A stretch of 47,920 nt of DNA from positions 1-47,920 of the forward strand of contig DASYZB010000149.1 of the NCBI GenBank assembly GCA_035946615.1, given 5' to 3'. The notes beneath the pieces are model-generated. The model searched no databases. It had not been told where the DNA came from and saw nothing but the letters and a program-made list of their open reading frames with translations. Origin of the DNA: Verrucomicrobiia bacterium. GTDB lineage: Bacteria > Verrucomicrobiota > Verrucomicrobiia > Limisphaerales > UBA8199. Positions 1 to 47,920 of the stretch are shown here, piece by piece (within the stretch, counting starts at the first letter, position 1; the number at the start of each line of letters is the position of its first letter). A program made the translations under genes and the position numbers.

Positions 1-64
1 AAGCAGCAAAACCGCGCAACACTGCGGAAAACTAAGGTCTGAACCTCCAATAACCTCCCATAAA

Positions 65-1357
65 TTAGCGCCAAAATGTCAGATAGAGCTTGTTGAAATT
101 GTGGTCCTCGATCCGCAGTTGCACAAAATCGCCCACTCCGCCGCCGGACCAAGGGTCCCAGGAGACAAGAGTGTCATGATTGACGTTAATCGTTTGCACG
201 ACGTTAAAATTTGAAATACGCGGCGCGGGCGGGTAGGCATCTGCGGGCAAAGAAAGGGCCAACGATTTGTTGCTGTCATGAGCTGTGTCAAACACCAAGG
301 TATAAACCCCGGCCCCGTAGAATGCGTCCAGTCCGCCTGCGGTCGGGGCGATATCCGAAAAATAGAGGGTTGTGCCTCCCGGTTGAAGGACCAGGCTGCG
401 GGATAGGGAATTGGTGTTTGAGGGCACCAGCACGGTGGCCGTAGTGAGCGCCCCGGTAGCATAGGCCTGAATGGTCGCTTCGAACTCGAATTGCTGTCCC
501 GTTTCCAGCGCTAGCGAGTTCGTGTCTGTTTGAATCCATTTGCTGGCCTTGTCTATCTCGAAGGTTTTGACATCAGGCGCAACGGCTGTTGTGGTGATGG
601 GATAAAAGGTAGTCCTTGCAAAATAACCAGCCTCACCCAGGGCCTCTGGATAGCTGGTCTGGTTAATCCCGACTGTCTTTTGAAACAGGAGCGTCGCCTG
701 GCTGGTCTGACCCGGCGACAGAATCCCGGGCGCTATCAAGACTCGAATCGCGGTTCCATCAAAAGCCCCTGGTTTCCCGGGGTCAGGTGTTTCAAAGATT
801 TTGTTGCCGAGCAGGTCCTGGACCCGGAACTGGATGATATCAGCGCTGGCACCGCCCGGGAATTGTCCCCATGTGACCAAACAATAGCCATTGGCGTTAA
901 TGGTTTGAGTGCTGGGAAAATTTTGGATGTAGGGCCCTGCCGGATAGACATCGCCTGCCAACTGGAGGCTGGCTTGCCGAGTGCCGTCATGGACGCCCTG
1001 CATGGTCATGAGGTAAGCCCCGCTTGGGTCATTAGCGTTGAGCTTGGTCACCGTGTTGTACTTATGCTTGTAGGTCCGTTTGCTCTGACTCGCTGAGAGC
1101 GTCAGGGGATAGGGGGGCACGGCGGCGGGCGACTGGACAACAGCATTGGTGACGCTGTTATTGGCGGACATCAGTACTTCGGCCTCAAATGCCCAGCCAT
1201 TGGTGCCATTGAGGGTGGGCACACCGGACCCGGTCTGAGTGTACTCCGTCCCCTTGGTAACATCGAAGAACGCCGCATCGGCTGCCTGCAGCGCCAGCGG
1301 CCTCGCCGTCAAGGCCAGCAGCAGGCACGAAGTCAGGCCAACCGTTCGTATGATCAT
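65..1357 (-). CDS. Secreted protein with two internal repeats, function unknown
   Basis: About 430 aa from the ATG at 1357; a TTG at 1399 would add 14 residues, but the ATG sits just before a good signal peptide (MIIRTVGLTSCLLLALTARP, cleavage near AQA/ADA). The mature protein has two related units of roughly 150-190 residues. Each has a beta-rich segment, then a YPxxPxIxNF...QTIN block, a (L)VxWxxxxGG block and a D(F/I)xQxRxxDxxxNK block. Unit 1 continues about 50 residues past its NKIF segment. Unit 2 stops almost at once after NKLYLT, so its last part is missing, which hints at a 3' deletion near the window edge. No catalytic motif was recognised. It is divergent from the HNH gene and probably an extracellular or envelope protein. 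Confidence 0.75.
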   Translation of the reverse strand: MIIRTVGLTSCLLLALTARPLALQAADAAFFDVTKGTEYTQTGSGVPTLNGTNGWAFEAEVLMSANNSVTNAVVQSPAAVPPYPLTLSASQSKRTYKHKYNTVTKLNANDPSGAYLMTMQGVHDGTRQASLQLAGDVYPAGPYIQNFPSTQTINANGYCLVTWGQFPGGASADIIQFRVQDLLGNKIFETPDPGKPGAFDGTAIRVLIAPGILSPGQTSQATLLFQKTVGINQTSYPEALGEAGYFARTTFYPITTTAVAPDVKTFEIDKASKWIQTDTNSLALETGQQFEFEATIQAYATGALTTATVLVPSNTNSLSRSLVLQPGGTTLYFSDIAPTAGGLDAFYGAGVYTLVFDTAHDSNKSLALSLPADAYPPAPRISNFNVVQTINVNHDTLVSWDPWSGGGVGDFVQLRIEDHNFNKLYLTFWR

Positions 1358-1427
1358 TGGCCAGGAGTTTATCAGGGCCGCAATTGCCTCGCGATACAAA
1401 AGAAGAACGAGGGGGGAGTGGCTTGCG

Positions 1428-1456
1428 TTGACAGCCCGAGTGCTTCTGTGTAGTTT
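1428..1456 (+). promoter_or_regulatory. Candidate sigma-70-type promoter for the HNH gene
   Basis: A perfect TTGACA lies at 1428-1433, followed by a 17-base spacer and a poor -10 (TAGTTT, 1451-1456). It lies about 20 bases before the ATG at 1477, so the leader would be very short. The assignment rests on sequence match only. Confidence 0.35.
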
Positions 1457-1476
1457 GGCCTCGGTTGGATGAGGTT

Positions 1477-2097
1477 ATGACCTCGCTACTTAACCAACAT
1501 GTTTTGGTGCTCAACCGCCTCTGGCAGGCGGTCAATGTTTGCACTGCGCGCCGGGCGCTCACCCTGCTCTTTCAGGGTCACGCCCATGCTGTGCTGGACC
1601 GCAGCGACGGCTCATTTCAAACGTTCGATTTTAACGAGTGGCGCGATTTCTCCCAACAGGAACCGCATCAGGAGTCTCTGCGCAGCGTTTCATTTCGAAT
1701 CCGCCTGCCGCGAGTCATCCTGCTGCTGGTTTATGATCATTTGCCCAAGAAGGAAGTGAAGTTTACCCGCCACAACATTTTCGAGCGGGACAAAAGCACG
1801 TGCCAGTACTGCGGGAAGAGCTGCGACCGCAAAGACCTGAACCTGGACCATGTGATCCCGCGCGACCGGGGAGGGCCGACGACCTGGGAAAACATTGTTT
1901 GCTCGTGCATCGAGTGCAACACGCTCAAGGCCAACCGCACCCCGCAAGAGGCCGGGTTGCACCTTATTCGCAAACCCAAGCGGCCAAAGTGGCGCCCTTT
2001 CATCCAGATCAATTTCAGCCTGCACCAGCACGACAGTTGGAAGCATTTTATCGACCTCGCCTACTGGAACGTGGAATTGGGCGAAGATGTCCGATAG
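1477..2097 (+). CDS. HNH endonuclease family protein
   Basis: About 206 aa. The ATG at 1477 is preferred over an in-frame TTG at 1465; a GAGG lies directly upstream. The C-terminal half holds the HNH fold: a CQYCGKSC zinc pair near residues 109-116, LDHVIPRDRGG with the catalytic His near residue 125, WENIVCSC, then a second CxxC followed by N (CIECN). The N-terminal 90 residues (LVLNRLWQAVNVCTARRA...) match the usual start of this bacterial HNH group. Such stand-alone genes are widespread and their substrate is generally unknown. The stop codon overlaps the start of the next gene by 11 bases, which suggests translational coupling, although the two products have no obvious joint role. Confidence 0.9.
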   Translation: MTSLLNQHVLVLNRLWQAVNVCTARRALTLLFQGHAHAVLDRSDGSFQTFDFNEWRDFSQQEPHQESLRSVSFRIRLPRVILLLVYDHLPKKEVKFTRHNIFERDKSTCQYCGKSCDRKDLNLDHVIPRDRGGPTTWENIVCSCIECNTLKANRTPQEAGLHLIRKPKRPKWRPFIQINFSLHQHDSWKHFIDLAYWNVELGEDVR

Positions 2098-3838
2098 CTC
2101 CCCAAACCGCTGGTTGGACCGCCGACGCTTTCTCAGAACTCTCGGTGTTGCCGCGCCATTCTTGGGGCGGGCGCCTGCTTCGGCAATTGAGCCAGTCCCA
2201 AGCCCCGCTGCGGCCTTCCCTCCAAACCATACTCCCGCTGCCAGCGAATTAGCCGCAGACCTGGTAATCGTTGGGGGAGGCCTGGGCGGTTGCGCCGCCG
2301 CCCTGGCGGCCCTCCGCAACGGATTGCAGGTTATTATGACTGAGGAGACCCATTGGATCGGGGGGCAGCTTACGGCCCAGGCCGTGCCGCCGGATGAGAA
2401 CCCGTGGATCGAGAGCTTTGGCGCAACGCGCAGCTACCTCCAACTGCGCGAGCGCATCCGGGATTATTATCGGCGTAATTTCCCGCTCACAGCCGAGGCG
2501 CGCGCCAAACCTTACTTGAATCCGGGCAACGGCTGGGTGTCCCGTTTGTGCCACGACCCGCGCGTGGCCCTGGCGGCGCTCAACGAGTGCTTTGCTCCTT
2601 TTGTGGCAGGCCGGCGTTTGCTCATCCTGCTGCGGCACAAAGCTGCCGATGCCGCCTTCGACCAGGATCGCGTCGAGGCGGTGCGAGCGCGCAGTCTTGA
2701 ATCCGGGAACGAGGTTGTCCTGCGCGCGCCTTACTTCATCGACGCAACCGAACTGGGCGAGCTACTTCCCCTCACAAAAACTGAATACGTGACTGGGGCC
2801 GAGGCCCAAAAGGAGACGGGCGAACGGCACGCCTCCCCAGAGGCCGCCCCGAAAAACATGCAGGCCTTTACCTGCTGTTTTGTGATGGACTTCCTGGCCG
2901 ACCAGGACCACACGATTGATAAACCGCGCGAATACGATTTCTGGCGGGACTTTGTCCCCGCGCTCACTCCGCCCTGGACCGGGCGTCTCCTTTCCTTGAC
3001 CTGTTGCGACCCGGTTACGCTCAAGGTTCGGAAGGTTGAGACTGACCCCGAAAAAGGAACAGGATTTTGGTCCTATCGCCGGATTGCGGATAAGACTCTA
3101 TTTGCGCCTGGGACCTATTCCGCCGATGTATCATTGGTCAACTGGCCACAAAATGATTACTTGCTGGGCAACATTTGCGAGGTGGCCGAGCAGGAAGCGG
3201 CAATCCATTTGGCCCGGGCAAAGCAGCTCAGCCTTTCGCTGTTGTATTGGCTCCAAACGGAGGCACCCCGCCCCGACGGCGGCACGGGCTGGAAAGGATT
3301 GCGTTTGCGGCCCGATGTGGTTGGGACCGAGGATGGGCTGGCCCAATACCCTTATATCCGCGAGAGCCGGCGGATTCGCGCCCAATTCACTGTCCTCGAG
3401 CAGCATGTCTCCACTGAGGCGCGGGTGGGGGAGACGGGGCTGGACCGGAATAAAGTGCGGGCGGCGCATTTCGCGGATTCAGTGGGCATTGGCAGTTACC
3501 GGATCGATCTGCATCCCACGACGGCTGGAGACAATTATATCGACATCAGTTCACTCCCGTTTCAAATCCCGCTGGGCGCCTTGATCCCGCAGCGCGTGGA
3601 AAACCTGCTCCCGGCCTGCAAAAATCTTGGGGTCACGCACATAAGCAACGGTTGCTACCGGCTGCACCCGGTGGAATGGAATATTGGAGAAGCCGCCGGC
3701 GCGCTGGCTGGATTCTGTCTGGCGCGCAAGACGTCACCGAGGGCGGTGCGCAATGACCGCAGCCAACTGGCAGCGTTTCAGAAGCTGCTCAGCGAACAAG
3801 GCGTTCCGCTGGCCTGGCCTGAGGTGACACCACGCTAA
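2087..3838 (+). CDS. Tat-exported FAD-dependent oxidoreductase
   Basis: 583 aa from the ATG at 2087, chosen because it gives a clear twin-arginine signal (DRRRFLRTLGVAAPFLG); upstream in-frame codons lie inside the HNH gene. The dinucleotide-binding motif GGGLGG is at about residues 63-68, with an acidic residue ending the second beta strand (MTEET). The continuation HWIGGQLTAQAV, the GWVSRLCHDP segment and the C-terminal PACKNLGVTHISNGCYRLHP block are typical of the FAD_oxidored group (PF12831-like) common in Verrucomicrobiota and Planctomycetes. The substrate is unknown; members are often linked to sugar or glycan oxidation. The protein probably folds with FAD in the cytoplasm before export. 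It overlaps the HNH gene by 11 bases and ends 27 bases before cutA. Confidence 0.88.
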   Translation: MSDSSPNRWLDRRRFLRTLGVAAPFLGRAPASAIEPVPSPAAAFPPNHTPAASELAADLVIVGGGLGGCAAALAALRNGLQVIMTEETHWIGGQLTAQAVPPDENPWIESFGATRSYLQLRERIRDYYRRNFPLTAEARAKPYLNPGNGWVSRLCHDPRVALAALNECFAPFVAGRRLLILLRHKAADAAFDQDRVEAVRARSLESGNEVVLRAPYFIDATELGELLPLTKTEYVTGAEAQKETGERHASPEAAPKNMQAFTCCFVMDFLADQDHTIDKPREYDFWRDFVPALTPPWTGRLLSLTCCDPVTLKVRKVETDPEKGTGFWSYRRIADKTLFAPGTYSADVSLVNWPQNDYLLGNICEVAEQEAAIHLARAKQLSLSLLYWLQTEAPRPDGGTGWKGLRLRPDVVGTEDGLAQYPYIRESRRIRAQFTVLEQHVSTEARVGETGLDRNKVRAAHFADSVGIGSYRIDLHPTTAGDNYIDISSLPFQIPLGALIPQRVENLLPACKNLGVTHISNGCYRLHPVEWNIGEAAGALAGFCLARKTSPRAVRNDRSQLAAFQKLLSEQGVPLAWPEVTPR

Positions 3839-3865
3839 AACGGTAGCGACCATCCAACGGACTCA

Positions 3866-4189
3866 ATGCCAAAAAATCAATTTGTTATGGTTTTGGTAAC
3901 GGCTCCGGAGTTGAGGACGGCACGGCGTTTGGCCAAATCTGCGCTCGCTGCCCGGTTGGCGGCTTGCATCAATTTGATTCCGAAGGTCGAGTCCCATTAC
4001 CACTGGCACGGCAAAATCGAGCAGGCTTCGGAAGTCCTGATGCTGCTCAAGACGAACTCTTCGCGCCTGGTGGGCCTCGAGAGGCTAATTCTATCTGAAC
4101 ATCCTTATGTGACGCCGGAATTCATCGTGCTGCACGTCAAACGAGGGAATAAACGGTACCTTCGCTGGTGGCAACAATGCGTGAGCTGA
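3866..4189 (+). CDS. cutA: CutA1 divalent-ion tolerance protein
   Basis: 107 aa, the normal CutA1 length. The usual order of motifs is present: MVLVTAPELRTARRLAKSAL at the start, AACINLIPKVESHYHWHGKI in the middle, EVLMLLKT, and HPYVTPEFIVLHV near the end. CutA1 proteins form stable trimers with a ferredoxin-like fold and have been linked to copper tolerance, though their real role is unsettled. It follows the FAD oxidoreductase on the same strand with a 27-base gap and may share its transcript. Confidence 0.93.
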   Translation: MPKNQFVMVLVTAPELRTARRLAKSALAARLAACINLIPKVESHYHWHGKIEQASEVLMLLKTNSSRLVGLERLILSEHPYVTPEFIVLHVKRGNKRYLRWWQQCVS

Positions 4190-4270
4190 GCACTTGTCTT
4201 CGCAGGAGTCTGGAATCAGGCTGCTGATCGGCCTCGATGCGTCCGATACAATAGCCATTTAGCGCATGAA

Positions 4271-5923
4271 ATGACACACGTCTGGTCTCAGAACTACGAC
4301 CCGCTCCATAGCGCCGTGTGGTCCACTCTTGCCGCGGCGTTGCCGGCCGTGATTTTGCTCGGTTCGATCGCTTTAGCCAGGATTCGCATCCATCTGTGCG
4401 CGTTGCTTTGTTTGGCAGCCGCGCTGGCAATTGCCCTCTGGATTTACCACATGCCTTCCCGGGCTGCCGGGGCTTCCATTGCTTACGGCGCTGTCTTTGG
4501 GCTTTTCCCGATTGGTTGGATTCTTCTCAACGTCATCTTCCTTTATCAACTTACTGTAAAACGCGGCTTGTTTGATCAGTTGCGCGATGGCCTTGCGCAC
4601 CTTGCTCCCGACCCAAGGCTCCAGGTCATACTCATCGCGTTTTCATTCGGGGCCTTTATCGAGGGTATCGCCGGGTTCGGCGCCCCTGTGGCGATTACGG
4701 CGGCGATTCTGATGCAACTGGGATTCAAGCCGCTCCATGCCTCCGGTCTCGCCTTGATCGCCAATACCGCGCCGGTCGCTTTTGGCTCTTTGGGCATTCC
4801 CATTACCACATTGCAACAGGTCACTGGCCTGAGTGCGCTCAAACTTTCCGCCATGGTCGGTCGGCAGTTGCCCTTCTTTTCTGTCCTGGTGCCTTTTTGG
4901 GTGGTAGCGGCCTTCGCGGGTTGGCGGGGAATGGTCGGCATCTGGCCCGCCGCGCTGGTCTCTGGGCTGGCCTTCGCTGTGCCTCAAGTCCTCGTCTCAA
5001 ACCTCCATGGCCCCTGGCTGGTCGATACCATCTCGGCTAGCTGTTCCATCGGCGCGCTGATTGCCCTGTTGCGATTCTGGCGGCCCAAATCGGCTTCGAA
5101 ACTGGGTCTGGCTGCAGCCAGCCCCGGCGCGAGTGGGTCGGAACTCAAGCCGGCCAAGGCGCCCCGGTTGCGAGCCTGGTTTCCCTGGGTGATCCTGACC
5201 GGGTTTATGCTGCTGTGGGGTCTGCCGCAAGTCAAACGGCGGCTCGACCGAATTGCTGCCCCACGCATCGAGGTGCCCGGATTGCATCACGCCGTTCAAC
5301 GGATGCCTCCGGTGGCAGTACTTGGCGTCTCTCCCAAACCCGCCGAGTTCACCTTCAACTTTCTGTCGGCAACGGGCACCGGCATCCTGCTGGCGGACCT
5401 GGTCGCTGGGTTGGCAATGGGTTTTAATCCTGGCACCTTGATTCGGACGTACCTCGAGAGCTTTTGGCGCATTCGCTTCTCATTGTTAACTATCGCCGCA
5501 ATGCTCGCCCTGGGCACACTCACCAAGTACTGCGGCATCGATGCCACCCTCGGGCTGGCTTTGGCGCGAACGGGACGGCTTTACCCATTTTTCGGCACGT
5601 TGTTGGGCTGGTTAGGAGTCGCTCTCACCGGGTCGGACACAGCATCCAACGCCCTTTTCGGGAGCCTGCAAAGAATCACCGCCGAACAAACGCACCTGAG
5701 CCCGATTCTGATGTGCGCCGCCAACAGCTCCGGCGGTGTGATGGGGAAGATGATCGATGCGCAAAGCATTGTTGTGGCAAGCACGGCAACGGATTGGTAC
5801 GGGCACGAGGGCCGTATTCTTCGATATCTTTTCTTTCACAGTCTGGCGCTGGCTGTGCTCATGGGCATCTTGGTCCTGCTCCAGGCCTGTTGCTCACCTT
5901 TGACACGGTTAGTCGTCCGGTAG
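4271..5923 (+). CDS. lctP: L-lactate permease (LctP family)
   Basis: 550 aa, matching the about 550 residues of E. coli LldP. The protein is hydrophobic throughout with about 12-14 membrane segments. Family signatures are visible: FSFGAFIEGIAGFGAPVAIT, ALIANTAPVAFGSLGIPITT and, near the C-terminus, GVALTGSDTASNALFGSLQ and ANSSGGVMGKMIDAQSIVVA. It should import L-lactate (possibly glycolate) with protons across the inner membrane. The ATG at 4271 is the second of two close ATGs; the first, at 4266, reads into a stop at once. No lactate dehydrogenase or lactate regulator is adjacent, so the physiological setting is unclear. Confidence 0.93.
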   Translation: MTHVWSQNYDPLHSAVWSTLAAALPAVILLGSIALARIRIHLCALLCLAAALAIALWIYHMPSRAAGASIAYGAVFGLFPIGWILLNVIFLYQLTVKRGLFDQLRDGLAHLAPDPRLQVILIAFSFGAFIEGIAGFGAPVAITAAILMQLGFKPLHASGLALIANTAPVAFGSLGIPITTLQQVTGLSALKLSAMVGRQLPFFSVLVPFWVVAAFAGWRGMVGIWPAALVSGLAFAVPQVLVSNLHGPWLVDTISASCSIGALIALLRFWRPKSASKLGLAAASPGASGSELKPAKAPRLRAWFPWVILTGFMLLWGLPQVKRRLDRIAAPRIEVPGLHHAVQRMPPVAVLGVSPKPAEFTFNFLSATGTGILLADLVAGLAMGFNPGTLIRTYLESFWRIRFSLLTIAAMLALGTLTKYCGIDATLGLALARTGRLYPFFGTLLGWLGVALTGSDTASNALFGSLQRITAEQTHLSPILMCAANSSGGVMGKMIDAQSIVVASTATDWYGHEGRILRYLFFHSLALAVLMGILVLLQACCSPLTRLVVR

Positions 5924-6029
5924 TCTTTGGCCGGGTGGGCGGCTCACCCCGTCCTAATACCTTATAAAAGCCCAGTTGATGAGTTGCGCGAGGTGCGTAG
6001 ATTTATAGCGGGTGAATGGATGGGAAGTC

Positions 6030-6758
6030 ATGCCAGTGTTGCTCTTGATGCTGTTCAGCATCGCGCTGAGCATCGGGATGGGAATTATCATCCTGGTCAT
6101 CCGCCGTGCGCGGCCTAAAGCTGCGGCTCCGGCGCGAAAGGCGGGTGGTTCCGCGGCTCTCCAGTACGCGCCCAATTGCGTTGTGCCCAGGCCAACCTGC
6201 TGGCTCGCAGTTAAAACCCGCAGCCTGCTCGCCGTGCAGTCGGCGCTCAGTTTGCATAATCCAAAACCTTGTTCCTGGATCGAAGGGCTCGTGGGCGATG
6301 AGAAACTCTTCATTGCCCCGCCCGTCAAGGGCTGGATTTTGGTGATGGGCAGTGGATTGCCTGATCCGAGCGATGATGTGGATGCCTGTTTCCGATTCGT
6401 GATGGAGTTGAGCCGGAAATTGGGTCACGTCCAGTTTTTCAATACCAACCGGGTGTTGCATTACCATGCTTGGGTCAAAGCGGATGCAGGTCGCGTCGTC
6501 AGGGCCTATGCTTGGGCAGCTAAAACACTCTGGCACCAGGGGAAGATGTCCTCTGCCGAAAAGGAGCTGGACCTCAAGTGCTTTGGATATAATGAAACAG
6601 CCCAACCATCGATGTTTGGACAGCCCGATGTGCTCTCAGGCAATACGGATAAAGTCCCGCTTTTAGCCGCGCGCTGGAGCCTCGACCCGGCGCGCATTGA
6701 TCGCCGCTTCTTTCAGCACGAGTGCGGCATCGCAGGCGAGCCATCCCGCAGGTATTAA
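6030..6758 (+). CDS. Membrane-anchored protein of unknown function
   Basis: About 242 aa from the ATG at 6030; a GTG at 6012 would add six residues. The first 25 residues form one transmembrane segment (MPVLLLMLFSIALSIGMGII) followed by basic RRARPK, so the remainder should be cytoplasmic. The soluble part has conserved-looking blocks, including GWILVMGSGLPDPSDD, FFNTNRVLHYHAWVKA, VRAYAWAAKTLW and PLLAARWSLDP. No enzyme family is recognised with certainty. It lies about 100 bases after the lactate permease and ends before a long gene-poor stretch. Confidence 0.7.
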   Translation: MPVLLLMLFSIALSIGMGIIILVIRRARPKAAAPARKAGGSAALQYAPNCVVPRPTCWLAVKTRSLLAVQSALSLHNPKPCSWIEGLVGDEKLFIAPPVKGWILVMGSGLPDPSDDVDACFRFVMELSRKLGHVQFFNTNRVLHYHAWVKADAGRVVRAYAWAAKTLWHQGKMSSAEKELDLKCFGYNETAQPSMFGQPDVLSGNTDKVPLLAARWSLDPARIDRRFFQHECGIAGEPSRRY

Positions 6759-7344
6759 GTACGCAGCACCACCAACCACTTCGCCTACGAGGAGATCAAT
6801 CTCGGCCTCCCGGCCGCCGCACATCGGAAAACCCGGCCAGCGGTTACGTTCCGGGAGTGTGTGGCTCGTACGACATCCCTGGTAAAGAATAACCATTTCA
6901 CCAAAACGAGCTAAACCAAGAGGCGGCTGTTGAGCTGGATTGTCCGCTCCCGCCATTCTTGGCAGGGCAATGACCTTCACGTCACGTTCTGCTTTTCAAA
7001 ACACCTTCGTCTCTGAGAAGTGCTTAAGAGACCTGTCATAGTTCTCGCTTTGCAATTGGATATAGTAAGCTGCCAACTTCACATATTTTTCCGCCATCCC
7101 CCGAGGTCTGCCTTCCACTGAAGGGGGTCGCCTCTACTTTCGTAGAGTTTCAGATCGCAGAATCCCGCAGGACTCGAAGTCTGGGCTTGACCAAGGGCTT
7201 GACCCCACCCCTGTCTGGGCTTGACCCTTTGCCTATCGCATTAGATTAATGGAAGGGGGACTCGATCGGCCCCCGCTATGCGGGCATGCCAAAAGCGATC
7301 TGCCCCCGCAAGTCGAAATAAAAGAGAGGTGTTCTACTGGGATT
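6759..7344. other. Gene-poor stretch, no supported gene
   Basis: 586 bases between the unknown membrane protein and the first broken secreted-protein gene. Visible structure is limited to a small hairpin (CTCTAC at 7132-7137, GTAGAG at 7142-7147, followed by TTT) and three copies of GGGCTTGACC at 7183, 7195 and 7217. Open frames on both strands show no family motif or plausible start region. Confidence 0.5.
7183..7226. repeat. Three short direct repeats GGGCTTGACC
   Basis: Exact 10-base copies at 7183-7192, 7195-7204 and 7217-7226, with unequal spacing of 2 and 12 bases. They lie in non-coding DNA 3' of the minus-strand pseudogene. No function is evident. Confidence 0.7.
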
Positions 7345-8098
7345 CTACTGGGTTCGCACGCGATAGAATTGTTGAGAGCCTGTCAGCGGAAGGCTGTAAG
7401 GGGAGACAGCAGCAGTAATATCTGTGTATGCGCCCATTGAATCGCTTGAGGATTGAAGAACACCTTGCGGCCAGGATAAAACAAGGTTTTTCCCCGAGAC
7501 CAAATAACTCAAATCGACAGGAGGATTGCCGACTGGCATCACAGCATTCTGAATCATCACTCCTCGGGAGTTTGCTGTTGGTGGAAGGGTCTCTGGAATG
7601 GATATCGTGAACCCGAAGTAATCTCCAGCGGCCACAGCAAACGATGCCGATGTGTAATTGGTGATTGGTGACCGCATCCGTAATGTACCCCAACAATTGA
7701 CTGTGAGGCATATAATAGTCGGCGGGCTTGTTCGCTCCAGAATTGAACCACCCAAAATAACCGATGCCAGACGCATCGACGTGGTAATCAAAAGTGACGG
7801 TGCCCGCGGCGGCAGCCTGAGTAAAAACAACAGCACTGTTGTTTACTATTAAGCGGTCAGTACTTAAGGTCAGCGAATTGGTCCCGGTCCCCAGCAAAAG
7901 CCACACCTCTGGTGTCGCTATGACCGTCCAGCCTCCAAAATTGTGCGTTCCGCCGATGAGAATGTAGCCCCCTAAGTCTGGTGGAGTCAGAGCGTATGGG
8001 CCGACGAATTGAGCTTGTGATAATGTGGCCCAGGACAAGGCCACGCCCGTGAGCGTGAGACAAGAGAGATTGTGTCCTGCACGAGTAACTGATTTCAT
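7345..8098 (-). pseudogene. Frameshifted secreted protein, tandem copy 1
   Basis: The ATG at 8098 begins MKSVTRAGHNLSCLTLTGVA, a signal peptide ending near SQAQ; the mature protein begins FVGPYALTPPDLGG. The reading frame runs through SGIGYFGWFNSGANKPADYY to DAVTN and then shifts. The matching continuation (YTSASFAVAAGDYFGF...) is in another frame and ends GSQQFYRVRTQ. The shift coincides with an exact tandem duplication of seven bases (ATTGGTG at 7657-7663 and 7664-7670, plus strand). Removing one copy restores an open frame of 249 codons including the stop, aligned with the neighbour at 8232-8994. The C-terminal part (LSYLVSGKNLVLSWPQG...) is the shared aromatic-Arg module. It is a probable pseudogene, unless the duplication is a sequencing error. 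Confidence 0.8.
7657..7670. repeat. Seven-base tandem duplication causing a frameshift
   Basis: ATTGGTG is present twice in direct contact, where the neighbouring paralogue has only one unit (ATTGGTAACC). The extra seven bases explain the frame change in the gene at 7345-8098. Confidence 0.85.
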
Positions 8099-8231
8099 AG
8101 CCCTCAACGCTGTTGAACCGGATTTGTCGATCGATTTGCGAGCCTCAGGTTTGGGGACGACTCGTCCTTGGAAGGGGCTGGCAACCGCACGAGAGAGGAA
8201 GGTTTTTCATTGGCGATCATAAGCCCCAATT

Positions 8232-8994
8232 CTACCGAATTCGCACCCGATAGAACTGTTTAGAGCCAGTGAGCGGGATGGTGTAAGGAGACGTCGCAGC
8301 GGTAATGTCGGTATATGTGCCCATTGCATCGCCCGAGGACTGAAGAACGCCTTGAGACCAGGACAAAACAAGGCTTTTACCCGAAAGCAAGTAACTCATA
8401 TTTACGACGGGAGCGTTGGTTGACATCACAGCATTCTGTATGGTCGCTACTCGCTGGTTTGGTGGTGGAGCAAAGGGCGGGATGGAGATCTGGAACCCAA
8501 AGTAATCCCCGGCGGCGACGGAAAACGATGCCGATGTGAAATTGGTAACCAAGTCCGTCGCGTATCCCTGTAATTGACCGTAAGGGACGTAATAACCAGT
8601 AGGCTTAATCGACCCAACGTTGAACCACCCGAAAGAACCTTGGCTCGACCCGGAGATGGAGTAATCAAATGTGACCGTGCCGGCAGCACTACACTTGGGC
8701 AAAGAAAATAGCAGTAACGCTTGTCTGTTTAAGCCCGGTGTCCAAGCTCAGGCCATTGGTCCCGGTTTCCACATAAAGCGACACCGGCGGTGTCGATTGC
8801 GGTGGTCCCGCGATCAGCGTCCAGTCTCCGAAAACTTGCGGGTTTCCCCCGTAAATAGTGTGGAGCCCTAGGTTTGGAGGAGTCAGAGCGTATGGGCCGA
8901 CGAATTGAGCTTCTGACAATGTGGTCCAGGACAAGGCCAGGACCATGAACGTGAAATAAAAGAGACTGTGTCGTAAACCAGTAACTGATTTCAT
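8232..8994 (-). pseudogene. Frameshifted secreted protein, tandem copy 2
   Basis: Close paralogue of the neighbouring gene. The ATG at 8994 starts MKSVTGLRHSLFYFTFMVLA (signal peptide, ...SEAQ), then FVGPYALTPPNLG, and the frame stops at a TAG (plus 8689-8691) right after AIFFAQV. The continuation SAAGTVTFDYSISG... to GSKQFYRVRIR is open in another frame. Dropping one base at the stop gives QVSAAGTVTFDY, which aligns with QAAAAGTVTFDY of copy 1 and leaves 254 codons including the stop. Long stretches around the signal peptide are identical between the copies, so the duplication seems recent. The lesion differs from that of copy 1, so it arose separately. Function is unknown. Confidence 0.8.
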
Positions 8995-9091
8995 AGCCCT
9001 CAATGTTGCCTGCGCAATAATGCCGAGATACATAAGGTAAGGCTCAAAGCCGGTACTCCAAAATTCAAAGAGAAATTGATGTTATAGGAAT

Positions 9092-9136
9092 TTGCCTTTT
9101 GGCACGCCAATTGTTTTGTGCGCTGCGCGGGTGAGG
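9092..9136 (+). repeat. 45-bp dispersed repeat, copy 1 (sigma-54-like core)
   Basis: Matches 31290-31334 at 42 of 45 positions in the same orientation. It contains TGGCACG (9100-9106), four bases, then TTGTT (9111-9115), close to the sigma-54 consensus TGGCACG-N4-TTGCW but with T in place of the conserved C of the -12 element. It lies 98 bases upstream of the minus-strand secreted-protein gene (start 8994). Weaker AT-rich similarity extends about 20 bases to the left. Confidence 0.75.
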
Positions 9137-9537
9137 GAGCATTGGTTTTTCGGTGTCTGGACACATTTTCGAGCATTTCCCGCCGTAGGTGAGGCAGACC
9201 ATAAAGCCAACGGCTGGTGCTTGTCAAGGGAAAAGCCCGCTTCGCCGCCCGAGACGGATCCTAGAGTGGTGGAATTTGTGCCAGGGAGGTCTTCGAGCGA
9301 CCAGAGGTCCGAAAAAGTGCCTGATTTAACGGCACCGATTCGGAGGCTGGCGTGGCAACAAACCCTGGTGGACGCCGCGCATTTTGTTGCTGTACCAGCC
9401 GAAATAGGGAGACTATCAAACCACGGAGATCCTCGAGGGATCTGGCACCGAAGACCGTGAGCCGCCCGGGGCAATGCGGCCGTGGCAAGAGTGCCGGATA
9501 CGCAAAAGTTTTTCACCAGATTTCACACTGCGCGCGG

Positions 9538-9605
9538 CAGAGTTATTCACCGATGGCTGCGGGGACCTTTCCGGGGCTCTCCTCGCCCTCGGCTGAATAA
9601 CTCTG
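9538..9605. repeat. 68-bp imperfect palindrome (REP/MITE-like)
   Basis: Perfect 12-base arms CAGAGTTATTCA (9538-9549) and TGAATAACTCTG (9594-9605). After one bulged base, a further four base pairs follow inside (CCGA with TCGG), enclosing a GC-rich loop. It has the size and shape of a REP- or MITE-type element or a strong RNA hairpin. Only one copy is seen in the window. Confidence 0.6.
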
Positions 9606-9780
9606 GAAAGCGTATCAGGCACCGAGGCACTGAGAGAATCAAACGAACGAAAGTGGCTTCGCAGTCTTCTCTGTGCCTCTGTGCTCTCTGTGGTGAAAAT
9701 GGTTGCCAATGGGCATCAGCCAGGCGGAGCGCTGCTGGAAAGTGCGGCTGCCGCAATCGATGCAAAGATTTGCGCGCGGC

Positions 9781-11229
9781 TTAAAAGCTCAGCAGCAATT
9801 GCCAGATGTACATGTTGCCGAAGGCATCGATGTCTTCCCAGATTTTGCGGACCAGTTCCGGGCTGCCGGTGATTTCAGGCAAATCTTTTAGGCGTTCTTT
9901 CCATGGGAAACAGGCGCCCGGGGTTGTGGCAGGCGGCGGCTGAGCGGCCATCGCCTTGAGGTGATGCCGGGCGGGCACACAGTCCCTCGAATCGCACGGG
10001 GCCAGCGCAGTGGGCGCGGAGTAACTGCCGGCTGGATAGACACCGTATTGGCGGGCCGTCTCCGTCATGACCCGCAGATTCCCGATGTCGCTATCATCCT
10101 GCATGATGGCCCCCGCATCCAGAATGTAGCCGCCCTCTTTGGCCACCTCAGCGAGCACGCGCCGGCAAAAAGCCCTGACCTCTTCCGGCTTGCCAAAACT
10201 CAGCAGCGTGTTGGGCACGCCTCCGCTCAGGGCGAACTTATCATGGAGCTTTTGGTGCGCGTGGAAGATATCGTCCTGGTCGCAGTGAAAGACAATGCTG
10301 CGCTCAGGCAACTCGCGAAAGGAATCGAAATGATGCTTCCATTTGCCTTCCGCGTAGAACAGGGTCTGGTGGCCCTGTTTCCAAAACTCTTCGATAATCG
10401 GCTTGAGCGTTGGCCATTGATGCGAATCGAACTGTTTGGGATTGATGAATGGAACACAACCCCGGTGCATCCAAAAGCCGATGGGGACCAATCGTTGCGG
10501 GTCGGCGGTGGTGAGGCCCACATGACACAGATGCGGCATGAGGGCCTCGCAGGCCTTGAGGACCTTGCGGGGCTGGGTGTGCATGTCCATCGTGAGCCCG
10601 ACATACCCGCGCAACTTATCAGCCAGAATATCGAAGGGGGCCTTGAAAATGCCGGCGATGGCCGAAACCACTCCGCACTCGGAGCGCAAGCGGGCGATTT
10701 GCGGTCCAAACGCATAGAAATAAGAGAGCATAGCCATGGCGCCTTTAACAAAGGAAAGATTATTGCGGTAAGTCGAGGGCTGGCCGAGCTTGCAGACCTC
10801 GCTGGAGGCGCGTGGGAGCCAGGTCTCGTACAGGAATGCGGTCGGATCGGAAATGAGGGCGTCGTAATCGTCGGGGCGCATGAAGGCCTGGTCTTCCGCC
10901 GGTTCGATGTAATTGAATCCAGTGGTGTGCGGGATGCCGATTCCCGGAATCCCATAGTACTTCAGGCCAATCGCCTGGGTCAGACCAGTCCATACATAGA
11001 CCATATTGGGCACGACGGCGTCCCAATCGAAATCTTTGGCGGTCTTAATCGCCGCGTCGAAGGCCTTGGTAAAGTCATGGGCAACTTCCTGGCACGTATA
11101 GCCGGCGTACTTGGCTGTAAACTCAGCCACGAAAGGCCGGATCGGAACCATGTCCGGTTTTTCATCGCGCATGGCGGTTACATAGCGGTTGAGGCGTTGC
11201 TGGTAAAGTTGCTCGGTATTGGTGGCCAC
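9781..11229 (-). CDS. URO-D (uroporphyrinogen decarboxylase-like) family protein
   Basis: 482 aa from a GTG at 11229 (GTGGCCACC, read as MATNTEQ); no better in-frame ATG lies near. The sequence follows the URO-D/MtaA-type TIM barrel: VPIRPFVAEFTAKYAG near the start, WDAVVPNMVYVWTGL, GLTMDMHTQPRKVLKACEAL, FINPKQFDSHQWPTLKPIIE, TLFYAEGKWKHHFDSF, and a barrel-end Gly/Asp block (GGYILDAGAIMQDDSDIGNL). True HemE enzymes are about 350 aa; this longer member belongs to the wider group with cobamide methyltransferases and uncharacterised enzymes, so heme synthesis should not be assumed. It stands alone, divergent from maf, and its end faces the gene-poor region. Confidence 0.8.
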   Translation of the reverse strand: MATNTEQLYQQRLNRYVTAMRDEKPDMVPIRPFVAEFTAKYAGYTCQEVAHDFTKAFDAAIKTAKDFDWDAVVPNMVYVWTGLTQAIGLKYYGIPGIGIPHTTGFNYIEPAEDQAFMRPDDYDALISDPTAFLYETWLPRASSEVCKLGQPSTYRNNLSFVKGAMAMLSYFYAFGPQIARLRSECGVVSAIAGIFKAPFDILADKLRGYVGLTMDMHTQPRKVLKACEALMPHLCHVGLTTADPQRLVPIGFWMHRGCVPFINPKQFDSHQWPTLKPIIEEFWKQGHQTLFYAEGKWKHHFDSFRELPERSIVFHCDQDDIFHAHQKLHDKFALSGGVPNTLLSFGKPEEVRAFCRRVLAEVAKEGGYILDAGAIMQDDSDIGNLRVMTETARQYGVYPAGSYSAPTALAPCDSRDCVPARHHLKAMAAQPPPATTPGACFPWKERLKDLPEITGSPELVRKIWEDIDAFGNMYIWQLLLSF

Positions 11230-11356
11230 AATGGGGCCACATTACTCGCTTGACATTGCAGGGCGCCACAAAAATGTTGTAGCTGCATATACATGGGCCA
11301 TGGCATAGAGTACAGGGAGGGGAGAGGGAGCCAATAAAGAGAGCTATAAACGGTCT

Positions 11357-11944
11357 ATGAGCCCTGCGCGTCGCATGAAGTTGCCACCGCTGATCCTGGC
11401 GTCCGCCTCGCCGCGCCGCTCGGAGCTGCTTGGCGATATGGGCATCGAGTTCAGAATTGTCCCCAGCGACGCCCCGGAAATTCATCACGACCAATTGACG
11501 GCCCGGGAGGTTTGCCAAATCAATGCCTATCGTAAAGCCCGGGCAGTTGCCAAGCATTTCCCCGATACCCTGGTTCTGGCTGCTGATACGTTGGTTTATC
11601 TGGGAAACGCGCTGTTTGGAAAGCCATCCGGCCTCGAGCAGGCCTATCAAATGCTCGAACAACTCCAGGGCCGCACACATCAGGTCGTCACCGGCATCTG
11701 CCTCCTGCACTTGCGCGGGCATCGTCAGCGCGTTTTTTCCGAAACAACCGAGGTCACTTTCCACCCGCTGGATGCGGTTCAGATTCGCCGCTACCTGACG
11801 AAGGTCGATCCGCTCGACAAAGCAGGGGCCTATGCCATCCAGGAGCAGGGCGATTGGATCGTTGAAAAGATAGCCGGCTCTTACAGCAATGTGGTCGGTC
11901 TGCCGATGGAGCGGCTTGTAAAAGAGCTCGAGGCCTGGAGCTAG
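11357..11944 (+). CDS. maf: Maf-like nucleoside triphosphate pyrophosphatase
   Basis: 195 aa; the internal MKLPPLI at 11375 is a possible alternative start giving 189 aa, which is nearer the family norm. Motifs seen: ILASASPRRSELL (phosphate-binding start), EVCQINAYRKARAVA, LAADTLVYLGN with the catalytic Asp, GKPSGLEQAYQMLEQLQGRT, and the tail DKAGAYAIQEQGDWIVEKI with SNVVGLPMERL. Maf proteins hydrolyse dTTP, UTP or modified pyrimidine nucleotides to monophosphates and act in nucleotide-pool cleaning or division control. The Q in YAIQEQG and the overall pattern fit the YhdE/dTTP-UTP subgroup, but that call is tentative. Confidence 0.93.
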   Translation: MSPARRMKLPPLILASASPRRSELLGDMGIEFRIVPSDAPEIHHDQLTAREVCQINAYRKARAVAKHFPDTLVLAADTLVYLGNALFGKPSGLEQAYQMLEQLQGRTHQVVTGICLLHLRGHRQRVFSETTEVTFHPLDAVQIRRYLTKVDPLDKAGAYAIQEQGDWIVEKIAGSYSNVVGLPMERLVKELEAWS

Positions 11945-12263
11945 CCTGGACATTTCGCAGCACAGGAAGCCGCAACCAAGACGAAGCCGCGAGAGAACGC
12001 AAAGATTGCTAAGGATTCTGCACCAGAAAATCGTCGCGAAGGGGAGAGGAGCCACGGCACATTTTTTGCGGAACATTTAGCATTTATTGTCATCACCCTG
12101 GCCAGGAGAGAAATAAGAGTTTTATTGGGCTTTTTGCGTGGTTTTTGGTGTCGGCGTTCACGGATTTGTCCCATTCGTTCGTTGACACACAAAGGGGCTT
12201 TGTTAGAGTCGGCCACGTAGTTTCCGGGGAACCATCCTGAAACCCTTAAATAGGAATCATTTT
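11945..12263. other. Intergenic region, probable ppdK leader
   Basis: 319 bases between maf and the dikinase gene. The right part carries the promoter-like sequence listed separately (12182-12209). The rest is AT-rich near 12060-12150 with no gene, clear terminator or strong repeat. Confidence 0.5.
12182..12209 (+). promoter_or_regulatory. Candidate sigma-70-type promoter for ppdK
   Basis: Perfect TTGACA at 12182-12187, 16-base spacer, -10 TAGAGT at 12204-12209 (four of six consensus bases). It would give a leader of about 50 bases before the ATG at 12264. Confidence 0.45.
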
Positions 12264-15065
<2,802 letters not shown>

Positions 15066-15288
15066 GCGGTTTTTCGATAAGTCAGAACGGACCGCTACCC
15101 GATGGCGCGCCAGCGTTTTGGACTGCGGTAGTCCTCTACCGCTTTGGGATATTCCACGCGCCCGTATCAATTCCCCAGGAAAGCTACCGCCGCTACGCCC
15201 ATCTTGCTTGCCTCAGCCCCTTCGTCCAGGCAATCTAAGCTCAGGGCGGCAGCAGACCTGTGTCACTGGCCGCAACCCCGATACGGAT

Positions 15289-18200
15289 ATGCCGCAGAAC
15301 TGTTGGACTTTCATCGCCTCCTGGCTATGGCTCTGCGCCTTTTCGGTTCCTCTTTCCAGCGCTGCTAATTCTCATTATCTGGTGCGACAGTGGAAGACCG
15401 AAGAGGGGTTGCCTCAAAGCGCCGTCATCAGCATGGTCCAAACCCGTGACGGCTATTTGTGGGTGGGCACCGGCAGCGGTCTGGCCCGCTTTGATGGGTT
15501 GCGCTTTCAAACTTACGACCAGAGCGACGCGCCCGAGTTGAGCGACAGCAAAATTGTAAAACTGTTCGAGGACAGCCAACGAAACCTGTGGATTGGGACT
15601 GAAAAGGCGGGTGTGTTCATAGTGGCTACAGGCGGGAGGATTAACCGGCTTTCAATGCCGAATACCGCCAGCCAAGGGCCGGTGCGCGTCATCTGTGAAG
15701 ACCCTGCCGGGGGTATCTGGCTCAACATGGCCAAAGGCCAGCTTTACCATTATGGAAATAATCAAATGCGGTTGGTTCTTGATAACTGCCGCGGGCTTGT
15801 CGCAGATAATTCCGGGCTGATTTGGATAGGCACGTCCGATGGCAGGCTCATTGCCCTGGGCCCCATCTCCAGCCCCAGCCTGGCAGCGGTTCCGGTGGCT
15901 TATGAGATTCCCTGTGGCAGGCTCGATTTCCTTTTAGCCAGCAAACCCGGTGGCTATTGGCGGCTGGCTAATGGCCGGGTGCAGAAATGGAAGGCTGATA
16001 AGTTGGAAAAAGATTTGGGAAGCTACCCATGGAAAGAGGGCGTTCCGGTTCTGGCGGCTTGTGAAGACCGCGACGGGAATCTCGTGGTGGGCACCTATGG
16101 CAATGGAATCTGGTGGTTCGACGCGGAGGGCAAATCCACTTGGGTCGAGGGTGTCACGGCTCCCTCGATTTGGTGTTTGGTGACCGACAGCGAGGGCAAT
16201 CTCTGGGTCGGCACCAATGGTGGCGGCCTCGACCGTGTGAAGCGGCAGAATCTCGATTTGCTCGAGGGAACTGGCGGCGAGACAGTGCAATCGGTTTGCC
16301 CGGATGGTAACGGTGGATTGTGGATTGGGTATAGGGCTGAGCGGGTCGATCACTGGAAAACACGCGCCCTTCGGCGCTTTACAAACCTCTGGCCCGCTTC
16401 CATTTCAATTCGTCCTGGCAAAGGGGAGTTTGCCATCCAGTCGGTGTTTCAAGACCAGGCGCGGCAGGTGTGGGCGGGGGGATTGTGCACGATAGCGCCT
16501 CACTTCAGCCTCTTCACGCTGCGCGATGAGCAGTTCATGCCGATGGCGGGTCAGCCGCTCATCAACGCCGATATTTCCGCCATATACCAGGGGCGTGACG
16601 GGCGGTTGTGGCTGGGCTCGCAACTGGGCCTTGCGTGCTGGGATGGCCACAACTGGAAGGTCTTCACCACCCGGGACGGGCTCTCCTCGGACGATGTTCG
16701 TGCCATTGCCGACGACCCGCAGGGGAATCTGTGGGTTGGCACCGAGCGCGGTGGTTTGAACCGGCTGCATGATGGCAAGTTCACCGTGTTCCGCGCTGAC
16801 CCTAAGGATTTACCGGGCGATGATGTCAGTTCGCTCTACCTCGATCCGCAGGGGGTTTTATGGGTCGGAACCTCGGGTGGCCTTGGCCGTTTTTACCAGG
16901 GGCAATGGAAGCGCTATACAACACGCGACGGGCTGGTCAGCAATAAAATCGGCTACCTGCTCGAAGATGACGCAGGTTTTCTGTGGCTTGGGTCAAACGC
17001 AGGTTTGATGCGTGTGGATAAGCGGAGGTTGAACAGTTTTTCGACCCAAGCGCCGGATTCGATTCCGTGCAGGCTTTTTGGCGCCACCGATGGCCTGCCC
17101 GGCGAATGCAGCACCGGTTCCCAGCCGGGCGCCTGCCGCACGACTGACGGCACGCTTTGGTTTTCCACAACCATGGGGCTCGCAACCATCCAACCCGCTG
17201 AACTCATGCCCAATACCAATCCACCGCCGGTCGTGATTGATGGGGTGCTGTTGGATGGCCAACCGCAGCATGCCGATGTCCTGCGCGGCCCCGCCCCGAC
17301 GGAAGTCACCGTGCCGGCCGACAAGGAGAGCATCGAGATTCATTTCGCCAGCCTCAATCTGTCAGCTCCTGACAAAGGTCTGTTTAAGTACCGCTTGGAG
17401 GGTCATGAAACTCGATGGACCCAGACCGAGGCGCAACGGCGGTTTGCCTGGTATAGCCGATTGCCGCATGGCCACTACAGGTTCCAGGTCCAGGCCTGCA
17501 ACGAAGACGGCGTTTGGAACCAAACTGGCGCGTCCCTCGCCATCACGGTCCTGCCGCCCTTTTGGCAAACGTGGTGGTTTCTGAGCGCTGCCACAGCCTG
17601 CCTGCTGGGGGCCATTGTCGGCTCGGTGCATTACGTTTCGACCCAAAAACTCCAGCGACAACTCGCGGCCTTGCGCCAGCAGGAAGCCCTCGAAAGAGAA
17701 CGGGCCCGAATCGCGCGCGACCTCCACGACCAACTCGGCGCAAACCTCACCCAGGTCGCGCTGCTGGGCGAAATGGCTGAGACAGATAAAGAGCTGCCGG
17801 CTGAGATCGAAAGCCACGCCCGGCAAATCTCTCAAACCGCGCGGGAAACAACTCGCGCTCTGGATGAAATTGTCTGGACGGTCAATCCATCGAACGACAC
17901 GCTCGATGGGCTGATCAATTACGTCTGCAAATACGCCCAGGAGTACTTGGCCATCGCCGGGCTAAAGTACCGGCTGGAAGTCCCGCCGCAATTGCCCGCC
18001 ATTCCCATCTCACCCGAGCTTCGCCACAACGTCTTTCTTGCCGCAAAAGAAGCCGTCAATAATGTGGTGAAGCACTCGAAGGCATCCGCCGCCTGGCTGC
18101 GGTTGCGGCTCGAAGCCGGCCAGTTCGTGCTCGAGATAGAGGATAATGGCAAGGGCCTCACCGCTGCCGACGAGAAAAAAGGCAGGAACGGCCTGCGCAA

Positions 18201-18300
18201 TATGCGGCGGCGCCTGGAAGATATCGGCGGCAAATTCGAAACAGCTCCAGGCGCTGAAGGGGGCGCTTGCGTACGGTTAACGGCCCCATTGCAAAATTGA
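15289..18300 (+). CDS. Two-component propeller sensor histidine kinase
   Basis: 1003 aa from the ATG at 15289; the frame is open 57 codons further up but lacks a plausible start there. Order: signal peptide (SWLWLCAFSVPLSS); about 13 propeller units of the form GxLWVGTxxGGLxRxx (Reg_prop), forming two sensory beta propellers; a Y_Y_Y-type domain (SIEIHFASLNLSAPDKG... YRLEGHETRW); one membrane segment near residues 763-785; a HisKA_3 dimerisation helix with ARIARDLHDQLGANL (His near 813); and a HATPase with AAKEAVNNVVKHS, EDNGKGL and GLRNMRRRLEDIGG. The sensor is periplasmic and the kinase belongs to the NarL-type family. No response regulator lies next to it. Homologues in Bacteroidota and Verrucomicrobiota often sense glycans. 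Confidence 0.94.
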   Translation: MPQNCWTFIASWLWLCAFSVPLSSAANSHYLVRQWKTEEGLPQSAVISMVQTRDGYLWVGTGSGLARFDGLRFQTYDQSDAPELSDSKIVKLFEDSQRNLWIGTEKAGVFIVATGGRINRLSMPNTASQGPVRVICEDPAGGIWLNMAKGQLYHYGNNQMRLVLDNCRGLVADNSGLIWIGTSDGRLIALGPISSPSLAAVPVAYEIPCGRLDFLLASKPGGYWRLANGRVQKWKADKLEKDLGSYPWKEGVPVLAACEDRDGNLVVGTYGNGIWWFDAEGKSTWVEGVTAPSIWCLVTDSEGNLWVGTNGGGLDRVKRQNLDLLEGTGGETVQSVCPDGNGGLWIGYRAERVDHWKTRALRRFTNLWPASISIRPGKGEFAIQSVFQDQARQVWAGGLCTIAPHFSLFTLRDEQFMPMAGQPLINADISAIYQGRDGRLWLGSQLGLACWDGHNWKVFTTRDGLSSDDVRAIADDPQGNLWVGTERGGLNRLHDGKFTVFRADPKDLPGDDVSSLYLDPQGVLWVGTSGGLGRFYQGQWKRYTTRDGLVSNKIGYLLEDDAGFLWLGSNAGLMRVDKRRLNSFSTQAPDSIPCRLFGATDGLPGECSTGSQPGACRTTDGTLWFSTTMGLATIQPAELMPNTNPPPVVIDGVLLDGQPQHADVLRGPAPTEVTVPADKESIEIHFASLNLSAPDKGLFKYRLEGHETRWTQTEAQRRFAWYSRLPHGHYRFQVQACNEDGVWNQTGASLAITVLPPFWQTWWFLSAATACLLGAIVGSVHYVSTQKLQRQLAALRQQEALERERARIARDLHDQLGANLTQVALLGEMAETDKELPAEIESHARQISQTARETTRALDEIVWTVNPSNDTLDGLINYVCKYAQEYLAIAGLKYRLEVPPQLPAIPISPELRHNVFLAAKEAVNNVVKHSKASAAWLRLRLEAGQFVLEIEDNGKGLTAADEKKGRNGLRNMRRRLEDIGGKFETAPGAEGGACVRLTAPLQN

Positions 18301-20597
18301 AACCAAAGGATAGCGAAAAAAAAGCCGGTTCGCCGGCGTCACCGAGTCCGCCGACAACGGTCAGCCCGCCAGAAGCACCGATCTCGAAAGCCCGGCGCTT
18401 TTGGTTTCGGTTTGCAGCCGCTGTTTTGGGGCCGCTTCTGGTCCTGGGGGGGCTTGAATTTGGGCTGCGCCTCGCAGGTTTCGGTTATGACCCCGGGTTT
18501 TTCAAATCCATACGCATTGGAAACGATAATTTTTTGGTCGAGAATGACAAATTCGGTCTGCGCTTCTTTCCGCCCGAATTGGCGCGCAGCCCGGCGCCAG
18601 TAAAAATGGAGGCTCGGAAGCCGCCGGGCACTTGCCGGATTTTCATTCTCGGGGAGTCCGCAGCGTTGGGCGACCCGCGCCCTGCTTATGGCGCCGGACG
18701 GTATTTGGAAGCGCTTCTGCGCGAGCGTTTCCCACAAACCAATTTCGAAGTGGTCTGCGTTGCCATGACCGCCATCAATTCGCACGCGATTCTCGACATT
18801 GCCCGCGAATGCGCCCGGCGCCAGGGCGATATTTGGATCATCTACATGGGGAACAACGAAATGGTGGGGCCCTTTGGCGCTGCCGGGGTTTTAGGCGCGC
18901 AAGCCCCTTCGCGCGCCTGGGTGCGGGTGAGCCTTGCAGTGCAAAAAACACGGCTGGGTCAATTGCTGGCCGGAGTAGCGCGAAGGCTCAGGAACCGCTC
19001 GGCGGAACCCCAATCCTGGGGCGGGATGGAGATGTTCGTCAGGAACTGGGTCGCGCCCGGCAACCCGCAAAAGGAAAGGGTCTATGCGAATTTCCGCGAG
19101 AACCTGCGTGACATTCTCGAAACCGGCCTGAGTTCCGGCGCAAAAATTGTGCTCAGCACGGTGGCAGTCAATCTTCTGGACTCCCCTCCCTTCGCGAGCG
19201 TCCCGAGCCCAAATACTTTCAGCAACGGGGGCAATCCTGCCACAGCCGACAAGTTGTTCAGGGATGGCTTGAGCATGGCCAGCCAGACCAATTACTCCCA
19301 AGCGGCGCAACTTTTTGCGCAAGCTGCCAGCCTGGACCCCGGGCGCGCAGACCTCGAATTTTTAGAAGCCCGCTGCCTGTTTAATTTGACGAATTTCGCC
19401 GCCGCTCGCCGGCATTTCCAAAAGGCGTGCGATCTGGACGCCCTGCCTTTTCGCGCTGATTCGCGCATCAACGCGTTGATAGGCGACTCCGCACACCGCT
19501 CTGCAGGCCCCGGGCTGACGTTCTTTGACGCAGCGGCGGTGTTTGCCACGAATAGTCCAACAGGCATTCCAGGGCAGGAATCGTTTTACGAACACGTTCA
19601 TTTGAATTTCGACGGCAACTATCGCCTCGCCCTAGCCTGGGCCCAGCAGGTTGAGCGGTTTGTCCCGGCTGCCGCCATGAACCAATCGGCGGCAACTTGG
19701 GCTACACAGGAGACATGCGAAAAGCGCCTGGGACTGACGGACTGGAATCGCTATGGCGTGCTGGAAGAGATGCTTCGCCGACTGGCCCAGCCGCCGTTCA
19801 GCGCGCAATTTAACTACGCCGAACGACTGGAATCTTTTCGCGCCAATCTGCGCGCGCTCAGACAACGGATGAACGGCACGGCTGCCGCTGCGGCCCGAAA
19901 GCTGTATCAGCAGGCAATCGAATGGTCTCCGGCAGACTATCGGTTGCACGAGGATTTTGCCGAGTTCCTTGAAGCCACCGGCGACCTGCTGGCCGCAACC
20001 GCACAATGGGAGTGGGTCATCGAACTGATCCCGCACCATCACCTGGCGTACTTCCAGTCCGGCCGGCTCCTGTTGCGCCAGGCAAAACTTACGGCAGCCC
20101 GGGGGCGCTTGCTGCAAGCCCTGGTGTTGCGCCCGGACCTGAGCGAGGGGTGGCTTGAGTTGGGCGAAATCGAAGCACTCGAAGGCAAGCCGGAGCAAGC
20201 GCTAGCCGACTACGAGAAGGCGCGAAAGCTGCTGCCCCAGGAGCCGCGCAGTTATTTGCTGGCCGGCAAGGCGCTATCGAAGCTCCAACGCCAACCCGAG
20301 GCCATCGCACAGTTCCAACAAGCTGTCCAGCTCCAGCCGTCAAATTGGGAGGCGCATTACGCATTGGGCGAGGAGTTGGCCTTTGCCGGGCGAGTCAAGG
20401 AATCGCGCGAACAATTCGAGCAGGTGCTTCACCTCAAACCCGATTACGCCATGGCGCATTTGAACCTGGGCGTGGCTTTGGCGAAAGAAGGCCAGTTGGA
20501 TGAGGCCCTGCGCCAATTCGAGGAAACCCGCAAGCTCGATCCGCAGAACAAACTGGCGCCCGACTATATTGCGAAGATCAAGGCGATAAAGCCGTAG
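18267..20597 (+). CDS. SGNH-hydrolase-like membrane protein with TPR repeats
   Basis: Up to 776 aa. The start is uncertain: TTG at 18267 (AAGGGGG just upstream) or TTG at 18297, both overlapping the kinase gene by 34 or 4 bases. A Pro/Ser-rich cytoplasmic stretch leads to one membrane helix (AAAVLGPLLVLGGLEFGLRL). The periplasmic part has SGNH hydrolase motifs: GESAALGDPRPAYG with the nucleophile Ser, AINSHAILDIA, IYMGNNEMVGPFG with Asn, and late in the domain EHVHLNFDGNY with the likely catalytic His. The domain is interrupted by, and followed by, tetratricopeptide repeats, clearest at the C-terminus (about six, e.g. AHLNLGVALAKEGQLDEAL). It may act on acylated glycans or a polymer; the substrate is not known. 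Overlap with the kinase suggests coupled expression. Confidence 0.82.
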   Translation: MRTVNGPIAKLKPKDSEKKAGSPASPSPPTTVSPPEAPISKARRFWFRFAAAVLGPLLVLGGLEFGLRLAGFGYDPGFFKSIRIGNDNFLVENDKFGLRFFPPELARSPAPVKMEARKPPGTCRIFILGESAALGDPRPAYGAGRYLEALLRERFPQTNFEVVCVAMTAINSHAILDIARECARRQGDIWIIYMGNNEMVGPFGAAGVLGAQAPSRAWVRVSLAVQKTRLGQLLAGVARRLRNRSAEPQSWGGMEMFVRNWVAPGNPQKERVYANFRENLRDILETGLSSGAKIVLSTVAVNLLDSPPFASVPSPNTFSNGGNPATADKLFRDGLSMASQTNYSQAAQLFAQAASLDPGRADLEFLEARCLFNLTNFAAARRHFQKACDLDALPFRADSRINALIGDSAHRSAGPGLTFFDAAAVFATNSPTGIPGQESFYEHVHLNFDGNYRLALAWAQQVERFVPAAAMNQSAATWATQETCEKRLGLTDWNRYGVLEEMLRRLAQPPFSAQFNYAERLESFRANLRALRQRMNGTAAAAARKLYQQAIEWSPADYRLHEDFAEFLEATGDLLAATAQWEWVIELIPHHHLAYFQSGRLLLRQAKLTAARGRLLQALVLRPDLSEGWLELGEIEALEGKPEQALADYEKARKLLPQEPRSYLLAGKALSKLQRQPEAIAQFQQAVQLQPSNWEAHYALGEELAFAGRVKESREQFEQVLHLKPDYAMAHLNLGVALAKEGQLDEALRQFEETRKLDPQNKLAPDYIAKIKAIKP

Positions 20598-20645
20598 AGC
20601 AGCAGCCGCTGTCAACGCAAGGAAGGCAAAGAAATCGGCGTCAGA

Positions 20646-21605
20646 TCAGAGCCTCTGCACTTCGGCTTCCGCAGTTTTTAAGCCCTCCTGCTGGGGAGGG
20701 CACAGTCTGAAATAGAGCCAATTGGCGATAGGAACCAGGATCGCCGCCGTCAGCAGACCGGTCAGAACGTCCAGGCCATAATGGTATCTGCAATAGACGG
20801 TCGCCACACACAGCAGGATGGCCACGCCCAAATGGGCGTAGCGGATGCGGGGCAGGTACAGGAATGAGAAAAAGACCGTGCACATGGCGATGGCCACATG
20901 GCTGCTGGGCAGGGCCGCCCCCGGAGCTTCAATGACGCGGTAAATGAAGCTCACAATGTGATAAAACGGGCCGGCTTTGACTGTGTCAGGGTAAAAGGCG
21001 ATGGGAGCTAATTGCTGGCAAGCCCGCGGGAGGGAATAATCGGGCACATCATGAAAGAACACACGCGGCCCGACGATGGGCAAGGCTATATAGATCAGGT
21101 AACAAACATAGAAGACAAATGAAATAACAGAGATGTAATGGAAAAACTGTTGGCGATTGCGCAAATACAATGCCAGGCCAATGCCGCCGATCATCAGGTA
21201 ATACGAAAAATAAGAGGCATAAAGAATCTCGCTCAGGGCCAGGTCCGGCAGTTTTTGCATGAACAGCACGCTGGGTTGGCAGCCAAAGAGCGCTTGTTCC
21301 CAGCGGATGATCGACGGGTCCAGGTAGTGGTCCACAAACATCCGGTTCAACCAGCCTGTTTGCGCGAAAAGCCATGCGTAAAGCAGGACCGGATAGAAAT
21401 GGCGCAGAAAATTCAAAAGGCTCCCCAATCGGCGGCTGCCTTGAAATTGAATGAGGAGGTGGACCAGAACAATACCAGCCGCTTCGGATGCCAGAAGCCA
21501 GGGCCAATGAGGAACGGTTGCATTATGAAAGAAGAGAATCAACGCCCCCACCAGAGTCATGTAAGCCTGGGTGGCGTAATCGACAAAGGTGTAATGCCTC
21601 AACAT
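20646..21605 (-). CDS. PAP2-fold membrane protein, possible inositol-phosphoceramide synthase type
   Basis: 319 aa with about six to eight membrane segments. Two lipid-phosphatase motifs are clear: LPSSHVAIA (C2, with His) and CRYHYGLDVLTG (C3, His and Asp). The first motif (KxxxxxxRP) is not obvious, as in Aur1-type enzymes. The layout (long N-terminal membrane part, GPRVFF before the active-site motifs) fits the PAP2_3/Aur1-like group, which includes inositol-phosphoceramide synthases. It is the third gene of the SPT-reductase set, starting 12 bases after the reductase gene ends, so it is very probably cotranscribed. Role by context: transfer of a phospho-headgroup to a ceramide-like lipid, or dephosphorylation of a lipid intermediate. 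Confidence in the fold is high, in the reaction low. Confidence 0.8.
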   Translation of the reverse strand: MLRHYTFVDYATQAYMTLVGALILFFHNATVPHWPWLLASEAAGIVLVHLLIQFQGSRRLGSLLNFLRHFYPVLLYAWLFAQTGWLNRMFVDHYLDPSIIRWEQALFGCQPSVLFMQKLPDLALSEILYASYFSYYLMIGGIGLALYLRNRQQFFHYISVISFVFYVCYLIYIALPIVGPRVFFHDVPDYSLPRACQQLAPIAFYPDTVKAGPFYHIVSFIYRVIEAPGAALPSSHVAIAMCTVFFSFLYLPRIRYAHLGVAILLCVATVYCRYHYGLDVLTGLLTAAILVPIANWLYFRLCPPQQEGLKTAEAEVQRL

Positions 21606-21617
21606 GACCGAGCCAAA

Positions 21618-22601
21618 TTAAGGCAGCCATCCCTCTTTTCGATACCACTCAAGAGCTTCTGAAATCCCCTGTTTGAGCGGGGTCTCGCATCGAAATCCAA
21701 TCTCCTTCTCGAAGAGTGACGGCTCACACACCCAACCCGGGGCTCGCAACTCGGAGTACTTCTGCATGTTCAGCAACATTGCCCGGCCTGTCAGCCGGCC
21801 AAAGATCTCCTGTGCCAGGCACACGGGCCACAACGCCGCAGCCGGCAAAGGGCAAGGGAGCGTCCAACCCCCCATGGTTCCAGCGATTTGCTGCGCCATG
21901 CCGCTGGCGCTGACCCGCTCACGCGAGGCCACAAAATAGGCCTTGCCGGCAGCGCCAGGGTGGCCCAGGCAATTCACGACGGCTTGCGCCAGGTCTTTGG
22001 CATAGACGAGGCTTAGTATTTGTCGCCTGTTTGGCCGCGGCAGCAAATGACGGTGTACAGCGTTGAACATGGCAAAAAAACCGCTATCGCGCGGTCCATA
22101 AACAGCCGGCGGCCTCAGGATGGTGTAAACCGTGCGGCAATGATTGCGCACCTCGAGCTCTGCGGCCAGCTTGCTGCGGCCATATTCCGAGATGGGATTT
22201 GGCGCATCCAATTCGGTGGCGGGCCGTTCGGCCGTGGCTGGTCCAGCCACTGCCAGGCTCGATATATGTAGAAACTGTTGAATTGCTCCGTTACGCAAAT
22301 TGAGGGCTGCGACCATGTTGCGCGTGCCCGTTTCATTCACCTCATAAAAATCCGAGTTGCGCCTGGCCTTGGTGCATCCGGCACAATGAATCACATGGGT
22401 CGCATCTGCCAGGGCCTTTTCCAGGCTCTTCAGGTCGTTGATCGAGCCGGGCCGGACCTCGACGCAGCCCAGATGGCGCTGAACGAATTGTCGATTACTG
22501 GTGGGCCGCAGCAGGATGGCAGTTGGAATCGCCCGCTCAACCAAGACATCAAGGATATGGCTTCCAACAAATCCGCTAGCCCCGGTGAGGAGGACTTTCA
22601 T
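21618..22601 (-). CDS. Extended SDR NAD(P)-dependent reductase/epimerase, CerR-like by context
   Basis: 327 aa. N-terminal MKVLLTGASGFVGSHILDVL with the Rossmann glycine motif, HVIHCAGCTKARRN, HISSLAVAGP, and the catalytic YGRSK (YxxxK) motif. The C-terminal substrate domain ends EALEWYRKEGWLP, common for this family. Many members act on nucleotide sugars, but the sequence lacks a strong sugar-epimerase fingerprint, and the gene lies between an SPT-like enzyme and a PAP2-fold enzyme. In Caulobacter an NAD-dependent epimerase/dehydratase-type protein (CerR) acts in bacterial ceramide synthesis, so that role is proposed here. There is an 85-base gap to the SPT-like gene and a 12-base gap to the PAP2 gene. 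Confidence 0.85.
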   Translation of the reverse strand: MKVLLTGASGFVGSHILDVLVERAIPTAILLRPTSNRQFVQRHLGCVEVRPGSINDLKSLEKALADATHVIHCAGCTKARRNSDFYEVNETGTRNMVAALNLRNGAIQQFLHISSLAVAGPATAERPATELDAPNPISEYGRSKLAAELEVRNHCRTVYTILRPPAVYGPRDSGFFAMFNAVHRHLLPRPNRRQILSLVYAKDLAQAVVNCLGHPGAAGKAYFVASRERVSASGMAQQIAGTMGGWTLPCPLPAAALWPVCLAQEIFGRLTGRAMLLNMQKYSELRAPGWVCEPSLFEKEIGFRCETPLKQGISEALEWYRKEGWLP

Positions 22602-22686
22602 TTAAGAGCATGAGAAGACTTTAGGGAATCGGGGTTAATGGAATTTGGGGGTCCGGAGAAATCGGTTTGGCTTCCACTGGTCCCAA

Positions 22687-24009
22687 TCAGATTAACCCAA
22701 GTTCTCTGCCCACCTTGCTGATCTTTTCAAGGGCGAAATCAATCTGCTCATCCATATGGGTTGCCATGAGACTGATGCGGATTAGCTCGTGCCCAGGGGC
22801 AACAGCAGGAGAGACCACCGGGTTGACGAAGACGCCTTCGTCCTGCAAGCGTTTACAAATCTTGAACGCCACCATCAGGCTGCGGCAATAGACGGGCAGG
22901 ATAGGCGTTTCGGATTTGCCCAAATCAAAGCCCAGGCTGGTCAGGCCATTCTTCATACGCCCGGTGTTGCGCCACAATTGCCCGATGCGCTCGGGTTCCT
23001 GCATCATGATTTCGACTGCCGCCAGCACGGCGGCAACGTTCGCGGGACTCATGCTCGCGCTGAAGATCAGTGGACGGGAGTGGTGCTTGAGGTAATCAAT
23101 CGTCCCGGCATCCGAAGCGATGAATCCGCCCAGGCTGGCCAGCGACTTGCTAAACGTGCCCATGATAAGCTGGACCTGGTCCGTCATGTCGAAATGATTG
23201 GGGGTCCCGGCGCCATTCCTGCCCAAAACACCGATTGCGTGAGCGTCATCAATCATCACCGCTGCGCCATATTTGCTCGCAATCCGGCACAATTCGGGCA
23301 ACTGGATGACGTCACCCTCCATGCTGAACACCCCGTCCACTACCACCAGCTTGCCGGCCCCCGGTTCCAGTTGCTCCAAGCGGGTTTCCAACGCCTCCAT
23401 GTCTTGGTGCGGGAAGCGGAAGAACTTGCCTTGGGCGACGAGGCAGCCCTCAACAATGCTGGCGTGGTTGCTTTTATCGCCGATGATATAGTCGCCTTTG
23501 CCCACCAAGGCGCTGATAACGCCCAGGTTGACTTGAAAGCCCGTGCTGTAGAGCAGCACCGCCTCCTTGTTGACCAGTTTTGCCAAAGCCGCTTCCAGTT
23601 CCAGGTGGATATCCAATGTCCCGTTCAAAAAACGCGATCCGGCGCACCCGGTGCCGTATTTGGCAACAGCAGCTTGGGCAGCTTCCTTGATTTTGGGATG
23701 GTTCGTCAGCCCAAGATAGCTGTTGGACCCTAGCATCAGGACCCGTCGGCCCTCGATCATGACCTCGGTGTCCTGGGCAGAGGAAATCGTCCGAAAATAA
23801 GGGTATAATCCCAATGCCCGTACCTGGGCGGCGCTCTTGAAATTTTTGACCTTATCAAAGAGCGGTAGCCTGCCGTGGGCAGGTTTGCCCTTATTTCGGG
23901 TGGTCCGATGGTCTGTTTCCCGGATGCCTGCAGGACGCGGCAAGCGGTATACCTCGAGCTGCTCTACGTGCCCGTTGTCCCTGCTGGGCGCCTTTTCGTG
24001 GTAAATCAT
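22687..24009 (-). CDS. spt: Alpha-oxoamine synthase, probable serine palmitoyltransferase
   Basis: 440 aa from the ATG at 24009; a TTG at 24075 would add 22 residues of doubtful quality. About 60 N-terminal residues precede the core, which begins [17 protein letters not shown] fold-type I signatures: [59 protein letters not shown] with the PLP-binding Asp/His, and [11 protein letters not shown] with the Schiff-base Lys. These are shared by serine palmitoyltransferase, AONS (BioF) and KBL. No biotin or threonine dehydrogenase gene is near, while the SDR and PAP2 genes follow directly, so SPT (L-serine + acyl thioester to 3-ketosphinganine) is favoured. The exact substrate cannot be fixed from sequence alone. 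Confidence 0.83.
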
Positions 24010-24487
24010 AATAAACGAGTTGCCAACGGAACCTGCATTTGCCCTCCCTTTTACCCTTTCTGGCACGGGTGGCAAGAAGGAAATTTGACGGTTTTTGGGG
24101 CCAAATGGTGTGAACCTTCAAACACCACCAGTCTCAAGGAGGTGTCAAATTCCAGCAATCGATGGGGAGGTGTGGTTTGGGTTGCGCAGTTGCTTGCGGT
24201 CCAACGGGTTGAGTGGTTGGAATTTGCGCCGGGCTAATCTAGTTCAGTACAGGGATTGATAAAGCTTGGGGGCGCTCCAGAGAAGACGATACCGAGAGCA
24301 GATCACAAGAGAACGCGCTACTCGAACGGATTCAGCATTCTGGGTCGCCTGGCCGAGCTCTCCGGAGAGATCGCTCATGACATCGTGGCCCGGACCCGGG
24401 AATCTGGAAGCGCCGAAAAAACCAGAGGAGCTTCCTCCACCGGAGACTAACGACTAACTAACTGGCTGCGGACACCTCACCCCAGGG
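24010..24487. other. Intergenic region, no supported gene
   Basis: 478 bases between the SPT-like gene start and the end of csbD; upstream DNA for the SPT operon lies in its left part. An open frame of about 64 codons near 24256-24450 starts with TTG and has no recognisable family or conserved context, so it is not called. No strong promoter match was found. Confidence 0.45.
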
Positions 24488-24688
24488 TCACGCGGTCTCT
24501 TTTTCCAGGTCTTTATCCAGGTCGCGTTCGGCTTGACCCAGCTTCCGCTGGACACGGCCTGCCTCGCTCTGCAAGCGGCCCTTCGCTTTAAGCCGCCTGT
24601 TGCCGGTAAGACGCCCAGCGGCTTCTTTGCTTTTCCCCTTAACCTGTCTTCCAACGCCCTTGGCGATGTTTCTTGTGCTCGGTTTCAT
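24488..24688 (-). CDS. CsbD-like stress protein
   Basis: 66 aa starting MKPSTRNIAKGVGRQVKGKS. The pattern KGKSKEAAGRLTGNRRLKAK followed by GRLQSEAGRVQRKLGQAE is the CsbD repeat (normally KGKVKEAAGKLTGD...K(A)EGKADQAKGKVQ). The protein is small, hydrophilic and highly charged, with no signal peptide. CsbD proteins are induced by general stress (sigma-B in Bacillus); their molecular role is unknown. It is divergent from the sugar-transferase operon across a region rich in hairpins. Confidence 0.85.
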   Translation of the reverse strand: MKPSTRNIAKGVGRQVKGKSKEAAGRLTGNRRLKAKGRLQSEAGRVQRKLGQAERDLDKDLEKETA

Positions 24689-24745
24689 ACAGGCACACTA
24701 CTTTTTATCCTCTGTCGGACTATGGGGAATACGTCCCAATTTGGA

Positions 24746-24822
24746 GGGCATGAATCCATGCCCGCTCCATTCTTCTCGTAGCTCCGTAATTTCACCGATG
24801 ATTACTCCGTAATCGGCGGAGT
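24746..24822. promoter_or_regulatory. Cluster of inverted repeats between csbD and the sugar operon
   Basis: Three inverted repeats in 77 bases: GGGCATG/CATGCCC (24746-24763, four-base loop), GATTAC/GTAATC (24800-24814, three-base centre) and, overlapping it, ACTCCG/CGGAGT (24804-24822). The site lies upstream of both divergent transcripts, so operators or leader hairpins are possible. Evidence is symmetry only. Confidence 0.35.
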
Positions 24823-24968
24823 TGCGAGTCTCTCTTCTGAGCGGATGATGGACGAGTGTTATCACCCAATCGTTCTGGCGAGCGAGATCGATACGTCCTG
24901 CTCCCGAACAACGGAAGAAAATGTGGGTGCGGAAAACTCAAAATTTAAAAGATAGAGCTGGATGATGT

Positions 24969-25703
24969 ATGGCAAGAAGGCATAAGGGGTCGGGGAGACA
25001 AGTGGTCGAGGGCCGAGGGGGGCTTCCGGCATGGAAGCGGTGCCTGGATTATGGGCTCATTGCGCTTTTATCTCCGGCGATTCTGTTGGTCGGAACCGTC
25101 GTGGGGCTTCTGGTGAGGCTCGGCTCGGCTGGTCCGATTTTTTTCCGCCAGAAACGTGTCGGCTGCAAAGGCAGCCAGTTTACCTGCTACAAATTCCGGA
25201 CCATGCGAGTCGATGCGGAAACGGAATCGCATCGGCGCCATTTGCATGAATTGATTCAGTCGCGTCAGCCGATGACCAAGCTCGATGCGCATCGAGACCC
25301 GCGTTTGATTCCTTTCGGGTCCGTGCTGCGGGCCAGCGGACTGGATGAACTGCCGCAACTGCTCAATGTGTTGCGCGGTGAGATGAGCCTGGTCGGGCCG
25401 CGTCCATGTATTCCTTACGAATGCGAGAAATACCAGGCCTGGCACTGGAAACGATTTGATGCGGTGCCGGGTTTGACCGGCCTGTGGCAAGTCAGCGGCA
25501 AGAACCATACTACCTTCGAGCAGATGATCCAAATGGATATTGATTATTCTCAGAGGCGAAATCTTTGGCTCGATGTGCGGATTATTTTCAAAACGCTCCC
25601 CGCTCTTTGGGGGCAATACTGGGAGATGCGCGGATTCAAAAGCCAGGAAAGCGCGCCGCCCAGCCAGGCACTTCGGAAATCGGTTCAGTCCTACAACGTA
25701 TGA
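24969..25703 (+). CDS. Bacterial sugar transferase (monotopic phosphoglycosyl transferase)
   Basis: 244 aa. One hydrophobic re-entrant or transmembrane segment (YGLIALLSPAILLVGTVVGL) is followed by the complete family core: FFRQKRVGCKGSQFTCYKFR, TMRVDAE, DPRLIPFGSVLRASGLDELP with the catalytic Asp-Glu, LNVLRGEMSLVGPRP, and PGLTGLWQVSGKN. It transfers a sugar-1-phosphate from a UDP-sugar to undecaprenyl phosphate on the cytoplasmic face of the membrane, starting a glycan on a lipid carrier (PglC/WcaJ-type chemistry). It is first of four genes, and its TGA overlaps the ATG of the next gene (ATGA). The length matches short PglC-like members rather than long WbaP types. Confidence 0.94.
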   Translation: MARRHKGSGRQVVEGRGGLPAWKRCLDYGLIALLSPAILLVGTVVGLLVRLGSAGPIFFRQKRVGCKGSQFTCYKFRTMRVDAETESHRRHLHELIQSRQPMTKLDAHRDPRLIPFGSVLRASGLDELPQLLNVLRGEMSLVGPRPCIPYECEKYQAWHWKRFDAVPGLTGLWQVSGKNHTTFEQMIQMDIDYSQRRNLWLDVRIIFKTLPALWGQYWEMRGFKSQESAPPSQALRKSVQSYNV

Positions 25704-26845
25704 AAGCGATGAAAACAGCGATCAAAGTCGGGGTAATCGGGTGCGGCTACTGGGGCCCAAATTTAGTGCGCAACCTGAGGCAATCCGCCGATTGCCAGCT
25801 CAAAGTCCTGTGCGATGCGAGCGAATCCCGCCTGAGCCACATGCGCAAGCTCTACCCCGAGGTGCAAACCACGCGGGATTACAGCGACCTGCTCAAGGAT
25901 AACGGCCTGGACGCGATCGTAATCGCCACGCCTGTCCGGTTTCACCATCAGATGGCCAAAGCCGCGCTGGACGCTGGCAAGCACGTGTTTATTGAAAAAC
26001 CACTCGCTCGGACCGAGGTCGAGGCGGCCGAGCTGGTCGGCATCGCCCAGGCGCGAAAACTGATTCTGATGGTGGGACACACATTTCTGTTTTCCCCGGC
26101 GGTGCGCCGGATGAAGGAGATCATCGAGGCCGGCGACATCGGCGAGGTGCAGTATGTGTCCGCGCGCCGGCTCAACCTGGGCCTGTTCCAAAAGGACATT
26201 AATGTAGCGTGGGACCTGGCCCCGCACGACATTTCGATCCTGCTGCATTTGCTCGAGGAACTCCCGGTGAGTGTTGCCTGCCAGGGCAGCAGCCATGTCA
26301 CCCGTGGCATCGAGGATGTCACCATGATGAATCTCAAATTCCGCAAGAGCCGGTGCGCATTCATACACAATAGTTGGCTGGACCCAAAGAAAGTGAGGCA
26401 AATGACCGTGATCGGTTCCCAACGGATGATTGTTTATGACGACACCGAGCCGCTCGAGAAGCTGAAAATTTATGACGCCCGGGTCGAGGTGCCACCGCAC
26501 TACGACACCTTTGCCGAGTTCACTTATTCCTATCACTACGGGGATGCGTATGTGCCTTATATCAAGCAGGACGAGCCTCTGAAGCTCGAATGCCAGCATT
26601 TTCTGGAATGCATCCGTGACGGGACTGTGCCGGTCACCAACGGACAGCTCGGTCTGGAAGTGGTCAAGATTCTGGAGGCCTCCACCGAATCGCTCCGCCA
26701 ACATGGGGCTTCGGTGGCCCTGAGCTCAGCCGCTCCTTGGAACAACGGCCATACGAACGGCAATGGCCACACAAACGGCAACGGACATAATGCCGGCCTC
26801 CAAAACACGCCTATCGATTCTGAACGGGCGATGGTAGCCGCTTGA
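25700..26845 (+). CDS. Gfo/Idh/MocA oxidoreductase, WlbA/WbpB-like sugar 3-dehydrogenase
   Basis: 381 aa from the ATG at 25700, which overlaps the previous stop; an ATG at 25709 is also possible. N-terminal Rossmann motif VGVIGCGYWGPNLVRN, the EKPLA block (KHVFIEKPLARTEVEAAELV), and the substrate-side WDLAPHDISILLHLL with the conserved His. These match WlbA/WbpB enzymes that oxidise C3 of UDP-GlcNAc or UDP-GlcNAc-uronate. The following acetyltransferase and aminotransferase complete the pathway (3-oxidation, transamination, N-acetylation). Odd feature: near the C-terminus a low-complexity run NGHTNGNGHTNGNGHN precedes a short tail, probably a flexible linker. Confidence 0.88.
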   Translation: MKAMKTAIKVGVIGCGYWGPNLVRNLRQSADCQLKVLCDASESRLSHMRKLYPEVQTTRDYSDLLKDNGLDAIVIATPVRFHHQMAKAALDAGKHVFIEKPLARTEVEAAELVGIAQARKLILMVGHTFLFSPAVRRMKEIIEAGDIGEVQYVSARRLNLGLFQKDINVAWDLAPHDISILLHLLEELPVSVACQGSSHVTRGIEDVTMMNLKFRKSRCAFIHNSWLDPKKVRQMTVIGSQRMIVYDDTEPLEKLKIYDARVEVPPHYDTFAEFTYSYHYGDAYVPYIKQDEPLKLECQHFLECIRDGTVPVTNGQLGLEVVKILEASTESLRQHGASVALSSAAPWNNGHTNGNGHTNGNGHNAGLQNTPIDSERAMVAA

Positions 26846-26846
26846 T

Positions 26847-27332
26847 ATGAGCGAGCAACTGTTACAACGCATTGCCCCCGATGTGAAATTGGGGCAGCGG
26901 GTGAAGATATACTCGTTCACCAATCTCTATGGGTGCGAGATTGGGGACGACGTGAAGATCGGCACGTTCGTCGAAATTCAAAAGGGGGCACGAGTGGGTA
27001 ATCGCTGCAAGATTTCCAGCCATACCTTCATTTGCGAAGGTGTAACTCTGGAGGACGAGGTCTTTGTCGGGCACGGCGTCATCTTCATTAATGACCGCCA
27101 TCCGCGGGCCACCAATGCCGAAGGGCTCTTGCAGAGCGAAGCCGATTGGCAATGTGTGCCTACCATGGTCAAGCGGGGGGCCTCGATTGGGTCTGGGGCG
27201 ACCATCCTCTGTGGTGTTACTATTGGCGAGGGCGCTACTGTGGGCGCCGGCAGCGTTGTGACCCGGGATGTCCCGGAAGGCGCGGTCGTCGCTGGCAACC
27301 CCGCCCGTGTCCTTCGTCTTGCTGCCGTGTGA
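26847..27332 (+). CDS. Left-handed beta-helix N-acetyltransferase, WlbB/WbpD-like
   Basis: 161 aa, built from hexapeptide repeats ([LIV]GxxxxI): LGQRVKIYSF, IGDDVKIGTFVEIQKGARVG, VGHGVIFINDRHPRATN, then IGSGATILCGVTIGEGATVG and the closing GSVVTRDVPEGAVVAGNPAR. The HGVIFINDRHPRA segment is characteristic of WbpD/WlbB enzymes, which acetylate the 3-amino group of UDP-2-acetamido-3-amino sugars with acetyl-CoA. Active as a trimer in the cytoplasm. It starts one base after the previous stop and ends 7 bases before the aminotransferase start. Confidence 0.9.
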   Translation: MSEQLLQRIAPDVKLGQRVKIYSFTNLYGCEIGDDVKIGTFVEIQKGARVGNRCKISSHTFICEGVTLEDEVFVGHGVIFINDRHPRATNAEGLLQSEADWQCVPTMVKRGASIGSGATILCGVTIGEGATVGAGSVVTRDVPEGAVVAGNPARVLRLAAV

Positions 27333-27339
27333 AAATCTT

Positions 27340-28452
27340 GTGGACCTCCAAGTCCCATTCGTGGACCTGCGGCTTCAAAACGAAGCGCTGATGCCGGAGT
27401 TGCTCGATGCGTTCCGTGAGGTAACAGAGTCCAGCGCCTTTGCCGGCGGACCCTATGTGGCCCGGTTCGAGGCGGAATTTTCCGCATATTGCCGCGCGCG
27501 TTATGCCTTAGGGGTGGGCAGTGGGACCGATGCGCTGTGGTTGAGTCTTCAAGCCCTGGGGGTGGGCCCCGGCGACGAAGTGATCACCGTTCCCAACAGC
27601 TTCATGGCCACCGCTGAAGCCATCAGTTTGTGCGGGGCGCGCCCGGTCTTTGTGGATATTGACGAGCAGACCTGCACGATGGATGCGGCGCAGCTTGAGG
27701 CGGCCATCACCTTGCGAACCCAGGCCATCGTCCCGGTGCATCTGTTCGGTCAGATGGCCGACATGGATGCGATTCTCAAGATCGCGCGCCGCCACGGCAC
27801 ACCTGTCGTCGAGGACGCTTGCCAGGCGCATGGGGCCGAGTACCGAGGGCGTCGAGCGGGCAGTCTGGGGGTGGCGGGTTGCTTCAGCTTTTACCCGGGA
27901 AAGAACCTGGGTGCATTTGGCGAGGCAGGAGCAGTGACAACGGACGAACCCGAGCTTTGGTCTAAAATCCGCATGTTGAGGGACCATGGGCAAGCCACTA
28001 AACACATCCACTCGGCCATCGGCTGGAACGCCCGGATGGATGGCATTCAGGCCGCCGTTCTCAGCCTGAAATTGCGCTTATTGGATGCCGCCAACCAGGC
28101 CCGGCGCACTCACGCCCGCTTTTACGACGAACTCCTCGTCGATGAACCAAGAGTGGGCCGCCTCTCAACCGCTTCCCACAATCTTCATGTCTATCACATC
28201 TACGCCGTGCGCGTGGGCCATCGGGACCGCGTCCTGGAAAAGATGGTCGCCCGTGGCATCCATTGCTCCATCCATTATCCAGTCCCGATTCACCTGCAGA
28301 GGGCCTACGCGTTTTTGGGGTTGCGCCCGGGCTCTTATCCGGTTGCCGAACAATTGGCGCAGGAGCTTCTCTCGTTACCGATGTACCCGGAGTTGCGCCC
28401 CGAGCAGATCGAATTAGTCGTCAATACCTTGAAGGAGTGCCTGAGTGACTGA
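27340..28452 (+). CDS. DegT/DnrJ/EryC1/StrS aminotransferase, WlbC/WbpE-like
   Basis: 370 aa from a GTG at 27340, chosen because the conserved start VPFVDLRLQNEAL follows directly; the frame is open further up but lies inside the acetyltransferase gene. Motifs: GSGTDALWLSLQALGVGPGD, VITVPNSFMATAEAI, VPVHLFGQMADMD, VVEDACQAHGAEYRG, and SFYPGKNLGAFGEAGA with the PLP Lys. The C-terminal HYPVPIHLQRAY block is typical. WbpE/WlbC-type enzymes use glutamate to aminate the 3-keto sugar made by WlbA. Last gene of the operon; 131 bases separate it from the convergent acyl-CoA ligase. Confidence 0.92.
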   Translation: MDLQVPFVDLRLQNEALMPELLDAFREVTESSAFAGGPYVARFEAEFSAYCRARYALGVGSGTDALWLSLQALGVGPGDEVITVPNSFMATAEAISLCGARPVFVDIDEQTCTMDAAQLEAAITLRTQAIVPVHLFGQMADMDAILKIARRHGTPVVEDACQAHGAEYRGRRAGSLGVAGCFSFYPGKNLGAFGEAGAVTTDEPELWSKIRMLRDHGQATKHIHSAIGWNARMDGIQAAVLSLKLRLLDAANQARRTHARFYDELLVDEPRVGRLSTASHNLHVYHIYAVRVGHRDRVLEKMVARGIHCSIHYPVPIHLQRAYAFLGLRPGSYPVAEQLAQELLSLPMYPELRPEQIELVVNTLKECLSD

Positions 28453-28583
28453 GAGCGCATTTTGAGAATCCTTGCAGGAGCAGATATAGAGAGGCTCAAA
28501 CTTCAAAGGAGTTCTGCATGGACCAAAGGTAAGATAAGAAGCCTCCTCACGTCGGCTCCTACAATTTTAAAACGCGTCCACGG

Positions 28584-30077
28584 TCAATCGAGCAGCGGCA
28601 TTTCTCTCAGCCGCGTTTTAAGTATCTTGCCGGAGGCATTGCGTGGCAGGGCGGGCAGAAGGACCACTTTTCGAGGGACCTTGTAATCCGCCAGTTTTTT
28701 GCGCAGGAACTGTTGGACCGCCTTTTCCTCGAGCACCGCCCCGTCGATTGAGGAAATAAACGCCACCGGTTGTTCGCCCCGCCGCAAATCCGGTTTGCCG
28801 ATGACGGCCGCCTCCTTGACTCCCGGGAATTCATAAAGGACCTCTTCGATCTCGCGCGGATACACGTTGATGCCATTGACCAGTAGCATGTCCTTCTTGC
28901 GGTCGGTGATAAAATAGTAACCCTCCTCGTCCCGGTAGCCGATGTCGCCGGTGAGCAGCCATCTCTCGCGCATGACCTTGGCGGTTTGCTGCGGCTGATT
29001 CCAGTAGCCCAGCATCACATTGCCCCCCCGCACACAGACCTCGCCAATCTCCCCCGCGCCCAATTGGTTGCCGGCGTCATCCTGGATGCTCACCTCGACA
29101 TTGGCGACAGGCAGCCCGATCGAGCCGGGCTTGCGCGCACCATTGAGCGGATTCTTTGTTACAACCGGGCTTGCCTCGCTCAGACCATATCCTTCGATGA
29201 GAGGAATCTTAAACTTCGCCTCAAATTCCTTCAGCACGACCACAGGCAGAGGCGCGGCGCCGCTGACGCATAGGCGGACGGGTAGCGGCACGGGCAACGA
29301 GACATTGACCATGCTGCGGTAAAACTGGGGAATGGCCGGGAGGATTGAAGCCTGGCGTTGAATGATTTCTTGCAGCACGTTGCGCACAGGGTGCAGCGAC
29401 TTTATCAGGACAATCGAGCCGCCCACCAGCAGCGGCAAGAATAATCCAACCGTCAGCATGTAGCTGTGGAAGAGCGGCAGCAACACGGCGAAGCGGTCCA
29501 ACTCGACAGTTTGAAGAACGATTCGGCAGCTTTCGACGTTGTGGAGCAGATTGCCATGGGAGAGCATCGCGCCCTTGGGGCGGCCAGTAGTTCCGGAAGT
29601 GTAAATGAGCAGGGCCAGGTCCGAAGCCGAGGGCTGCGCCGGTTGAATTTCTGGCGGCCAATCAGCGCCGTTGCCAGCGGTTTCATTGAATTCCTCAACT
29701 CTAAACAGCTTCAATCCTGGCCGCTCGGATGCGACTGCCCGAAAATGCGCCCCAAGTTCCGAGTCAGTAATCAGAACACCGATTCCGGCGTCCTGAATAA
29801 TGAACTTAACCTCGTCGGGTTTGAGGAAATTATTGATCGGAACGGCCACCGCCCCGGCCTGTAGAATCCCAAAGAGAGCGGAAACAAATTCCGGACAATT
29901 CTTAAGCCAGAGGCCAACGCGGTCGCCGGGTTTCACTCCGTCGTTCTGAAGACGGCCCGAGACCAGCAGGCTCTGGCGCCACAGGTCGGCATAAGAATAT
30001 TCGCGGTCGCCCCAAAACAGAGCGGTTTTGCCTGCGTGCTTTTGGACAGCATTCGCGAAAGCGGCAGCCAGATTCAT
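28584..30077 (-). CDS. AMP-forming acyl-CoA/acyl-ACP ligase
   Basis: 497 aa, near-normal length for a long-chain acyl-CoA ligase. Adenylate-forming motifs are complete: LLIYTSGTTGRPKGAMLSHG (P-loop), IEGYGLSEASPVV, WLLTGDIGYRDEEGYYFI with the ATP-binding Asp, DRKKDMLLVNGINVYPREIE (hinge), and the C-terminal catalytic Lys in LPRNASGKILKTRLRE. It activates a carboxylic acid, probably a fatty acid, with ATP to the acyl-CoA or acyl-ACP. No signal peptide, so cytoplasmic. It is about 4.6 kb from the SPT-like gene on the same strand; ligases of this kind occur in some bacterial sphingolipid loci, so a link is possible but unproven. Confidence 0.92.
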   Translation of the reverse strand: MNLAAAFANAVQKHAGKTALFWGDREYSYADLWRQSLLVSGRLQNDGVKPGDRVGLWLKNCPEFVSALFGILQAGAVAVPINNFLKPDEVKFIIQDAGIGVLITDSELGAHFRAVASERPGLKLFRVEEFNETAGNGADWPPEIQPAQPSASDLALLIYTSGTTGRPKGAMLSHGNLLHNVESCRIVLQTVELDRFAVLLPLFHSYMLTVGLFLPLLVGGSIVLIKSLHPVRNVLQEIIQRQASILPAIPQFYRSMVNVSLPVPLPVRLCVSGAAPLPVVVLKEFEAKFKIPLIEGYGLSEASPVVTKNPLNGARKPGSIGLPVANVEVSIQDDAGNQLGAGEIGEVCVRGGNVMLGYWNQPQQTAKVMRERWLLTGDIGYRDEEGYYFITDRKKDMLLVNGINVYPREIEEVLYEFPGVKEAAVIGKPDLRRGEQPVAFISSIDGAVLEEKAVQQFLRKKLADYKVPRKVVLLPALPRNASGKILKTRLREMPLLD

Positions 30078-30193
30078 TCAATGCATAATATGAGGAAATG
30101 CGAGAAGCCGCGCAAGGGGGGTTGGAGTGCATCTCGGCACTGTGCATCGATTTGCTGCCTGTCTGAGCGCCAACAGAACCACGGCTCTCCGCT

Positions 30194-31138
30194 TTACTGT
30201 TTACGAAGTCGAAAGAACTGTTCGGGTTGCGTTATGGCCAGCGACACAACTTCCTGTCCGTTCTGCGGCACGGGTGTATTGGTGACCGGGCTCCAAGCCG
30301 TTCCGGGCTGAAGGTTGGTCGCTGTTTCGGTCAGGAAACCTGTCGCACCGGCTGGCCAGGAGAGTAAAAGCTGGCTGCCGGAACGAACTGAAAGGAGAGG
30401 CGGGTGTCCGGGAGCGCTCCCGGCTGCGAATAGGATGCCACCGAGCAAATGGGCCTGAAACAGCGGTTCAGAGTAACTCTCTGGTGTGTGGCCACCCGCC
30501 GTGTACCAGGCGCGCCCGCCGTCATAATAATGAGACCAGGCAATCGGGTGGTCGGCCCCCATCGTGCCGCCGGAGTAGGTGCTTTCGTCCACTGTGGCCA
30601 GAACGTGGACCGCACCGCGCGGATCGATGTTGAAGTTATACCATTCATCTGTTCGGACCCAGGCTGCGGGCAGCGCGATGGTCGAAGGATCGCTATGATC
30701 CTCGACCCTGATGGTGGCCTGCTGGATAGAGGGGTGGCTGACGAAATAAGCGCTTACCAACTGCCCATACCACGGCCAGTTATGGAACGTATCCGAGGCC
30801 GCGTGGACCCCCACCCAGCCGCCGCCTGCCTCGACGTAATGCTGCAAGGCGCTCACCTGCTGCGCATTGGTGAGCACGTCACCAGTTGTGTTCAGGAAAA
30901 TCAGCGCTTTGTATTGAGCCAAATTGCCATCGGTAAACCAGGTCGCGTCCTCGGTGGCATCGACCGCAAAGTTATTGGTCGCGCCCAATGCCTTAATGAG
31001 AGCAATGCCATTGGTAATCGAAGCATGGCGATAACCCGCTGTGGCCGAGAACACCAGCACCTTGAATGCAGGGGATTGGGCACACACCGCCCCAGCCGAG
31101 AGCACGCAGATTAACAGGACCTGCTGAAATAATCTCAT
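30194..31138 (-). CDS. Secreted ThuA-domain protein with C-terminal aromatic-Arg module
   Basis: 314 aa. Signal peptide (LFQQVLLICVLSAGAVCAQS) with cleavage after CAQ. ThuA-like domain from VLVFSATAGYRHASI through ALIFLNTTGDVLT, GGGWVGVHAASDTFHNWPWY, HPIAWSHYYDGGRAWYTAGG. This matches the ThuA fold (PF06283, glutamine-amidotransferase-like; linked to trehalose use in rhizobia and to secreted sugar-binding or dehydrogenase proteins in Verrucomicrobiota). After about residue 245 comes the shared C-terminal module, LLSVRSGSQLLLSWPAGATG to QFFRLRKQ. The expected location is periplasmic or extracellular. One copy of the 45-bp repeat lies 152 bases upstream of its start. Confidence 0.86.
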   Translation of the reverse strand: MRLFQQVLLICVLSAGAVCAQSPAFKVLVFSATAGYRHASITNGIALIKALGATNNFAVDATEDATWFTDGNLAQYKALIFLNTTGDVLTNAQQVSALQHYVEAGGGWVGVHAASDTFHNWPWYGQLVSAYFVSHPSIQQATIRVEDHSDPSTIALPAAWVRTDEWYNFNIDPRGAVHVLATVDESTYSGGTMGADHPIAWSHYYDGGRAWYTAGGHTPESYSEPLFQAHLLGGILFAAGSAPGHPPLLSVRSGSQLLLSWPAGATGFLTETATNLQPGTAWSPVTNTPVPQNGQEVVSLAITQPEQFFRLRKQ

Positions 31139-31182
31139 GGAGTCCCAAGATTATAAACGACAATAAGCCTTTTTTCAGCTTT

Positions 31183-31208
31183 TGCTTCGAAGGCTGTGCT
31201 TCGAAGGC
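31183..31208. repeat. 12-bp direct repeat TGCTTCGAAGGC
   Basis: Exact copies at 31183-31194 and 31197-31208 separated by two bases. Each contains the palindrome TTCGAA. It lies 45-70 bases upstream of the ThuA gene start, so an operator pair is possible. Confidence 0.5.
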
Positions 31209-31289
31209 CCTGCTTGCGCTCTATTGCGCGGCGGCTCGGGATGCGCCCGATTGGCACCAGGCAGTTTGAATTATTGATATTGAATTGAA

Positions 31290-31334
31290 TTGCTTTTTGG
31301 CACGCGAATTGTTTTGTACGCTGCGCGGGTGAGG
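31290..31334 (+). repeat. 45-bp dispersed repeat, copy 2 (sigma-54-like core)
   Basis: 42 of 45 positions match 9092-9136, same orientation. Core TGGCACG at 31298-31304, four bases, TTGTT at 31309-31313. As at copy 1, it lies about 100-150 bases upstream of a minus-strand gene for a secreted protein with the aromatic-Arg C-terminal module. Confidence 0.75.
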
Positions 31335-31530
31335 TTTAACATTTAATGAAAGCGAACCGACGCTTCGTCATCGCGCATGCGGCCCTGCTGGAAGTTGGGC
31401 GTTGAACGCGTGCTGGTTTCAGTTTCAGCGGCGGTCGCTTATTTGAACCGTTCGCTGCGAGTGGTGTTCTCGTGTTCAGCGGTTGGCTAAAAAGGTGTCG
31501 AGGTGCGCATCAGCGTATCATAGAGGTGTT

Positions 31531-31749
31531 ATGAGCATCACGGAAATCAGGCAACTGCCCTTGGCCGAGAAGCTTCAGATAATGGAATCAATCTGGGAAG
31601 AGTTGCGTGCGCAGGCCGATCAGGTCCCCGTGCCATCATGGCACAAAACGCTGCTGGACGAGCGCAGGAAAGCCGTCACGGAAGGCCGCGAAGAGGTCCT
31701 CGACTGGGATTCGGTCAAGAGCTCCCTCGGATCGCGCCGCCGCGAATGA
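31531..31749 (+). CDS. Antitoxin, addiction-module type (PF09720-like)
   Basis: 72 aa from the ATG at 31531, preceded by AGAGGTG at a usable distance. MSITEIRQLPLAEKLQIMES is the typical start of the short addiction-module component paired with a RelE/ParE toxin; the C-terminal half (WHKTLLDERRKAVTEGREEV followed by LDWDSVKSSL) also fits. It should wrap and neutralise the toxin and repress the operon. Its TGA overlaps the toxin ATG (ATGA), the usual coupling in these pairs. An in-frame extension back to 31483 has no support. Confidence 0.88.
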   Translation: MSITEIRQLPLAEKLQIMESIWEELRAQADQVPVPSWHKTLLDERRKAVTEGREEVLDWDSVKSSLGSRRRE

Positions 31750-32040
31750 TCCGGATCGTTGGTTCGGCACGTCGCGATTTGGAGGAAGGCTTCCAATTCT
31801 ACGATTCGCAGGAGCTTGGATTGGGGGACTACTTTCTGAGTTCCGTTCGAGCTGACATCGAAAGTTTGAGGATCACAGCCGGAGTGCACAGAGCGGTTTA
31901 CGCCGATTATCATCGCATGCTATGCAAGACTTTCCCATTCGCCGTTTACGACACAAAGGTGGGGAACGGCTCGGGATGTGGCCGACTGGCGCAATCCGGA
32001 CAGACGCTGGATGCGAACTGAGCGTTGGAATGCTCCTTAA
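31746..32040 (+). pseudogene. ParE/RelE-like toxin, frameshifted at the C-terminus
   Basis: As it stands the frame ends at 32021 (91 aa). Residues 1-70 look normal: MIRIVGSARRDLEEGFQFYD, SSVRADIESLRITAGVHRAV and YHRMLCKTFPFAVY. After FAVYDTKVGNG the family normally reads a hydrophobic strand and then D-C/x-R-x-x-P...R. In this frame that is replaced by CGRLAQSGQ. Dropping one G at 31973-31975 gives DVADWRNPDRRWMRTER, closer to the expected D..R.P..WxR ending, with a stop at 32040. So a one-base insertion has probably damaged the toxin or its end has been rebuilt. Its end overlaps the convergent regulator gene. Confidence 0.6.
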
Positions 32041-32947
32041 TATAAACCTCTACCGCCTGCCAGTAGCCGGCGTCATTGCGGATTCTTTTGCAACTTGCGC
32101 AGAAGGGCAAAAGGCCGGAGAGAGTCTTGATATGGGCCAGGGCGTGGCTCAATTCCTGGATCAGCTTCAGCCGTTCGCGCTCTTCCTGCTTGGCCTGAGA
32201 TATATCGCGCGCAAAGCTCGATGCGCCGATGACACGCCCTGTGGCATCCTGGATTGGTGAAATCGTCAGGTCCACTTCCACGTAAGAACCGTCTTTGCGA
32301 ACACGAACGGTCTGCAGATGCTCGAGACGCTCCCCTTGTTTGAGCAATTCAAAAATCTCAACCACATCCCGGGGCCGGCACGCCGGGACGAGGGAAAAGA
32401 CCGAACGCCCGATCATTTCGGCCGCTGTATAACCGTAAAGGCGCTCAGCCCCGGCGTTCCAACTGACCACGGTTCCATCCAGGGTCTTGCCGATTATCGC
32501 GTCTTCGCAGGACTCGACAATGGCGGCCAAATGGGCCGTTGCAGCCTCCGCCAGCTTGCGGCTGCGCCGCTCGCGCGCAGCGGCCAGTTCGCGCCTGACA
32601 GCCGAGGCAAGACGCGATGTCCTGTCTTTCATAAGGTAGTCGTGAACACCCGCCTTCATCAACTCAACCGCTGTCTCCTCGCCGATAGCCCCCGAAACGA
32701 TGATGAAGGGGATGTCCAGCCCCTTGCGCTGATAGACACCCAAGGCCTCCGGGCCGCTGAATAATGGCAGGCAATAATCGCTTATGATCACGTCCCATTC
32801 CTCATCATCCAGAGCAACGCTCATTGCCTCGGCGCTTTCCACACGCCGCAGGATAGGTTCAAAGCCACCTCGTTGAAGTTCGCGAAGCAGCAGCAAACTG
32901 TCATCTTCGGAGTCTTCGACCATCAGGACGCGGAGGGGATCAGGCAT
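31946..32947 (-). CDS. Response regulator with REC and PAS domains
   Basis: 333 aa. REC domain, residues 1-120: VLMVEDSEDDSLLLLRELQR acidic pocket, DVIISDYCLPLFSG with the phospho-Asp, PFIIVSGAIGEETAV, and Lys in DYLMKDRTSRL. Then a linker helix and a PAS domain (about 135-250: IVESCEDAIIGKTLDGTVVS through GASSFARDISQAKQEERERL). The C-terminal IKTLSGLLPFCASCKRIRND, GYWQAVEVYI and VCPDCAS form a cysteine-bearing tail common in such orphan regulators, possibly metal- or redox-linked. There is no DNA-binding or kinase domain, so the output is probably by protein contact. Its last 76-95 bases overlap the toxin on the other strand. Confidence 0.9.
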   Translation of the reverse strand: MPDPLRVLMVEDSEDDSLLLLRELQRGGFEPILRRVESAEAMSVALDDEEWDVIISDYCLPLFSGPEALGVYQRKGLDIPFIIVSGAIGEETAVELMKAGVHDYLMKDRTSRLASAVRRELAAARERRSRKLAEAATAHLAAIVESCEDAIIGKTLDGTVVSWNAGAERLYGYTAAEMIGRSVFSLVPACRPRDVVEIFELLKQGERLEHLQTVRVRKDGSYVEVDLTISPIQDATGRVIGASSFARDISQAKQEERERLKLIQELSHALAHIKTLSGLLPFCASCKRIRNDAGYWQAVEVYIKEHSNAQFASSVCPDCASRPHPEPFPTFVS

Positions 32948-33165
32948 AGAGGGCGGCTGGCGCGAAGTTCTTCGACATACGATTCTAGATTACGCTTGTC
33001 GTAAAGGCACGAAATGGGGTGAATACCCCAAAGGCCCTTGAACGCCCCATTTGAATGCCGACCCCGGGTGGCGGATAACTGGGGTGGGAGATTGGGTAGC
33101 TCCCCAAGGGCGCAGGCGATGTCCACCTAATGGCTGCGCCCTTGCAGGCAAAACCCTTTTGGATT

Positions 33166-33591
33166 TCAGTGCGGTGTGACCAGGACCATCCAGAACACAC
33201 CGAACCGGTCAACTACCATGCCAAAGCGCGCGGAGAAAAATGTTTTCCCGAGCGGCATTTCAATTTTCCCGCCCTCCGCCAGCGCGGCGAATGCCTTGTC
33301 CGCCGCCGCCTCGGTCGGCACGGTGAGCGACAGCGCGAAACCTTGGAAATTCGGCTTGCCCGTCGAGCGCCCGTCGGAGGCCATGATCTGCGCTTCGCCG
33401 ATGCGGAAGTTTGCGTGCATCACTTTGTTGGCATCGGGAGGGGCGCAGCCGGGCGGCGGCGGCTCGGGACTGTCTTTGTAACGCATCAGCATGTTCACTT
33501 CCGCGCCGAGCGCCCGCTTGTAAAACTCGATGGCTTCTTCGCATTTTCCGTCGAAGAATATGTAAGGTTGGACGATTGCATTGGTTGTCAT
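33166..33591 (-). CDS. PhnB-like VOC family protein
   Basis: 141 aa. The start VQPYIFFDGKCEEAIEFYKR ALGAE is characteristic of PhnB/DUF1398-type glyoxalase-fold proteins; FRIGEAQIMASDG and the closing FGMVVDRFGVFWMVL complete the two beta-alpha-beta-beta-beta units. Such proteins are related to bleomycin resistance and glyoxalase enzymes, but most have no known substrate. Single gene with no operon partner. Confidence 0.9.
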   Translation of the reverse strand: MTTNAIVQPYIFFDGKCEEAIEFYKRALGAEVNMLMRYKDSPEPPPPGCAPPDANKVMHANFRIGEAQIMASDGRSTGKPNFQGFALSLTVPTEAAADKAFAALAEGGKIEMPLGKTFFSARFGMVVDRFGVFWMVLVTPH

Positions 33592-33721
33592 AATTTTCTT
33601 GTTGTTGACTGCTAATATCGTTTTTCATGGATACGACGAAAGGGCCGGTCCCGGCAGGACAGTTATTTTGCGTTTTCGTCTTTTTCCCAAAGAGGGACCT
33701 CATCTTCTCACGACTTCAATT

Positions 33722-34585
33722 TTAAAGAAACCTCCTCAGGATTGGTTCCAGCTCTTTCCTCGTCTTGGCCGGCCAGAGTTTTTTATCCGTAATAATGGCG
33801 GTTTCCAACGCGCGATGGCAAGGCCAGTTGGGGTCCGACGGGATTTGGGGCAGCGCTTGGGCGATGATGGCCTTTGCAAGCGCCGCATTTTTCGTCAGAT
33901 TCGCAATGACCATTTCCACGGTGACGTGGGCCTCGTCGGCTTTCCAGGCATCGTAATCGGTCACCATGGACATTGAGGCGTAGGCGATCTCGGCCTCACG
34001 GGCGCATTTGGCCTCGCCCAGATTGGTCATGCCGATGACATCATAACCCAGATTGTGGTTGCTCATCGACTCAGCTCGCGTGCTGAAGGCGGGTCCTTCC
34101 ATGTTCACGTAAATCCCGCCATTGTGGACGCGGGCTTTCAATGTTCGCGCCGCCTTCAAAAGGATTTGGCGCAATTCTTCGCTCACCGGCTCTGCAAAGG
34201 CCAGGTGCGCCACGATGCCACGTCCAAAGAAGGTGTGGGTTATGGATTGCTTGGTGCGGTCCACGAACTGGTTCGGCAGGACGATGTCGCAGGGTTTATA
34301 TTTGGCCTGGAGCGAACCGACGGCGCTGACGCTGATAATCCACTGCGCGCCCAGTTTTTTCATCGCCCAGATGTTGGCGCGATGATTCAACTCGCTTGGC
34401 AGGATACGGTGGCCTCGGCCATGGCGCGGCAGAAAGAGCACCGGGCGCCCGGCCAGGGTGCCGGACAGGACATCATCGGATGGCGAACCGAATGGCGTTT
34501 TGAGTCGGAGCCACTTCTGGCCGGTAAAGCCTTCGATGTGGTAAAGACCGCTGCCGCCGATTAGCCCGACGCGATATTGAGACAT
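33722..34585 (-). CDS. mtnP: S-methyl-5'-thioadenosine phosphorylase
   Basis: 287 aa from the ATG at 34585 (MSQYRVGLIGGSGLYHIEG); an upstream start at 34609 adds eight residues. Motifs: phosphate-binding LFLPRHGRGHRILPSELNHR, SVSAVGSLQ, NGGIYVNMEGPAFSTRAES, GMTNLGEAKCAREAEI, and MVTDYDAWK with the purine-contacting Asp pair. It cleaves methylthioadenosine to adenine and methylthioribose-1-phosphate in methionine salvage. It is divergent from nadA. No other salvage gene (mtnA etc.) is in the window. Confidence 0.95.
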   Translation of the reverse strand: MSQYRVGLIGGSGLYHIEGFTGQKWLRLKTPFGSPSDDVLSGTLAGRPVLFLPRHGRGHRILPSELNHRANIWAMKKLGAQWIISVSAVGSLQAKYKPCDIVLPNQFVDRTKQSITHTFFGRGIVAHLAFAEPVSEELRQILLKAARTLKARVHNGGIYVNMEGPAFSTRAESMSNHNLGYDVIGMTNLGEAKCAREAEIAYASMSMVTDYDAWKADEAHVTVEMVIANLTKNAALAKAIIAQALPQIPSDPNWPCHRALETAIITDKKLWPAKTRKELEPILRRFL

Positions 34586-34681
34586 GCGGGGCGTTATAGC
34601 GGGAAACACTCAGGATTCACAATGGAAAAACCATTCCCGGCGCCAATTGACGCCCTATCTATGGGGCGCTAGATTTGTCAA

Positions 34682-35701
34682 ATGGCGCTTTTGGAAAGTC
34701 AGGCCGCAGTAGTGGACCGGTTCCGGTTGCGCAAGCCCTTGCCCCGGGCGCAACTCGATACACTGTCCCGCGAGATTCTCGTGCTCAAAAAGCAGCTTAA
34801 CGCCGTCATTCTTGCCCACAATTACCAGGTCCCCGAAATCCAGGACGTGGCCGATTTCGTTGGCGATTCGCTCGGACTCTCACAGCAGGCAGCCCAGACC
34901 CAGGCCGACGTGATTGTTTTCTGCGGTGTGCATTTCATGGCCGAAACGGCCAAAATTTTGAACCCCGAAAAGATAGTGGTTTTGCCGGACAAAGCCGCCG
35001 GATGTTCGTTGGAGGAGAGTTGCCCGGCAGACAAGCTGGCGGCTTTGCAGAAGACCAATCCTGACTTCTGGACCATCGCCTACATCAACTGCAGCGCCGC
35101 GGTCAAGGCGCTCAGCGACGTCATCTGCACCAGCGGAAATGCCGTCAAAATCGTTCAGGCCGCCCCGAAGGACAAGGAGGTGCTTTTTGTTCCGGACGAG
35201 AATCTCGGGGCCTGGGTGATGGAACAGACTGGGCGGGCGATGACGTTGTGGCGGGGCAATTGTTACGCGCACATTGAATTCCGGCGCGAGAGTTTGCTGC
35301 GGCTCAAGCAGCAATTCCCCGGGGCCAAGGTGATTGTTCATCCCGAGAGCCTGCGCGAGGTGCGGGACCTGGCTGATTCCATTTGCTCGACCGAGAAGAT
35401 GATTACCTATTGCCGGACCAGCCTGGCGGCCCAATTCATTATTGTCACGGAATCCGGCATTATTCACCGGATGCAAAAGGAATGCCCCGGAAAACAATTC
35501 ATCTGCGCCCCTGCGGTTGATGTAATGCGGGCGCCGTCCGACCCGTGCCACTGCAGCGAGTGCCGCTACATGAAAATGAACACGCTCGAGAAAGTCCGCG
35601 ATTGCATGAAAGTGCTGGCCCCGCGCATCGAATTGCCCGAGCCCGTCCTCCAGCGCGCCCGCCTCCCGATTCGTCGGATGCTGGAGATTTCAGCGCGCTG
35701 A
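34682..35701 (+). CDS. nadA: Quinolinate synthase
   Basis: 339 aa, usual NadA length. It condenses iminoaspartate and DHAP to quinolinate in NAD synthesis with a 4Fe-4S cluster. Visible: LNAVILAHNYQVPEIQDVAD, DSLGLSQQAAQ, FCGVHFMAETAKIL with Cys 81, IAYINCSAAVKALSDVICTS with Cys 137, FVPDENLGAWV, VIVHPESLREV, TESGIIHRMQKECPG, and the C-terminal Cys group (Cys 289, 291 and 294). Three cysteines, one from each group, bind the cluster. nadB and nadC are not in the window. It is 97 bases from, and divergent to, mtnP. Confidence 0.96.
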   Translation: MALLESQAAVVDRFRLRKPLPRAQLDTLSREILVLKKQLNAVILAHNYQVPEIQDVADFVGDSLGLSQQAAQTQADVIVFCGVHFMAETAKILNPEKIVVLPDKAAGCSLEESCPADKLAALQKTNPDFWTIAYINCSAAVKALSDVICTSGNAVKIVQAAPKDKEVLFVPDENLGAWVMEQTGRAMTLWRGNCYAHIEFRRESLLRLKQQFPGAKVIVHPESLREVRDLADSICSTEKMITYCRTSLAAQFIIVTESGIIHRMQKECPGKQFICAPAVDVMRAPSDPCHCSECRYMKMNTLEKVRDCMKVLAPRIELPEPVLQRARLPIRRMLEISAR

Positions 35702-35728
35702 GACCGCATGGCTCTTGCGTTTCTGCGC

Positions 35729-37048
35729 TCACCGGGCGCGACGCGCTCCGAACCCAATCACCTGATATTGCTTTTGCTCCACGAGGCGGAAGCCGGCCTT
35801 TTGAATGCCGTCGGCAATGCCGGGCATGTGGGCTGCGCCCCAGGGAACTATCAAGTTGGCCGATTCGTCGAGGTGGTCATCGATTTGGTTGAGGAGATTG
35901 CGGTTGCGCTTCTTAAGGAGGTCTTCCCACAGTTGCTGCTCAAAGTTTGGCGGTGGGGAGTATTGCATCAGCTTGATTAGGTTCTCGGGGGTGAGCCCCT
36001 TGGAATGAATGAGCATGACGAGATTCAGGAAGTCGATGGTGCCGGGCTCAAATTGATCGACATCAATATCGGCGGGGACTGCTTCGTTGGGTGGCGGCCT
36101 GAATTCCCTCTGCTGTTCCGCCAGCCCCAGGGAGTTGGCCATGCGCCGGTAGGTGATTTTGTTTGTGAGCAGGTTCTTGGTGTCGCTCACCCCTTCCATA
36201 AGGATGATGGAGTTGGATGGGAAAGATTGGGAAAGCTCGCGATAGAAATCGCGTTGGCCAATGTGGGCCATGGGGACCAACTGGATGGTCTTGCCGTCGT
36301 TGCGGACATATTTTCTGGCCTCGACGGTCAGACCACTGGCGCGCAGGGCCACAAAACCTTCGCTGAAATGGCCCACCGCGAGCGAGGCGCACAGAAAGCA
36401 GTAGGCCACGACAGCAGGGACCAGAACGAACAGGTTCATCAGCAAGAACCCCGACAAGTTCAACCAGCTAAAGGCCCGGGGCGCCAGATGGTCTTCCCGG
36501 AACAGCGGCCAGTGCAACCGCAGGGTCCCCTGGAGCCGCCAAAGAATCACCAGGCCCAAGGTAACCTGGCAGAGCGACAGCAGCCAGGCCGCTTGTTCGA
36601 GGCGGCTGTGCCAATAAATCATTACGGGAAGCAAAAGAAGGCCGGCCAGCGGATTGAACAAAGTCACCGGAAGAAACACGCGCTTCGGGATCATTGGGGT
36701 GAGCTCCATGAGCGCGTAGATCAGAAGCGATGAGAGTATTGCCAAAAGGAACAATGTCCCGCGGAAAGCCGCAAGGCCATGCGCGTTGAAAAAGAGGATC
36801 AAAGAATCGTCCAGCAGGGAAACGAAGGCGTCGGCCAGGAACAGGCCAAGTCCCAGGCTCAGCAGGAGGGCGAGCAATTGCCGCGTGAGCGAGGGCTTGC
36901 GAACCTGTGCCGATGTGGGCGGAGGGGCGCTATCAGGGACTGGAGGCGGAAGGGCGCCCTCCGGCGGTTGGGATGCAGGTGAACCGGGGGCCGCACTGCC
37001 TGGCAGGGACTGTTCAGCGGAAGTTAAATTGTTTGGTTCTGGTTGCAT
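35729..37048 (-). CDS. Polytopic membrane protein with TraB/TIKI-like domain
   Basis: 439 aa from the ATG at 37048 (MQPEPNN), preferred over a start at 37108. A Pro/Ser-rich N-terminal stretch is followed by about five membrane segments (LLALLLSLGLGLFLADAFVS ... VLVPAVVAYCFLCASLAV), then a soluble domain. In it, LVPMAHIGQRDFYRELSQSF, IILMEGVSD and VPWGAAHMPGI match the TraB/GumN/TIKI pattern of two His-bearing motifs (xxAHIG, GAAH) and a Glu. TIKI-type proteins are metal-dependent peptidases; TraB members act in pheromone shutdown. The domain is joined to a multi-pass membrane region, unlike typical secreted GumN. Function unknown. Confidence 0.72.
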   Translation of the reverse strand: MQPEPNNLTSAEQSLPGSAAPGSPASQPPEGALPPPVPDSAPPPTSAQVRKPSLTRQLLALLLSLGLGLFLADAFVSLLDDSLILFFNAHGLAAFRGTLFLLAILSSLLIYALMELTPMIPKRVFLPVTLFNPLAGLLLLPVMIYWHSRLEQAAWLLSLCQVTLGLVILWRLQGTLRLHWPLFREDHLAPRAFSWLNLSGFLLMNLFVLVPAVVAYCFLCASLAVGHFSEGFVALRASGLTVEARKYVRNDGKTIQLVPMAHIGQRDFYRELSQSFPSNSIILMEGVSDTKNLLTNKITYRRMANSLGLAEQQREFRPPPNEAVPADIDVDQFEPGTIDFLNLVMLIHSKGLTPENLIKLMQYSPPPNFEQQLWEDLLKKRNRNLLNQIDDHLDESANLIVPWGAAHMPGIADGIQKAGFRLVEQKQYQVIGFGARRAR

Positions 37049-37183
37049 TCTGGCACGGGCAATCTTCCGCGCGATACATATTTGAACGGCGGCCCGATGA
37101 AAGATCAATAGTAATGCGGAGAAGGGCCTAAGGGCCTTGGCCTTTTGCCTTTCTTATCGAATCGAGGACTTTTAGGCTATCGC

Positions 37184-38938
37184 GTGTTGAAATCTGGTTT
37201 AACAAATCGTGTTTTCATTGCAGGGGCGGTGGCCTTTGCTTTTTGCATGATGAAGGCTGCACTGGGCCAGACTGTCCCTACGTATCATGCGCGAGCGGAC
37301 CAGGCGCTGCAGAGTTTCCTGCTTAAGTTCTGGGATGGGGGCAACCAGTATCTGCGCAATCTTTATCCCAGCAACGGCTCCCTTACCGGTTATTGGACTT
37401 ACGCCAACGGTTGGCAGGCGCTCATGGATGGTGTCGAGCGCACCGGCGGCCAGCAGTATGCCGGCCTTATCGAGAGCTTTTATGAAGGACAGAACCAGCG
37501 CGGGTGGTTTAGCGGCTATTACGACGATGAGTGCTGGATGACGATGGCCCTAATTCATGCCTTTGATTTAACCGGCAATTCGAAATATTTAAACCAGGCC
37601 ACAACGCTCTACGCCGACATCATGGCTGGTTGGGACACCAGTTGCTGCGGGGCCATTCCCGGGGGTGTCTGGTGGGACAAAGCCCACACTCAGAAGGCGA
37701 CGGCCGCCAACGCCGGCGCCGCCCTGGCCGGGGCCCGGTTGTATTCCCGCACGGGCAACACAGCTTACCTTTCGTTTGCGCAGCAGGTTTATTCCTTTTG
37801 GTATGCCAATATGGTAAGCGGGAGCACCTACCAGGTTTGCGACCACATCACTACCACCGGGACCAAGGTCTGGTGGCGCTTCACCTATAACGAAGGACTG
37901 ATGATCGGCGCCAGCGTCGCCCTGTATGATGCAACGGCCAGTTCGAGCGTTCTCACCAAAGCCCGTAACATCGCCGGTTACATGATCCAAAACGAAGTGG
38001 TGTCCACCCAGTACGGCCCGGCCTTGTATGACGGCGACAACTCTGGCTGCGGCGGCGATTGCCACGAGTTCAAAGGGCCGGCCTGCCGTTACCTGATGGA
38101 GCTCTATGCCAAAGACACCAGCTACGCGGCTTACCTGGCTGTGCTGCGGGGTAGCGCGAACGCGCTTTGGAACCTGGCGCGCAACACCAATTCGACTGTC
38201 TTTGCGGTCAACTGGGGGGGCCCTTCTCAAACGAATGTGGACCAGGCGCAGGTCAATGCCGCATGCATCGCTCTGAGCCGGTTCGCCGAGGAGTCAGGGC
38301 TATACCCTGGTTCCGGTTTGCCGTCCAATCAATACGAAGCCGAGAATGCCACTCTCCACAATCTGGGAGTCGAGGCCACTTACGGGTTGTTCACCGGTTG
38401 GGGCTATGTTGCGGGCTGGAACAGCAATGGGCAATCGGTGGATTTCACCGTGAACTGCCGGCGCGCGGACCGTTACACGCTGGCATTCCGCTATGCTGCC
38501 GGTGCTGGAGACGCCACTCGTGTTATCCTGACAAACGGGGTCAATGCGGTCGGAAACCAAAGATTTGTCAGCACAGGCGCATGGAGCATCTACAGCACCA
38601 ATCGGCTCGCCTGCAACCTTCCGGCAGGGCCGAACACAATTTCCATTAGCTTCAATTCCTCTTTGGGCAGCGCCAATTACCTCAACCTCGATAATCTAAC
38701 GGTGATTCCCCCTGACCCGATACTTATTACCGGACTGAGCGTCTCGCCGGCGGGCGCTGTGCAGGTGACCTGGAGCACGGACAGCGGATTGACTTATCAG
38801 TTGCAGTCCAGCCAGGTTCTGGCCAGTAATTCCTGGAGCAATGTCAGCTCTCCCATTGTTGCAGCGGGACCCAGCATCAGCTTCACCTATTTTGCGGGAA
38901 CCAACAGCGCGCGATATTACCGCGTGATTCGGCCTTAA
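37184..38938 (+). CDS. Secreted GH76-like glycanase with CBM and C-terminal module
   Basis: 584 aa from the GTG at 37184; a TTG at 37145 gives 13 extra residues. Signal peptide ends near ALGQ. The catalytic domain has the GH76 (alpha-1,6-mannanase) hallmarks: QSFLLKFWDGGNQYL, SLTGYWTYANGWQALMDGV, and GWFSGYYDDECWMTMAL with the Asp-Asp pair at residues 114-115; GGVWWDK and FTYNEGLMIGASVALYD follow. Then a CBM6/35-like domain beginning YEAENATLHNLGVEATYGLF and ending LNLDNLTVIPPD. Last, the shared C-terminal module, LTYQLQSSQVLASNSWSNVS to YYRVIRP. Predicted to cut mannan-type or related glycans outside the cell. Confidence 0.9.
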   Translation: MLKSGLTNRVFIAGAVAFAFCMMKAALGQTVPTYHARADQALQSFLLKFWDGGNQYLRNLYPSNGSLTGYWTYANGWQALMDGVERTGGQQYAGLIESFYEGQNQRGWFSGYYDDECWMTMALIHAFDLTGNSKYLNQATTLYADIMAGWDTSCCGAIPGGVWWDKAHTQKATAANAGAALAGARLYSRTGNTAYLSFAQQVYSFWYANMVSGSTYQVCDHITTTGTKVWWRFTYNEGLMIGASVALYDATASSSVLTKARNIAGYMIQNEVVSTQYGPALYDGDNSGCGGDCHEFKGPACRYLMELYAKDTSYAAYLAVLRGSANALWNLARNTNSTVFAVNWGGPSQTNVDQAQVNAACIALSRFAEESGLYPGSGLPSNQYEAENATLHNLGVEATYGLFTGWGYVAGWNSNGQSVDFTVNCRRADRYTLAFRYAAGAGDATRVILTNGVNAVGNQRFVSTGAWSIYSTNRLACNLPAGPNTISISFNSSLGSANYLNLDNLTVIPPDPILITGLSVSPAGAVQVTWSTDSGLTYQLQSSQVLASNSWSNVSSPIVAAGPSISFTYFAGTNSARYYRVIRP

Positions 38939-38941
38939 AGC

Positions 38942-39523
38942 ATGGAAAAGAACCGGATGGAAGCCTTCAGCGACGGGGTGCTGGCAATCATTATCACAAT
39001 CATGGTGCTGGAAATGAAGGTGCCAAAAGGGGCGGCCCTGGCCGTTCTCAAGCCGGTGGTCCCCGTGTTTCTGAGCTATGTGCTCAGTTTTGTCTATGTG
39101 GGCATCTACTGGAATAACCACCATCACATGCTCCATTCCACCAAACACGTCAGCGGCGGCATTTTGTGGGCGAACCTGCACCTGCTGTTTTGGCTGTCGC
39201 TCTTCCCGTTCGCCACAGGATGGGCGGGAGAGAATCATTTGGCCCCCACGCCAACGGCGGCCTACGGGTGCGTGCTGTTAATGGCGGCGATCGCGTATTG
39301 GATTCTCCAAAGCACCATTATCGCCCACCAGGGGCCAGGTTCATTGCTGGCGGAGGCGGTCGGCAAGGATTGGAAGGGCAAGGTTTCACCTCTGCTGTAC
39401 CTGAGCGCTATCCCACTGGCTTTTGTTAACACTTGGATTGCCAACAGCCTTTATGTGCTGGTGGCAGTAATGTGGGTCATCCCCGACCGCCGAATCGAGC
39501 GTGTGCTGGTTAAACAAAACTAA
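38942..39523 (+). CDS. TMEM175-family potassium channel-like protein
   Basis: 193 aa with about six membrane segments. The first helix carries the family signature RMEAFSDGVLAIIITIMVLE (R-x-x-x-F-S-D). Later: YVGIYWNNHHHMLH and LHLLFWLSLFPFATGW. Bacterial TMEM175 proteins form potassium-permeable channels with a single repeat per subunit, acting as tetramers. Starts three bases after the GH76 stop, so it is probably cotranscribed, though the two roles are not clearly related. Confidence 0.93.
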   Translation: MEKNRMEAFSDGVLAIIITIMVLEMKVPKGAALAVLKPVVPVFLSYVLSFVYVGIYWNNHHHMLHSTKHVSGGILWANLHLLFWLSLFPFATGWAGENHLAPTPTAAYGCVLLMAAIAYWILQSTIIAHQGPGSLLAEAVGKDWKGKVSPLLYLSAIPLAFVNTWIANSLYVLVAVMWVIPDRRIERVLVKQN

Positions 39524-39538
39524 CCAAGAACTACATGG

Positions 39539-40522
39539 TTAGTTCGTTGCGGTTGGGAAAGGCGCTATGGCCGCGCGCGGCCGGGGCGGCAACGGCGGTG
39601 AAGGGCCGCGGCCAGTAGGGAGCGGCGGTTCCATGCTCATTTGCTGGACGAGATTCTTCCAGGTCTGGCGCTCCGCGGGAGTCATCCGCTCCCAACGTTT
39701 GGCATTATTCAGAAACTGCTGGCGTTCCGCCGGGCTGAGGCTGGCGAACTTTTGAAAGGAGCGCAGGCATTGGAGCCGTTGAGATGGCGGAAGGTGCTTA
39801 TAAACAGTCAGCGCCTTTTCGATTTGCATGCGTTCCGGTTCTGAAATCGAGTGCAGGATGCCCCGCTGCTCGTTGGGAGTCAGCAGAAAGTACTGGTTAA
39901 AGCTGCTGGCAATCCCTTCCCGTTCCTCATCGGTCATTTGGTTCCACTGCCGCAGGCCCTGCTCGATCTGCTCGCGCCGGCTGCTGGGCAGGGTTTGCAA
40001 GGCGTGCTCCTTTTGTTCGGGCGTGCTTCCGGTCATTTCCGTGAGAAACCGCAGAGTGGCTTCATTGTCCAGAAGTTGCTTTTGCAATGTAGGCGGCAGC
40101 AAATCCCAAAACTTGAGCCGGTCTTCGACCAACTTGCGCATGTCTGGAGGAATCGCCGCTACGCGGTCGGCCCGATTGGCCAGCGGCGTGCGCAGCAGCG
40201 GGGGCAGGTACCACCACAACTCGGTCACACGCAGACGCAGCTCGCGTTCTTCTGGCTGAAGTTTCGAATAAGCATCCACCTTTTCTAAAATGAGCTTCCG
40301 GTTTTCCGGCGTGCGGCCTTCGAGCGCTTTTCTGCGCTCGACAGGGGTCATACCGAGCAAGTCGCGAAAGACCTCGACGGGCGACTTTGGCGGCGGGGGA
40401 GGCAGCGGGGGAGACATGACAGAGCCAGTTGAGTTGGTTTGCCCCTGAACCGGAACGCAGACCATGACAGCCAGAACGACCAGCCCAACCAACTTGCCGG
40501 AAGTGAGAAATAGCCGGCTCAT
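39539..40522 (-). CDS. DUF3106-domain protein
   Basis: 327 aa. Signal peptide or membrane anchor (LVGLVVLAVMVCVPVQGQ), a Pro-rich stretch, then many repeats of the form LxPxERRxxLxxxxxW (LLGMTPVERRKALEG, LQPEERELRLR, LLPPTLQKQLLDN, LTPNEQRGIL, LSPAERQQFLNNAKRWERMT), followed by a Pro-rich tail. This matches DUF3106, a periplasmic helical-repeat family commonly encoded beside ECF sigma factors. Its ATG overlaps the anti-sigma stop (ATGA). It may act as a periplasmic sensor or regulator of the sigma/anti-sigma pair, by context only. Confidence 0.82.
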   Translation of the reverse strand: MSRLFLTSGKLVGLVVLAVMVCVPVQGQTNSTGSVMSPPLPPPPPKSPVEVFRDLLGMTPVERRKALEGRTPENRKLILEKVDAYSKLQPEERELRLRVTELWWYLPPLLRTPLANRADRVAAIPPDMRKLVEDRLKFWDLLPPTLQKQLLDNEATLRFLTEMTGSTPEQKEHALQTLPSSRREQIEQGLRQWNQMTDEEREGIASSFNQYFLLTPNEQRGILHSISEPERMQIEKALTVYKHLPPSQRLQCLRSFQKFASLSPAERQQFLNNAKRWERMTPAERQTWKNLVQQMSMEPPLPTGRGPSPPLPPRPRAAIAPFPTATN

Positions 40523-41013
40523 TGCAGCAACGTGAGAAGCTCCGAATCCGGGGCCGGCGCGGGGCTCATGGCGCGGATAACGTCGAAATTGGTCAAGACC
40601 TCCGGGTCGTACAGAGGTGCGCCTGAGACGACTGTAAGGGTGCGCACAAATTGGGCGCGCCGATGGTTTTCATAACCATGATAGGAGAGAAGAACGGTGG
40701 TCAAAATAACAGCCGCAGCCGCGGTTCGAGGCAACCAACGAAGCCACCATCGCCCGCCTCGCAGCTCACCAGCTTCGGCCCTGCCGATATCATCCCGCTT
40801 GATGGCCGCCAGTACCTGCGAGGTAAAATTTGTGGGTACCGGCGCGTCAGGCAACCGGTCCAAAGCCTCGGTCAAGATTAGCTCCGCATCGCAATCGGTT
40901 TGAGCCTGGGGATGGGCGGCAAGCCAGCGTTTGAGTTCGGTCTCCTCGGATGCAGTCAGTTTCCGGCGCCAGACTAACTCGCGCAATCGGGGTTCCAGCG
41001 GGTTATTGGTCAT
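40519..41013 (-). CDS. Putative anti-sigma factor
   Basis: 164 aa. N-terminal cytoplasmic part (RLRELVWRRKLTASEETELK) followed by RWLAAHPQAQTD and a helical region, one membrane segment (TAAAAVILTTVLLSYHG), then about 45 periplasmic residues. No HCC zinc motif, so it is not a ZAS anti-sigma factor; it is recognised by context (directly after an ECF sigma gene) and topology. It probably holds the sigma factor at the inner membrane until a periplasmic signal arrives. Overlaps the DUF3106 gene start by four bases. Confidence 0.68.
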   Translation of the reverse strand: MTNNPLEPRLRELVWRRKLTASEETELKRWLAAHPQAQTDCDAELILTEALDRLPDAPVPTNFTSQVLAAIKRDDIGRAEAGELRGGRWWLRWLPRTAAAAVILTTVLLSYHGYENHRRAQFVRTLTVVSGAPLYDPEVLTNFDVIRAMSPAPAPDSELLTLLQ

Positions 41014-41061
41014 AAAACTTCTCTTTAATAGTTAAAACCGTAAAAAGGGGAAAGTTGCGGT

Positions 41062-41670
41062 TCATTTTGATCGGTGCCATGAGCCGCTGCGCAGATAGGG
41101 TTTAAGCCTTTGTTTAAGGGTTTCGCGCCCGCGATGAATCAGCGATTTGGTGGCCGAGAGGGAACAATCCAGGATTCGGGCGATATCCTCATAGCTCACG
41201 TCATGCTGGCGGCACAACAGGACCGCCGCGCGCTGATTTTCCGGAAGCTCCGCCAGCGCTTTCTCGATTTTTTCCTCCAGTTCGCCCTGCAACAGGCAGT
41301 CCGGGGGTGAAAAAGTGCTCTTGTCCTCAAACTGATGCAGTGGCTGGTCCTCATTCTCTGGATGGGGCTCGTCCAGGGAAGTGGCCGGGTGGCGTCCGCG
41401 CCGGCGGATTTCGTTGAGGCAGAGGTTGCGCGTGATAGTAAAGAGCCAGGTAGTGAATCTGGAGGCCACCCGGTAGCGATGGGCAGATTTATGCACCTGG
41501 ATAAAGACATTCTGCGCCAGGTCCTCGGCTTCCGTCAGGTCACGAAGCATCCGATAGGCCAGGTTCATCACCGGCTGTTTATACTTATCCACCAGCTCGG
41601 CAAAGGCCTCCTCGTCGCCCTCTTTGACTCGCAACATAAGGACGGCATCGGGGTCGCGCTCGACGGACAT
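41062..41670 (-). CDS. ECF RNA polymerase sigma factor
   Basis: 202 aa from the ATG at 41670; an in-frame TTG at 41688 would add six residues. Sigma region 2: VDKYKQPVMNLAYRMLRDLT, EAEDLAQNVFIQVHKSAHRY and FTTWLFTITRNLCLNEIRRR. Region 4: LAELPENQRAAVLLCRQHDV followed by SYEDIARILDCSLSATKSLI and HRGRETLKQRL. Regions 1 and 3 are absent, as expected. The linker contains an acidic HPENEDQPLHQF stretch. It directs transcription of an envelope-related regulon; its own operon includes the anti-sigma and DUF3106 genes. Confidence 0.96.
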   Translation of the reverse strand: MSVERDPDAVLMLRVKEGDEEAFAELVDKYKQPVMNLAYRMLRDLTEAEDLAQNVFIQVHKSAHRYRVASRFTTWLFTITRNLCLNEIRRRGRHPATSLDEPHPENEDQPLHQFEDKSTFSPPDCLLQGELEEKIEKALAELPENQRAAVLLCRQHDVSYEDIARILDCSLSATKSLIHRGRETLKQRLKPYLRSGSWHRSK

Positions 41671-41683
41671 AGTAGCCCAGTTT

Positions 41684-41711
41684 ATCAAACACCAGCCGGG
41701 TCACAAGGTTC
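41684..41711 (-). promoter_or_regulatory. Candidate ECF-type autoregulatory promoter
   Basis: Reading the minus strand: GAACCT (41711-41706), 16-base spacer, TTTGAT (41689-41684). This resembles sigma-E-like promoters (GAACTT-N16-TCTGA). It ends 14 bases before the sigma-factor ATG, so the transcript would have a very short leader. Match by eye only. Confidence 0.4.
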
Positions 41712-41819
41712 GAGGAAAATTGAAACAAACCGGCCCCTGACTGTGTATTGTGATATAAGCCCTTGAAGGTTTCGGCCTTTGGGCCGAGGTTCAGCGAAGC
41801 CTGCAACTCTGGGAACGCT

Positions 41820-42350
41820 ATGATAATGGCAGATATTCTGAAGATCGTGCTGATAGTCGTGGGCATTTTGACGATTTATGTCAGCTATTGGCTGTTGGCC
41901 CAAGCCCTATTCCCGGTTTTGGTCGAACGGGCCAGCCGGCAGTACAGCCGGCCATTTCGGATAACTGCTGCTGGTCTCGCCGCGGTGCTCTTGCCTTTCA
42001 TCCTGGGTTACATTCTTAGCAATAGGCCAAATCCGCTCCTGAAAGCGAGTGGTTTCACGCTTTTAGTCATCCCGGCAATGCTGGGCCTGGCCGGCTCAGC
42101 AGGATTGACCCTGCGCATTGGCAAGGGTCTGCCTTCTCCCATAGATGAGTCACAGCCTTGGCGTCGAGTTTTGCGTGGGGGTGTGTTGCTGGCCTTTTCG
42201 TTTCTGCTGCCGGTAGTTGGCTGGGTTATCCTGCCCGTTTGGGTGCTCGTCAGCGGGCTGGGCGCCTTGATGCTGTGTTTGCTCGAGCAAGGCCGCAGCC
42301 GTCCCTCAACGCATGCAACCTTGGTCGCGCCCACCCAAGCCGCCGGATGA
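41820..42350 (+). CDS. Small polytopic membrane protein
   Basis: About 176 aa from the ATG at 41820, with a second in-frame ATG at 41826. Four membrane segments: VLIVVGILTIYVSYWLLAQA, ITAAGLAAVLLPFILGYI, GFTLLVIPAMLGLAGSAG, and VLLAFSFLLPVVGWVILPVW continuing to LLEQ. No recognised family motif. The stop (TGA) overlaps the ATG of the DUF1800 gene, so it belongs to that operon and may help its export or anchoring. Confidence 0.7.
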   Translation: MIMADILKIVLIVVGILTIYVSYWLLAQALFPVLVERASRQYSRPFRITAAGLAAVLLPFILGYILSNRPNPLLKASGFTLLVIPAMLGLAGSAGLTLRIGKGLPSPIDESQPWRRVLRGGVLLAFSFLLPVVGWVILPVWVLVSGLGALMLCLLEQGRSRPSTHATLVAPTQAAG

Positions 42351-43864
42351 ATATTCCACGGCGCAAATTCCTGAAGCTGGGCACAGGCAGTCTGGCGCTT
42401 TTGGCTGCCGGTTGCGACCAACTCCCGCAAGAGTTGAGAGGATTCCTTCTCACTCAAGCCAACGAGAGCGGCCCTTTCCTACCGCCGTGCAGGGAGAGCA
42501 TCGATCCCGTCGTCCATGCCATCAATCGCATCACATTCGGGCAGCGTCCCGGCGATTATGCCCGCATCCGCAAGCTCGCCGGCAATCCAGAACAGGCCGC
42601 TGCGGCATATATCGAGCAGCAATTGCATCCCGAAAAGCTCGATGACGAAGAGGCCGAGTATGCCGCGCGCCGGTTTGAGACGCTGAGCCTGCCCTTGGGC
42701 GAATTGTTCGAGTACCAACAGAATCTCCTTCATCATGAACTCATGCGGGCCACACTGGTGCGCGCCGTGCGTTCCCAGCGCCAGTTGTACGAAGTGATGG
42801 TCCAATTCTGGTCGGACCATTTCAACATCGATCCGTCCAAAGGCGATTGTAAATGGCTCAAAGTGGGCGATGACCGCGATGTCATCCGCAAGCACGCGCT
42901 GGGCAAGTTCCCGGAAATGCTGCAGGCCTCGGCGCTGAGCCCGGCCATGCTTTGGTACCTCGATGGACGGGTGAACCGCCGGCAAAGCGGGGCCGATAAG
43001 CCCAATGAAAATTACGCGCGGGAATTGTTGGAGTTACACACCCTTGGGGTGCATGGCGGTTACACCCAAAAGGACGTGATGGACGTGGCTCGTTGCCTGA
43101 CCGGCTGGACGGTGCGTTCGAAGGGGGAGCGGCCCTTTTTCCAGATCGGAAAGGTTGAGTTCAATCCGAGCCAGCATGATTTTGGCGCCAAGGAGGTGTT
43201 GGGAACCCGGATAGCTGCGGCACTGCCAGGATTGAGCCGGGAGCAGCGACAACGCAGGGGGCGACAAGAACTCGAGCAGGTCATTCAGTTGGCGGCGTGT
43301 CACCCTGCCACCGCGCGCCATATCAGCACGAAATTGTGCCGCCGGTTCATTGCAGATGAGCCCCCCATTGAAGCCGTGAACACGGTGGCTGCCGCCTTCT
43401 CCCAGTCGTCTGGGGATATTGGCGCCACGTTGCGCGCTCTTTTTAATACCGCGCAATTCCAGCAGGAACGCGGGAACCTGTTTAAACGCCCGTTCCATTT
43501 TGTGGTTTCTGCGTTGCGCGCGACGAGCGCCCAAACAGACGGGGGAATGAGCATCATCGATTTTCTTTCGCGGATGGGGCAGGCTCCCTTTAGCTACCCG
43601 ACACCGGATGGCTATCCGCAGCAGGCGGCTCCCTGGATGGGGACCTTGCTGTGGCGTTGGAACTTCGCGGTGGCCTTAAGCCGCAACCGTATCCAGGGCA
43701 CGCGCATTCATCTGGATACCTTACGCAGCAATGCGGGCGGGGATACGGGCTTGATGGCCCATTTGCTTGGGCGCAAAGCCACTGCCCAGGAGGCAAGGGC
43801 CTATGATGAGTCCGGGGCTGGGCTGGCGCTCATGCTGGCTTCCCCTGCTTTCCAGAGGTGTTGA
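42347..43864 (+). CDS. DUF1800 protein, Tat-exported lipoprotein candidate
   Basis: 505 aa from the ATG at 42347, which overlaps the previous stop. The N-terminus has a twin-arginine motif (RRKFLKLG) and a lipobox (LLAAGC), so it is probably a Tat-exported lipoprotein. DUF1800 signatures: AINRITFGQRPGDYARIR, MVQFWSDHFNIDPSKG, NENYARELLELHTLGVHGGY, RCLTGWTV, HDFGAKEVLGTRI, CHPATARHISTKLCRRFIAD and GYPQQAAPWMG. DUF1800 and DUF1501 genes nearly always occur as a pair, as here, and are abundant in Verrucomicrobiota and Planctomycetes; the function is not established. Confidence 0.93.
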   Translation: MNIPRRKFLKLGTGSLALLAAGCDQLPQELRGFLLTQANESGPFLPPCRESIDPVVHAINRITFGQRPGDYARIRKLAGNPEQAAAAYIEQQLHPEKLDDEEAEYAARRFETLSLPLGELFEYQQNLLHHELMRATLVRAVRSQRQLYEVMVQFWSDHFNIDPSKGDCKWLKVGDDRDVIRKHALGKFPEMLQASALSPAMLWYLDGRVNRRQSGADKPNENYARELLELHTLGVHGGYTQKDVMDVARCLTGWTVRSKGERPFFQIGKVEFNPSQHDFGAKEVLGTRIAAALPGLSREQRQRRGRQELEQVIQLAACHPATARHISTKLCRRFIADEPPIEAVNTVAAAFSQSSGDIGATLRALFNTAQFQQERGNLFKRPFHFVVSALRATSAQTDGGMSIIDFLSRMGQAPFSYPTPDGYPQQAAPWMGTLLWRWNFAVALSRNRIQGTRIHLDTLRSNAGGDTGLMAHLLGRKATAQEARAYDESGAGLALMLASPAFQRC

Positions 43865-43865
43865 T

Positions 43866-44993
43866 ATGAGTGATGCCAAAGCCCTGGTAAGCGGGAATGG
43901 AGACCAACGCCATGCGCTGGTGGTCATCTTTTTGCGCGGCGGCGCCGACGGCCTCAACCTGGTGGCGCCCCTCCAAGACGATGGTTATTACCGCGCGCGG
44001 CCACGCATTGCGATTCCAAAGAGCCAGGCTGTCCAGTTGGACGGCTTCTACGGATTGAATCCACTCCTCAAAGATTTGGCCCCCCTGTTTCAAGACGGCA
44101 CACTGGCCATCATTCACGCCGCCGGATCGGAGGACAGCACACGCTCGCATTTCGAGGCGCAGGACTTGATGGAGCATGGGGGAGTAACGGGCGGAGGGTG
44201 GCTTGGGCGCTTTTTGCGTACGCAGAACCAGGGAGCTGCTGGACCTCTTGCGGCGGTTGCTATTGGCAAAGAGGTGCCAGAATCGCTGCGGGGCGCGCCG
44301 GCTGCAACCGTCTTTCAATCCCTTGAGGATTTTTCCCTCGGAGAGGACCCCAAAAGGCTGATTGATTGCCTCGGGAGTTTGTATGAAGCGCAAACGGACC
44401 TTTTGGGCCAGGCCGGGCGCTATACACTCGAAGCCGTGCGCCGCATAGAAACCCTCCGCAGTTCCCTCTACAAACCCCATCCTCAAGCCAATTATGCAAA
44501 TGACGATTTCTCCAAGGGTCTGATGGAGATTGCCCGCCTGATAAAAGCCCGCATCGGCCTCCAAGCCGCGTCACTGGACCTCAACGGCTGGGATTCCCAT
44601 TTCAGCCAGGAAACCATCATGGACCCGTTGATGGCACGGTTGAGCCGTGGGCTTGCCGCATTTTACCATGATCTGCGCGGCGAATTGGAGCACACGACCG
44701 TGATTGTCATGACCGAATTCGGGCGGCGGTTGCAAGAGAACTCTGCTTTCGGAACAGACCATGGCCGGGGCAGCATCATGTTTGTGCTGGGAGGAGGTAT
44801 CAACGGGGGGCGAGTGCTGGGCAAATGGCCTGGACTTACACAGGATGTGCTGGAAGGCCCCGGTGATGTGCCGGTCATCAATAATTATCGGAATGTTTTG
44901 GCCCCCATTCTCGAGCGCCACGGCTCTCGCCAAGCCCTTGCCAATGTTTTCCCGGATTTCGACTTCTCTCCTCTCGCACTGTACCCTGCCTGA
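43866..44993 (+). CDS. DUF1501 protein
   Basis: 375 aa from the ATG at 43866, one base after the DUF1800 stop. Unlike many family members it has no Tat signal; the protein begins almost directly with the core (ALVVIFLRGGADGLNLVAPL). Further motifs: YGLNPLLKDLAPLFQDGTLA, HFEAQDLMEHG, LDLNGWDSHFSQ, VIVMTEFGRRLQENSAFGTD and HGRGSIMFVLGGGINGGRV. The fold is related to alkaline-phosphatase/sulfatase-type enzymes. Missing export signal suggests co-export with the DUF1800 partner or cytoplasmic action. Confidence 0.92.
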   Translation: MSDAKALVSGNGDQRHALVVIFLRGGADGLNLVAPLQDDGYYRARPRIAIPKSQAVQLDGFYGLNPLLKDLAPLFQDGTLAIIHAAGSEDSTRSHFEAQDLMEHGGVTGGGWLGRFLRTQNQGAAGPLAAVAIGKEVPESLRGAPAATVFQSLEDFSLGEDPKRLIDCLGSLYEAQTDLLGQAGRYTLEAVRRIETLRSSLYKPHPQANYANDDFSKGLMEIARLIKARIGLQAASLDLNGWDSHFSQETIMDPLMARLSRGLAAFYHDLRGELEHTTVIVMTEFGRRLQENSAFGTDHGRGSIMFVLGGGINGGRVLGKWPGLTQDVLEGPGDVPVINNYRNVLAPILERHGSRQALANVFPDFDFSPLALYPA

Positions 44994-45233
44994 GAGCGAA
45001 CGGGTTCTTTTCTGCCTCTGCCGTTTTAAAGCTCGTTTAAACTTCAACTGAAAACAAGCCCATTTAAGGGCATGACCCTATTGAGGGGAGGCACGGTTAA
45101 GCATTATAGGAAGGGTAGGAATCGAACGACTCAGGTTCGAAGGGTCCGGCGAGTCCCATTTGCGCTTCGCGAGAAGCAAATCAGGGCCTCGTGGAATCGG
45201 CCCGCCGAGAGATAAATAGAGGAGGCACAATTC
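44994..45233 (+). promoter_or_regulatory. Structured leader of the BON gene
   Basis: 240 bases. A hairpin at 45158-45181 has stem GCTTC/GAAGC (45164-45168 / 45173-45177), a GCGA loop of GNRA type and outer pairing ATTT/AAAT. A second, GGGCC/GGCCC, is at 45184-45203. A strong ribosome site AGGAGG (45221-45226) lies seven bases before the ATG. The block may form a regulatory or stabilising 5' RNA structure; no known riboswitch was recognised. Confidence 0.4.
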
Positions 45234-46463
45234 ATGAAGGCACAGGTTACAGCAGTATTGTTGGTCATTGGAATTGGCACGTTGAGCATCCGTGCACAGG
45301 GAGTTCAGCAGGCCCCTAGCGCGCCGAGTGCCCCCATGGCTCCCGTTCAGGGCGCCGCAAGGCCGCCGGTTGGCCAAGGCCCTATCCTTGCACCTGGACA
45401 AGTCCCGCCCGGCCTTCAGCAACAATCTCAGGTCCCACCCGCGCTGCGGCAGCAGATGCTGCTGGGAACCAACGTCATCCCTTCGGTGCCCCGATTCGGG
45501 CAGACAAACGGGTTTGGGATGCTCACCAATCAATTCGGGATGCTGAGCAACCAGTTTGGGATCATGACAAATCGGTTTGGGCTCATGACCAATCAATTTG
45601 GTACTTTGACAAATCAATTCGGAATCCTAACCAACCAGTTTGGGAGCCAGCTCCCAGGAACCAATGTGGTGGTTGTTACCAATGACTTTGACGCAGACGA
45701 CTCGCGTTTTGCCGGCACAAATGCAGTTGGCGGAGATGGTAACCAGTTTGGCGCATTGACAAATCAAAACGGGTCGATTCTCCTCCCCGATCAAGGACTG
45801 ACCCCGCAGGACAAGGCGCTTCTGGCCAAGATTCGGCATGAATTGCTCCCAGAGATCAGGAGGCACCGGATAGCCGTTCATCTGGCAAGCCAAAACGGGG
45901 TGGTCACCATCACCGGCTTTGTGCCCTCGCCGCAGGAGGGACAGGAGTTCGTAAGTATCGCGCAGCAAACCCCCGGTGTGACGCGCGTGATCAATCATCT
46001 GAGTGTCGCCCCCTCCCAGCCCTGGAACCCGGTGCCGCAGGACGAAGCGGTGACTGACCGCGATCGCCAAGTGCTAGGGGATGTTCGAGGGGAGATGCGC
46101 CGCCATCGCCATGGTCAAAACGACTTTGATTCGGTTCATATCGTCGCGCGCAACGGCGTCATTGAGTTGGAAGGCTCCGTCGGCTCGACGCAGGAAAAGC
46201 AGGCCCTGGAAACCGCTGTTAAAAACACCCCAGGCGTTGTTGAGGTGGTGGATGAATTGCGTATCGGCAGCAGCGAAGAGCAGGGTGAACCCGGAGAAAT
46301 TGGCCAGCAGGGCAACCCTGCCCAATCCGGCCAGAGCGGTTCGTTTGTTCCCACTCTCCCTGTCCCGGGCGCCGGCCCACTTTCTCCGACCTCGCGCAGC
46401 AACGCTCCAATGAGCGTGTTCCCGACCAACCAGCTCGGAGCGCCGGTGCAAACCAACCGCTAG
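45234..46463 (+). CDS. Secreted BON-domain protein with NQFG heptad repeats
   Basis: 409 aa with an unusually good ribosome site (AGGAGG). Signal peptide ends near SIRAQ. A Pro/Ala/Gln-rich region (about 25-90) is followed by seven heptads of type T-N-Q-F-G-x-L (residues 91-139) and a linker with an echo (NQFGALTNQNG). Two BON domains follow, about 189-263 (IAVHLASQNGVVTITGFV, GVTRVINHLSV) and 270-345 (VHIVARNGVIELEGSVGS, GVVEVVDELRI), then a low-complexity Gln/Ser/Pro tail. BON domains (OsmY-like) bind membranes or phospholipids in the periplasm. The repeat region is not known from OsmY. Confidence 0.88.
   Translation: MKAQVTAVLLVIGIGTLSIRAQGVQQAPSAPSAPMAPVQGAARPPVGQGPILAPGQVPPGLQQQSQVPPALRQQMLLGTNVIPSVPRFGQTNGFGMLTNQFGMLSNQFGIMTNRFGLMTNQFGTLTNQFGILTNQFGSQLPGTNVVVVTNDFDADDSRFAGTNAVGGDGNQFGALTNQNGSILLPDQGLTPQDKALLAKIRHELLPEIRRHRIAVHLASQNGVVTITGFVPSPQEGQEFVSIAQQTPGVTRVINHLSVAPSQPWNPVPQDEAVTDRDRQVLGDVRGEMRRHRHGQNDFDSVHIVARNGVIELEGSVGSTQEKQALETAVKNTPGVVEVVDELRIGSSEEQGEPGEIGQQGNPAQSGQSGSFVPTLPVPGAGPLSPTSRSNAPMSVFPTNQLGAPVQTNR
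45504..45650 (+). repeat. Seven 21-bp coding repeats (TNQFGxL heptads)
   Basis: Seven consecutive units of 21 bases. Encoded variants: TNGFGML, TNQFGML, SNQFGIM, TNRFGLM, TNQFGTL, TNQFGIL and TNQFGSQ. Third-position differences (AATCAA versus AACCAG, GGG versus GGA) show that the protein sequence has been kept while DNA diverged, which argues for function. Confidence 0.9.
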
Positions 46464-46534
46464 AAAACCCGGTGTTGAATACCCTCTCTCATCCGGTTGA
46501 GCATCCCACCGCTGTTCCGAAAAATGGCAGATGA

Positions 46535-46569
46535 AAAATGCTCAATGCTCAATGAATATTGAGCATTTT
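46535..46569 (+). terminator. AT-rich inverted repeat, possible terminator
   Basis: Perfect 12-base arms AAAATGCTCAAT (46535-46546) and ATTGAGCATTTT (46558-46569) with an 11-base loop, 72 bases after the BON stop and followed by GGATTTTTCG. It could end the BON transcript, though the stem is AT-rich and the T run is short. The remaining DNA to 46746 shows no supported gene. Confidence 0.45.
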
Positions 46570-46746
46570 GGATTTTTCGTTGAAAGACCCTGGCTGCGCT
46601 CGGTATCATGGGGTGGCATTTATAGATCAACGGGTGACAAGAGAATCGCTGCCCCGTGCCGTTGCACGGTTGCCAAAGCTCCAGCCGGACCGCAAACTCC
46701 CCGGGACCTGGAAACCCAAATCAGGGATGTTTGGCAACTAAGTTGA

Positions 46747-47856
46747 ATGGCGATAAAAGACGGCTTGCAGCCTCGTGAAACATCGAGGACGGTTCGGCGG
46801 TGGGGATGGCAACTCCTGGGTTATGCTATAGCGGCTGGCTGTTTGTATTGGGTCTTCCACAACGTCCCCTTCGCCCAGGTGCTGCGCTCGATCCTGAGAA
46901 TCGATTGGTGGTGGGTGCCCTTGGCCGCAGCCCTGGACCTGCTCGTGTACGCATGCGCCGCGTGGGAATGGCAGTTGCTCCTGAAACCAGCCGGCCATCT
47001 ATCTTTTGGGCAAACCTTGAAAGCCCTTCTCGCCGGACGCTTCGCCAATGACGTGTTGCCCGTTCACGCAGGCTATATTATTCGCGTTTACCTCGCTTCG
47101 GCCTGGACCAAGGCCACCATTGCCGAGGTGCTCCCCTCTCTTTTAATCGAACGGCTCTTTGACTCGTTCTGGCTGGCGTTGGGCATTGGTTTGACCGCCT
47201 TCTTCTTTCCTTTGCCAAGCAAACTCGCGCGGACGGGCGAGATTTTAGGCGGATTCATCGTTGCCGGCGTGGCGATGATAACCTGGACCACCTTCCGCAA
47301 GAGGAAACCGCGTTCAACCCAAAGACCAGCAAGATTCTCTCACTCGAAAACGGTGTTAAGGCTGCATTCCTTTCTTCAGCGGCTGGCCCAAGGCCTCCGC
47401 AGCATTGGCAGATCAAATCTGATCCTGGCGGCTCTCGGTCTTTCGATCATTAAACTCATCATTCAATGCCTGGCCTTTCTGGCGCTGCTCCACGCGTACG
47501 CGTTACAATTCTCACTCTGGACGCAGTTAGCCGTTTTCATCATCGCCTACATTGGAATTTCCATGCCCAGCACCCCGGCTGGGATTGGGGTGTTTCAACT
47601 CCTGTGTGTCGCCGGCCTCCGCTTTTTTGGCGTTCCCAAACCAGTCGCCAGCGGCTTTGCCTTGCTGGCATACGTCGTCTTGACCCTCCCCTTAGCTATT
47701 GCCGGTCTTATCGCCGTCACCCAAAGCGGACTGACCTTGCGCAGCATCCGGCGCCAAATCTCCCAATGGAAGCGGCCTTCCCCGATCCTTAGCCAGGTGA
47801 GGAAAAATGCACAGGTAGGTGAAAAATCTGTTGACACAACATCACCATTATGGTGA
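46747..47856 (+). CDS. Flippase-like integral membrane protein (UPF0104/YbhN type)
   Basis: 369 aa with about eight membrane segments. Matches the lysylphosphatidylglycerol synthase transmembrane region / AglD-YbhN family: LAGRFANDVLPVHAGYIIRV, SLLIERLFDSFWLALGIG, and the C-terminal SMPSTPAGIGVFQLLCVAGL followed by FGVPKPVASGFALLAYV. These proteins are thought to move lipids or lipid-linked molecules across the inner membrane. A basic loop (RKRKPRSTQRPARFSHSKT) occupies the middle. Its stop codon lies inside the palindrome that precedes the next gene. Confidence 0.85.
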   Translation: MAIKDGLQPRETSRTVRRWGWQLLGYAIAAGCLYWVFHNVPFAQVLRSILRIDWWWVPLAAALDLLVYACAAWEWQLLLKPAGHLSFGQTLKALLAGRFANDVLPVHAGYIIRVYLASAWTKATIAEVLPSLLIERLFDSFWLALGIGLTAFFFPLPSKLARTGEILGGFIVAGVAMITWTTFRKRKPRSTQRPARFSHSKTVLRLHSFLQRLAQGLRSIGRSNLILAALGLSIIKLIIQCLAFLALLHAYALQFSLWTQLAVFIIAYIGISMPSTPAGIGVFQLLCVAGLRFFGVPKPVASGFALLAYVVLTLPLAIAGLIAVTQSGLTLRSIRRQISQWKRPSPILSQVRKNAQVGEKSVDTTSPLW

Positions 47857-47859
47857 TGT
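47831..47859 (+). promoter_or_regulatory. Promoter with a perfect 21-bp palindrome operator
   Basis: TTGACA at 47831-47836 is followed, with a 17-base spacer, by TGATGT (47854-47859). Inside lies a perfect palindrome, 47839-47859: half-site ACATCACCAT, central T, then ATGGTGATGT. The palindrome covers the spacer and the -10, the position expected of a repressor operator. It overlaps the 3' end of the flippase gene. The regulated gene starts at 47866. Confidence 0.5.
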
Positions 47860-47865
47860 ATAGCC

Positions 47866-47920
47866 ATGCCCGCATTCACCAAGCGAAAAACCAAACTCCA
47901 CCTCCAACTGACCAACTCCG
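47866..47920 (+). CDS. Start of an unidentified gene, cut by the window edge
   Basis: ATG at 47866, 18 codons visible (MPAFTKRKTKLHLQLTNS), basic and without a signal peptide. It directly follows a promoter-like sequence with a perfect palindrome, so an autoregulated transcription factor is possible. Too little is present to name it; no clear ribosome site. Confidence 0.4.
   Translation, partial: MPAFTKRKTKLHLQLTNS

Follow-up and report, generated by a model that had tools for sequence, protein, structure and literature searches.

Gene content and organization of the locus

The window, a 47,920-nucleotide stretch of contig DASYZB010000149.1 from a Verrucomicrobiia bacterium, contains three neighboring genes on the minus strand which, in the order of transcription, encode an SPT-like protein (22687–24009; 440 aa, ATG at 24009, PLP lysine K288), an extended SDR assigned to the CerR (3-keto-ceramide/3-ketosphinganine reductase) family (21618–22601; 327 aa, catalytic motif YGRSK), and a PAP2-fold membrane protein that is a predicted Aur1-type ceramide phospho-headgroup transferase (20646–21605; 319 aa). 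The intergenic gaps are 85 bases (22602–22686) between the SPT and SDR genes and 12 bases (21606–21617) between the SDR and PAP2 genes. Translation of the ORFs of the window confirms the coordinates, strand and spacing given in the first-pass annotation, and every motif named there (the PLP-lysine segment, YGRSK, PSSH and HYGLDVLTG) is found in the translations.

Among the 58 genomes examined, that of the window included, 18 hold the SDR gene, and every one of these has the SPT, SDR and PAP2 genes side by side in the same orientation, so that the association of the three genes reflects more than chance; the linkage in related genomes on which the first-pass annotation had made its interpretation depend is present. 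This arrangement is compatible with an operon for phospho-sphingolipid synthesis, presumably transcribed as a single unit. A scan with the sigma-70 consensus, which says little for this phylum, gave 0 promoter-like sites (mean of the shuffles, 2.2). As a candidate for a dedicated enzyme of acyl activation, the AMP-ligase encoded at 28584–30077 was rejected, given that ORF clustering did not recover it in 20 neighborhoods of 19 relatives, several of these neighborhoods being short and the ORF picking rough.

The SPT-like protein

Comparison with NCBIfam models gives the best score with NF047600 (SPT, CFB type), 604 bits versus 397 for KBL and 380 for BioF; this falls 36 bits short of the equivalog cut-off of 640 bits, so that the oxoamine synthase is called SPT by phylogeny and gene linkage, not by the equivalog model. 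In the structure library, the best matches are likewise SPTs, 8guh and 3a2b from S. multivorum (487.7 bits versus 291.9 for the best KBL or BioF structure). In a tree built from 11 of the 42 loci with SPT plus references, the window protein belongs to a clade of 24 of the 36 rows, with support of 99/98, together with the E. coli and Roseomonas proteins and the Bacteroidota-type SPTs (Parabacteroides and the solved structures), and the three other oxoamine synthases of the same genome fall outside it. A second tree omits 8 long-branched rows, one of the genome's own proteins (own_C46) among them; in this tree, BioF and another own protein (own_C113) are long branches that meet. The trees thus place the protein with characterized SPTs and apart from KBL and BioF, as the first-pass annotation had anticipated.

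Residues K288, H182, D254, H257 and R411 of the window protein match K244, H138, D210, H213 and R367 of the solved SPT, namely the PLP lysine, the stacking histidine, an aspartate, a second histidine and an arginine; the lysine, stacking histidine and arginine are kept as in the Bacteroidota-type enzymes. The same five residues are present in E. coli KBL and BioF, and the set accordingly does not discriminate SPT. Unlike the Bacteroidota-type SPTs, the window protein has an N-terminal extension of about 45 residues, which is common to some close relatives; the 440-aa start is supported by seven relatives that align from residue 1.

Substrate varies among alpha-oxoamine synthases, and the available part of PMC11334938 describes 1-deoxysphingolipids in euxinic waters, both of which are compatible with the use of another amino acid, such as alanine or cysteate, that would lead to a 1-deoxy-ceramide or a sulfonolipid. 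The structure comparison argues against this, the cysteate acyltransferase 28eh scoring 244 bits, about half the SPT value. Moreover, the C1 hydroxyl of a sphingoid base is supplied by serine, not by alanine, and a phospho-head-group enzyme encoded in the same operon requires this hydroxyl. We therefore regard a substrate other than serine as highly improbable.

The CerR-type reductase

The SDR matches the Pfam Epimerase family, and an SDR profile trained on 14 sequences retrieves the reductase of the E. coli BL21 sphingolipid cluster with 176 bits against a background of 48 bits for RfaD. The same profile scores 159 bits in Roseomonas and 255–287 bits in Bacteroidales, although one of its sequences comes from a Bacteroidetes MAG, which may raise the Bacteroidota scores. 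By this measure the window protein belongs to the same SDR family as CerR of Caulobacter (CC_1164) and the BL21 reductase, in agreement with the likeness to CerR proposed in the first-pass annotation, and is predicted to reduce a 3-keto group. The locus differs from the known CerR systems in that the SDR gene adjoins a PAP2 gene. The window SPT gene has no gene for ACP or for an acyl-ACP synthetase directly beside it, unlike that of E. coli BL21. Furthermore, Caulobacter CerR is described as periplasmic in the available part of PMC11087976, whereas the window SDR begins straight with the Rossmann motif.

The ceramide synthase, bCerS

The window itself contains no bCerS gene, as had been noted in the first pass; a genome search identifies one on another contig (G000:C23:3498-4625). 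It encodes a tandem-GNAT protein of a family that was found through neighborhood analysis and identified through Roseomonas, E. coli BL21 and the available text of PMC9386255, which gives YghO as the orthologue of CC_1154 from Caulobacter. E. coli YghO matches the GNAT profile at 360 bits (alignment of 36 of 45 sequences; that of locus L150 was dropped for a stop in the translation range), and the window genome's protein is similar to the plasmid-borne YghO along the full length, with 32 percent identity. By sequence this protein is thus a member of the bCerS family, and it is predicted to catalyze N-acylation. A different candidate family for bCerS, FemAB_like (PF04339), proved wrong: it is not found in the window genome, whereas the Caulobacter and Synechococcus controls are positive, and 9 of the 36 GNAT members match it weakly, at best with 6e-5. 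The notion that the GNAT proteins represent a new ceramide synthase family was rejected as well, the family being the known bCerS/YghO.

In the window genome, bCerS is unlinked to SPT, whereas in 6 of 80 loci, all from other phyla, the same-strand order is SPT-GNAT-SDR-PAP2, with bCerS between SPT and SDR. Within the set of 58 genomes, PAP2 and bCerS occur in an identical subset of 21 genomes, that of the window in both, under cut-offs picked after the gap in scores had been seen (PAP2 at E 3.8e-72 or better, GNAT at 7.9e-99 or better). SPT is present in 19 of these 21 genomes and in 0 of the other 37. Fisher values for such counts take no account of kinship among the genomes and are given no weight here. 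Outside the subset, nine genomes give weak, partial PAP2 matches (E 2e-6 or worse), and GNAT matches are weaker in one genome (G013, 2.6e-84) and a trace in another (G028, 4.8e-4). Genome G010 has a PAP2 gene truncated at the end of a contig, and its GNAT gene was read in two pieces.

The PAP2-fold protein

The PAP2 protein matches PF14378 (PAP2_3), presumably the Aur1/Ipt1 family, with 56 bits (cut-off 27); neither it nor two of its relatives match any NCBIfam family at E 0.001. A profile search gives AUR1 as the best hit (E 9.4e-6), and comparison of the predicted structure (pLDDT 93.8) with known folds again ranks AUR1 first, with Z of 18.9 and an rmsd of 4.0 over 257 residues, followed by LpxE (14.7), G6PC1 (14.4) and YodM (13.6); because Z values up to about 13 may reflect the arrangement common to helical bundles, AUR1 stands above this level and the phosphatases near it. 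The similarity to AUR1 extends over the whole length and includes an ungapped catalytic segment, although the identity in the fold alignment is 12–13 percent. By profile and modeled fold the protein is closest to Aur1, and it carries the His-His-Asp triad, with H236, H275 and D279 as the predicted catalytic residues.

The third motif of PAP2 lipid phosphatases is SR...H...D. The arginine of this motif is absent from the window protein and from every other row of an alignment of 53 sequences (the window and 52 of 75 usable loci, the remaining 5 of the 80 having a stop in the translation range), all of which have an invariant threonine (T269 in the window protein) aligned with the arginine of the YodM SR motif; AUR1 also has threonine there. 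This position bears on whether the protein might be a lipid phosphatase, with substrates such as undecaprenyl diphosphate or a phosphorylated sphingoid, as the predominance of phosphatases among the PAP2-fold structures listed, including those directly below AUR1, could suggest. The AUR1 match, however, covers 257–265 residues with the N-terminal helices, against 162 residues for LpxE, which together with the threonine makes a phosphatase quite unlikely, even though a modeled fold and a motif cannot tell the donor, or a transferase from a phosphatase, with certainty.

Proposed pathway and nature of the head group

The family assignments, drawn from sequence, tree and fold comparisons, are compatible with a route in which the catalysis, the order of steps, the donor and the head group are predicted. 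SPT would condense L-serine and an acyl thioester of long chain length, and the resulting 3-keto sphingoid base would be N-acylated by the tandem-GNAT bCerS; the CerR-type SDR would reduce the 3-keto group to yield dihydroceramide; and the Aur1-fold PAP2 protein would transfer, via a phospho-histidine intermediate, a phospho-head group from a glycerophospholipid to the C1 hydroxyl of dihydroceramide. With phosphatidylethanolamine as the likely donor, the product would be ceramide phosphoethanolamine. Synthesis of a sphingolipid and attachment of a phosphate head group by the neighboring genes is very probable, and it is probable that the three-gene operon and the unlinked bCerS make a phospho-sphingolipid by this particular route, with phosphatidylethanolamine the likely donor. 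SPT-like genes of Verrucomicrobiota have already been reported, from 22 MAGs (PMC11334938, available part); here the route can be traced as a whole, head-group step included, in linked or co-occurring genes.

The inositol-phosphate synthase MIPS (family PF07994), which would serve to make the donor of an inositol head group, is found in 0 of the 58 genomes, that of the window included, and in 5 of 14 controls, one of them a Bacteroides; inositol might still come from uptake or another route. The window genome encodes phosphatidylserine decarboxylase (PSD) and an adjacent CDP-alcohol phosphatidyltransferase. Given the distribution of MIPS and the presence of PSD, phosphoethanolamine rather than inositol is the predicted head group; more generally, an ethanolamine- or glycerol-based head group is more likely than inositol. 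Thus, of the Aur1-type enzyme proposed in the first-pass annotation, the relationship to AUR1 holds by profile and fold, and the accompanying hint at inositol is weakened.

A function as inositol phosphorylceramide synthase with phosphatidylinositol as donor is nonetheless what the best profile and fold match would suggest, and B. thetaiotaomicron depends for its phosphoinositol dihydroceramide on BT_1522, an AUR1 homologue, according to the available part of PMC9246714. The window protein shares the PAP2_3 family with these enzymes. The gene contexts, however, differ from those of the Aur1/BT_1522 enzymes in that the PAP2 family is coupled to CerR, not to MIPS: in Bacteroides finegoldii, a distant relative of the window PAP2 gene lies between rnr and dusB, next to the CerR gene and not to genes for MIPS or a CDP-alcohol transferase. 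Together with the lack of PF07994 in all 58 genomes despite the positive Bacteroides control, this makes an inositol phosphorylceramide synthase decidedly unlikely.

That the enzyme transfers some other group to ceramide, with phosphatidylglycerol as a donor of phosphoglycerol for instance, is also unlikely, if less clearly so. The same part of PMC9246714 describes a lipid band of P. gingivalis as probably phosphorylglycerol-dihydroceramide, and on a Rubrobacter plasmid a gene of the LTA-synthase family comes after those for an SPT-like protein, bCerS and CerR, an order that points to head groups of glycerol phosphate in certain lineages. Against this stand the pairing of the PAP2 family with CerR in a Bacteroides species and the dominance of ceramide phosphoethanolamine, according to the available part of PMC10056535, as the most abundant sphingolipid of four measured Bacteroides species, B. 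finegoldii not among them.

The CerR-PAP2 gene pair is present in Phocaeicola and Prevotella as well as in B. finegoldii; in Parabacteroides distasonis, CerR is encoded without an adjacent PAP2. Deletion of BT_1522 leaves ceramide phosphoethanolamine unaltered in B. thetaiotaomicron, and B. fragilis is reported to lack inositol lipids (PMC9246714, available part). The Bacteroides relatives of the PAP2 gene are good candidates for a head-group enzyme there, and the gene would offer a one-gene handle on ceramide phosphoethanolamine synthesis in gut Bacteroides.

Distribution in the phylum and possible salvage of sphingoid bases

The gene set is not fixed across the phylum. In a wider draw of 288 genomes, that of the window included, with cut-offs of E 1e-40 for PAP2, 1e-60 for GNAT and 1e-120 for SPT, PAP2 is found in 4 genomes (G000, G217, G069 and G222), GNAT in 19 and SPT in 8. 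Three of the four PAP2 genomes have GNAT and two have SPT, G069 having neither; six of the eight SPT genomes have GNAT and two (G260 and G339) do not. Of the 19 genomes with GNAT, no more than 3 have PAP2, as do 2 of the 8 with SPT (6 are without it at this cut-off); this PAP2 family is thus often missing where SPT and bCerS are found. Thirteen GNAT genomes are without such an SPT; a more divergent oxoamine synthase is encoded within about 1.1 kb of the GNAT gene in eight of these and at 5.5 and 10.7 kb in two others, and three (G178, G187 and G217) are without any oxoamine synthase nearby.

In the set of 58, two relatives (G036 and G046; 96 and 93 percent complete) keep PAP2 and bCerS with neither SPT nor CerR, the SDR having been sought genome-wide with 38 of the 61 and of the 58 first-look candidates scored; this combination suggests salvage of sphingoid bases. 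A further check covered 18 genomes from 19 loci that have PAP2 and GNAT without SPT or SDR at the locus, the SDR being sought at the locus only. One of the 18 has a clear SPT elsewhere, one gives no oxoamine synthase match, ten have only matches at the level of KBL or BioF (about 265 bits or less), and six have an oxoamine synthase of about 300 bits that falls inside the SPT-like group by tree.

These distributions may be combined in a broader proposal, which is tentative and somewhat short of probable as a whole: that the PAP2 family represents the ceramide phosphoethanolamine synthase so far missing in bacteria, that it is coupled to CerR not only in Verrucomicrobiota, Desulfobacterota and Planctomycetota but also in gut and oral Bacteroidales (Bacteroides, Phocaeicola and Prevotella), where it would make the dominant sphingolipid, and that lineages with bCerS and PAP2 only would convert salvaged foreign sphingoid bases to phospho-sphingolipids. 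The genomes with bCerS and PAP2 and without SPT and CerR bear on the question of bacterial sphingoid-base salvage raised in PMC11324152.

Triplet and SPT gene

Three open reading frames on the minus strand, encoding a putative serine palmitoyltransferase (SPT; 22687-24009), an SDR reductase (21618-22601) and a PAP2-fold protein (20646-21605), are separated by 85 (SPT-SDR) and 12 (SDR-PAP2) bases; both this arrangement and its reading as a candidate sphingolipid operon, proposed in the first-pass annotation, are upheld. The contig belongs to a genome of 5.6 Mb (161 contigs, completeness 96 percent), and the closest named relatives of the PAP2 protein come from Verrucomicrobiota, several of them titled subdivision 3 or Limisphaerales, which suggests that the organism belongs there too.

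The best NCBIfam match of the first protein is the Bacteroidota-type SPT model (604 bits, just under the cut-off of 640), compared with 397 bits for KBL and 380 bits for BioF. Among structures, 8guh/3a2b (SPT of S. multivorum) scores 487.7 bits, the top KBL/BioF structure 291.9 and cysteate acyltransferase 244. In a 36-row tree, the protein belongs to a 24-row group (support 99/98) that also includes the 8guh/3a2b SPT and its counterparts from Parabacteroides, E. coli BL21 and Roseomonas. Outside this group are KBL and BioF of E. coli, the three other oxoamine synthases of the same genome and seven divergent synthases from the phylum. A second tree, built without the C46 synthase of this genome, pairs the C116 synthase with KBL (100/100) and the C113 synthase with BioF (95/83), the latter unsurely as both are long branches. 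The SPT catalytic residues map one to one onto the window protein, although KBL and BioF share them, so that they discriminate little. The sequence comparisons thus identify the first gene as a predicted SPT, in line with its initial assignment, the trees setting it apart from KBL and BioF.

Elsewhere in the window, divergent exopolysaccharide-type genes (24969-28452) encode a sugar transferase, a Gfo/Idh oxidoreductase, a hexapeptide acyltransferase and a DegT aminotransferase; ORF clustering places the first three close to the triplet in only one of 20 neighbourhoods as well (G011, L044 13936-16491). An AMP-forming acyl-CoA ligase (28584-30077), 4.6 kb from the SPT gene, does not recur in the relatives' neighbourhoods. 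Another possible lipid-modifying gene (46747-47856) encodes a lysylphosphatidylglycerol synthase transmembrane-region protein (PF03706).

CerR-family reductase and putative ceramide synthase

A profile trained on 14 SDRs (the window and 13 loci) matches the sphingolipid-cluster reductases of E. coli BL21 (176 bits) and Roseomonas (159 bits) and Bacteroidales reductases (255-287 bits); the next unrelated SDR is RfaD (48 bits). The BL21 cluster dehydrogenase/epimerase, equated here with the annotated reductase gene via cluster order, is given as the orthologue of Caulobacter CC_1164 in PMC9386255, and CC_1164 is named cerR in PMC11324152. The BL21 match bears out the earlier comparison with CerR, and the second gene is assigned by profile to the ceramide reductase (CerR) family.

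Shadow ORFs aside, one further neighbour of the triplet recurs among 20 neighbourhoods from 19 relative genomes, namely a 380-residue GNAT protein. Its profile (36 members) matches E. coli YghO (360 bits), a Roseomonas cluster protein (372 bits) and a B. finegoldii protein (260 bits). YghO is described as the orthologue of CC_1154 in PMC9386255, and CC_1154 as the proposed ceramide synthase (bCerS) in PMC11324152. The predicted structure of one such protein (L077) is a tandem GNAT (pLDDT 90.7), with MAB_4324 as the nearest fold (Z 25.8, rmsd 3.1, 304 residues aligned) and N-myristoyltransferases at Z of about 16-17. The window lacks bCerS, as previously remarked; a genome-wide search locates the single bCerS-family copy at C23:3498-4625, unlinked to the triplet.

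Aur1-type PAP2 protein

The PAP2 protein matches PF14378 with 56 bits (cut-off 27). A profile of 53 members retrieves AUR1 as the top match (9.4e-6), followed by a Bacillus subtilis phosphatase (6e-4). The AUR1 catalytic segment GAFPSLHSG...STMYLTHHYFVDLMAG aligns without gaps to AAFPSSHVA...STVYCRYHYVVDVLAG of the profile, and the SR-motif Arg of the B. subtilis phosphatase is replaced by Thr both in AUR1 and, invariantly across the 53 rows, in the PAP2 family. The predicted structure (pLDDT 93.8) is closest to AUR1, with Z of 18.9 (rmsd 4.0, 257 residues) and 18.7 (rmsd 4.2, 265 residues), followed by LpxE (Z 14.7, rmsd 3.0, 162 residues); in a Foldseek search, only two AUR1 entries have E < 0.001. 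The proposed likeness to Aur1 thus holds in both profile and fold comparison, and the third gene is predicted to encode an Aur1-type PAP2 protein, the fold being no proof of transfer.

Linkage and co-occurrence

Full-length PAP2 is present in 21 of 58 genomes, including this one and one where it is cut by a contig end, and GNAT is found in exactly these 21. Of them, 19 have an SPT orthologue (at least 659 bits; next best 275), which is not found in any of the remaining 37. The SDR is found in 18 of the 58, and in all 18 the three genes are contiguous and co-oriented, which confirms the linkage expected in related genomes; GNAT adjoins the triplet in six. In the 19th SPT genome (G010), SPT and the cut PAP2 lie on separate contigs.

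Of 327 PAP2 loci in named genomes, the 80 best were sorted by gene content, many of these 80 being cut by contig ends: PAP2 is accompanied by SPT, SDR and GNAT at 21, by SPT and SDR at 21, by GNAT and SDR at 5, by SDR at 3 and by GNAT at 19, and stands alone at 11. Six of these 80 have the order SPT-GNAT-SDR-PAP2 on one strand: two deltaproteobacterial (L116, L122), three planctomycete (L131, L134, L142) and one from Lentisphaerae (L148). In a wider draw, the PAP2 family is found in only 4 of 288 phylum genomes, SPT and GNAT often being present without it; thus, PAP2 is a lineage-specific add-on that sphingolipid gene sets of bacteria do not always include. In Nonomuraea gerenzanensis (L186 7710-11062), a PAP2 relative, lacking annotation in the plasmid table, lies in convergent orientation to a CerR-type SDR and a relative of bCerS.

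The core pathway has been described in bacteria before, as have Verrucomicrobiota SPT-like genes (22 MAGs, PMC11334938). New, within the literature searched, is the coupling of CerR to an unnamed Aur1-type PAP2 family in several phyla, which yields a testable assignment for that family.

Predicted head group

Inositol-phosphate synthase (PF07994) is detected in none of the 58 genomes and in 5 of 14 controls, one a Bacteroides. This genome encodes phosphatidylserine decarboxylase, with a CDP-alcohol phosphatidyltransferase gene directly adjoining. Distant PAP2 relatives (29-31 percent) immediately follow a CerR-type gene in B. finegoldii, where PAP2 lies between rnr and dusB outside any inositol cluster, and in Prevotella sp. 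oral taxon 299. In Phocaeicola massiliensis, PAP2 begins at the end of the reductase-bearing record and resumes at the start of another; P. distasonis has a CerR-type reductase with no adjoining PAP2. According to the literature, ceramide phosphoethanolamine is the leading sphingolipid of four Bacteroides species other than B. finegoldii (PMC10056535), no match to a eukaryotic EPC synthase was found in B. thetaiotaomicron (PMC8791184), and deletion of the inositol phosphorylceramide synthase BT_1522 leaves phosphoethanolamine dihydroceramide unchanged (PMC9246714). Given the non-detection of inositol-phosphate synthase, the decarboxylase, the CerR-PAP2 pairs in Bacteroidales, the abundance and BT_1522-independence of the phosphoethanolamine lipid and the missing EPC synthase match, phosphoethanolamine is indirectly predicted as the head group; this draws on open-licence literature, and an assignment may exist elsewhere. 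On a Rubrobacter radiotolerans plasmid (L187 5686-11278), consecutive SPT-like, bCerS and CerR genes are followed by an LTA-synthase-family gene, through which this actinobacterium may add a phosphoglycerol head group.

bCerS and PAP2 without SPT and CerR

Two of the 58 genomes, G036 (L158 15173-17539, genes adjacent) and G046 (L159/L160, genes unlinked), have PAP2 and GNAT and lack both SPT and SDR. Another 18 genomes have a PAP2-GNAT locus without SPT and SDR (adjacent genes; L124-L127, L132, L133, L135 and others): 10 have only KBL/BioF-level synthases, six divergent SPT-like ones, one a clear SPT and one none; in G348 (L126), SPT is present elsewhere in the genome. Because the absent steps are those required by de novo synthesis alone, a natural reading is that this module may serve in salvage of already reduced sphingoid bases. 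In four genomes of one family (L163 7942-11991, L164 2637-6737, L165 7333-11292, L166 2645-6619), the bCerS gene adjoins an oxoamine synthase domain within an open frame of ~1320-1370 residues, perhaps a fused synthase for another N-acylated amino lipid.
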